Below the pieces are notes generated by a model, which worked only from the letters and a program-made list of their open reading frames with translations, was not told where the DNA came from and did no database searches. From a virus, in the IMG/VR virus record IMGVR_UViG_3300030090_002199, positions 1 to 39,424 of that record: a DNA stretch of 39,424 nucleotides; one strand, 5' to 3'. The translations under genes and the position numbers were made by a program. Of the stretch, positions 1-39,424 are shown piece after piece (within the stretch, counting starts at the first letter, position 1; each line of letters starts with the position of its first letter).

Positions 1-102
1 AGAATGGATGAAAAATTTACAGAGCAAGCACTCACAATATTGAGAGATAGATATTTACTGCCAGAAGAAAAATCACCTCAACAAGCATTAGGCAGAGTTG
101 CA
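1..102. repeat. Terminal direct repeat (left copy): contig circularisation overlap
   Basis: The first 102 bases are repeated at 39323-39424 with a single difference (T at 99, C at 39421), a silent change in a valine codon of nrdA. A repeat cut at exactly the contig ends and lying inside a coding sequence is the usual signature of assembling a circular or circularly permuted genome, not a biological terminal repeat. The unique length is then 39322 bp. The mismatch may be population variation or an end-of-contig error. Confidence 0.93.
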
Positions 103-1752
103 GAAGCATTTAGTGATTCAGAATACATGGCAGAAAAGATTTATGATTACGTATCAAAACAATGGTTCATGTTTGCCACTCCTGTTTTAACCAATGGTGG
201 CACTGAAAGAGGAATGCCCATCTCTTGTTTTCTTAATTATGTTCCCGACAGTAGAGAGGGACTAACTGAACACTACACTGAGAACGCTTGGCTTGCTAGT
301 GTTGGTGGTGGCATCGGTGGGTACTGGGGAGACATTCGCTCTGATGGTATTGCTACTTCTGGTGGGTCGCAATCCAGTGGGTCTATTCCATTCATGCACG
401 TAGTTGATAGTGAAATGCTTGCATTCTCACAAGGCAAAACAAGGAGAGGTAGCTATGCTGTTTACCAAGATATTTCACATCCTGAGATTGAAGAATTTTT
501 GGACATGCGTAAACCGAGTGGTGGTGATATTCACAGAAAGTGTCTCAATCTGCATCACGGTGTTTGCATCCCTGATAGTTTTATGTCTCTTATTGATAAG
601 TGTAGCAAAGATAATAGTGCTGATGATTCTTGGCAGTTGGTTGACCCCCATACAAACAATGTTGTTAAAACAGTCTCAGCAAAACAGCTTTGGCAAAAGA
701 TACTGGAGAACCGTGTGGCTACTGGTGAGCCATATTTATTCTTTACAGATACAGTCAATCAAGCCTTACCAGAAGCACAGCAAATTAGAGGATTAACTGT
801 TAAAGCGTCTAACCTTTGTAGTGAAATAACATTGCCTACAAACACAGAGCGTACTGCTGTCTGTTGTTTATCTTCTGTCAATCTTGAATACTTTGATGAA
901 TGGAAACACGACCCTGAGTTTATATATTATATAGTTAGATTTTTAGATAATGTACTTGAACATTTTATAGATAATGCACCACCAGATTTATATAAAGCTG
1001 CTTGGAGTGCAGAACAAGAACGCAGTATTGGATTAGGGGCTATGGGGTTTCATGCTTATCTACAACGTAACATGATACCTTTTAATACTGTCTTATCTGT
1101 AACAGCTAATAACAATATATTTAAACACATAAAAGAAGAAGCGGTAAAAGCTAGTTTAGAATTAGGAAAGACAAGAGGTGAAGCCCCTGATATGATAGGT
1201 ACTGGGCGTAGAAACGCACACCTTCTTGCTATTGCTCCTAACGCTACAAGTTCTATCTTGTGCAATACCAGCCCATCTATTGAGCCTTTAAGAGCTAACG
1301 CATTTGTGGCTAAGACAATGAGTGGGTCATTCTTGTACAAAAATAAATATTTAAGAGAAATATTAAAACAAAAAAATATAGACAATGATGAAACGTGGAA
1401 AAGCATCATAGCTAATAAAGGTTCAGTACAACATTTAAAAGATTTAGGAACATGGGAACAAGATGTATTTGCTACAGCTATTGAAATAGACCAACGGTGG
1501 ATTGTAGATTTGGCTGCACAAAGACAAGAGTACATCTGTCAATCTCAAAGTTTAAATCTATTTGTACCTGCTGATGTACACATAAAAGATTTACATGAGT
1601 ATCACATGAGAGCGTGGAAAAAAGGTGTTAAAACTTTATACTATTGTAGGTCGGAAGCAATCCGCAGAGCAGAAATATTGTCTACTAAAGTAGAAAGAAA
1701 AGTAAGACCCGACTACAAAACAGAAGAAGAATGCTTGTCATGCGAGGGATAA
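1..1752 (+). CDS. nrdA: Ribonucleoside-diphosphate reductase class I, alpha subunit (main part; gene wraps the contig ends)
   Basis: Catalytic subunit of class I ribonucleotide reductase, reducing NDPs to dNDPs for phage DNA synthesis. The reading frame is open to base 1 and joins 39302-39424 on circularisation, giving a 590-residue protein that begins MSLNLDFR. Visible are the substrate-site cysteine pair (SCFLNY about residue 83, VCCLSS about 295), the active-site N-x-C-x-E motif in NLCSEITLP (about 278-282), the YY radical-transfer pair in KTLYYC, and the C-terminal redox pair in ECLSCEG. It is shorter than the roughly 760-residue E. coli enzyme and starts directly at the catalytic fold, so it lacks the N-terminal ATP-cone; allosteric activity control by dATP is probably absent, as in many phage NrdA. 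nrdB follows after one base. Confidence 0.96.
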   Translation, partial: RMDEKFTEQALTILRDRYLLPEEKSPQQALGRVAEAFSDSEYMAEKIYDYVSKQWFMFATPVLTNGGTERGMPISCFLNYVPDSREGLTEHYTENAWLASVGGGIGGYWGDIRSDGIATSGGSQSSGSIPFMHVVDSEMLAFSQGKTRRGSYAVYQDISHPEIEEFLDMRKPSGGDIHRKCLNLHHGVCIPDSFMSLIDKCSKDNSADDSWQLVDPHTNNVVKTVSAKQLWQKILENRVATGEPYLFFTDTVNQALPEAQQIRGLTVKASNLCSEITLPTNTERTAVCCLSSVNLEYFDEWKHDPEFIYYIVRFLDNVLEHFIDNAPPDLYKAAWSAEQERSIGLGAMGFHAYLQRNMIPFNTVLSVTANNNIFKHIKEEAVKASLELGKTRGEAPDMIGTGRRNAHLLAIAPNATSSILCNTSPSIEPLRANAFVAKTMSGSFLYKNKYLREILKQKNIDNDETWKSIIANKGSVQHLKDLGTWEQDVFATAIEIDQRWIVDLAAQRQEYICQSQSLNLFVPADVHIKDLHEYHMRAWKKGVKTLYYCRSEAIRRAEILSTKVERKVRPDYKTEEECLSCEG

Positions 1753-1753
1753 C

Positions 1754-2701
1754 ATGTTAACTAAAACTAGAAATCATTATAAACCGTTCCAGTATGAGTG
1801 GGCATTTGAAGCCTACGATATACAACAAAAAATGCACTGGCTTCCATCTGAAGTTCCACTAGCTGAAGATGTAAAAGATTGGAACATAAGATTAACCCAG
1901 AAAGAAAAGAACCTTATATCTCAAATTTTAAAGTTCTTCACTCAAGGCGATGTAGACATAGCACAGGCATATCTTGACAGGTACATCCCCCTGTTTAAAC
2001 CGCCTGAGATACGCATGATGCTGTCTGCTTTCGCTGCGAGTGAGGCTAACCATGCCCATTCTTATTCACTACTTAATGACACAATAGGAATGTCGGACAG
2101 TGAATATCTAGCTTTTCAATCTCTAAAAGAAATGAAAGATAAGCACGACTATCTAATGAATAACAGAGGTTCCGGGGTAGAAGGCAAAGCTAGAGATTTA
2201 GCTGTGTTTTCTGCCTTTGGAGAAGGGCTACAACTTTTTGCCAGCTTTGCAATTCTCCTTAATTTTCAAAGGTTTGGCAAAATGAAAGGCATGTGTCAAA
2301 TAGTTACATGGAGTATTAGAGATGAAAGTCACCATGTAGAAAACATGATTAAATTGTTTCATGCTTTAGTAGATGAAAATCCTGAGATATGGGACGACAA
2401 TTTTAAACATACTATTTATGATATATGTCGAGACATGGTAGAACTAGAAGATAAGTTTATAGATTTAGCTTTTGAACAAGGTGGTATTGAAGGTTTAGAA
2501 CCGCATGAAGTTAAAGATTATATACGGCACATAGCTGATAGACGCTTATTACAACTGGGTTTGAAGCCTAACTATGGTGTCAAAGATAACCCGTTACCTT
2601 GGTTAGAATGGGTAGTTAATGGTGTAGAGCATACAAACTTTTTTGAGAACCGGGCTACCGAATACAGCAAAGGGGCAGTAACAGGTACGCTTTGGAATTA
2701 A
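1754..2701 (+). CDS. nrdB: Ribonucleoside-diphosphate reductase class I, beta subunit
   Basis: The 315-residue radical-generating partner of NrdA. It has the helical R2 fold signatures: FFTQGDVDIAQ (first metal-ligand Asp), ASEANHAHSY (Glu, His and the tyrosyl-radical Tyr), EGLQLFASF (Glu) and RDESHHVENM (Glu and His). The C-terminus, ending GTLWN, is the region that normally docks on alpha. The ATG lies one base after the nrdA stop, behind GAGGGATAAC, so translation is probably coupled. Its stop overlaps the first copy of the recurring CCCCTATTAG element, which marks the boundary with the structural region. Confidence 0.96.
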   Translation: MLTKTRNHYKPFQYEWAFEAYDIQQKMHWLPSEVPLAEDVKDWNIRLTQKEKNLISQILKFFTQGDVDIAQAYLDRYIPLFKPPEIRMMLSAFAASEANHAHSYSLLNDTIGMSDSEYLAFQSLKEMKDKHDYLMNNRGSGVEGKARDLAVFSAFGEGLQLFASFAILLNFQRFGKMKGMCQIVTWSIRDESHHVENMIKLFHALVDENPEIWDDNFKHTIYDICRDMVELEDKFIDLAFEQGGIEGLEPHEVKDYIRHIADRRLLQLGLKPNYGVKDNPLPWLEWVVNGVEHTNFFENRATEYSKGAVTGTLWN

Positions 2702-2723
2702 TAAGACCCCCTATTAGAAAGGA
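2700..2723 (+). promoter_or_regulatory. Recurring CCCCTATTAG element, copy 1 (candidate phage promoter/processing site)
   Basis: AATAAGAC followed by CCCCTATTAGAAAGGA. It differs from copy 2 at 17977-18000 at only two of 24 positions. It overlaps the nrdB stop and supplies the AGAAAGGA ribosome binding site of the next gene. Five such elements sit at module boundaries. Its position, just before the structural genes, matches that of late promoters in T7. The promoter role is inferred. Confidence 0.55.
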
Positions 2724-2730
2724 ATTTACA

Positions 2731-2892
2731 ATGGATGTATTACCTTTAAAGGTTAAAGATTTGATTGCAGAGTTAGATAAAGAATTTCCTTTAGAGATGC
2801 CTAGTATTAAACTCCCTGATAGAGAAGTTTGGTTTAAAGCAGGGCAAAGAGATGTTGTAAATTATTTAATTAAACTACAAAAAGAATCATAG
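2731..2892 (+). CDS. Small hypothetical protein (53 aa)
   Basis: A 53-residue protein beginning MDVLPLKVKD and containing PDREVWFKAGQRDVVNYL. I chose the ATG at 2731 because it sits eight bases after AGAAAGGA; an in-frame ATG at 2692 lies inside nrdB and has no ribosome site. No family was recognised. It is the first gene of the structural region and occupies the place of the small genes between exonuclease and portal in T7 (gp6.5-gp7 area). Function unknown. Confidence 0.75.
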   Translation: MDVLPLKVKDLIAELDKEFPLEMPSIKLPDREVWFKAGQRDVVNYLIKLQKES

Positions 2893-2901
2893 GAGTTTAT
2901 T

Positions 2902-3117
2902 ATGTGTTTTGGAGGCTTTAGAAGTGGTAGAAACCCTCCCCCACCAGCACCACCACCAGTTCAACAAGACGTAGCTGAACCAGATACACCTGAATTGGAA
3001 ATTGATGTGGATGAGAAGGGTGAAAAGAAACGTAAGAAAGCAAGAGGAACATCCATGCTACAAACTACCGATTTAAGTATTCCTACGGCTGGTCGTATGG
3101 GTGGAACTGGTACATAA
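2902..3117 (+). CDS. gp7.3-like small virion/tail assembly protein
   Basis: 71 residues: an N-terminal MCFGGF, a Pro-rich stretch (PPPPAPPPV), an acidic middle and a basic KKRKKARGTSML segment leading to a Gly-rich C-terminus. This composition (basic KKxRxGT-S then a Gly/Ser tail) and its place immediately before the portal gene match T7 gp7.3, a minor tail protein needed for assembly and adsorption. Sequence similarity is weak, so the assignment rests mostly on synteny. AGGAG precedes the ATG. Confidence 0.6.
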   Translation: MCFGGFRSGRNPPPPAPPPVQQDVAEPDTPELEIDVDEKGEKKRKKARGTSMLQTTDLSIPTAGRMGGTGT

Positions 3118-3120
3118 TAT

Positions 3121-4677
3121 ATGGAAATACAAGATTTAGTAGATACAGCAGAAGGTCGCTATGAACGAATGCATGAAGAAAGAGAACACTATCTTGAACG
3201 TGGTAGAGAAACTGCGGAATTAACTATTCCACATGTACTCGTTGATTATGGGTTTACTGAATCTTCAGATTTATATACACCATACCAAAGTGTTGGTTCT
3301 AGGGGAGTTAACAACTTAGCTAGTAAATTGTTGTTGTTACTCTTCCCACCTAACCAACCATTCTTTAGATTATCTATAGATGGTAAAGCAAAAGAACAGG
3401 CAGAACAACAACCAGAAATAAAAACAGAGATAGAAAAAGTTTTATCTAAAATAGAACGTGAAGTTATGGGAACTATAGAATCAGAAGCTATGCGTGTTCC
3501 TGTATTTGAAGCTCTAAAACACCTGCTTATTGCAGGTAATGTGTTGTTGCATATACCTAAAAAAGAAAAGATGAAGGTATATCCCTTAACGAATTATGTA
3601 ATAAAAAGGGATGCTTCTGGTAATCCATTAGAAATAATAATAAAAGAATCTGTGTCAATAAAAGCATTACCAGAAGAAGCACAGCAAATTGCCTATGCTC
3701 ACATGAGCAAAGAACAGCTAAGTGCTACAGATGATTGTGATTTGTTTACACATTTGTACCGACTACCAGATGGCAACTTTTATGTGTGCCAAGAAATTAA
3801 AGGGGTAAAAATCCCGTCATCCATAGGGAAGTTCACACCTGATAATTTTCCTTACCTACCTTTACGAATGGTATCTGTAGATTCGGAATCGTATGGACGT
3901 TCATACGTAGAGCAATATCTAGGTGATTTAAAGAGCTTAGAAGGATTGTCACAAAGCCTAGTGGAAGGAGCCGCAGCCAGTTCTAAAGTTGTCTTCCTCG
4001 TTAAGCCTAACGCATCCACTAAAAAACGTGACTTAGCTAACACTCGTAATGGTGATATTATTACAGGTAATGATGGTGATGTTCAAGTTTTACAAGCACA
4101 AAAACACTATGATTTGGGGGTGGTCGAGAAAGCTATCTACCGTTTTGAACAACGGTTGCAGTTTGCATTCCTGTTAAATGCAGCGGTACAAAGGGATGCT
4201 GAAAGAGTGACATCTACAGAAATACGATACATGGCAAACGAGTTAGAGACTGCCTTGGGTGGTGTCTACTCGTTATTGTCACAAGAATTACAGTTGCCGA
4301 TTGTGCGTTTACTTATGCAACGCATGTCAGCCAAAGGTTTAATACCTAAGTTGCCTAAAGGAAGTGTGAAACCTACTATTGTAACAGGAGTAGAAGCACT
4401 AGGCAGAGGTAATGACTTAGATAAGTTAAGAGAATTTGTAGCTGAAATATCTCAGTTAGCTCAAATCAATCCACAAGCTGTGCAGATGCTAAACATTTCA
4501 GATTTAATACAGCGTATGGCTAACAGTCATGGCATAGAAACTGAAGGATTGATTAAGACACAGGAACAATTACAAGCTGAACAAGAAGCTGAAATGCAAG
4601 CTCAACAGATGGCACAGCTACAGCAGACAGCACAGGATGTAGCACCACAAGTAGCTAATAATTTGACAAGGCAATAG
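3121..4677 (+). CDS. Portal (head-tail connector) protein, T7 gp8-like
   Basis: 518 residues, close to T7 gp8 (536). Opens with a helical region (GRYERMHEEREHYLERGRETAELTIP) typical of podoviral connectors, followed by the conserved core and a Gln-rich C-terminus (QAEQEAEMQAQQMAQLQQTAQ). It forms the dodecameric ring at one capsid vertex through which DNA is packaged by terminase and ejected. The ATG lies three bases after the previous stop; the scaffold and capsid genes follow, which is the T7 gene order. Confidence 0.95.
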   Translation: MEIQDLVDTAEGRYERMHEEREHYLERGRETAELTIPHVLVDYGFTESSDLYTPYQSVGSRGVNNLASKLLLLLFPPNQPFFRLSIDGKAKEQAEQQPEIKTEIEKVLSKIEREVMGTIESEAMRVPVFEALKHLLIAGNVLLHIPKKEKMKVYPLTNYVIKRDASGNPLEIIIKESVSIKALPEEAQQIAYAHMSKEQLSATDDCDLFTHLYRLPDGNFYVCQEIKGVKIPSSIGKFTPDNFPYLPLRMVSVDSESYGRSYVEQYLGDLKSLEGLSQSLVEGAAASSKVVFLVKPNASTKKRDLANTRNGDIITGNDGDVQVLQAQKHYDLGVVEKAIYRFEQRLQFAFLLNAAVQRDAERVTSTEIRYMANELETALGGVYSLLSQELQLPIVRLLMQRMSAKGLIPKLPKGSVKPTIVTGVEALGRGNDLDKLREFVAEISQLAQINPQAVQMLNISDLIQRMANSHGIETEGLIKTQEQLQAEQEAEMQAQQMAQLQQTAQDVAPQVANNLTRQ

Positions 4678-4703
4678 GGAGCTAACATTTTTAAGGAAAT
4701 TGT

Positions 4704-5429
4704 ATGGCAGAGCAAGTAACAATATCAGAACCAGAAACAACGGCAGAAAAACCAGAAGAAATACAAGCAGACAGACCAGAATGGTTGCCAGAGAAATTTA
4801 AAACACCAGAGGACATGGCAAAAGCCTACTCTGAGTTGGAAGGAAAACTAGGTAAACCAACAGATTCTACTGGGGATTCTGACGCAAAGAGCGATAACCT
4901 AGAAATTGAAAAAGCAGAACAAGCAGTAGAGTCTGCTGGTTTAAACATGGCTGATTTACAAGCTGAATATGATAAAGATGGACAACTTGCAGATAAGTCA
5001 TACGAAGCATTAGAAAAAGCTGGTATTCCTAAAGATTATGTCAACGCATTTATAGAAGGTCAAAAAGCTCTAGCCACACAGCGTACTACTGAAATTAGAA
5101 ATTTAGTCGGTGGTAATGATAATTACAATGAAATGACTACATGGGCTAAAGACAATATGTCTGACGCAGAAATAAATGCTTACAATAATTCAGTTAATAG
5201 TGGTGATATGGAACAAACTAAATTAGCTGTATTAGGATTACAAGCGAGGTATCAAAGTATAGAAGGTGTTGAGCCTACCCTTACCAGAGGGAAAGGAAAT
5301 GTTCCTAATACATCTGGTGCATTTAGGTCATGGGCTGAAGTAACATCTGCTATGAAGGATGCTAGGTATCAATCAGATGAAGCATACAGGGCTGACGTAC
5401 AAGCTAAAATACAAAACAGCCAATTATAG
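4704..5429 (+). CDS. Capsid assembly scaffolding protein, T7 gp9-like
   Basis: 241 residues, very acidic at the N-terminus (EPETTAEKPEEIQADRPEWLPEKF), followed by a predicted helical body with few aromatics. The motif PEWLPEKFKTPEDMAKAYSE is characteristic of podoviral scaffolds. It would guide procapsid assembly and leave during DNA packaging. It lies between portal and major capsid genes, as in T7. AAGGAAATTGT precedes the ATG. Confidence 0.9.
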   Translation: MAEQVTISEPETTAEKPEEIQADRPEWLPEKFKTPEDMAKAYSELEGKLGKPTDSTGDSDAKSDNLEIEKAEQAVESAGLNMADLQAEYDKDGQLADKSYEALEKAGIPKDYVNAFIEGQKALATQRTTEIRNLVGGNDNYNEMTTWAKDNMSDAEINAYNNSVNSGDMEQTKLAVLGLQARYQSIEGVEPTLTRGKGNVPNTSGAFRSWAEVTSAMKDARYQSDEAYRADVQAKIQNSQL

Positions 5430-5491
5430 TTAGACTCCCGTTTGGGAGTTAACTTACAATCATTCAAGTCTGAAAACTTGACCTCTTGAGG
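5429..5491 (+). promoter_or_regulatory. Structured capsid leader: three successive hairpins
   Basis: Between scaffold and capsid lies a 135-base spacer. It has ACTCCC-GTTT-GGGAGT (5434-5449), extended by GTTA/TAAC flanks around a G bulge; TCAAGT-6 nt-ACTTGA (5464-5481); and CCTC-TT-GAGG (5482-5491). No T-run follows the first hairpin, so it is not a classical terminator. The arrangement recalls the structured RNase III-processed leader before T7 gene 10. Roles in mRNA processing or stability are inferred. Confidence 0.6.
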
Positions 5492-5564
5492 GAGACAATC
5501 TTGATTAGAAGGAGCGAATGTATTGTATCCACCAATTCGATAAATCTAGTATAAGGAGATTATT

Positions 5565-6542
5565 ATGGCTGCAGCAACGCCAGTATCAGTTGGTAAGGTC
5601 AATGCTTCAGGTTCAGAAGACGCTTTATTTCTAAAAGTCTTTGCAGGAGAAGTCCTGACTAGCTTTGAACGAGCCAGCGTAACCGCAGGTGCAGAGATGG
5701 TACGCTCTATCTCTAGTGGAAAGTCTGCTACATTCCCAGTTATGGGTCGTGTAGCCGCATCATATCACACCCCCGGAGCAGAAATCACCGGAAGTGATGT
5801 AAACCACAATGAGAAAGTTATTACCATTAATGACTTGCTTATCAGTTCAGTATTCTTATCCAACTTGGAAGAAGCCAAGAATCATTGGGATGTACGTAGT
5901 GCATACTCCACTGAGATTGGTCGTGCTTTAGCATTCCAAAAGGATAAGCATATCCTACAAACCATTGGTCTAGCATCACAGGCTTCAGCTAACGTAAGCG
6001 ATTCAGGCTACGGGGCTGGAACAACAGTGACAGATTCTAACATTGCAAGTGCTACAGATGCAACAGCAGCCCAAGCAATGATTGACGCTCTGTTCGATGC
6101 AGCCAAAGCTCTTGATGATAACTATGTTCCAGCAGAAGGTCGTAAGGCTTTCCTAAGAACAGAAGAGTATTACAAGATGGCTAATGCCACTAATGCAGTC
6201 AACATTGATTTCAGTGGTCAAGGTTCTATTGCAGAAGGCAGAGTAATGAAAGTTGCAGGTATTGAGTTAGTACCAACACCTCACTTTGTTGCATCTGACC
6301 TTTCATCGTCTACTGCTGTAGATGCTGGTTCAGCAATAGGTACATATCCGCAACGTGTTAACTTGGCAAACTATGTTGCCTTGGTATGTCATCCAAGTGC
6401 AGCAGGAACAGTCAAGCTAATGGATTTGGCTACCGAAATGGAGTATGACATTAGAAGGCAAGGTACTTTAATGGTTGCTAAGTATGCTATGGGACATGGA
6501 GTTCTACGTCCTGAAGCTGCTGTAGGTATTAAAGAAGCCTAA
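5565..6542 (+). CDS. Major capsid protein, T7 gp10-like
   Basis: 325 residues, HK97-type podoviral capsid protein. Typical segments are FLKVFAGEVLTSFERASV near the N-terminus, SGKSATFPVMGRV, and GRKAFLRTEEYYK in the middle. It assembles the icosahedral head. A strong AAGGAG lies seven bases before the ATG, and the gene is bracketed by a structured leader and a strong terminator, as expected for the most heavily expressed late gene. Confidence 0.95.
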   Translation: MAAATPVSVGKVNASGSEDALFLKVFAGEVLTSFERASVTAGAEMVRSISSGKSATFPVMGRVAASYHTPGAEITGSDVNHNEKVITINDLLISSVFLSNLEEAKNHWDVRSAYSTEIGRALAFQKDKHILQTIGLASQASANVSDSGYGAGTTVTDSNIASATDATAAQAMIDALFDAAKALDDNYVPAEGRKAFLRTEEYYKMANATNAVNIDFSGQGSIAEGRVMKVAGIELVPTPHFVASDLSSSTAVDAGSAIGTYPQRVNLANYVALVCHPSAAGTVKLMDLATEMEYDIRRQGTLMVAKYAMGHGVLRPEAAVGIKEA

Positions 6543-6551
6543 TGACTAATT

Positions 6552-6587
6552 GGGAAGGCGAGAGAAATCTCGTCTTTCCTCTTTTTT
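6552..6587 (+). terminator. Strong terminator after the capsid gene
   Basis: A 12-bp stem (two or three G-U pairs) with a GAAA loop: GGGAAGGCGAGA at 6552-6563 pairs with TCTCGTCTTTCC at 6568-6579, followed by TCTTTTTT. It lies 10 bases after the capsid stop and before tail tubular A, the same place as T phi after gene 10 in T7. It would give high capsid transcript with reduced read-through into the tail genes. Confidence 0.9.
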
Positions 6588-6598
6588 AGGAAAGATAA

Positions 6599-7219
6599 AT
6601 GAGTACACAGATAACAGCTACAACTGAGTTACAAGCTGTCAATATTATGCTTAGTTATATTGGCGAAGCTCCTGTATCTACTATTGAAAGCACCACAGGC
6701 ACAGGAACAGATGTCGCTATGGCAAAAAACATATTAGATGAAACATCAATGTCTGTGCAAACTCAAGGATGGCATTTCAATACTGAAAAAGATGTTACTA
6801 TAGCTTTAGATACAGACGGTAAAGCAGTATTGCCTACCAATGCAGTTCAAGTTGAAGTATCATCCCCATATCAGGAAGTATATTCATATACTATAAGGAA
6901 TGGCAATGTTTACGATTTGGAAAATAAAACGGATGTTTTTACTAACGCTCCTATCGTTGATTATGTTTTGGTGCAACAGTTTGAACAACTACCGGAATAC
7001 GCTAGGCGGTACATCACGACTAAAGCAGCAAGGCGGTTCACTTCTCGACTTGTCGGGGCGACAACTGAATTGGCTAGAATGGCTGAAGCTGACGAGCAAG
7101 AGGCACACGTAGCTTTTGAACAAGCAGATGCTAGGGCTGGCGACCACAATATATTAACAGGTAATTATAGTCAATATTATATTATTAACAGAGGTAGATA
7201 TAGAAGGTCAAATAGATGA
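6599..7219 (+). CDS. Tail tubular protein A (gatekeeper), T7 gp11-like
   Basis: 206 residues, similar in length to T7 gp11 (196). The N-terminal TTELQAVNIMLSYIGEAPVSTIE and the later YARRYITTKAARRF are typical of the family. It binds below the portal and caps the packaged head before the tail nozzle is added. AGGAAAG precedes the ATG, and the stop overlaps the next start as ATGA. Confidence 0.93.
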   Translation: MSTQITATTELQAVNIMLSYIGEAPVSTIESTTGTGTDVAMAKNILDETSMSVQTQGWHFNTEKDVTIALDTDGKAVLPTNAVQVEVSSPYQEVYSYTIRNGNVYDLENKTDVFTNAPIVDYVLVQQFEQLPEYARRYITTKAARRFTSRLVGATTELARMAEADEQEAHVAFEQADARAGDHNILTGNYSQYYIINRGRYRRSNR

Positions 7220-9828
7220 CATTAGTAACACAAAGCATTCCTAATTTAATTAATGGTATTAGTGAACAGAATGCAGTCCAACGAAATCCTACACAAGCTG
7301 AATCACAAGTAAACTTTCAGTCTTTGATTGTCGATGGATTATCTAAAAGACCACCTTTAGAATTTAAAGGTATCATTAACAGCAGTCAACATTTATCTAA
7401 CAAATCAAAAATTACGTGGATAAACAGAGATGAAGATGATAGATATGTTGTCGTATGGACAGATGGGTTAGCCCCTAAAGTCTATGATTTAACTGGCACT
7501 TCAAAATCGGTTGATAACTATGGGGTAGGCAGTGATACTGCAACATATTTAGATTGTTCAAATCCTCAAACAGAATTAAAATGTATTAACATTGCTGATT
7601 ACACTTTTGTTGTTAATACAACTAAAACTGTAGCTGCGGATAGTGCAACAACTACCGACACTACAGGAAGGTTTGGTAGAGAATTTTTAATATACGTCAA
7701 AACTACAGCTTATGGCAGGTTGTTTACAGTTACGTTAACACACGCAGATTGGTCTAGCAGTTACCCACATGGTATACAAGCTCGCTATCAGATGCCATCT
7801 GGAAAAGATGCTTCAACAGCTAATTCTATAGGAACAATGCTAGATACAACAAGAGTGGCTGACATTTTAATGTATGGTAAAAGTTCTCAATACTACAAGA
7901 CAGCACCAGAAGGAATAGATTATAGAATAGTTAAACTAAATGCTACTGGCGGTGTTGATTCAGAGCTTGTAGGAAGTTCTGGCTCAGTTAATGATACAGA
8001 TGGACTAGCTACGTTTAGCACAATAACTTCTGAATTTACCTTTGAAAGAATAGGAAGCACAATCTATGGCTCAGTAGATGAGTCTGGTAAAACTTTTGGA
8101 GTTGAAACTGAAGATGGTTTTGGTAACAATGGAATGTATACTATTAAAGATTCTATTCAAGATTTTGCCAATTTACCAGCCCAAGGTAAAACAGGAATGG
8201 TAATTAAAATTACTGGTGATGAAGGAGATAGTAACGGTGATTATTACGTTTCCTACAATGGTGATGGGGTATGGAATGAAACTGTAAAACCCGGAATATC
8301 TGTAGGATTAGACAACAGCACAATGCCACATGCTCTAATTAATGATGGCGATGGCACGTTTACTTTTAGGCAAGTAGATTGGAATGATAGAGTAAAAGGG
8401 GATACTGAAACAAATCCAAATCCATCTTTTGTAGGTAAGAAAATAAACAACTTAACATTCTTTAAGAATAGATTAGGAATCTTAACAGACCAAAACATTG
8501 TACTTACTGAAAATTCTGAGTTTTTTAATTTCTTTGCCACAACAAATACAGATGTTTTAGACACAGACCCTATTGATGTGGCTACTTCCGGTACTACTGT
8601 AGATAAACTATATAACGCTATAGAATTTAACCAACAGTTATTGTTATTTAGTAGTCAAGCTCAATATATATTAGAATCTTCTGGGGATACAATAACACCT
8701 GTAAATGCCATCATAACTAAAACTTCAACATTTACACATAACACTAACGTAACACCAATAGATACAGGAAGGTTTGTATACTTCATGCAAACCCGAAATG
8801 AAAAAGCTTCTGTAGTAGAATACTATGCAGACAATGATTCGTTAGTTAACGATGGGATAGATTTAAATTCAGGCACATCAAATCTTATAGATTCTAATGC
8901 ACACACTTTGGCTGCTAACAGTATCCACGATACACTCTTTGTAGTAACTGGGAATGTACCTGATACTTCAGGAAGTGCTGGTTTATACTTTACACCGTCA
9001 TCTTCCGCAGCAACATTAGGAACAACTGAAGCATCAAGAATATATATTTATAAATATTTTTGGGATGGACAACAAAAACAACAATCAGCTTGGTCTTACT
9101 GGGAATTTCCTAATACTGAAATATTAAGTGTAAATTCGTATGATAGTGATGTATATGTTATTTACAATATGGAAGGACAAGTAAGACTTAGTAAAATAGA
9201 CTTACGTAATCCTAACTTTAGTTATGGCAGCACTTCGTATTCTTATCCTTTGTTGTTAGACCATTGGAATGTAGTAGCTTCAGCAGGAAGTTATGACTCT
9301 GCTACAGATACAGGAACATATACTTTACCTTATGTTGTAGATAACCAAGTATTAGTAGCATTTGATTTTAATGGGATACAGTACACAATAACATCTTTTC
9401 CGGGTAGTGCATTAGTAAACGTAGAAGGAACAGGGGGCAGTTCAAAATCACTTGTTTTTGGGGTTAAGTATACGTCTACCTATCAATTTAGCACTCCTTA
9501 TGTAAGAAAAGCAGAAGGACAAGCAATTACATCAGGACGCTTTCAAGTAAGAAGAATGTTATTAAATTATGTTGACTCAGGATTTTTTAGAGTTCAAGTA
9601 AATCCTGACAACAGAGATGTGTATAATTATGATATGAATGGTATAGTCATATCTAATCCTGACACTACATTAGAATCACCAAACATTGTAAGTGGTGAAT
9701 TTAATGTTCCTATACAAGCAAGAAATACAGCATATACTTTAACAATAAGAAGTGATAGTGTATTGCCTTGTCACATAATAAATGCAGAGCTTGAAGGGTA
9801 TTACCATAACAGAGCTAACGTAAGATAA
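7216..9828 (+). CDS. Tail tubular protein B (nozzle), T7 gp12-like
   Basis: 870 residues (T7 gp12 is 794). The N-terminus LVTQSIPNLINGISEQNAVQ, with the phrase PNLINGISQQ, is a hallmark of this family; the rest is beta-rich and contains LTFFKNRLGILTDQNIVLTENSEFFNFF, a conserved central signature. It forms the hexameric tail nozzle to which fibres attach. Starts four bases before the gp11-like stop. Confidence 0.95.
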   Translation: MTLVTQSIPNLINGISEQNAVQRNPTQAESQVNFQSLIVDGLSKRPPLEFKGIINSSQHLSNKSKITWINRDEDDRYVVVWTDGLAPKVYDLTGTSKSVDNYGVGSDTATYLDCSNPQTELKCINIADYTFVVNTTKTVAADSATTTDTTGRFGREFLIYVKTTAYGRLFTVTLTHADWSSSYPHGIQARYQMPSGKDASTANSIGTMLDTTRVADILMYGKSSQYYKTAPEGIDYRIVKLNATGGVDSELVGSSGSVNDTDGLATFSTITSEFTFERIGSTIYGSVDESGKTFGVETEDGFGNNGMYTIKDSIQDFANLPAQGKTGMVIKITGDEGDSNGDYYVSYNGDGVWNETVKPGISVGLDNSTMPHALINDGDGTFTFRQVDWNDRVKGDTETNPNPSFVGKKINNLTFFKNRLGILTDQNIVLTENSEFFNFFATTNTDVLDTDPIDVATSGTTVDKLYNAIEFNQQLLLFSSQAQYILESSGDTITPVNAIITKTSTFTHNTNVTPIDTGRFVYFMQTRNEKASVVEYYADNDSLVNDGIDLNSGTSNLIDSNAHTLAANSIHDTLFVVTGNVPDTSGSAGLYFTPSSSAATLGTTEASRIYIYKYFWDGQQKQQSAWSYWEFPNTEILSVNSYDSDVYVIYNMEGQVRLSKIDLRNPNFSYGSTSYSYPLLLDHWNVVASAGSYDSATDTGTYTLPYVVDNQVLVAFDFNGIQYTITSFPGSALVNVEGTGGSSKSLVFGVKYTSTYQFSTPYVRKAEGQAITSGRFQVRRMLLNYVDSGFFRVQVNPDNRDVYNYDMNGIVISNPDTTLESPNIVSGEFNVPIQARNTAYTLTIRSDSVLPCHIINAELEGYYHNRANVR

Positions 9829-10298
9829 TGGCGTATGTTAGAGAGGCAGTGCTTAATGATGCACTAGAATTAGCTCCTAACATGAAAGAAGGGGATGTAG
9901 AAGAAATAAAAGCATCTAACAATTTAATACCTTTAGAAGCTCTTGTCATTCCTTTTACTATACCAAACTCAATTATATACACAGCAATAGGCAATAGAGA
10001 AGAACCCATTGCAATGTTTGGTAGTTGTCCTACGCCTGATGAAGAAACAGGTATTGTATGGCTTTTGTCGGCAGAATCATTAATACAAAAAACCTATAGG
10101 ACAAGATTTTTACGTGAGTGCAACCATTGGATTGACGTAATTAGCAAACCATATTCTTATGTGTACAATCATGTAGACGTAAGGAATTGGAAATCTGTAA
10201 GATGGTTAGAACACTGCGGATTTAATATTATAAAAACAGAACCCTATGGGGTTCATCAATTAGATTTTCATTTATTAATGAGGGAAAATAATGTGTGA
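9828..10298 (+). CDS. gp13-like internal virion/assembly protein (DUF2833, GNAT-like)
   Basis: 156 residues with the appearance of a GNAT acetyltransferase-fold protein: N-terminal VREAVLNDALELAPNMKEGDVEEI, central IAMFGSCPTPDEETGIVWLL and C-terminal NHVDVRNWKSVRWLEHCGF. Known DUF2833 phage proteins, including T7 gp13, share this pattern and are needed for virion assembly. Position between nozzle and gp14-like genes supports it. Enzymatic activity is not implied. Its start overlaps the nozzle stop by one base. Confidence 0.82.
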   Translation: MAYVREAVLNDALELAPNMKEGDVEEIKASNNLIPLEALVIPFTIPNSIIYTAIGNREEPIAMFGSCPTPDEETGIVWLLSAESLIQKTYRTRFLRECNHWIDVISKPYSYVYNHVDVRNWKSVRWLEHCGFNIIKTEPYGVHQLDFHLLMRENNV

Positions 10299-10872
10299 CC
10301 CTATAGTAATGGCTGGAGTTCAAATCCTTAAAGGAGTAGCTCAATATGAATCCGATAAAGAAGCCTATTCAGCACAAATGGATGCTAACAGACGTAACAG
10401 AGAAGCTGCTCAAAGAGGATACCTTGCTGATGTTTCCAGACTTAAAGCTATAGCTGCCGAAAAAGGTGCTGATAAAGTAAGAGCAGATATTAAACTAAAG
10501 AAACAAAGGCAATCTGAAATAGCAACTATGCTTAACAGTGGTGCTGGTGGTGTGTCTGCAATTTTAAGAGATATTGGAGCAGATGTTAATGATGCCTTTA
10601 ATGAAAATACGGCTGCATATATGCAAGATGTGACTAGCTTACAAAGAAAGAGTTTAGAAGCCTATGGAGCTTTTGAACAAACTTGGAATAGTCAGCCTAA
10701 CCCAGCTAGACCGAATTTCCTAAGTTCAATGCTTGGTGCTACTGCATCTGCAACTGAGTCTTACATAGGAATGAAAGGCTATCAAGAAAGTAGTAATACA
10801 AGTAACACATCAAGAAGAGTTGCAGGAAGTCCTACATCAAACATATCAAGCAGTTATTGGGAAAAGGCATAA
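10291..10872 (+). CDS. Internal virion protein B, T7 gp14-like
   Basis: 193 residues, same length class as T7 gp14 (196). Opens MCDPIVMAGVQILKGVAQYESDKEAY, followed by a long helical, Ala/Arg/Lys-rich segment (AQMDANRRNREAAQRGYLADVSRL). gp14 is ejected into the outer membrane as part of the DNA ejection conduit. The gene overlaps its upstream neighbour by eight bases and lies directly before the gp15-like gene. Confidence 0.85.
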   Translation: MCDPIVMAGVQILKGVAQYESDKEAYSAQMDANRRNREAAQRGYLADVSRLKAIAAEKGADKVRADIKLKKQRQSEIATMLNSGAGGVSAILRDIGADVNDAFNENTAAYMQDVTSLQRKSLEAYGAFEQTWNSQPNPARPNFLSSMLGATASATESYIGMKGYQESSNTSNTSRRVAGSPTSNISSSYWEKA

Positions 10873-10875
10873 AAA

Positions 10876-13278
10876 ATGGCAGAAGATTACGGGATTAGAA
10901 AGACTTATGGTGGTGGTGTCTCTAATGTTTATTATCAATCTACTACAGCTAGTAATGTAAAAGCAGATTTAAGTGGGGCTAAACAATTAGATGACTTAGC
11001 TAAAGCCATTGGTACTGTAGCTAAAACTGTAGGAAAAGTAGAAAAATACAGGTATAACACAAATACCCAAGAAGCTGCCGATAGAATTAAAATGTATCAA
11101 TCAGAGGGTAAAACAGTAGAAGAAATTGAAAACATTGTAAAAAGTGGTAAAGACCCTGTGTTAGCCCGTAAATATGCTTCAGTCCAAATTGATTATGATT
11201 TAGGTGTTATGTATGGCATTCAAGATTCTAAAGCAAGGCGTGACATGTTAGGTGCTGACTTTTCAGAAAAAGCACTAGACATCGACATGGGGCGTAATCT
11301 TGATGATAAATCAGCATCTTTCAATAGAGGGTATCATTCTAAATATCATGCAGATACTTTGAAATTGATGGAAGAAAAAGCTGAACAAGTAAACACTAAA
11401 ATTGTAAATAAACAAGCTCAAGCCATTATAACAAACCAAGGTGAAGAAGTTTTAAGGTTAGATTTAGGATATGATGATGCAGTAAAGAATATTGGTGTAG
11501 CAGTTAGAAACAACGTCACTATTCCAAACAGTGCTATTGGAGAACTTCAATTAACTTTTCTTAATCAAAAATTAACTGAAGCTAAAACTTTAACTAATAT
11601 TGAAGAACAATTAAAAATAATAGAAGGCATTGAACTTGGGTTACAAACTAGACGGGGAGATGCAGAAGAATTACCTTCTTTAATAAAAGATATAAACAGT
11701 TCTGCTAAAGCTGATGTGCTTTTGAATAAATTAAAGACTTTTAAAAATAGTATAGTGGATAAAGATAATTCTTTATTTATTCTTAATGGTGCATTAGCAG
11801 GTAGTGATAGAATGCAAACACAGCTTGAATATGGAATTTCGCCCGGCAGTCAAAAAGATATGGACATGCAATTTGCACATCAAGACATTCTTTACAATGA
11901 ATTTTATAATAAATACAAAGAAGCTAATTCAACAATAAACGGTGAAGAACAATTAAGTGAAGAAAAGCTCGTGGAAAAAGCAACAATAGCAAGCGTAAGA
12001 CAAATGATATATGACATGGGACAAATAGGAAGACCCTATTTAGAAATGAAAACTAGGTTTGAATTTCCTGTAAATGCTTTGTTATCAAGTGGACAATCTT
12101 ATTTAACTGAACAAAACATTGAAACCTTTAGAACTAGATTATACACTTACAAGACGTATAAAGCCCAAGATATTGCTATAGATACTGTAATGGGAGATGA
12201 ACAATCTGCTTTTTATGCAACACTTGATGCTTTAGTAAATTTAGGTGGTGATGGACAACTAGGAGATGTTGGAACTGTTTTAAAAGGAATGTTAGAAAAA
12301 TCTGCGGTTACAACCGCTATATCAACTGAAGAATTTGAAGATATGTTAAGCAACCTTGAAGGTTTTGGTGTAGATTTTAGGCAACCAAATTTAGAAAGCC
12401 AAGTGGAAATATTAGCAAATCATTTTTATAAATACACTAGAAACCTTGACACAGTAGAAGACTTGGTAAAGGAACAATTAGAAGCTAAATATCATATTAT
12501 TGATGGAACATTAGTTCCTAAAGCATTGGTTCTTACAGATGAAGATGCAGACACTTTTGAAGAAAATGTAAAGATTCTTAAAGAACAAGTAAGTGACAAC
12601 ACAGGTGTAGATGAAGATGATTTAACGGTTGTACATACTGGGCTTACTAACGAATTTATTATTATTGATAGCTATTCAGGATTGCAACCCATTAGTAAAG
12701 ATAATACGGTAATAAAAGGAAAATACACTAACGGGGCTTTAATTGACCCTGAATTTGGAAATAAGTATTTTAATCTTCCAACTGAAATGGACAAAGCAAT
12801 TCAAAAAGCTGTAAAGAAAGCTGAACGTGATAGGTTGAAAAAAGAAAAGGATGCAGAATTTAACAAGAAAGTTAGAACATTTAACCAAAAAAGAGCCGAT
12901 GAAAGAAATAATTTTAAAACCTATATGGTTGATGGAGATATAGATGAAAAAGGTAACTTTGTATTTGCAAAAAAGCCTCCAACTGGCTTGTTTCTTGGAT
13001 ATGGTGACGCATTTGTAAATCTTATTAAAGAAAAGTTTTTTTCAGGTGGTTCAAACGAAACAACTACAGAAAAACAAATGCCCCCGTATGGAGCAGGAAG
13101 GACTATGACAAGGGGTGGAGAAATAACTCACCTTAGAAAGTTCTTTGATACACAAGCTACAAATAAGTTAGAAGAACAAATCAGGAAACAAAACGAAAGA
13201 AAAGCAAAGAATTATAAGAGTAAACCTGAAGAAGCTAAAAACCCAATACAAGAACAATTGGAGTTAATTGATGGCTGA
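10876..13278 (+). CDS. Internal virion protein C, T7 gp15-like
   Basis: 800 residues (T7 gp15 is 747), mostly helical, with a charged C-terminus (KKAERDRLKKEKDAEFNKKVRTF then a Lys/Glu-rich tail). No catalytic motifs are evident. Size and order (gp14, gp15, transglycosylase) identify it as the internal-core protein that, with the gp16-like parts, forms the periplasmic ejection tunnel. Confidence comes from synteny more than from specific residues. Confidence 0.82.
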   Translation: MAEDYGIRKTYGGGVSNVYYQSTTASNVKADLSGAKQLDDLAKAIGTVAKTVGKVEKYRYNTNTQEAADRIKMYQSEGKTVEEIENIVKSGKDPVLARKYASVQIDYDLGVMYGIQDSKARRDMLGADFSEKALDIDMGRNLDDKSASFNRGYHSKYHADTLKLMEEKAEQVNTKIVNKQAQAIITNQGEEVLRLDLGYDDAVKNIGVAVRNNVTIPNSAIGELQLTFLNQKLTEAKTLTNIEEQLKIIEGIELGLQTRRGDAEELPSLIKDINSSAKADVLLNKLKTFKNSIVDKDNSLFILNGALAGSDRMQTQLEYGISPGSQKDMDMQFAHQDILYNEFYNKYKEANSTINGEEQLSEEKLVEKATIASVRQMIYDMGQIGRPYLEMKTRFEFPVNALLSSGQSYLTEQNIETFRTRLYTYKTYKAQDIAIDTVMGDEQSAFYATLDALVNLGGDGQLGDVGTVLKGMLEKSAVTTAISTEEFEDMLSNLEGFGVDFRQPNLESQVEILANHFYKYTRNLDTVEDLVKEQLEAKYHIIDGTLVPKALVLTDEDADTFEENVKILKEQVSDNTGVDEDDLTVVHTGLTNEFIIIDSYSGLQPISKDNTVIKGKYTNGALIDPEFGNKYFNLPTEMDKAIQKAVKKAERDRLKKEKDAEFNKKVRTFNQKRADERNNFKTYMVDGDIDEKGNFVFAKKPPTGLFLGYGDAFVNLIKEKFFSGGSNETTTEKQMPPYGAGRTMTRGGEITHLRKFFDTQATNKLEEQIRKQNERKAKNYKSKPEEAKNPIQEQLELIDG

Positions 13279-14449
13279 ACTTAACTTTAATGATTTTCCA
13301 ACAATAGCTTCTTATGTGGAAGAAATACCACAAGCACTAAGTAGCGATGGAACAAAAAAAGAAACACAACTTAAAAATTTAAAATTCTTAGAACAAGCAA
13401 TTAAAAACGAGGGAATTACAAATAGAAATTTAATACGTTCATTAGTAAGGTTGATGTACAAAGAATCTACATTTGGACTTAACTTAATATCAGATACAGG
13501 GGCATCCGGTATTCTGCAAATAATTCCAAGCGATGCCCATGATTTGCGACATTTAAAAATGAAAGGTAGTTGGAAATATGGTAAAGAAGTTCAAGCCCTT
13601 ATTAAAGAAAGATTTGGAGATAAACAACCAACTTCAAAACAGTTAAAAAAGTTTTTTGCAGGAAAGTCTAAACAAAGAGCAGCACTCCAAAACGATTTAA
13701 AAAATCCTGAACGTGCTTTAGATAATATTACTCTTGGAGTTCGTTATTATACCGCATTATTTACAGAAGATTTTGAAGGGAAAAAAACAGAAGAGAGCAA
13801 TGATGATATAGAAAGATTAGCTAACTCAACAGGTTCTTATAATCAAGGATATAAAGGTTATATAAATAAAAATCGTAAGCCACCTGAAGGTTATGTAGAA
13901 TTTATAAGCGGTATTAAAGATGGTGCAATAGTAGGAGAAGTAGATGATGTACCTGTTCCTCTTGAAACTACTACTGAAGTAGTCCCTGAAGAACCAACTA
14001 TTCCTAGTGGTGTTGAAGAACAAACTACTCCTGAAGATTTTGATGCGTTTACTAAAGCTCCTGATATAGAAAGACCGGAGTTTATAGAGACAGTAAAAAA
14101 GGTAGGAAATGAACTGGTAGATACTGTTTCTAATATGTTACCTGAAATGCCTGAACCAGAGGTAGAAGATGTAGTTGAACCAGAGGTAGAAACTGCACCT
14201 GCACCAGAAGATATAACTTCTTCCAATATAGAAAACATGGCTGGTATGTCGGTTCACGAAAGAAGAACCATTCCAAATAATGACGCTTCTATGGAAGATA
14301 GAATAGACACTGTAAAACAACAATTTAATTTAGAACAAGAATTACAAAATATATCAGAAGAATTAGGCGAACCAGAAACCGACCCTGAGAAAATTGAATT
14401 TACTCCAGAACCTATAGAAAATACTCAATCATGGCAGAAAACAATTTAA
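13271..14449 (+). CDS. Virion-associated lytic transglycosylase (gp16 N-terminal part)
   Basis: 392 residues. The SLT domain is near the N-terminus: catalytic Glu65 in YKESTFG, then GASGILQIIP, ALDNITLGVRYY and NSTGSYNQGYKGYI, the classic ES...GxxQ...N-G-x-Y pattern. It would locally cleave peptidoglycan during DNA ejection. The second half is very acidic and Pro/Glu-rich with TTEVVPEEP and EPEVEDVVEPEVET repeats. ATG at 13271 is preferred over TTG at 13268, being seven bases after GGAG. In T7 this domain is the N-terminus of the 1318-residue gp16; here it is a separate gene. Confidence 0.88.
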   Translation: MAELNFNDFPTIASYVEEIPQALSSDGTKKETQLKNLKFLEQAIKNEGITNRNLIRSLVRLMYKESTFGLNLISDTGASGILQIIPSDAHDLRHLKMKGSWKYGKEVQALIKERFGDKQPTSKQLKKFFAGKSKQRAALQNDLKNPERALDNITLGVRYYTALFTEDFEGKKTEESNDDIERLANSTGSYNQGYKGYINKNRKPPEGYVEFISGIKDGAIVGEVDDVPVPLETTTEVVPEEPTIPSGVEEQTTPEDFDAFTKAPDIERPEFIETVKKVGNELVDTVSNMLPEMPEPEVEDVVEPEVETAPAPEDITSSNIENMAGMSVHERRTIPNNDASMEDRIDTVKQQFNLEQELQNISEELGEPETDPEKIEFTPEPIENTQSWQKTI

Positions 14450-15423
14450 CTGAAGAAATGACTGACGGTGTTCCTACTGCTCAACAGCTAGATTTATTTG
14501 TTAACGAGCCAGTACCAACTATAACAGGCGATGAGTTAAAAGCTATAGAAGATGTTGTTGAACAACAAAAACAAGCATTAGAATCTAAATATAGTTATCA
14601 GGATATTGCTAGAGAAGCCATTGATTTAAATACAATAGGTGCTACTTTTCTTAGAACATTAGGAAAAGAAAAACTTATGCCCGACCCTGATTTTGCACCT
14701 ACATTTGAATTGTTTGAGCAAGTAGCAAAAGATAACGGCATACGTCCTGAACATATAGATGCTTTTTCAGAAGCACAGTCAATGGAACATTTAAATCAAA
14801 TTGTAGGGCGTATAAGAGACGTACAAAAATCACAAGATATTATTATGTCTAAAGGTATTGCTAAAGGTTTAACTGCACATATTTTATCTTCTGTGTTAGA
14901 CCCTGCTGCAATTGGCGTGGCTGTTGCTAGTGAAGGAGCATTAGCTCCCCTTATATTAATGAATAAATTATCTAGGATGCAAAGAGTAGTTAGAGGTGGT
15001 TTAGCAGGTATGTCAAGCAATGTAGCTATTGAAGGTTACTTAGCAACTGAAGACCCGACTATGGATTCTGCTGATATTTTATTTGCTGGTTTACTAGGAT
15101 TTGGAATTGGTGGTGGAGTATCGGCACTAAGAAGAACAGCAAAAGGACAAGGAATTATAGACAATGTGCAAAGAGGTGCAATTAGGCAAGACATTGAAGA
15201 TTCACCTTTAGAATTAACTGAAAAAGGCAAAACACAGTTGAAGCATGATAACAATCAAGCGTATAATGATACTAAAACTATTGAAGATTTTGATAGCCCC
15301 GTAGATACTTTACAAGGCATGAAACGAAGTGATGGGCGTAATGAAATTAGAGTTGCCGAAGGTGAAGAATACATGCGTCAAGTAAACGAAGATGGAACAG
15401 TCACACTAAGGAGATGTAAATAA
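14431..15423 (+). CDS. Internal virion protein D, middle part (gp16-like fragment)
   Basis: 330 residues. The centre has hydrophobic, Ala/Gly-rich helices (HILSSVLDPAAIGVAVAS and ILFAGLLGFGIGGGV) that could insert in a membrane; both ends are charged. It overlaps the transglycosylase gene by 19 bases and its own stop overlaps the next start (TAATG). Order and combined length of the three ORFs (392+330+852) suggest a gp16 equivalent split into three proteins. No frameshift is evident: each has its own ATG. Confidence 0.65.
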   Translation: MAENNLTEEMTDGVPTAQQLDLFVNEPVPTITGDELKAIEDVVEQQKQALESKYSYQDIAREAIDLNTIGATFLRTLGKEKLMPDPDFAPTFELFEQVAKDNGIRPEHIDAFSEAQSMEHLNQIVGRIRDVQKSQDIIMSKGIAKGLTAHILSSVLDPAAIGVAVASEGALAPLILMNKLSRMQRVVRGGLAGMSSNVAIEGYLATEDPTMDSADILFAGLLGFGIGGGVSALRRTAKGQGIIDNVQRGAIRQDIEDSPLELTEKGKTQLKHDNNQAYNDTKTIEDFDSPVDTLQGMKRSDGRNEIRVAEGEEYMRQVNEDGTVTLRRCK

Positions 15424-17981
15424 TGGCTGAATGCGTATGGGAAGATGGCATAGATGTGCCTGATAAAACAAATGTTTCCCCTGAAGAAGCCGATTCTTTT
15501 CTTAGGGTAAGACAACTGTTGTATGGTGAGGATTCAAAAATTGATATTGGAAATGAAGACCGTTCTGATTCATGGTGGAAGTTTCTTCGCTATGACAGAG
15601 CTTCTGCAATGATTTTTTCTAAAAATAAAATTTTAGCTCATATTGGAAAAGTGATTGTAGAAGACCCTGTAGGAACTTCTGGAGTAAGAAAAGAAACAGC
15701 TTCAATATGGCAATCATTTGAAGATAATAGAATGAAACTCAAATTCAGACAAGCAACTGAGGGTGCATTTAAAGATTTTATTAAAGAAAGAGACATTTCT
15801 CTTGTTAAGCAACACTCTGGGGCAATAAAGAAAGAATTTTTTAACCTTGTAGGTAAAGAAAAAAGAGGTATAAATACTAATAGTCCAGCAGCTAAAAAAG
15901 CATCAGATGAAATAAGACTTTTGTATGATGAATATTTACAGATGGCTAAACTTGCAGGAGTTAAAGGGGCAGATGATGTTGTTGAAAATCCTAATTATTT
16001 AACAAGGATATATTCTAATATAAAGATAGGTGAAAAACTTGACCAAATAGGAGAGACAAGATTAGCCAAAGTTATAGCAAGAGCAATTAAAAGTGATGAA
16101 GCAACAGTTAGAACAGGTAAAAAAACAGTAGAGGAAATTGATGCTGTTAAATTAAAATTAGCTAAACATTTAATAAAATCAATTACTAAAGTGCGTGATG
16201 GTTCAGGCATTAATTTAGAACGTCTTTTTGCATCAAGAGCAGAGGAAGTTAAAAATTATTTAACAGACATTGGGTATGAAACTAATGAAATAGATGACAT
16301 GATGGCAATTCTTTTTAAGACCCAGCCGGATGCTGGCAGAGTTAAATACTTAAAAAGACGTATAGCATTAGATGAAACTTATTTTGATAATGAAGAAGGG
16401 TTTGGCATCTTTGACATTTTAGAAAATGACGTAGAAACATTGTTTATGAATTACTCTAGGAGTATGTCAGGTCAAATAGGGCTTTCAAGAATTGGTATAA
16501 AATCACAAGGAGACTATGACTTATTACTTAAAGAAATACTGAAAGAATATGACAGATTAGGAATAAAAGCAAACGATTTAAGTAGAGTTAATGAACTGGC
16601 TGCGTTGCAAAGTTCTTACGATTTTATAAAAGGAAAACCACCAATAGACCCAACAACACTAGGGTCTAAACTTACTAGAATAGCAACGAAATACAACTTT
16701 TCAAAATCAATGGGACAAGTTGGTTTTTCAATGTTGCCAGAAATAGGTAACGTAATGGCTTCTGCTGGTATATTTACTTTAGCAAGAACAATTCCAAGTT
16801 TAGGAAATCTTTTTAAAAGAGCCAGAAATGGTAAACTAGATAATAAATTGTTATCTGAAGCTGAAGAATTTTTTGGAGGGCTTGGAGCAGAGCGTTTTAT
16901 AAACCAAGTAACAGACCAAACAGATGATTTTGGAAGTACACTAGGAAGTGGAAGTATTGGAAAAGTTGAAAGAATTTTAGATAGAGCAGCAAGATTTACT
17001 ACTGATGTATCAGGAATGAATCCAACAAACATGGCTCTTAAAAGAAGTCTTAGTGCTACCATGTTGCAAAGATTTGCTAAAGAAGCGTTAGGCGGTGCAG
17101 AAGCGTTAGGAACACGTAAGTTTTTTGGGCTTGGAAAAAAATCAAAGCAAAGATATGAAGACATAGGAATAGACGATAATTTACGTGATAAAATTCTAAA
17201 TGAATTTAGAACACACGCCACATATAAAAAAGGAATATTTGGTGGTGATAACTTAGTAGTTCCAAACATGAACAAGTGGAATCCTGAAACAGCATCTAAA
17301 TTTAGCTTGGCAATGTATAGGTTTGGCAGACGGGCTGTACAAGAAAATGACGTAGGTGAACAGGCTTTTTTACGTGGAGTTTACGATACTAATTTCGGAA
17401 GAATTATATTTCAATTTAGAGGATTTATAACAACAGCCTACAGTAAACATTTGTTACATGGATTACGTATGGCTGATTTTCAAACTACACAAGCGTTTTT
17501 ATTTTCTTCTACATTTGGAGCTATAAGTTATGCTTTACAAGTCTATGCAAAAGCTCAATTTATGGATGATAGAAAAAGACGACAATTTATACGTGAGCGA
17601 CTTGGTAGAAATGATTCAGAAATGTATGACATATTAGGAAGGGCTGCGTTTGAAAGGGCTGCATACGCTTCAATACTACCTGCGTTTATTGATACAGGAC
17701 TTGATTTAAACGGGCTAGACCCAATGTTTGGATTTAGGTCGTCAGGATTAGCAACTGATTTTATTACAGGTAATCCAACGTACCAATTACTTATGAATCC
17801 GGGTTTATATGGGGTTGCTAAACAAACTTTAAAATCATTGCATGATGATGATTATGACTACTCACAAGTACAATACAATAAACTTGTTAAATTGTTGCTT
17901 TTCCAAAATGTTTTAGGGATACAACAAGGACTTAGAGCATTCGGAGCAGATGTATTAGATTTACCAGAGAAACCCCAATAA
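15423..17981 (+). CDS. Internal virion protein D, C-terminal part (gp16-like)
   Basis: 852 residues, helical, no catalytic motif recognised. Segments such as NFSKSMGQVGFSMLPEIGNVMAS and FGRIIFQFRGFITTAYSKHLL occur in the C-terminal regions of large podoviral internal core proteins. It lies between the other gp16-like genes and the tail fibre, the place of T7 gp16. AAGGAG precedes the ATG by eight bases. It probably forms the ejectosome with the gp14- and gp15-like proteins. Confidence 0.75.
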   Translation: MAECVWEDGIDVPDKTNVSPEEADSFLRVRQLLYGEDSKIDIGNEDRSDSWWKFLRYDRASAMIFSKNKILAHIGKVIVEDPVGTSGVRKETASIWQSFEDNRMKLKFRQATEGAFKDFIKERDISLVKQHSGAIKKEFFNLVGKEKRGINTNSPAAKKASDEIRLLYDEYLQMAKLAGVKGADDVVENPNYLTRIYSNIKIGEKLDQIGETRLAKVIARAIKSDEATVRTGKKTVEEIDAVKLKLAKHLIKSITKVRDGSGINLERLFASRAEEVKNYLTDIGYETNEIDDMMAILFKTQPDAGRVKYLKRRIALDETYFDNEEGFGIFDILENDVETLFMNYSRSMSGQIGLSRIGIKSQGDYDLLLKEILKEYDRLGIKANDLSRVNELAALQSSYDFIKGKPPIDPTTLGSKLTRIATKYNFSKSMGQVGFSMLPEIGNVMASAGIFTLARTIPSLGNLFKRARNGKLDNKLLSEAEEFFGGLGAERFINQVTDQTDDFGSTLGSGSIGKVERILDRAARFTTDVSGMNPTNMALKRSLSATMLQRFAKEALGGAEALGTRKFFGLGKKSKQRYEDIGIDDNLRDKILNEFRTHATYKKGIFGGDNLVVPNMNKWNPETASKFSLAMYRFGRRAVQENDVGEQAFLRGVYDTNFGRIIFQFRGFITTAYSKHLLHGLRMADFQTTQAFLFSSTFGAISYALQVYAKAQFMDDRKRRQFIRERLGRNDSEMYDILGRAAFERAAYASILPAFIDTGLDLNGLDPMFGFRSSGLATDFITGNPTYQLLMNPGLYGVAKQTLKSLHDDDYDYSQVQYNKLVKLLLFQNVLGIQQGLRAFGADVLDLPEKPQ

Positions 17982-18000
17982 GTACCCCTATTAGAAAGGA
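17977..18000 (+). promoter_or_regulatory. Recurring CCCCTATTAG element, copy 2 (candidate tail-fibre promoter)
   Basis: AATAAGTA followed by CCCCTATTAGAAAGGA, overlapping the stop of the preceding gene and giving the ribosome site for the tail fibre. It matches copy 1 at 22 of 24 positions, strong conservation between two unrelated gene junctions. T7 has the phi17 promoter at the equivalent place. Promoter function is inferred. Confidence 0.58.
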
Positions 18001-18006
18001 GTTCCA

Positions 18007-19260
18007 ATGGCGAACAGTTTTACTAGGTACACGGCTAATGGTAGCACATCAACTTTTAATATAGGTTTTGACTACCGTACAACTGCCGATATTACTGTTA
18101 CGCTAAACGGCTCTGCTACTTCTGCTTTTACGTATAACAGTGCAGGAACACAGATAACATTTACTTCACCCCCTGCTGATACTACTAATGTTGAAATACG
18201 CAGAACTACAAGTCAAGGAACACGACTTACAGATTATGCGTCAGGAGCAATATTAACTGAGAATGACCTTGATACTGATTCGTTACAAAGTTTCTATATG
18301 TCTCAGGAAGCTGTAGACGATGCTAATGATGTAATTAAAATATCTAACACTACTTTTCAGTATGACGTAGGAAGTAAAAGGCTAACCAATGTAACTAACC
18401 CTACGTCAGACCAAGACGCTGTAACCAAACATTACTTAGAAAACACATGGTTATCAACGTCTGACAAGACTAATTTAACAGCAGTCGGAGCTAAGTCAAC
18501 AGAGTTAGGAAGGCTAGGGACAGCCGATGCTGTAGCTGACATGGCAATATTAGGCACAACAGACGTAGTTGCTGACCTGAACACGCTTGGTACAGCCGAT
18601 GTAGTAGCCGATATGAACACCCTCGGAACATCGGACGTGGTGACCGATATGAATACTCTGGCTACATCTAGTAATGTAACGAACATGAATACACTGGCTG
18701 GAATATCCAGCAACATTACTACTGTAGCAGGAATTTCTAGCAATGTGACTACCGTAGCTGGTATATCTTCAGATGTTACTGCTGTAGCTGCGGATGCCAC
18801 TGACATAGGTGCAGTAGCAGGAAAAGCTACAGAAATAGGAAGGTTAGGAACTGCTGACGCTGTGGCTGACATGGCAATTCTAGGCACAACAGACGCAGTC
18901 GCTGATATGGCACTACTGGCTACAACAGACGTAATCGCTGATATGAACACTTTAGCTACCAGTGACGTAATCGCTGATATGAATACATTGGCTACCAGCG
19001 ATATAGTTTCGGACATGAATACCCTAGCTACATCAGATGTAGTTTCCGATATGAATACTTTAGCTACTTCATCAAATGTGACAAACATGGATACAGTAGC
19101 AACTAATATTACAAACGTAAATAACGTAGGCGGTTCTATTGCTAATGTTAACACGGTGGCAACTAATATTGCAAATGTAAATACAGTGGCTACCAATATT
19201 TCAGACATTTCAGAAAAGGCGACAAAAGGCTTTGCTGTAGCAATGGCTATCGCTTTATAA
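18007..19260 (+). CDS. Tail fibre protein with T7 gp17-type N-terminus and repeat shaft
   Basis: 417 residues. The first about 150 (MANSFTRYTANGSTSTFNIG through AVTKHYLENTW) are the T7 tail-fibre N-terminal domain that attaches to the nozzle. Residues about 168-400 are a low-complexity shaft of 12-residue units of the type LATSDVVADMNT (about twelve) and 10-residue units of the type VATNIANVNT (about nine) in alternating blocks. The protein ends soon after the shaft (KATKGFAVAMAIAL) with no globular tip, so receptor binding may be carried by the adjacent genes. Confidence 0.93.
   Translation: MANSFTRYTANGSTSTFNIGFDYRTTADITVTLNGSATSAFTYNSAGTQITFTSPPADTTNVEIRRTTSQGTRLTDYASGAILTENDLDTDSLQSFYMSQEAVDDANDVIKISNTTFQYDVGSKRLTNVTNPTSDQDAVTKHYLENTWLSTSDKTNLTAVGAKSTELGRLGTADAVADMAILGTTDVVADLNTLGTADVVADMNTLGTSDVVTDMNTLATSSNVTNMNTLAGISSNITTVAGISSNVTTVAGISSDVTAVAADATDIGAVAGKATEIGRLGTADAVADMAILGTTDAVADMALLATTDVIADMNTLATSDVIADMNTLATSDIVSDMNTLATSDVVSDMNTLATSSNVTNMDTVATNITNVNNVGGSIANVNTVATNIANVNTVATNISDISEKATKGFAVAMAIAL
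18508..19210 (+). repeat. In-frame 36- and 30-nt repeats encoding the fibre shaft
   Basis: Codons for 12-residue (36-nt) and 10-residue (30-nt) units alternate in four blocks of about five, five, seven and four units. The order 12-mer, 10-mer, 12-mer, 10-mer and the near-identical block starts (LGTADAVADMAILGTTD occurs twice) suggest duplication of a larger segment. Such repeats can change fibre length by unequal recombination. Confidence 0.85.
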
Positions 19261-19273
19261 ATAAGGAAAAACA

Positions 19274-19609
19274 ATGGCTCAAAATTTTAGAGTATATAAG
19301 TTAAGTGCTGTAGGAACAGGAGCTACCGACATTCCTGATGGAAGTGACTTTGATTCTTATGATACATTAGTTGGAATTAACATTGCTAATATTGTATCGT
19401 CTACCGTAAACGTAGATGTCTATATTGCAGATGGTGGTACAAATTATTATTTAATTAAGTCTGCTCCAATCCCAGTTGGTGGTGCATTACAATTATTAGA
19501 TGGTGGTGCAAAAGTAGTTGTAGAAAGTGGTGATAGACTTTATGTTCAATCAGATACAGCAAGTTCAGTAGATGTTATTGTTTCTGCTGTGGATGCTATT
19601 AGCACGTAA
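19274..19609 (+). CDS. Small fibre-associated structural protein (111 aa)
   Basis: 111 residues, beta-rich, beginning MAQNFRVYKLSAVGTGATDI and containing GINIANIVSSTVNVDVYI, GGTNYYLIKSAPIPVGG and VVESGDRLYVQSDTASSVDV. This looks like a conserved short marine-phage protein family with a compact jelly-roll-like fold, often next to tail-fibre genes. No enzymatic motif. Probably a virion surface or fibre-tip component (inference from location and fold). Confidence 0.7.
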   Translation: MAQNFRVYKLSAVGTGATDIPDGSDFDSYDTLVGINIANIVSSTVNVDVYIADGGTNYYLIKSAPIPVGGALQLLDGGAKVVVESGDRLYVQSDTASSVDVIVSAVDAIST

Positions 19610-19618
19610 GGAACAACT

Positions 19619-20722
19619 ATGCCATACATAGGAAATGACCCTACTGAAACAGCCCTTAAAGACCCTAATAATAACAAAAATTTGTTAATTAATGGTTCCA
19701 TGAATCTATGGCAAAGAAGCGTCAATGCTACAGGACTTACATCTAATGGCTATCATGCTGTTGATAGGTTTGGATTTGATATTGCTTCACATGGCACATA
19801 TACCATCGCACGAAGCACTGACGTTCCTACTGGCTCTGGGTTTACTTATAGTACAAAAATCGACTGCACAACGGCAGATACTAGCCTTGCTGCAGGTGCT
19901 CAAGTAGATATGTATCAAGCAATTGAAGCACAAAATCTAATTAGAACTAAAAAAGGAACAACGTCAGCAGATTCACTAACATTGTCGTTTTGGATAAAAA
20001 GCAACTTAACTGGCACGATTTCGGCAGAGCTATATGACCCTGATAATACCCGTCAAATAACAAAGACATTTACGATTGACACTACTAACACATGGGAAAA
20101 AAAAGAAATAACCTATGCTGGAGATTCCACAGGAAGCCCCGGTGCAGACAATGGTGTGGGAATGTACGTTATTTTATGGCTGGCTGCTGGAAGTAATTTT
20201 ACCAGTGGTAGTCTCAGTACCACATGGACTCATGCTACAAGTGGCAATAGAGTATCATCTTCCAACATTAATCTTGCCTCAAGCACCAGCAATGAGTTGT
20301 TGATAACTGGAATGCAACTTGAGCAAGGAACTGCCGGAACGGATTTTGAATTTGAGGCATATGATACTACACTGCGTAAGTGCCAACGGTATCTATATAT
20401 GAGCCAAGAATATGGAGCGTCTACATCTTTAGCAACCGCCACTTCTGATATTGCAACATGGCATACTTATTTGTCAGTAGCTAGTGCGGCAGATATGGCA
20501 AATTTTCACTATCCGGTAACAATGCGAGCAAACCCGACCATTACCCACAGCAGTGAATCTGGAACGGTTGGTAAAATTACAGAACGAACAAGTCAGGGTG
20601 GGGCAATTGCGGATATAGACCCGCATTCAGTAAGTTCTTCAAAATCAACAGTAAGAATTTTAGAATATGCCGAACAATCTTATGGAATAGGAGCTAACGT
20701 AAAAGCGGATGCAGAATTATGA
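19619..20722 (+). CDS. Putative receptor-binding/carbohydrate-binding tail protein
   Basis: 367 residues. Starts MPYIGNDPTETALKD, followed by NKNLLINGSMNLWQRS and the DRF/GMQLEQG pattern seen in the phage adhesin domain that resembles carbohydrate-binding modules (jelly-roll; LTLSFWIKS then LLITGMQLEQGTAGTDFEF). In marine podoviruses this domain forms fibre tips. Since the main fibre has no tip, this is the best candidate for the host-recognition protein. The stop overlaps the next start (ATGA). Confidence 0.75.
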   Translation: MPYIGNDPTETALKDPNNNKNLLINGSMNLWQRSVNATGLTSNGYHAVDRFGFDIASHGTYTIARSTDVPTGSGFTYSTKIDCTTADTSLAAGAQVDMYQAIEAQNLIRTKKGTTSADSLTLSFWIKSNLTGTISAELYDPDNTRQITKTFTIDTTNTWEKKEITYAGDSTGSPGADNGVGMYVILWLAAGSNFTSGSLSTTWTHATSGNRVSSSNINLASSTSNELLITGMQLEQGTAGTDFEFEAYDTTLRKCQRYLYMSQEYGASTSLATATSDIATWHTYLSVASAADMANFHYPVTMRANPTITHSSESGTVGKITERTSQGGAIADIDPHSVSSSKSTVRILEYAEQSYGIGANVKADAEL

Positions 20723-20916
20723 ACCCATTAAAAAATATAGTAATAGAAAACGCACAGTACAAAAAAGCACTGCCAAGTGACTCTAGTCCATGCGAAATTC
20801 GAGCAACAGTTGACGGAGAAGTTGTCTCAATTCCTATTGATACAAGTAATCGACATTATGCCGAAGCTATGAGGCGAGTAGCTGAAGGTACTCTTATCGT
20901 TGCAGATGCAGATTGA
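20719..20916 (+). CDS. Small hypothetical protein (65 aa)
   Basis: 65 residues, beginning MNPLKNIVIENAQYKKALPS and containing VDGEVVSIPIDTSNRHYAEAMRRVAEG. No family recognised; the sequence alternates short beta and helical stretches. Start overlaps the previous stop as ATGA, and its own stop overlaps the next ATG as TGATG, so it belongs to the tail-fibre transcription unit. Possibly a tail assembly or chaperone-like factor, judged only from location. Confidence 0.65.
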   Translation: MNPLKNIVIENAQYKKALPSDSSPCEIRATVDGEVVSIPIDTSNRHYAEAMRRVAEGTLIVADAD

Positions 20917-21146
20917 TGTCTGATACAACTTGGAATGAACCAACATTAGATGCTGTAACAGAAAGACAAAATGTTACATTTAGAACAGAATTAAAATCAC
21001 ATGAGAAAGAATGTGAAATACGTTATAAAGCGGTAGAAGACAAATTAGAAACTTTAGATAAAAGACTTTGGAGATTGGAAGCATTAACTATGTTTTCTAC
21101 TTTATCTTTTATTGCTATGGCGGTTGTATTACTAACAAAAGTTTAA
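20916..21146 (+). CDS. Small coiled-coil, single-span membrane protein (76 aa)
   Basis: 76 residues: a charged helical N-terminal part (AVTERQNVTFRTELKSHEKE, then KAVEDKLETLDKRLWRLEAL) followed by one C-terminal transmembrane segment (FSTLSFIAMAVVLLTKV). This tail-anchored topology is common for small phage membrane proteins next to holins; a lysis-related role is possible but unproven. ATG 20916 is used, overlapping the preceding TGA (TGATG), rather than TTG 20913. Confidence 0.65.
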   Translation: MSDTTWNEPTLDAVTERQNVTFRTELKSHEKECEIRYKAVEDKLETLDKRLWRLEALTMFSTLSFIAMAVVLLTKV

Positions 21147-21147
21147 G

Positions 21148-21423
21148 ATGATAAGAAATATGGAAGGTGATTTAGTACAAGTCTTGTGGTGGGATACACT
21201 AGAATGTCCTAATGGCTGGCATGAAAAAGAAGACATTAAGGATTATAAACCATCCCTTATTGAATCTATAGGTTGGATTATTACAGACAGTGGTGATTAC
21301 ATAACTTTAATTGCTGACCGGGCAACCGAAGAAGGGGATGAAACTATTGGAAGATGCCAAGTCATTCCACAAGGATGTATTAAAAGTATAAATAGGATGT
21401 TTATAGAACGTCCAGTTGCATAG
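21148..21423 (+). CDS. Hypothetical protein (91 aa)
   Basis: 91 residues, beginning MIRNMEGDLVQVLWWDTLEC and containing SIGWIITDSGDYITLIADRA and CQVIPQGCIKSI, an SH3-like beta pattern often seen in small phage proteins. No known function recognised. It starts one base after the preceding stop and lies directly before the holin gene, within the lysis/late cluster. Confidence 0.65.
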   Translation: MIRNMEGDLVQVLWWDTLECPNGWHEKEDIKDYKPSLIESIGWIITDSGDYITLIADRATEEGDETIGRCQVIPQGCIKSINRMFIERPVA

Positions 21424-21433
21424 GGAGTAAACG

Positions 21434-21823
21434 ATGGCATGGGGGTTTTTAGTTAAGCCGTTATTAGGCGTTGTAGGAGATGTAGTTAAAGGTGTTGTAG
21501 ATACACGCAAAGCTAAGTCACAACAAAAAATTGTTGCTATACAAGCTGAAACATCTTTAATGGAAAAGAAGATACGTGGTGAACTAGATTGGGATATACA
21601 AGCTCAAAAAAATTCTAGCTCCAGTTGGAAGGATGAGTATTTAACAATAGTTTTTAGTATCCCCTTGATTTTATGTTTTTATCCGCCTACAGTAGAGTAT
21701 GTTATTATGGGGTTTGAAGCTCTGTCAAAATGTCCTGAATGGTATTTTTATACCCTTGGGATTATTGTTAGTGCTTCATTTGGTATTAAAGGTGCAACAA
21801 AAATATTTAACAAAAGAAAATAG
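21434..21823 (+). CDS. Holin (3TM GTA-type holin family)
   Basis: 129 residues. Starts MAWGFLVKPLLGVVGDVVKG, has a charged central helix (KKIRGELDWDIQAQKN) and then hydrophobic segments (LTIVFSIPLILCFYPPTVEYVI and YFYTLGIIVSASFGI), ending with a basic tail. This is the layout of the 3TM-superfamily holins widespread in marine phages. It would permeabilise the inner membrane at lysis. GGGAG lies seven bases upstream of the ATG. Confidence 0.8.
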   Translation: MAWGFLVKPLLGVVGDVVKGVVDTRKAKSQQKIVAIQAETSLMEKKIRGELDWDIQAQKNSSSSWKDEYLTIVFSIPLILCFYPPTVEYVIMGFEALSKCPEWYFYTLGIIVSASFGIKGATKIFNKRK

Positions 21824-21832
21824 GAGAATATT

Positions 21833-21904
21833 ATGTGGACTAAACCAACTTATGAAGACATACGTTTTGGATTTGAAGTAACAATGTATATTGCTAACAG
21901 ATGA
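21833..21904 (+). CDS. pqqA: PqqA, PQQ precursor peptide (23 aa)
   Basis: A 23-codon ORF. The peptide starts MWTKPTYEDIRFGF and continues EVTMYIANR. This is the layout of the PqqA family: MWxKP start, (D/E)-L/I-R-x-G core, and Glu15 and Tyr19 in ExxxY, the two residues that PqqE and its partners cross-link and that become the pyrroloquinoline quinone skeleton. I recall Klebsiella PqqA (23 residues, MWKKPAF...LEVTLYISNR) as same length and colinear. AGGAG precedes the ATG by seven bases. It lies nine bases after the holin stop and seven before the next gene. No pqqB-E is present, so maturation would depend on host enzymes. PQQ is the cofactor of methanol and glucose dehydrogenases. Confidence 0.85.
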   Translation: MWTKPTYEDIRFGFEVTMYIANR

Positions 21905-21911
21905 GGTAACT

Positions 21912-22052
21912 ATGGCTAAACGTGGATTATACGCCAATATCAATGCTCGAAAGCGTAAAGGAATTAGTCGTCCTAAATCAAAATCGACTATAACTAAAAA
22001 GGCTTATGCTAATATGAAAGCTGGCTTTCCTAAGAAAAAGAAGAGGACATAA
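21912..22052 (+). CDS. Small highly basic protein (46 aa)
   Basis: 46 residues, beginning MAKRGLYANINARKRKGISR, then an SKSTIT segment and a Lys-rich tail (KAGFPKKKKRT). This resembles a frequent short family in marine phages between lysis and packaging genes; the charge suggests nucleic acid binding. Function unknown. GAGGTAAC precedes the ATG. It is seven bases after pqqA. Confidence 0.75.
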   Translation: MAKRGLYANINARKRKGISRPKSKSTITKKAYANMKAGFPKKKKRT

Positions 22053-22053
22053 C

Positions 22054-22170
22054 ATGCCAAAAGGTACTGGTACATATGGGTCAAAAGTAGGTCGCCCACC
22101 TAAAACTAAGAAACCTATGCAAAAATCAAAGAAAAAGAAAACTAGACCAGTGTTGTATAGGGCAATGTAA
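22054..22170 (+). CDS. Small basic protein (38 aa)
   Basis: 38 residues, MPKGTGTYGSKVGRPPKT followed by a Lys-rich stretch and RPVLYRAM. The GRPP sequence resembles an AT-hook core (RGRP-like), so DNA minor-groove binding in this AT-rich genome is conceivable. Starts one base after the preceding stop (TAA-C-ATG). No family recognised. Confidence 0.65.
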   Translation: MPKGTGTYGSKVGRPPKTKKPMQKSKKKKTRPVLYRAM

Positions 22171-22173
22171 GAT

Positions 22174-22443
22174 ATGGTAGCTAAAAAATATCAGAATCCT
22201 AAAGGCGGTTTAAACCAAGCTGGTAGGGATTTTTATAATAGGAAGGGGGCTAAGTTAAAACCCCCTCTAAATAAAGGAACAAATCCTAGAAGAATAGCTT
22301 TTGCTGCTCGATTTGGTGGTATGAAAGGAGCAATGAAAGACGCTAAAGGCAACCCTACACGTAAAGCGTTAGCTTTAAGAAGATGGGGATTTAGAAGCGA
22401 ACAATCAGCTAGGAATTTTGCAGCGAGACATAGAAAATCATGA
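22174..22443 (+). CDS. DUF6321-like basic phage protein
   Basis: 89 residues, with the pattern KGGLNQAGRDFYNRKGAKLKPP then RRIAFAARFGGMKGAMKDAKG and RKALALRRWGF. The GGL-x-x-x-GR-x-x-YN start is typical of a conserved phage protein family (DUF6321-like) of unknown function found near terminase genes. Its stop overlaps the terminase small-subunit start (ATGA), indicating coupling. A nucleic acid role is likely from charge only. Confidence 0.75.
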   Translation: MVAKKYQNPKGGLNQAGRDFYNRKGAKLKPPLNKGTNPRRIAFAARFGGMKGAMKDAKGNPTRKALALRRWGFRSEQSARNFAARHRKS

Positions 22444-22676
22444 GCGAAATAATAGACTTTCCAACTTCAAAAATTGATAACGATACTTTTGAAGATAAGA
22501 TAGATGCTTTACCCAAGCTCATGGTAGACCAAGCATACAGCATGTTAAAAAGTGGGGAGACTTTAAGTGCAAGCGATTTAAAAGTCTGCCTAGAGATTAC
22601 AAAGCAATACGGTGTAGAGATTAAAAAAGAACCTGAAAATATTTTAACAGATAATCTCCCGTTTGATGAAGAATGA
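22440..22676 (+). CDS. Terminase small subunit, T7 gp18-like
   Basis: 78 residues, mostly helical: LPKLMVDQAYSMLKSGETLSASDLKVCLEITKQYGVEIK. Small size, acidic ends and place immediately before the large subunit match T7 gp18 (89 residues), which recognises phage DNA for packaging. The sequence is too divergent for motif proof. ATGA overlap with the upstream gene; overlaps terL by 11 bases. Confidence 0.8.
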   Translation: MSEIIDFPTSKIDNDTFEDKIDALPKLMVDQAYSMLKSGETLSASDLKVCLEITKQYGVEIKKEPENILTDNLPFDEE

Positions 22677-24333
22677 ACAATTAGCTAAAGTAAAAAATTT
22701 TAAGAACTTTTTATATTTAGCTTGGCAACATTTGAATTTGCCAGAACCAACACCTGTGCAATACGATATTGCAGATTACTTACAGACTGAAGAAAGAAGA
22801 TTAGTAATACAAGCATTTAGAGGTGTAGGTAAGTCGTGGATTACTTCTGCGTATGTTTGTCATCAACTATTGCTTAACCCACAACGTAATATACTTGTGG
22901 TATCAGCATCTAAAAGTCGTTCTGACGATTTCAGCACTTTCACTCAAAGACTAATAGCTGAAATGCCTTTGTTGGCTCATTTGAAGCCCACACCTGAACA
23001 AAGACACTCAAAAGTATCCTTTGATGTAGCCCCGGCAAGGGCATCACACGCACCTTCAGTTAAGTCGTTAGGTATAACCTCACAGCTTACTGGTAGTCGT
23101 GCAGACTTAATTATTGCCGATGACGTTGAATCAGCTAATAACTCACAGACACAACTGATGAGAGACAGGCTAAGTGAGACAGTCAAAGAATTTGACGCTA
23201 TTATAAAGCCTGATGTTGGACGTATCGTATTTCTAGGCACTCCTCAAACCGAAATGTCACTGTATAATGACCTTGAAGAACGTGGATTTAAGACTAGAAT
23301 ATGGACAGCGTTGTACCCAAGCAAGACACAAGAGATAGGCTATGGACAGAAACTAGCCCCAATACTTGTTGAGAAGCTCTCTAACGACACAGAAAAGCGA
23401 GGTAAGCCCACTGACCCTAAAAGGTTCGATGAGCTTGACCTGATGGAGCGTGAGGCTTCCTACGGGCGTTCTGGATTCAACCTACAGTTCATGCTGGATA
23501 CAACCCTATCGGATGCCAATAGATACCCATTGAAACTAAATGACCTTATCTTGGTATCCGGTAGCTCTACATGGGAGAAAGCCCCAGATAAAATACAGTG
23601 GGCTTCAGGCATTGACCAGATAAAAGATGTAGATTCTGAGTTGCCTAATGTGGGACTTAAAGGAGATTTTTGGGTAGCTCCTTTATATATGACAGATACC
23701 TTTACAGATTTTGAAGGGTCTGTTATGGCTATTGACCCTGCTGGCAGGGGTAACGACAAGACATCCTACGCTGTAGTTAAGATGTTGCATGGGATATTAT
23801 ATTTAACTAAAATAGAAGGATTAGATGGTGGATACTCTGAAAAGACTCTGGAATACATTAGTAACGTGGCTAAAGAGCAAGCCGTTAACCAGATTATCAT
23901 TGAAAGTAACTTTGGCGATGGAATGGCTACGCAATTACTTAAACCAGTTATGGCAAACATTTACCCGTGTAGTATTGAGGAAGTAAGGCATAGCAAACAA
24001 AAAGAACTTAGGATTATTGATACTCTTGAACCTGTAATGAACCAGCATAAACTTGTGGTTAATAAGGAGACAGTAGAAGCTGATTTCAAATTAGACCCTG
24101 ACCATCAACTGTTTAAGCAAATGACTCGCATTACAAGGGACAGAGGCTCACTAAGGCATGATGACCAGTTAGACGCACTGGCTATTGCTATCAACTATTG
24201 GGTTGAAGTCATGGATAGAGACATGGTTCTATCTGCACAAGAAGCACGTAACGATAGGTTAGACGTAGAACTAGAGCGTTTTATGGAAACAGCTATCGGA
24301 AAAACACCAAGGAGTGACTCATGGATAATGTAA
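22666..24333 (+). CDS. Terminase large subunit, T7 gp19-like
   Basis: 555 residues (T7 gp19 is 586). ATPase: Walker A FRGVGKS (about residue 53) and Walker B LIIADD (about 150), with a coupling motif FLGTPQTE. Nuclease: AIDPAGRGNDKTSYAVV (about 355), then IIIESNFGDGM and HDDQLDALAIA supply acidic residues for the RNase H-like domain. It powers DNA packaging and cuts concatemers. ATG 22666 is used; TTG 22663 is also possible. Confidence 0.96.
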   Translation: MKNEQLAKVKNFKNFLYLAWQHLNLPEPTPVQYDIADYLQTEERRLVIQAFRGVGKSWITSAYVCHQLLLNPQRNILVVSASKSRSDDFSTFTQRLIAEMPLLAHLKPTPEQRHSKVSFDVAPARASHAPSVKSLGITSQLTGSRADLIIADDVESANNSQTQLMRDRLSETVKEFDAIIKPDVGRIVFLGTPQTEMSLYNDLEERGFKTRIWTALYPSKTQEIGYGQKLAPILVEKLSNDTEKRGKPTDPKRFDELDLMEREASYGRSGFNLQFMLDTTLSDANRYPLKLNDLILVSGSSTWEKAPDKIQWASGIDQIKDVDSELPNVGLKGDFWVAPLYMTDTFTDFEGSVMAIDPAGRGNDKTSYAVVKMLHGILYLTKIEGLDGGYSEKTLEYISNVAKEQAVNQIIIESNFGDGMATQLLKPVMANIYPCSIEEVRHSKQKELRIIDTLEPVMNQHKLVVNKETVEADFKLDPDHQLFKQMTRITRDRGSLRHDDQLDALAIAINYWVEVMDRDMVLSAQEARNDRLDVELERFMETAIGKTPRSDSWIM

Positions 24334-24707
24334 TAAAAAATATGTTTATTGTCTTATGTATGGCAATAATCACAACACCCATTGTATTTCTTTTAACTTC
24401 AACACTGTCTGTTGCACAAGCATTGGATTCATATTGTAAAGGCAGAGGAGTTCTAGCTCAACAAATATCTAAATCAATAGATGAAGGTTATCCTCTTGAT
24501 ATGATAAACATAGCATGGAAAGTACCCCCTGCAAATGAAAAAATGCAAGTCAAAAGAAACTTATGGGTTACAACTTTAAAAAGAGAAATTGTTTTTAATA
24601 AAAGAAGAAATATAACCACAGAACGAATGGCAGAAAGAGTAGAGCAATACTGCATAAAAACAGGGGGTAAAACACGTTTAAATGAGCAACTTGAATATGA
24701 CCTTTAG
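24321..24707 (+). CDS. Signal-anchored late protein (128 aa), possible lysis factor
   Basis: 128 residues. The first about 36 include a long hydrophobic stretch (FIVLCMAIITTPIVFLLTSTLSVAQA), either a signal peptide cleaved near AQA or a membrane anchor. The rest is charged with two cysteines (SYCKGRG, EQYCIKTGG). No SAR-lysozyme triad is evident. In T7 this position holds the Rz/Rz1 spanin genes, so an i-spanin-like role is possible, but the domain is not clearly coiled coil. AAGGAG precedes ATG; overlaps terL by 13 bases. Confidence 0.7.
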   Translation: MDNVIKNMFIVLCMAIITTPIVFLLTSTLSVAQALDSYCKGRGVLAQQISKSIDEGYPLDMINIAWKVPPANEKMQVKRNLWVTTLKREIVFNKRRNITTERMAERVEQYCIKTGGKTRLNEQLEYDL

Positions 24708-24715
24708 GAGTTATT

Positions 24716-24844
24716 ATGAAAATAAAAACAATCGTATATGGATTGGGACTTGTGTTTGGCTTTGCTATTTTAATAGCTTTAACCTCTGATAAACCTACAG
24801 AAAAAGGATTGCCAGAACGTCCTGCAATACAATATATTAATTAG
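24716..24844 (+). CDS. Small membrane protein (42 aa)
   Basis: 42 residues: one N-terminal transmembrane segment (VYGLGLVFGFAILIAL) and a short polar tail with two prolines (GLPERPAIQYIN). No lipobox cysteine, so it is not an obvious Rz1 o-spanin. TTTAGGAG lies before the ATG. The stop overlaps the recurring regulatory element. Function unknown; lysis or membrane association is possible. Confidence 0.7.
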   Translation: MKIKTIVYGLGLVFGFAILIALTSDKPTEKGLPERPAIQYIN

Positions 24845-24898
24845 TACCCCTATTTGGACTAAGGGGCAAAGATTTACCCTACTTATACTAAAGAGTAA
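24839..24898 (+). promoter_or_regulatory. Recurring element, copy 3, with T3/T7-promoter-like tail
   Basis: AATTAGTA then CCCCTATTTGGACTAAGGGG (24847-24866; stem CCCCT/AGGGG), followed by TTTACCCT and TATACTAAAGAGTAA (24884-24898). The last part is reminiscent of T3/T7 promoter cores (CCCTCACTAAAGGGA, CACTATAGGGAGA). A nearly identical block lies inverted at 29913-29968. Candidate phage RNA polymerase promoter, in the place of the right-end promoter of T7; a hairpin processing site is the alternative. Confidence 0.55.
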
Positions 24899-24926
24899 CT
24901 AAAGATTAACTAGAGAAAGGAGTATA

Positions 24927-25112
24927 GTGGGACAAGGGAGCATTATCTTAATAATAATAGCTACATTTATTACGGTAACTCCAACTGTAATAACCATTCC
25001 CGATAAAGTATTGTATAAATATAAGATAGTGACGGGAACCGCCTTTGGAGGAAGGACTAGGAGAAACAAGGGAGTAAGAAAGTATGTACAACTCGATAGC
25101 AAGGAATACTGA
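24927..25112 (+). CDS. Small membrane protein with GTG start (61 aa)
   Basis: Starts with GTG at 24927, seven bases after a strong AAAGGAG. 61 residues: an N-terminal hydrophobic stretch (GSIILIIIATFITVTPTVITI), then a basic, polar part (GGRTRRNKGVRKYVQLDSKEY). No family recognised. Its TGA overlaps the next ATG (TGATG), which supports translation. One-span membrane topology with cytoplasmic basic tail is predicted. Confidence 0.72.
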   Translation: MGQGSIILIIIATFITVTPTVITIPDKVLYKYKIVTGTAFGGRTRRNKGVRKYVQLDSKEY

Positions 25113-25603
25113 TGTTAGACCCGGCAACACTTGGGTTATTAATCGGAGGTATTAAGACAGCAGCAACAGTAGTTCGTAAAGGCATCCAACTTAAAAACGA
25201 TGCTTCTGAACTTACTTCTGCTCTGGCTGACTTGTTCGATAAAAAAGAAACCCTTACTAAAGAGAAAAAGAAAGCAACTTCAGGTGGAGTCAAAAACTCT
25301 GATGTAATGAAGATTGTAATGGCAGAACGTGAAGCCAAAGAGACTTTAGCACAACTCAAGAAAGAACTCTACTGGGGTAGACCCGATGGAGCAGACATCT
25401 GGAAAGACTTTTGGGCTTTACGTGCCAAGATGATTAGAGAAAGAAAAGAAGCACGACAGAGGGCTATAGCTCACAGACAACGTGTTAAAGATATGATTGC
25501 CACTACAGCCATTATAGGAGCTATAGTTGCCTTTGGTGGTGCTATGGCTTGGTATCTCATATCGTTAACCATAGATATGGGAAGGTCAGCAGGTAAATGG
25601 TAA
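25112..25603 (+). CDS. Coiled-coil protein with C-terminal membrane span (163 aa)
   Basis: 163 residues: N-terminal MLDPATLGLLIGGIKTAATV, a long charged helical centre (ETLTKEKKKAT, MAEREAKETLAQLKKELYWG, then an Arg-rich RKEARQRAIAHRQR) and one C-terminal transmembrane segment (ATTAIIGAIVAFGGAMAWYLI). Similar proteins occur near terminase genes of marine podoviruses and myoviruses, with no known function. Coupled to the preceding gene. Confidence 0.75.
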   Translation: MLDPATLGLLIGGIKTAATVVRKGIQLKNDASELTSALADLFDKKETLTKEKKKATSGGVKNSDVMKIVMAEREAKETLAQLKKELYWGRPDGADIWKDFWALRAKMIRERKEARQRAIAHRQRVKDMIATTAIIGAIVAFGGAMAWYLISLTIDMGRSAGKW

Positions 25604-25800
25604 ATAGTGTTAACAATAGTGTGAATCATTATCATAACGTCTTAGAAACACGCCAGTATGACTACAGTAAACACAGGCAGCGTGTCGAATCAATCCAGAA
25701 ATTACGCAATAGACCCAACCCTGAGAGTGTCTTAATGACCTATAGCGAGTACATTGAACACAAAAAGAACAACAAAAAGGTAGTGGATGTCTATGTTTAA
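25597..25800 (+). CDS. Small hypothetical protein (67 aa)
   Basis: 67 residues, polar and basic: VNHYHNVLETRQYDYSKHRQ, then RNRPNPESVLMTYSEYIEHK. No family recognised. ATG overlaps the end of the previous gene by seven bases, with AGCAGGTAA upstream, and the next small gene overlaps its end, so it appears to be part of a late mini-operon. Confidence 0.62.
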   Translation: MVNSVNNSVNHYHNVLETRQYDYSKHRQRVESIQKLRNRPNPESVLMTYSEYIEHKKNNKKVVDVYV

Positions 25801-25966
25801 ACGCAAAAGTAACCCCGTAGCTAAACAATTAAGTAACCCCATGAACAAACCTAGAACACAAAAGCCCTCAAGAGGCACAGGTTCTTACAGGCGTAAGTCA
25901 AAATACCCTAATGATATACTTGAGTTAGACATATACTACGCCACGGATTTTGGTAGAAAAATGTGA
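25793..25966 (+). CDS. Small basic protein (57 aa)
   Basis: 57 residues: MFKRKSNPVAKQLSNPMNKP, a basic Ser/Gly segment (SRGTGSYRRKSKYP) and an acidic-aromatic end (DILELDIYYATDFGRKM). Starts eight bases before the preceding stop, with TAGTGGATG upstream as a weak ribosome site. Last + gene before the 354-bp noncoding stretch. No family recognised. Confidence 0.58.
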   Translation: MFKRKSNPVAKQLSNPMNKPRTQKPSRGTGSYRRKSKYPNDILELDIYYATDFGRKM

Positions 25967-26064
25967 AAGGGTATCATTATATATGATTGTACCCGGTTCC
26001 CCCATGTACCACGCTCGTACAACCTGATGATGCACATAGGATGCACATATATTAGGGGCTATTG

Positions 26065-26102
26065 AGGTTTTTCTTAGGTTTGTATAGGTTATGTGCAGGT
26101 TT
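26065..26102 (+). repeat. Four AGGTTT-type repeats phased with the DNA helix
   Basis: AGGTTT, AGGTTT, AGGTTA, AGGTTT start at 26065, 26076, 26086 and 26097. Spacing of 11, 10 and 11 bases puts all copies on the same face of the helix, typical of cooperative protein-binding arrays such as small-terminase or initiator sites. The inverted TGCACATA copy overlaps the last repeat. Confidence 0.6.
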
Positions 26103-26234
26103 TATTCTGGCTTTTTGTCTTTCATGGGGTCTATTTTTATGAAATCCCCAGAATCAAGCCTCATGAGTCGCTGGCTGCATTAGTCATATTAGGGTAGGCT
26201 TACCCATTAGGACACTAATTTAAAACGCTTAGAC

Positions 26235-26255
26235 GGCTTCTAGTAAAGCCTTTTT
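26235..26255 (+). terminator. Rho-independent terminator of the late transcript
   Basis: GGCTT (26235-26239), loop CTAGTA, AAGCC (26246-26250), then TTTTTC. It would stop rightward late transcription before the leftward genes at 26.3-26.9 kb. The stem is short, so strength is moderate. Confidence 0.65.
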
Positions 26256-26268
26256 CTAACAAAAGGAC

Positions 26269-26300
26269 AAAAAAAAGCCCTAAACATAAAGAATAGGGCT
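26269..26300 (-). terminator. Terminator of the leftward 66-aa gene
   Basis: Read on the minus strand: AGCCCT (26300-26295), a 13-base loop, AGGGCT (26281-26276), then a run of seven T. It lies 21 bases after the stop of the leftward gene and faces the + strand terminator at 26235, giving a bidirectional stop. Confidence 0.85.
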
Positions 26301-26320
26301 GAAGGGGAGTTTATCTTTAA

Positions 26321-26521
26321 TTAGTCGTTAAGTATCATCCTGTCTACTAGTCTCTGCTTTTCCAACTCCAATCTAAAATCATCCATGTCATCCGATTGCA
26401 AGAAATCGTTTAGCATTCCATCAATAGCATCGTGTTTTTGTTCACTAGTGTAATCATCGTAGTTATGACTATAGCCAAAGTCAGTCTCTTTTTTTCTGTT
26501 GGTGATTTTTTTGGATTTCAT
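26321..26521 (-). CDS. Small acidic leftward protein (66 aa)
   Basis: 66 residues from MKSKKITNRKKETDFGYSHN; the rest is acidic and helical (AIDGMLNDFLQSDDMDDFRL, then KQRLVDRMILND). The internal ATG at 26521 is chosen because AAAGGG lies before it; the longer start at 26536 would include that site. One of only two genes on the minus strand, with a terminator of its own on each side. Unknown function; a compact acidic protein here could be a regulator or host-takeover factor (inference). Confidence 0.65.
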   Translation of the reverse strand: MKSKKITNRKKETDFGYSHNYDDYTSEQKHDAIDGMLNDFLQSDDMDDFRLELEKQRLVDRMILND

Positions 26522-26571
26522 TAAATTCCCTTTCATTGTCTAATATTTCATGTGCAATAAATACATACAAG

Positions 26572-26610
26572 AAAAAAAGGGATACTCCCAAAACTACGAG
26601 GAATATCCCT
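26572..26610 (-). terminator. Terminator between the two leftward genes
   Basis: On the minus strand AGGGATA (26610-26604) pairs with TATCCCT (26584-26578), extended inward by TCC/GGA after one mismatch, and is followed by seven T and a C. It lies 10 bases after the stop of the 92-aa leftward gene, so the second leftward gene probably depends on read-through or its own promoter. Confidence 0.88.
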
Positions 26611-26619
26611 ATTGTGAAG

Positions 26620-26898
26620 TTAAGCAAGTTTCGCAATCTCTCTAACTGGATTACGTTTCGCCACGTTGATAACTAAATTGCGAAAGTCATAACGATTGAA
26701 ACATTTACCGCTTGTATTGCGTTTAAACAATAAAACCTTAGATTTCTTGTTCAGTCTCACAATACCCTTCAGATTAATTAATAGCTTGCTACCAGCTTTC
26801 CATTTGACTACATACCTAAAACCACGCTCTTTATAATCATTCTTTACGAATTGCTTAGTCGTGGTGAGTGGCTTAGTGCTGATTATAAAATATCCCAT
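26620..26898 (-). CDS. Small basic leftward protein (92 aa)
   Basis: 92 residues starting MGYFIISTKPLTTTKQFVKN; strongly basic, with alternating beta-like stretches (GFRYVVKWKAGSKLLINL, then SKVLLFKRNTSGKCFNRYDF). ATG 26898 is chosen because AGGGAG lies eight bases before it; ATG 26907 would directly abut the ribosome site. No family recognised; a nucleic acid-binding role is suggested only by charge. It is transcribed divergently from the early rightward genes. Confidence 0.65.
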   Translation of the reverse strand: MGYFIISTKPLTTTKQFVKNDYKERGFRYVVKWKAGSKLLINLKGIVRLNKKSKVLLFKRNTSGKCFNRYDFRNLVINVAKRNPVREIAKLA

Positions 26899-27071
26899 AA
26901 TGTACATCTCCCTAAAAGTTAAAATCTCGGATTCCAGATAATTACTAATTTCGTTATCCCGTCCGATATACGAAGACTAACATGAAAAATAAATTTCTTG
27001 CAAGACTTTTTTTTCTGCTCGATTCGTGTTAGGCTTATATAGCTTAATAATCTATAACGGGAGTAATAGAA
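26899..27071. promoter_or_regulatory. Divergent spacer between leftward and early rightward genes
   Basis: 173 bases separating divergent genes, so promoters on both strands are expected. The rightward side is AT-rich with TTATATAGCTTAATAATCTATAA before GGGAG; on the minus strand, TTGCAA is followed 17 bases later by a poor -10 match. I cannot place a confident -35/-10 pair. Since early T7-type genes are read by host polymerase, this is the likeliest early promoter region. Confidence 0.45.
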
Positions 27072-27194
27072 ATGATTAATTATTTAAAATACCTATTAGC
27101 TATGGTGATAACTTTTGTTATTACTGTCTATGTAGGTTTATATATAGTAGTCCCTTATATCCTATTTAATGGGACATGGGGGTTCGGCATATGA
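27072..27194 (+). CDS. Small membrane protein (40 aa)
   Basis: 40 residues: MINYLKYLLAMVITFVITVY then VGLYIVVPYILF and a polar end. One or two hydrophobic spans. GGGAG lies eight bases before ATG. Its TGA overlaps the methyltransferase ATG (ATGA), so both are translated together. First rightward early gene; possible membrane or host-takeover role unknown. Confidence 0.7.
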   Translation: MINYLKYLLAMVITFVITVYVGLYIVVPYILFNGTWGFGI

Positions 27195-28138
27195 AAGTTA
27201 TATCACTATTCGATGGTATGTCGGGAGGTCAATTAGCTTTGAAAAAAGCCAATATTGACGTTAGCGAATACCATGCTTGTGAAATTGACCGATATGCTAT
27301 CAAAGTAACACAAGCTAATTTTCCTAAAACTTGGCAACATGGTGATGTTATTAACTTTAAGCCTACCCCTTATTATTATCTCAATGTATTTAACGCACTA
27401 AATGGGATAGACTTGTTAATTGCTGGTTCACCATGCCAAGATTTCAGCGTAGCAGGAAAACAATTAGGACACGCTGGAGACAGAGGTAAGTTATTTTATG
27501 AAGTCATAAGGATTATGCAGGAATGCAAGCCTAAATATTTCCTTGTTGAAAACGTAAAAATGCGGAAAGAGTCGGAAAAGGTTTTTACTGATTTACTAGG
27601 AGTAGAACCGATTGAAATCAATTCTGCATTAGTTTCTGCCCAGAATCGCAAAAGGCTATACTGGACTAACATCCCAAATGTTACACAACCAACCGACCAA
27701 AATATATTATTGAAAGATATTTTAGAGGATGGGTTTGTCGATAGGAATAAAAGTCATTGTATAGATGCCAATTACTTTAAAGGCGGAAACTTGAAGTCTT
27801 ACTTTGAAAAGCATAGAAGACAACTCGTATTCTCTAATGATGGGCTATGCCATATTGGTAATGCTGATTTGAGTGGACACGATAGCCTAAAGCGTGTCTA
27901 TCACGCTCAAGGTAAAGCACCCACAGTAATGAGTATGAATGGAGGGAATCAGGAACCTAAAGTATTCATAGAGCCAATGCACTATCGCAAATTAACACCA
28001 TTGGAATGTGAACGCTTGCAAGGCGTACCAGACAACTACACCAATCATGTGTCGAATACCCAAAGATATAAAATGCTAGGGAATGGCTTTCAAGTTGATA
28101 CCGTAGCTCACATATTGGAGGGATTGAAAAATGGATAA
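27191..28138 (+). CDS. DNA (cytosine-5) methyltransferase
   Basis: 315 residues with ordered C5-methyltransferase motifs: I (ISLFDGMSGGQLAL), IV (GSPCQDFS; catalytic Cys82), VI (LVENV), VIII (QNRKRLYW), IX (RKLTPLECERLQGVP) and X (GNGFQVDTVAHIL). The target-recognition region is short, like single-specificity enzymes. ATG 27191 is used, eight bases after GGGGG; the longer start at 27176 has no ribosome site. With no partner endonuclease, it is probably an orphan enzyme protecting phage DNA from host restriction or tuning expression. Overlaps the next gene by eight bases. Confidence 0.95.
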   Translation: MKVISLFDGMSGGQLALKKANIDVSEYHACEIDRYAIKVTQANFPKTWQHGDVINFKPTPYYYLNVFNALNGIDLLIAGSPCQDFSVAGKQLGHAGDRGKLFYEVIRIMQECKPKYFLVENVKMRKESEKVFTDLLGVEPIEINSALVSAQNRKRLYWTNIPNVTQPTDQNILLKDILEDGFVDRNKSHCIDANYFKGGNLKSYFEKHRRQLVFSNDGLCHIGNADLSGHDSLKRVYHAQGKAPTVMSMNGGNQEPKVFIEPMHYRKLTPLECERLQGVPDNYTNHVSNTQRYKMLGNGFQVDTVAHILEGLKNG

Positions 28139-28748
28139 GATACATTTAAGCACTATGACTGGAAAATTGGAGGGACTACGGGCTATCAGCACGAACACAG
28201 TTAGCAATAGTTTCTGTCAAAAGATGTTTAATTCTGGAAAAGAGGATAATATCTGCACAAAATGCTACTCTAATAAAATGTTGAGGACATACCGAAAAAA
28301 TATGGAACCAGCATTACAGAGAAATTCTGATTTATTGAGTAAACATGTATCTGATTCCATCCTAAAAGCTACACGCATTATGGAAGCGTTTATTCGCATT
28401 AACGCTCATGGTGAGCTAATCAATGAGCAACATCTAGCTAACATTGTGCGACTAGCAGAGCTAAAACCACACTGTAACATCACTCTATGGACTAAAAGAG
28501 CCGATATAGTGCGTAAGTTTTTTAATGTACATGATAAGCCTAGTAATCTGATTCTAATCTTTAGCAATAGTCTGATAGGCAATATCATGAAAAAACCGCC
28601 TAGGCATTTCGATAAGACGTTCAACAACGTGCCGGAAAGTATGCACAAGGAAAAACAAAACTGTACGGGTCAAAAATGTGCAGACTGTCTTTTATGCTAT
28701 CAACATAATGGGATAGATACTATCGTAGAAAAAGTTAAGAAATATTAA
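28131..28748 (+). CDS. GP88-like Cys-rich phage protein
   Basis: 205 residues. Ordered features: N-terminal ICTKCYS (CxxCY), central AFIRINAHGELINEQHLANI and CNITLWTKRADIV, then C-terminal NCTGQKCADCLLCYQHNG with four cysteines. This order (CxxCY, R-I-x-x-x-G-(D/E), T-x-W/Y-T-K, C-x-x-C-x-x-C) is that of the phage GP88 family, function unknown. The cysteines could bind a metal or Fe-S cluster. Overlap with the methyltransferase suggests joint expression. Family assignment is from pattern memory, not a search. Confidence 0.6.
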   Translation: MDKIHLSTMTGKLEGLRAISTNTVSNSFCQKMFNSGKEDNICTKCYSNKMLRTYRKNMEPALQRNSDLLSKHVSDSILKATRIMEAFIRINAHGELINEQHLANIVRLAELKPHCNITLWTKRADIVRKFFNVHDKPSNLILIFSNSLIGNIMKKPPRHFDKTFNNVPESMHKEKQNCTGQKCADCLLCYQHNGIDTIVEKVKKY

Positions 28749-28759
28749 CAAACCATAGA

Positions 28760-28809
28760 CACAAGCCTACCCTTGTTTAAGCATTGACTAGGGAGGCTTG
28801 TGCTTTTTT
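28760..28809 (+). terminator. Strong rho-independent terminator after the GP88-like gene
   Basis: CACAAGCCT (28760-28768) pairs with AGGCTTGTG (28794-28802), with an inner CCC/GGG pairing after a one-base bulge, followed by C and six T. It ends the methyltransferase operon 12 bases after the last stop. Confidence 0.9.
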
Positions 28810-28827
28810 GCTGCGTTCCCAGTTAGA

Positions 28828-29283
28828 GGGTCGTGGGTCGAGTCCGAGGGTCGGTATCGGGGGTCGCTGCCTGTCCGGGGGTCGCCCGGTACCGGGGGTC
28901 GTGTTGTGCATGTCGTTGATTATAAAGGAGAAACACATGGGAATCTTGCAGAGGGTCGTGGGTCGTTTGCATCATTACGCTTTTTGGTTGTGGGTCGGAA
29001 TCGTATGCTTTATAATGTCTGCTCCACTAATTGCTTGGGGGATTTATGAATATATTTATGCTTGATAGTGCTGTTACATCATGTGCTGAGTATCACTGTG
29101 ATAAACATGTGGTTAAGATGATGGTCGAGTACGCTCAATTGTTATCGACAGCACATAGGGTCGTTGATGATTTACCGGATGACAATGCAGATTTTTATAA
29201 GGTTGCACATAAGAATCATCCGAGTGCTGTTTGGGTACGTGAAAGTCTATACAACTACACATGGTTACATTTTCTGTGGGTCG
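28828..29283 (+). repeat. GGGTCG hexamer cluster (11 copies in 456 bp)
   Basis: GGGTCG starts at 28828, 28835, 28848, 28861, 28879, 28896, 28953, 28960, 28992, 29158 and 29278. Only a handful of other + strand copies were noticed in the rest of the genome (e.g. 364, 5744, 30238, 34445, 34931). The first six lie in a GC-rich, noncoding 80-base stretch, unusual in this AT-rich genome, and include a perfect palindrome CCCGGTACCGGG (28885-28896). Later copies run through two coding genes in different frames, so coding does not explain them. Confidence 0.8.
28937..29065 (+). CDS. Small membrane protein (42 aa)
   Basis: 42 residues: MGILQRVVGRLHHYAFWLWV then GIVCFIMSAPLIAWGIYEYIYA, one long hydrophobic span after a basic N-terminus. 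AAAGGAG is seven bases before this ATG, which selects it from a longer open frame. Overlaps the next gene by 20 bases. Contains three GGGTCG copies. Function unknown. Confidence 0.7.
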   Translation: MGILQRVVGRLHHYAFWLWVGIVCFIMSAPLIAWGIYEYIYA

Positions 29284-29579
29284 AGCTATCTAAGGAATAC
29301 ACTAAAAGATATGCCAAGGAACATACGTCTTACACTAAACTTAAAGACGTACTTTCTACACCACCCAAAAATATTCCAGTGGTTGCCATGACTCCACTAC
29401 CACAGTGTATGCCGGATGAATACAAAAACGAATCACCAGTAGTAGCATACAGAGATTATTATTATGGTGAGAAAAAAGATTTTGCTACGTGGAAAACACG
29501 TATGCCAGAGTGGTTTAACCAGCGTAGAAACAAGGAGATAGATAGGGGTATCGTTAAAACTATTAGACATGGGGAATAA
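29046..29579 (+). CDS. Conserved phage protein with DKHVVKM motif (177 aa)
   Basis: 177 residues from MNIFMLDS. Conserved-looking segments: CDKHVVKMMVEYAQLLSTAH, then HPSAVWVRESLYNYTWL, MPDEYKNESPVVAYRDYY and DFATWKTRMPEWF. I recognise this as a widespread family in marine T7- and T4-like phages usually annotated hypothetical; the His/Lys/Asp-rich N-terminus and Trp-rich end hint at a nucleic acid enzyme but no fold is assigned. ATG 29046 is chosen since GGGGG precedes it; the ORF could extend to 29031. Confidence 0.75.
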   Translation: MNIFMLDSAVTSCAEYHCDKHVVKMMVEYAQLLSTAHRVVDDLPDDNADFYKVAHKNHPSAVWVRESLYNYTWLHFLWVELSKEYTKRYAKEHTSYTKLKDVLSTPPKNIPVVAMTPLPQCMPDEYKNESPVVAYRDYYYGEKKDFATWKTRMPEWFNQRRNKEIDRGIVKTIRHGE

Positions 29580-29582
29580 GGA

Positions 29583-29732
29583 ATGAAAAAAATGGGCTGG
29601 AAAGAAGTGTATTTTCAAAGTAAAATACCTATGTTAGACTTAACTATTTTTATTTTTGCCTTACTCATTGCTACAGTGATTATAGCAGGGGTAATAGGTG
29701 GTATTACAGGTGTGATTTTAACCAATTTATAA
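29583..29732 (+). CDS. Small membrane protein (49 aa)
   Basis: 49 residues: basic N-terminus (MKKMGWKEVYFQSK) and a long hydrophobic segment (LTIFIFALLIATVIIAG continuing VIGGITGVIL). GGGG lies several bases upstream; the ATG is three bases after the preceding stop. One span with cytoplasmic N-terminus predicted. Unknown function, part of the early small-gene operon. Confidence 0.68.
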   Translation: MKKMGWKEVYFQSKIPMLDLTIFIFALLIATVIIAGVIGGITGVILTNL

Positions 29733-29742
29733 AGGAGCAGTT

Positions 29743-29910
29743 ATGAAATTACTATTAAATTTAAGTACAACTATTTTAATGAGTGCTTTATTGGGAATCC
29801 TTGTGGCTGAGTATGTCGAGCCTGTTATATGTAGCATTGTGATTATTCCCATAGTGTTATGTCTAAGAGTGTTAACCATGTACAAGTATGACCGAGCATC
29901 GCTACTCTAA
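29743..29910 (+). CDS. Small membrane protein (55 aa)
   Basis: 55 residues: MKLLLNLSTTILMSALLGIL, then VAEYVEPVICSIVIIPIVLC and a basic end (LRVLTMYKYDRASLL). Two hydrophobic spans. AAAGGAG is seven bases before ATG. Last gene before the RNA polymerase. Function unknown; clustered small early membrane proteins in T7-like phages often affect host functions. Confidence 0.68.
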   Translation: MKLLLNLSTTILMSALLGILVAEYVEPVICSIVIIPIVLCLRVLTMYKYDRASLL

Positions 29911-29912
29911 GA

Positions 29913-29968
29913 TTACTCTATAGTATACTCAGTAACCCTGCCCCTTAGTCCAAATAGGGGGTCTAATT
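29913..29968 (-). promoter_or_regulatory. Recurring element, copy 4, inverted, before the RNA polymerase
   Basis: On the minus strand: AATTAGAC, CCCCTATTTGGACTAAGGGG (identical over 20 nt to 24847-24866) and TATACTATAGAGTAA, resembling the ACTATAGGG core of T7-family promoters. On the + strand it lies 14 bases before the polymerase start. If directional, it would drive leftward transcription, antisense to the early genes and sense for the two leftward genes; if a hairpin, orientation may not matter. Confidence 0.5.
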
Positions 29969-29981
29969 ATAAAGGATTGTT

Positions 29982-32474
29982 ATGTTTAAGGAAAAGCTAG
30001 AACCATTAACAAAAGTTACTGCTGATGACCTAGTGAGACAAACTGCATTGGAACAAGAGATGCGAGAGCTAGGGATACACCGCTTTCATAAGCGTGTAGG
30101 AGAACATAAGGAGCGTAAAGAGGAGAGTTTTACCAACTACGGTAAGACTCTACTCTCCAACATTTTTAAGAGCAACAAGGGAACATCTATGCCAGAGGGT
30201 CTTACCCAGTTCATAGAGACTAGCTCCAAGAATGTCGGGGTCGTTCCTGTGAGTGCTAAATTGTTAGCTACGATTGATGCTGAGACAGCTTGTCTAATCG
30301 CAGCCAAAACGATTATCAATTCAATCACAATCAATAGACACTTAACCAGTACAGCTATCCAGATTGGTAAGAACATTGAGACAGAGTGCTGGCTACGTCA
30401 CTTTGAGGGAGAGAATCCTGAATTGTACGAGGTCGTCAAAAAAGACTTGGATAGACGGGCGTTTGGCTACAGCTACAAGCGTAGAAAAATGCGTGAGTCT
30501 GCTGTGAGGGACGGCATAGATGTACCTACGTGGACACGCACTGAGAAAGTACATATTGGCTATAAGATGATTGAATTGTTTATAGTGCATACGGGGTTGT
30601 GTACCATTGATGAAAAGACAGTTAAAAACCAGACTCAGAAGATGCTGGTGGCAACTGAAAAGACTCTGGAATGGATAAATAACCGCAATGATTTTATGGA
30701 GATTCTAGCACCAGAATACTATCCAACAATCGTGCGTCCTAAACCTTGGGAGTATGGTAAGGTTACTGGTGGTGGTTACTATACCGACCACATCAAACCA
30801 CTACAGCTAGTCAAGTATCGAAACAAGCAACATTTAAAAGACTTAGAGTTAGCACACATGCCAAAGGTAATTGACGCATTGAACGCTATGCAGGACACAC
30901 CATACAAAATAAACCAGTATATTTATGGTATCCTGACACACGCCAAAGAAGCCTCGCTATCACTAGGTAACTTACCACAGGCAGAGCTATTGCCACTCCC
31001 ATTAAAACCACATGACATAGCTACGAATGCCGAGGCTAGAAAAAAGTATCGTAAAGAAGCTGTCAAGGTACACACTGAAAACGCTAGGCTCAAGAGTAAG
31101 CGATTGCATTTTGCTATGGTCATGCGGATTGCCAAAAGATTTAGAAATGAGTCTAAGATATTTTTTCCGCACACGCTGGATTTTAGAGGTAGAGCTTACC
31201 ATGTCCCTAATTATCTCAATGGTCAATCAGTGGATTATGCAAAGAGCTTGCTGATGTTTGCCAAAGGTAAGGCAATCACCAAGAAAAACAACGGGGCTTT
31301 CTGGCTGGCTGTGCAGGGAGCTAATTTGTTTGGCTATGATAAAGAGTCCTACGATGAGAGAGTTGCTTGGGTCAATGAAAATTGCGATAACTTTTTGGAG
31401 ATAGCCAAAGACCCATACACGCACCAAGTTTGGGTTGATGCTGACAAGCCTTTTCAGTTCTTGGCATGGTGCAAGGAGTGGTCAGAGTTTCAAGAGCAGG
31501 GCTTTGGGTACGTGTCGCACTTAATATGCTCTATGGATGGCTCTTGTAACGGCATACAGCACTATGCAGCAATTCTAAAGGATGAGGTGGCATCTAAGGC
31601 TGTTAACCTAGTACAAACCAAGGAAACACCAGAGGATGTCTATCAGGTGGTGTGTGACAAAGTTATTAACACGTTGAAGAAACTTAGTGAGCTACAAAAT
31701 GTTGATGATACGATGGCTAAACTGTGGTTGGAGTACGGGGTCAAACGGTCAACAACTAAGCGTACCATTATGACTCTGCCCTACGGTAGCACAAGATATA
31801 GCTGTACCGATTTTGTGCAAGAGGACATCACCAAACGTACCGACAAGGGTGAGAAAAATATCTTTGGTGACAGAGAGTTCCAAGCCTCATCCTACTTGGC
31901 GAGAATCATATGGGATTCTATAGGTGAGATTATTAATTCTGCCAGAGTGGGTATGGATTTTCTACAGAAGTCAGCTAGGGTTATGGCTAAAAGCAATCTG
32001 CCTATCAGGTGGGTAGCTCCCAGTGGGTTTCCTGTCATCCAAGCCTATCCAGAGTTCAAGTCTAAGAGGGTCAAGACTAAGCTATTTGGTGAGGTCATAA
32101 AGCCACGTATAAATGAGGAAACAGAGAAACTAGCAGTCTTGAAAGCTGGAAATTCTCTACCACCTAACTTTATACACAGCCAAGATTCAGCACATTTAAT
32201 GCTTACTGTTGGACATGCTCTTTATAATGGTGTACAATCTTTTTGTAACGTACATGATTCATTCGGCACTGTCGCTGGTGATTGTGAACAGTTAGCAAAG
32301 AGTATTAGAGAAACATTTGTAGACATGTATAAAGATAGCCACTATCTCAAGGACTTTCGAGCATCGCTTGAACCTGTGCTGGATGAGAAAGCAAGGAAGA
32401 AGTTGCCGGATGTCCCGGATAGGGGCGATTTAGACTTGGACAAAGTATTAGATAGCGAGTTCTTTTTTAATTAG
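29982..32474 (+). CDS. Single-subunit DNA-directed RNA polymerase, T7 gp1-like
   Basis: 830 residues (T7 is 883). Catalytic features: motif A MDGSCNGIQHY (Asp about 518), motif B KRSTTKRTIMTLPYGS (Lys about 591, Tyr about 600), and motif C VHDSFGT (Asp about 759). FPHTLDFRGRAY is the conserved region before motif A. It would transcribe middle and late genes from phage-specific promoters, probably the recurring elements in this genome. AAAGGATTGTT precedes the ATG. Confidence 0.97.
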   Translation: MFKEKLEPLTKVTADDLVRQTALEQEMRELGIHRFHKRVGEHKERKEESFTNYGKTLLSNIFKSNKGTSMPEGLTQFIETSSKNVGVVPVSAKLLATIDAETACLIAAKTIINSITINRHLTSTAIQIGKNIETECWLRHFEGENPELYEVVKKDLDRRAFGYSYKRRKMRESAVRDGIDVPTWTRTEKVHIGYKMIELFIVHTGLCTIDEKTVKNQTQKMLVATEKTLEWINNRNDFMEILAPEYYPTIVRPKPWEYGKVTGGGYYTDHIKPLQLVKYRNKQHLKDLELAHMPKVIDALNAMQDTPYKINQYIYGILTHAKEASLSLGNLPQAELLPLPLKPHDIATNAEARKKYRKEAVKVHTENARLKSKRLHFAMVMRIAKRFRNESKIFFPHTLDFRGRAYHVPNYLNGQSVDYAKSLLMFAKGKAITKKNNGAFWLAVQGANLFGYDKESYDERVAWVNENCDNFLEIAKDPYTHQVWVDADKPFQFLAWCKEWSEFQEQGFGYVSHLICSMDGSCNGIQHYAAILKDEVASKAVNLVQTKETPEDVYQVVCDKVINTLKKLSELQNVDDTMAKLWLEYGVKRSTTKRTIMTLPYGSTRYSCTDFVQEDITKRTDKGEKNIFGDREFQASSYLARIIWDSIGEIINSARVGMDFLQKSARVMAKSNLPIRWVAPSGFPVIQAYPEFKSKRVKTKLFGEVIKPRINEETEKLAVLKAGNSLPPNFIHSQDSAHLMLTVGHALYNGVQSFCNVHDSFGTVAGDCEQLAKSIRETFVDMYKDSHYLKDFRASLEPVLDEKARKKLPDVPDRGDLDLDKVLDSEFFFN

Positions 32475-32502
32475 TACCCGTTATTGGACAAGGGCAACAG
32501 AT
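32469..32502 (+). promoter_or_regulatory. Recurring element, copy 5, before the SSB gene
   Basis: AATTAGTA, CCCGTTATTGGACAAGGG and CAACAGAT, close to copy 3 at 24839 with small indels. It overlaps the RNA polymerase stop. In T7, the phi2.5 promoter precedes the SSB gene, which supports a promoter reading. It lacks the TATACTAWAGAG tail of copies 3 and 4. Confidence 0.5.
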
Positions 32503-32525
32503 ACCAATTTTAGAAAAGGAAATTT

Positions 32526-33101
32526 ATGGCTTCAAAATATCAAACTTTTACAACCCCTACGGGGATAGCCCAATACCCTTATCTATCTGAGCCAGATACA
32601 AAATTCTCAGAGGAAGGGGATTACAAGGTCAACATTATTCTTCCTAAAGAAAAGGCAGACCCAATCATCAAACAGATTGATGAGGTAGTATCCGCTAACA
32701 TTGCTGAAATCAAGAAGTCTAAGAGCAAAGTTAAGGAAGCTAACCTGCCCTATTTTAATGAAGAAGTTGAGGGCAAAGAAACAGGCAATGTCATTATCAA
32801 GTTCAAATCTAAGGGGGCATACAAGCCAGCCATTTTTGACAGTAAAGGAAAACCAATGCTTCAGTCTAATATTTGGGCTGGCTCTGAGTTGAAGGTAAAC
32901 GCAGCCATAGCACCGTTTTACACAGCTATGGTGGGAGCAGGAGTATCTTTAAGACTGAGGGCTGTACAGGTCATCCAGTATGTAGAGGGTGGTGCAGGTG
33001 CAGGTCGTTTTGGTTTTGAAGAAGAAGCAGGTTTTACCCAAGAAAGTGACAAAACAGATGAACCATTGGCAACGAATACAGAGGAAGACGAGGACTTCTA
33101 A
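32526..33101 (+). CDS. Single-stranded DNA-binding protein, T7 gp2.5-like
   Basis: 191 residues (T7 gp2.5 is 232). N-terminal beta-rich OB-fold-like part (ASKYQTFTTPTGIAQYPYLS, YKVNIILPKEKAD) and a very acidic C-terminal tail ending EEDEDF with the terminal Phe typical of gp2.5, which contacts polymerase and helicase. Coats ssDNA at the fork and promotes annealing. AAAAGGAAATTT precedes the ATG. Confidence 0.9.
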   Translation: MASKYQTFTTPTGIAQYPYLSEPDTKFSEEGDYKVNIILPKEKADPIIKQIDEVVSANIAEIKKSKSKVKEANLPYFNEEVEGKETGNVIIKFKSKGAYKPAIFDSKGKPMLQSNIWAGSELKVNAAIAPFYTAMVGAGVSLRLRAVQVIQYVEGGAGAGRFGFEEEAGFTQESDKTDEPLATNTEEDEDF

Positions 33102-33456
33102 GTATCGTAGTGGTCTGGAAGCGTCAGTTGCACAACAGCTAGATTCTCTAAAAGTTAGCTACGATTATGAGAAACTGGTACTTAATTACACCCGTCCTGC
33201 AAAGGCACATAAGTATACTCCCGACTTTGTGCTGAACAATGGGGTAATTGTGGAGTGCAAAGGACGTTTCCTGACTGCCGACAGACAGAAGATGATTTTA
33301 GTAAAGCAACAAAACCCGTTAGCCGATATTAGATTTGTATTTTCTAATGCACAAACAAGAATATCCAAGTTGTCAAAGACAACATATGCAATGTGGTGCG
33401 ACAGAAACGAATTTATGTGGGCTGATAAATTTATACCTGATGATTGGATAACATAA
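33058..33456 (+). CDS. Endonuclease I (Holliday junction resolvase), T7 gp3-like
   Basis: 132 residues from MNHWQRIQRK. The active site is complete: Glu in RSGLEASV, Asp in YTPDFVL, and Glu and Lys in VECKG, matching T7 E20, D55, E65 and K67. C-terminal ADKFIPDDWI also matches T7 ADKLIPAEWI. It resolves branched DNA and digests host DNA. The start is uncertain: ATG 33058 has only a weak ribosome site and overlaps the SSB gene by 44 bases. Confidence 0.92.
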   Translation: MNHWQRIQRKTRTSKYRSGLEASVAQQLDSLKVSYDYEKLVLNYTRPAKAHKYTPDFVLNNGVIVECKGRFLTADRQKMILVKQQNPLADIRFVFSNAQTRISKLSKTTYAMWCDRNEFMWADKFIPDDWIT

Positions 33457-34052
33457 TGATTAAATTTTTATTAATACTATTAGTTGTACTTGTATCTCCC
33501 TTTAGTGTTGCAGGTGATGATTTCAAAACATCTGAACACAATTTTAATTTTCAAGGGGATAAGCTAGGCTTGAAGGTTAGGTCGTTGTACGGTAGTTCTT
33601 ACAACCATTTGGAATTTGGATATAAACCTTGGAAACCTGTTGAGGTAGGGTTTAGATACGCAGAAAGTGGTAGTACAACTGAGTCTAATTATAAGTTGAA
33701 ACATACTTTAGGCAAGTGGTGGGGCGTTGACATGGCACACCAGCTAGAGTATCGGACTTTTAGTGGTGACACGACAGACTACTATCGGTGGCGAATTATT
33801 GTAGGCTACAAGAAAAAGTTTGGTGACAATTGGGCTGTTTGGGGTAAGGTACAACCAAGGTGGAAGTACTATACCGCAAATGATTTGGTAAATGATGGTG
33901 CTATTGATGACATCAAATCGCAGATAGGCGTGGATTACACTCGTAATAAAGTTACGTTCACTCCATTTATTCAAGTAATGAATCATGGCGATGCTGGTGG
34001 GTATCGAATGGACAACACAACATTAGGAACAAATCTTACAATTAAATTTTAG
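33456..34052 (+). CDS. Predicted outer-membrane beta-barrel protein with signal peptide
   Basis: 198 residues. N-terminal signal peptide MIKFLLILLVVLVSPFSVAG, predicted cleavage after SVA. The mature part alternates aromatic/hydrophobic and polar residues (HLEFGYKPWKPVEVGFRYAE, YYRWRIIVGYKKKFGDNWAV, VTFTPFIQV) and ends LTIKF with a C-terminal Phe, the usual outer-membrane barrel assembly signal. Length and strand pattern resemble small porins such as the KdgM type, but I cannot prove it. It sits between endonuclease I and primase genes, coupled by TAATG. A role in superinfection exclusion or envelope change is inferred. Confidence 0.75.
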   Translation: MIKFLLILLVVLVSPFSVAGDDFKTSEHNFNFQGDKLGLKVRSLYGSSYNHLEFGYKPWKPVEVGFRYAESGSTTESNYKLKHTLGKWWGVDMAHQLEYRTFSGDTTDYYRWRIIVGYKKKFGDNWAVWGKVQPRWKYYTANDLVNDGAIDDIKSQIGVDYTRNKVTFTPFIQVMNHGDAGGYRMDNTTLGTNLTIKF

Positions 34053-34060
34053 GAGAACAT

Positions 34061-35638
34061 ATGGAATCTACGAGCGAGTTTGTTTTTCACGCTCCCTGTG
34101 ATTCCTGTGGTTCTAAAGATAATGTAGCAGTGTACAGTGATGGACATGGGTATTGTTTTGGATGTGCAAAGCATTACCCTGTCTACACTGGACAGCCAGC
34201 AAAGAATGGATGTGCCGATTTAATATCTGGAGATTACAAGACATTAAAATCTAGGAAAATTGAAATAGGCACAACTGAAAAGTTTAGTTACAGTCTTGGC
34301 AAGTACAATGGAAAGGTTGTACAGATTGCAAGCTACCATGATGTCAATGGTAGTATTGTAGCTCAGAAGTTACGCTATCAAGACAAAACATTTCAGTGGC
34401 TAGGCGATAGTAAAAAAGCTACACTATTCGGACAGAACCTATGGGGGTCGGGCGGTAAGATGGTCACAGTCTGTGAGGGTGAGATAGATGCGATGTCTAT
34501 GTCACAAGCACTAGGAAATAAGTGGGCTGTTACAAGTATCAAGAGTGGAGCTAATGGAGCTAAGAGAGATGTACAAGCTAACTTTGAATGGTTAGATAGC
34601 TTTGAAAAGGTTATATTTTGTTTTGACCAAGATGAGGCAGGTAGGGATTCTGCATTAGAATGTGCTAAATTGTTTAGTCCTTCAAAAGCAAAGGTCATGG
34701 CATTGCCTCTCAATGATGCTAACGAAATGGTAAAGCAAGGCAGAGAAAGGGAATTGATACAAGCCTTTTGGAACGCCAAGACTTTTACACCTGACGGCAT
34801 CGTAGCTGGTACTGACATCTATGATATTGTACTCAAGGTAGACGATAGGAAATCTATTGACTACCCTTTTTTCGCCATCAATGAGAAGACACATGGGATG
34901 CGAAAGAATGAATTAGTTACAGTGACAGCAGGGTCGGGGATTGGAAAATCTTTATTCGCTCGGCACGTAGCACACAACTTGTTGATTAGCGGTGAGCGTG
35001 TTGGTTATGTGGCTCTTGAGGAAAACTTACAACGTACTGCATTGGGTATTATGGGTATCGAATTACAACACCCGTTGCATTTGAATAGGGATGGAATTGA
35101 TGAAAAATTATTTCGTGACGCTTTCGATTATACTGTTGGTAGTGGCCGCTTTTATTTATACAACCATTTTGGGTCTACGCAATCTGATAATTTAATATCC
35201 AAAATACGTTATCTAGCAAAGGGCTGTGAATGTGATTGGATATTTTTAGACCACCTAAGTATTATTGTTAGTGGTATTGGGGATGGTGATGAACGTAGAA
35301 TTATAGACAACACAATGACCTCATTAAAATGTTTGACTGAGGAAACTGGTGTCGGTATGATGTTGATAAGCCATCTACGTAGACCAAGTGGTGACGAGGG
35401 ATTTGAGAATGGTAAGATGACTAACTTAAATTCTTTACGTGGTTCACATGCAATAGCCCAGTTATCAGATATGGTTATTGGATTGGAAAGAAACCAACAA
35501 GACGTTGAACACAAGAATGTAACGACTGTAAGAGTTTTGAAAAACAGGTACTCTGGGGATTGTGGAGAGAGTGGTCAACTGGTTTACGACCCAATCAAAG
35601 GAGTGATGACAGAGTTTAATACGGGAGAAGATTATTAA
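34061..35638 (+). CDS. DNA primase-helicase, T7 gp4-like
   Basis: 525 residues (T7 gp4 is 566). Zinc finger CDSCGSKDN...YCFGCAKH (Cys at 14 and 17 and a second CxxC near 32-35), TOPRIM VTVCEGEIDAMSM (about 138), helicase Walker A TAGSGIGKS (about 291) and Walker B WIFLDHLSII (about 394), plus LRGSHAIAQLSD. It makes primers and unwinds DNA at the fork. AGGAG precedes the ATG. Confidence 0.96.
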   Translation: MESTSEFVFHAPCDSCGSKDNVAVYSDGHGYCFGCAKHYPVYTGQPAKNGCADLISGDYKTLKSRKIEIGTTEKFSYSLGKYNGKVVQIASYHDVNGSIVAQKLRYQDKTFQWLGDSKKATLFGQNLWGSGGKMVTVCEGEIDAMSMSQALGNKWAVTSIKSGANGAKRDVQANFEWLDSFEKVIFCFDQDEAGRDSALECAKLFSPSKAKVMALPLNDANEMVKQGRERELIQAFWNAKTFTPDGIVAGTDIYDIVLKVDDRKSIDYPFFAINEKTHGMRKNELVTVTAGSGIGKSLFARHVAHNLLISGERVGYVALEENLQRTALGIMGIELQHPLHLNRDGIDEKLFRDAFDYTVGSGRFYLYNHFGSTQSDNLISKIRYLAKGCECDWIFLDHLSIIVSGIGDGDERRIIDNTMTSLKCLTEETGVGMMLISHLRRPSGDEGFENGKMTNLNSLRGSHAIAQLSDMVIGLERNQQDVEHKNVTTVRVLKNRYSGDCGESGQLVYDPIKGVMTEFNTGEDY

Positions 35639-35651
35639 AACTACAACTAAG

Positions 35652-35834
35652 ATGGGATGGGTTGAAGTTGTCTTAGAAGCTCTTGATGAAGTCAACAAAA
35701 GTTCAGATAGAGTAGCTATCATTGATGTAGCTAAAAATGAATCAGCGACATTACTTGATTATGCTCTTTCAGAGTTAGAGCAAGAAAATGGAAACGCCTG
35801 TCGAATTGAAGTACGTATGAATACTTTACATTAA
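35652..35834 (+). CDS. Small hypothetical protein between helicase and polymerase (60 aa)
   Basis: 60 residues: MGWVEVVLEALDEVNKSSDR, then VAIIDVAKNESATLLDYALS and an EVRMNTLH end. No family recognised. ATG 35652 has no nearby ribosome site, while GGGAG at 35623-35627 sits just before in-frame ATT codons (35631, 35634), giving a KTTTKMGWVEV start, so a non-ATG start is possible. The ORF and its position, directly before the polymerase, suggest a real gene. Confidence 0.6.
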   Translation: MGWVEVVLEALDEVNKSSDRVAIIDVAKNESATLLDYALSELEQENGNACRIEVRMNTLH

Positions 35835-35843
35835 GGAGATGTT

Positions 35844-37640
35844 ATGGGATGTAAACATCAACCACATCAAGGAAAAGAATATATCATCGACATTGAAACT
35901 AATGGGCTACTCGATGATGTGACCAAGGTTCATTGCTTAGTCTTAAAGGATATACGTTCTAATGTAATCCAGACATTTAGTAATGATATAAATTGTAATG
36001 GGGCTGTTGAGCAGGGTATTGAATTAATAAATAATGCTGAGTTGATTGTTGGACACAACATTATTAAATATGATTTACCAGTGTTGAGAAAAATATACCC
36101 TCGTTGCAATGACCTCAAAAATGTTTTTGATACTTTAGTTGCTTCACGTTTAATCTGGTCAGACTTACGAGACTTAGATGCTAAGTCAAAAGTTAATGCT
36201 GAGTTATTGGCACACAGAGCGTGGGGGTCACATGCGTTAAAAGCATGGGGAATAAGACTAGGAAATCATAAAGCTGAGATAGATACTGATTGGTCTGTAC
36301 TAACTAAGGAAATGTTAGACTATTGCATACAGGACGTAGAGGTCACTCACTTGTTGTACCAAAAGATTTTGGATAAAAAATATTCCGAGCAAGCATTAAA
36401 ACTCGAACATGATGTAGCCAAAATTATAGGTAAGCAAGAGAGATACGGTATTATGTTTGACGTTAACAAAGGGAAAGAATTACATGCTAGTTTATCCAAA
36501 AGAAGAAGTGAAATCAAAACAGAATTACAGAAGGTTTTTCCCCCTCTTGAAAAGACGACTATCTTTGTGCCGAAAGTCAATAACAAAAAACAAGGTTATG
36601 TTAAAGGTAAGAGGGTAAGAAAAGTAGAGCTTGTAGATTTTAACCCCTCATCGAGACAACACATTGCTAACAGATTAAAATACAAAGGGTGGAAGCCTAA
36701 AGAATTTACTCCAGATGGCTCACCTAAAGTAGATGATAAAGTTTTAAATGAATTAGATTTTCCAGAAGCAAAACTGTTAGCTGAGTATTTCTTATTAGAA
36801 AAAAGAATTGGCATGTTAGCAGAGGGTCAACAGGCATATTTAAAGTTAGAAAGAGAGGGACGTTTGCATGGAAGCGTCAACACTAATGGTGCTGTTACAG
36901 GCAGAAGCACAGCAAGTAGTCCTAACCTTCAGCAAGTTCCAGCCGTATATGCTCCATATGGGAAAGAGTTTAGAGAACTTTTCACCGTGCCGGATAATCA
37001 TTCGATGGTTGGAGTGGATATGTCAGGTATTGAAGTTAGATGTCTCGCTCATTTTCTTACTCGCTACGATAATGGCGAATATTCTAAGATAGTTTTAGAA
37101 GGAGACATCCACACTGCTAACCAAGAAGCTGCAGGACTCGAAACTAGAGACTTAGCAAAACGATTTTTTTATTGTTGGTTATATGGTGGTGGTGTTGGTA
37201 AGATTGCAGAAGTTACAGGCAAGAGTGTTAAGGAAGCTAAGAAAGTTAAAGAGCGTTTCCTTAACAGGATGCCAGCTTTAGCAAAACTTATTGAGCAGGT
37301 GCGTAAGTCTGCTGAGAGAGGCTACTTGATTGGACTAGACAAGAGAGTAGTTAAAGTTAGAAATACATTTAGTGCGTTAAATACATTGTTGCAAAGTGCT
37401 GGTGCGTTGTGTGCAAAGCAATGGTTAGTTGAGTTTAATGAAGCAATGCATGGACAGCAACATGTTAAACAATTATTGTGGGTGCATGATGAAATACAAA
37501 TACAATGTCCTAATGAGTATGCACAGTATGTAGGTGAGGAAGCTGTGGATTGTATTAAGAGAGCCGGGAAATCTTTAAACATGCGTATCCCTTTGGACGG
37601 TGAGTTCAAGATAGGCACTAACTGGAGTGAGACACACTAA
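35844..37640 (+). CDS. DNA polymerase family A with 3'-5' exonuclease, T7 gp5-like
   Basis: 598 residues, shorter than T7 gp5 (704). Exonuclease motifs: IIDIETNG (Asp16, Glu18), HNIIKYDLPVL and YCIQDVEVTH. Polymerase motifs: A VGVDMSGIEVR (Asp about 392), B RDLAKRFFYCWLYG (Lys about 438; Tyr at the E. coli Phe762 position, as in T7) and C VHDEIQI (about 548). Replicates the phage genome. AAGGAG precedes the ATG. Tyr762-type polymerases are associated with fast virulent phages. Confidence 0.97.
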   Translation: MGCKHQPHQGKEYIIDIETNGLLDDVTKVHCLVLKDIRSNVIQTFSNDINCNGAVEQGIELINNAELIVGHNIIKYDLPVLRKIYPRCNDLKNVFDTLVASRLIWSDLRDLDAKSKVNAELLAHRAWGSHALKAWGIRLGNHKAEIDTDWSVLTKEMLDYCIQDVEVTHLLYQKILDKKYSEQALKLEHDVAKIIGKQERYGIMFDVNKGKELHASLSKRRSEIKTELQKVFPPLEKTTIFVPKVNNKKQGYVKGKRVRKVELVDFNPSSRQHIANRLKYKGWKPKEFTPDGSPKVDDKVLNELDFPEAKLLAEYFLLEKRIGMLAEGQQAYLKLEREGRLHGSVNTNGAVTGRSTASSPNLQQVPAVYAPYGKEFRELFTVPDNHSMVGVDMSGIEVRCLAHFLTRYDNGEYSKIVLEGDIHTANQEAAGLETRDLAKRFFYCWLYGGGVGKIAEVTGKSVKEAKKVKERFLNRMPALAKLIEQVRKSAERGYLIGLDKRVVKVRNTFSALNTLLQSAGALCAKQWLVEFNEAMHGQQHVKQLLWVHDEIQIQCPNEYAQYVGEEAVDCIKRAGKSLNMRIPLDGEFKIGTNWSETH

Positions 37641-38023
37641 TGAAAAATAATAAATTTGATTTAGATTTAAAGTTTGGAAAAAACCGTGAAGATTTTGTAG
37701 CTTCATTACTCAACGAAGACCGAGCAAAGATAGAAGTAAAATCAGAACGTGATTGGTGGAGTCGTACAGGAAACATTGCCATAGAAGTAGAATGCAATGG
37801 TAAACCCAGTGGACTAACTGTTACACAAGCAGACTACTGGTTTCATATATTAACAAAGGGCAAATCTAATGTAGCAATGTTAATGTTTGAAACTAAGAAG
37901 CTAAGAAAAATAGTTAAAAAATTTAACAAGCCTGAGTATACTAAAATGATTGGAGATAGAAAAGCATCTAAGTGTATTCTTATACCGTTAACTGAATTGA
38001 TGACAGAAGTGAGGACAGTATGA
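37640..38023 (+). CDS. PD-(D/E)XK nuclease-like protein (127 aa)
   Basis: 127 residues. RAKIEVKSERDWWSRTGNIA, with IEVK and the following IEVECNGKPSGL, is like a PD-(D/E)XK active site; ADYWFHILTKGKSNVAMLMF then forms core strands as in small restriction-like nucleases. It sits between polymerase and exonuclease, coupled on both sides (TAATG and ATGA). Recombination or DNA-processing role is likely by context; the family is inferred by eye. Confidence 0.6.
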   Translation: MKNNKFDLDLKFGKNREDFVASLLNEDRAKIEVKSERDWWSRTGNIAIEVECNGKPSGLTVTQADYWFHILTKGKSNVAMLMFETKKLRKIVKKFNKPEYTKMIGDRKASKCILIPLTELMTEVRTV

Positions 38024-38790
38024 AAACACAGTTACTTATAGACGGTGATATAGTAGCTTATCAATCGGCTATATCATCAGAGGTAGAAATAAAGTGGGAC
38101 GATGATTTGTGGACACTGCATTCACATGAAGATGAAGCTAAAGAAATGTTAGACAACACGATAGCAAAAATGAAAAAGAATTTAAAAGCTGATTCTATTG
38201 TTGTAGCTATAACAGACAAAGCTAATTTTAGAAAAGATGTATTGCCTACGTACAAAGATAACAGAAAACAAAGACGCAAACCTATTGTATTAGGAATCTT
38301 ACGTAGTTACCTTATCAAAAAATACAATGCCATTTTTTACACTGGTTTAGAAGCTGATGATGTATTAGGAATCCTAGCGACTAAACCTAGTAAGTATGAT
38401 AAAGTTATCGTGTCTATTGATAAAGACTTTAATCAAATACCTACTAAGATAAGTAGAGATGGTGAGACTGTTACGAGTGAAGTAACTACACAAGAAGCTG
38501 ACTTGTTTCATATGATGCAGACACTAGCTGGCGATTCATCCGATGGTTATTCTGGATGTCCTAAGATTGGAATGGTAACTGCCAAACGATTATTAGGTAA
38601 GAAAAAAACTGTTGAAAGTATGTGGGAAACTGTAGTAGAAACATATAAGAAAGCAGGGTTAGAAGAAAGGGATGCCTTACAACAAGCTAGGGTTGCTAGA
38701 ATTTTAAGGCATGGTGAGTATGACACTAAAACGGGAGAAGTAAAACTATGGGAGACATCACAATACAACAAGAAGCAGCAGAACAAATAG
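38020..38790 (+). CDS. 5'-3' exonuclease, T7 gp6-like (FEN superfamily)
   Basis: 256 residues. FEN signature: LLIDGDIVAYQSA at the N-terminus, TYKDNRKQRRKP, LEADDVLGILA, VIVSIDKDFNQIP and LAGDSSDGYSGCPKIGMVTA. Removes RNA primers and degrades host DNA. ATGA overlap with the preceding gene; its 3' end overlaps the Fe-S carrier gene by 43 bases. Confidence 0.94.
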   Translation: MKTQLLIDGDIVAYQSAISSEVEIKWDDDLWTLHSHEDEAKEMLDNTIAKMKKNLKADSIVVAITDKANFRKDVLPTYKDNRKQRRKPIVLGILRSYLIKKYNAIFYTGLEADDVLGILATKPSKYDKVIVSIDKDFNQIPTKISRDGETVTSEVTTQEADLFHMMQTLAGDSSDGYSGCPKIGMVTAKRLLGKKKTVESMWETVVETYKKAGLEERDALQQARVARILRHGEYDTKTGEVKLWETSQYNKKQQNK

Positions 38791-39080
38791 ATAAAATATT
38801 ATCAGAAGAAGAACAACGACCCTATGCACTCAGAATATTTGTAGTGGGTGGTGGTTGTTCTGGATTTGAATATGGTTTTTCATTAGAGCTAAACGGCAAA
38901 CAAGATGATGACCTTGAATTTGAAACAAATGGCATAAAGATGGTTTGTGATTATATGTCAATGCAATATTTAAACGGAGCAATAATTGGATGGAGTTCAA
39001 CTATTGCTGGTTCTAATTTCTCAATTAAAAATCCAAATGCAACTGCAACCTGTGGGTGTGGTTCATCATTTGCCGCATAA
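38748..39080 (+). CDS. A-type iron-sulfur cluster carrier (IscA/HesB/ErpA family)
   Basis: 110 residues. The family core is present: LRIFVVGGGCSGFEYGF with Cys37, then NPNATATCGCGSSF with Cys102 and Cys104, the three ligand cysteines of A-type carriers. It hands Fe-S clusters to target enzymes. GGGAG lies about 14 bases before ATG, in the exonuclease coding region. In this genome it is next to the nrdAB cluster; it might supply clusters or iron for host or phage enzymes such as the diiron NrdB, but that is inference. Known in other marine phages as an auxiliary gene. Confidence 0.92.
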   Translation: MGDITIQQEAAEQIDKILSEEEQRPYALRIFVVGGGCSGFEYGFSLELNGKQDDDLEFETNGIKMVCDYMSMQYLNGAIIGWSSTIAGSNFSIKNPNATATCGCGSSFAA

Positions 39081-39089
39081 GGAAAAGAT

Positions 39090-39305
39090 ATGGAAGATGT
39101 AATAAGAAAACCTAAACACTATGCACAATATAAAATTGAACCTATAGAATTTATCATGGCTAATGATTTAAATTTTTGTGAAGGTAATGTAATTAAATAT
39201 GTGTTAAGGTATAGAGATAAAGGTGGTATTGAATCTTTAAACAAAGCGAAACAGTATATTGATTTTATGATACGTGACATGTTGGAAAAGGGAGAGGTAA
39301 CATGA
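39090..39305 (+). CDS. DUF3310 protein (T7 gp1.7 nucleotide-kinase related)
   Basis: 71 residues: KPKHYAQYKIEPIEFIMAND, then CEGNVIKYVLRYRDKGGIES and AKQYIDFMI. KPxHY, GNVIKYVxRY-K/R-KGG and LxKAxxYID are DUF3310 hallmarks. T7 gp1.7, a nucleotide kinase, carries this domain. Position before nrdAB fits nucleotide metabolism. Stop overlaps nrdA start as ATGA, found only at the right end of the window. Confidence 0.88.
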   Translation: MEDVIRKPKHYAQYKIEPIEFIMANDLNFCEGNVIKYVLRYRDKGGIESLNKAKQYIDFMIRDMLEKGEVT

Positions 39306-39424
39306 GTTTAAATTTAGATTTTAGAATGGATGAAAAATTTACAGAGCAAGCACTCACAATATTGAGAGATAGATATTTACTGCCAGAAGAAAAATCACCT
39401 CAACAAGCATTAGGCAGAGTCGCA
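39302..39424 (+). CDS. nrdA: nrdA 5' end (true start; continues at base 103 on circularisation)
   Basis: ATG at 39302 follows GGAGAGGTAAC and overlaps the DUF3310 stop. The first eight codons (MSLNLDFR) are missing from the left end; the next 33 codons duplicate bases 4-102. The frame matches the left copy exactly (AGA at 39323-39325 equals bases 1-3). This is the authentic start of the 590-residue protein. Confidence 0.93.
   Translation, partial: MSLNLDFRMDEKFTEQALTILRDRYLLPEEKSPQQALGRVA
39323..39424. repeat. Terminal direct repeat (right copy)
   Basis: Second copy of bases 1-102 with C at 39421 instead of T. The pair indicates the contig is a closed circle of 39322 unique bases. Confidence 0.93.

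Follow-up and report, generated by a model that had tools for sequence, protein, structure and literature searches.

The locus raises a simple question: is a 23-codon open reading frame in a phage genome a real gene for PqqA, the precursor peptide of PQQ, and, if so, what could a phage gain by encoding the precursor and none of the enzymes that mature it? The stretch of DNA analysed, referred to here as the window, is an IMG/VR virus record of 39,424 nucleotides (39.4 kb) in which genes for a phage RNA polymerase, a portal, a capsid and a terminase are recognised. Its ORF at 21833-21904 (+) translates as MWTKPTYEDIRFGFEVTMYIANR, 23 codons followed by a TGA stop, and a Shine-Dalgarno-like AGGAG (21821-21825, +), read from the sequence, lies about 7 nt 5' of the ATG. 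Glu15 and Tyr19, the residues of PqqA that become PQQ, stand in ExxxY spacing. The initial annotation had described this ORF, ribosome site and residue pair, and our translation agrees with it; its naming of the product as PqqA is borne out by both family models, Pfam PF08042 (45 bits, E=9.6e-12; cut-off 21.1) and NCBIfam TIGR02107 (49 bits, E=3.4e-13; cut-off 20), and no other family model matched the peptide. Since the PqqA models score far over their curated cut-offs without a rival family, a chance ORF is excluded, and identity as bona fide PqqA, judged from sequence, is near certain. Searches of PHROGs and of solved structures gave no match to the peptide. Length, MWTKP start, R-x-G-F-E-V-T-M-Y core, Glu15 and Tyr19 are all shared with bacterial PqqA; the differences are that the window gene, set in a phage late-gene region, has no pqqB-E beside it, and that its exact YEDIR...YIANR sequence is absent from the bacterial genomes searched.

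The genome around the gene is that of a phage. The large terminase subunit (22663-24333, +; phrog_38, 394 bits) is 72-77% identical to those of HTVC019P-type pelagiphages and the RNA polymerase belongs to phrog_414; a T7-like RNA polymerase and terminase fit the Pelagivirus/HTVC019P group, and by these sequence matches the phage is of that type. Four small ORFs, of which pqqA comes first, fill a slot between a gene for a small, holin-like membrane protein (phrog_2524; 21434-21823, +), kept upstream of TerS in relatives without pqqA, and the small and large terminase genes. The other three encode a 46-aa basic product beginning MAKRGLYANINARKRKG (21912-22052, +; read from the sequence, no Pfam match), a 38-aa basic product (22054-22170, +; likewise no Pfam match) and an 89-aa DUF6321 protein (22174-22443, +; PF19846, 71.6 bits; phrog_4689). 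A GAGG before the 21912 start overlaps the pqqA stop codon, making co-translation plausible, and the two ORFs may thus be translated in step. The right edge of the slot is a gene in the small-terminase position (22440-22676, +), which in relatives lies directly 3' of the holin-like gene: among the closest of them the junction is an empty 14 bp in L198 and L201 and is filled by other small genes in L197 and L273. Among 80 terminase relatives, some of whose loci stop short upstream, pqqA is present only in a near-identical contig; this second, independent IMG/VR contig (L195) has 100% identity to the window over 3,574 bp. The empty or variable junction, together with restriction of pqqA to the near-identical contig, therefore identifies it, on comparison of these sequences, as a cargo gene acquired by this lineage. 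Hallmark genes, neighbours and the empty site in relatives all show it to be set among phage genes in the genome of a true phage, and its lack in the terminase relatives indicates that it is not essential in this phage group.

Elsewhere in the window an ErpA-type iron-sulfur cluster insertion protein (38748-39080, +; NF010147, 126.6 bits, over cut-off) represents another host-metabolism gene; to link it to PqqE, an iron-sulfur enzyme, is speculation. Genes for a cytosine-5 DNA methyltransferase (27176-28138, +; TIGR00675), a GP88-family protein (28131-28748, +; PF17338) and a pyrimidine-dimer glycosylase-like protein (29031-29579, +; PF03013) are grouped in the interval that separates the RNA polymerase from the packaging genes.

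Searching 50,697 phage records by tblastn yielded 12 matches. Nine of them are records of Methylophilales/Methylophilaceae phages and represent six distinct phages of different types (Melnitz, in four records, Venkman, MEP301, MEP401, MEP402 and P19250A); the other three are a metagenomic podovirus and two records labelled Acinetobacter phage. Like the window, the six phages have a stand-alone pqqA with a ribosome site and no pqqB-E in the genomes or stretches examined; unlike it, they belong to other phage families, carry the gene at other genome positions, and encode peptides of the MRFGFEVTMY(V/I)(M/L) type, 61-68% identical to the window's. The suggestion that gene callers miss pqqA proved apt: the site carries no annotated gene in Venkman, MEP301, MEP402 and P19250A, and in Melnitz an opposite-strand ORF has been called. 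The latter, Melnitz-1 gene 151 (L295:14849-14944, -), is annotated as a hypothetical protein overlapping the plus-strand pqqA; it is probably spurious and masks the real gene.

One Acinetobacter record, CAKLQF020000010.1 (L007:4001-7255), we rejected as phage: although labelled Acinetobacter phage it carries a complete pqqABCDE operon and a polyphosphate kinase, and is probably bacterial DNA misfiled. Such misfiling evidently occurs, and this bacterial-looking record, one of two matches so labelled, is an argument for supposing that the window's pqqA too is host DNA, lies on a prophage or bacterial contig misfiled as virus, or is a chance ORF. We accord that supposition practically no probability. 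For the window it is refuted by the hallmark genes (terminase, portal, capsid and phage RNA polymerase) together with the independent identical contig; the isolate genomes of Venkman, MEP301 and P19250A carry pqqA besides.

The gene is also widespread in uncultured viruses. The pattern GFEVTMY was found in at least 120 IMG/VR contigs, each with a PqqA-like start upstream, and pqqA is present in more than 160 such contigs overall. Because this pattern fixes Glu15 and Tyr19 it cannot show their conservation, and a second scan fixed codons 1-13 only, leaving both residues free: all 119 of the readable matches listed were 23 aa long with E15 and Y19. These copies comprise 105 distinct DNA versions that differ mostly at synonymous positions (TAC/TAT are used 55/50 at Tyr19), a pattern by which phage pqqA is under strict purifying selection that retains Glu15, Tyr19 and the core. 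Conservation of the two residues in related phages had been put forward as a check on the original reading; it holds throughout the copies listed, but the gene itself is an insertion that is not kept among the closest phage relatives. A strict Shine-Dalgarno core precedes 170 of the 179 phage pqqA loci listed, as against about 32 in shuffled upstream sequence. Among the matches listed, the 179 loci fall into 117 neighbour contexts and about 36 unlinked groups, counts that fragment ends and ORF choice may both inflate; in a T4-like clade, for example, the major head protein gene and a tail-tube gene flank pqqA. A further phage PqqA type, MWTKPTYE(T/K)IRLGFEVTMYFKN(R/S) and MKWSKPTYQKLRLGFEVTMYFKQV, was seen in five loci (L011, L020, L025, L031 and L035), and a marine genome (L307) encodes a 23-aa peptide resembling it; from its sequence this type points to yet another host group.

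The variable slot, and the presence of pqqA in a single near-identical contig among 80 relatives, are what would be expected of a host pqqA that recombined into a cargo position and has no present function. This we think very unlikely: neutral 23-codon ORFs would decay, whereas the phage copies are intact, are preceded by a Shine-Dalgarno core far in excess of the number expected, and show purifying selection over some 36 neighbourhoods.

No similarity to pqqB, C, D or E, or to methanol dehydrogenase, was found within the window, in line with the earlier statement that maturation genes are not present here. Nor did tblastn turn up any of the four Pqq proteins at the 120 viral pqqA loci among the matches listed, whereas it placed them close to pqqA at 39 of the 66 bacterial loci; a single Acinetobacter set served as query, which distant homologues may escape, and many of the viral loci cover little sequence. 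In 50 whole contigs searched for radical-SAM family members there was one such protein, on the L071 contig; it sits among unrelated genes, distant from pqqA, and is probably not PqqE. Missing linkage to pqqB-E does not disqualify the gene as pqqA, stand-alone copies being normal in methylotrophs as well (PMC4109929).

A bare substrate without maturation genes could, on the other hand, compete: the peptide might act as a decoy that binds host PqqD/PqqE, titrates the pathway, lowers PQQ and redirects metabolism. We consider this improbable. A decoy would tolerate or even favour loss of the reactive residues, and purifying selection has kept the whole core, Glu15 and Tyr19 included; many phage peptides are letter-identical to those of small Burkholderiales-order genomes; and a PQQ dehydrogenase is encoded on one of the pqqA contigs. 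In this 72 kb contig, IMGVR_UViG_3300025120_009955 (L311), a PQQ-dependent dehydrogenase of the methanol/ethanol family (L311:5990-7864, +; TIGR03075, 608 bits) is followed directly 3' by a formate dehydrogenase alpha subunit (L311:7944-10784, +; TIGR01591, 885 bits), the pair lying at about 34.0-38.8 kb of the contig. Two steps of methanol oxidation are thus side by side, with a curli-repeat-like protein preceding them. The contig also encodes a phage-type GroEL, a DNA ligase and RNR. Of its proteins, 20 were tested and none was recognisable as capsid or terminase; IMG/VR and PHROG matches are what mark it as phage.

What hosts do these phages infect? In the annotated phage collection, all true phage matches with a stated host infect Methylophilales, which lends weight to the link to methylotrophs and methanol dehydrogenase drawn at the outset. 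The SAR11- or Vibrio-infecting phages listed as nearest to MEP301, Venkman and MEP402 gave no PqqA match, and neither did the HTVC019P-type isolates related to the window in that collection. Further Methylophilales phages in NCBI (MEP431-434, HIM624-A, phiMB624-A and EXVC038S) were unmatched, being either outside the collection or without pqqA. On the bacterial side, small genomes (1.28-1.35 Mb) of the order of TMED22, a Burkholderiales order, have two to three stand-alone pqqA copies each and encode MWTTPAATEMRFGFEVTMYVMNK and similar peptides, letter-identical to those of many phages; the phage gene is thus a homologue of a host gene, and these genomes, judged by size and peptide, are likely Ca. 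Methylopumilus/OM43. In the order of Methylophaga, pqqA was found in 44 of 59 genomes, nearly all multi-copy, and Methylophilaceae carry 3-12 pqqA copies and usually one pqqBCDE set (PMC4109929). The extra copies of both groups resemble the window's in being precursor-only and apart from pqqBCDE; they differ in being chromosomal and several per genome (PMC4109929).

The host of the window phage itself is probably a PQQ-making marine proteobacterium of methylotrophic habit. Its peptide is identical to none of those at the 66 bacterial loci, and the pattern YE(D/E)(I/M)RFGFEVTMY, which covers its YEDIR version, was not found in 369 class-level genomes. The closest bacterial peptide found, from a Methylophaga MAG, is identical at 20 of 23 positions, those of marine Burkholderiales such as TMED22 at 19, and OM43/LD28-type copies at only 14-15. 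Among the genomes compared, the closest cultured relatives of the window phage infect SAR11; NCBI taxonomy places Methylophilales phage MEP431 in the genus Pelagivirus, and phages of the window's type therefore do infect methylotrophs.

We hold it probable, then, that the window carries a functional phage-borne pqqA that supplies the substrate alone, which the host's PqqB-E turn into PQQ for methanol dehydrogenase. Expression of the gene, processing of its product by host enzymes, a gain through methanol oxidation and the type of host that this phage uses are all inferred. After infection the phage would make the PqqA peptide, probably late, to judge from the position of the gene by the holin-like and terminase genes and by analogy with T7-like phages. 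Glu15 would be cross-linked with Tyr19 by host PqqD/PqqE, and host PqqB, peptidases and PqqC would carry the product on to PQQ; PQQ, and hence the output of PQQ-dependent methanol/alcohol dehydrogenase, would be raised or maintained while host expression fails. Because one peptide is consumed per cofactor, the precursor gene alone would be the cheapest way to achieve this. Added PqqA is reported to be converted to PQQ at 70-80% in cell extract (PMC9851590), and xoxF is the top OM43 transcript (PMC5120137); with many pqqA copies per pqqBCDE set, such efficient conversion and xoxF dominance make a limit in PqqA supply plausible.

PQQ serves several dehydrogenases, and the window peptide was matched exactly by none of the bacterial copies searched; both points would suit PQQ made for a purpose other than methanol oxidation, such as another PQQ dehydrogenase or antioxidant protection in lysis. 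We regard this as unlikely, given that the host-stated phage matches are all to methylotroph phages and that xoxF dominates OM43 transcription (PMC5120137). Returning to supply for methanol dehydrogenase, and with slightly less assurance than for the window alone, we think it likely that stand-alone pqqA is convergent, host-tracking and usually overlooked in methylotroph phages generally: podo-, sipho- and T4-like phages, unrelated to one another, would each have acquired the same 23-codon gene, absent from their SAR11-infecting sisters, because the supply of PqqA is what limits PQQ once a methylotroph is infected.

The idea of phage pqqA is not new, having been published in 2020 for the Lake Baikal methylotroph phage VP_266, where the gene was proposed as an auxiliary metabolic gene for methanol oxidation (PMC7678222). 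VP_266 has in common with the window a phage-encoded pqqA, but it is T4-like and also encodes methanol dehydrogenase, whereas the window phage is T7-like, of Pelagivirus type, and has the precursor alone (PMC7678222). A study of reservoir sediment lists viral pqqA/D/E (PMC13188868). The publications describing Melnitz, MEP401/402, MEP301 and Venkman make no mention of phage pqqA; the breadth and host-tracking pattern of the gene across phages appear unreported in the open literature searched. The blindness of annotation to short ORFs conceals auxiliary genes, in published isolate genomes included, and pqqA offers a sequence marker by which methylotroph hosts of uncultured phages may be predicted. 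With phage pqqA one can also test directly whether PQQ in living methylotrophs is limited by the dosage of PqqA. If the proposal is true, it would be one of the smallest metabolic genes known, contributing just the substrate that a host RiPP pathway consumes, and viruses of abundant aquatic methanol oxidisers would commonly control cofactor supply.
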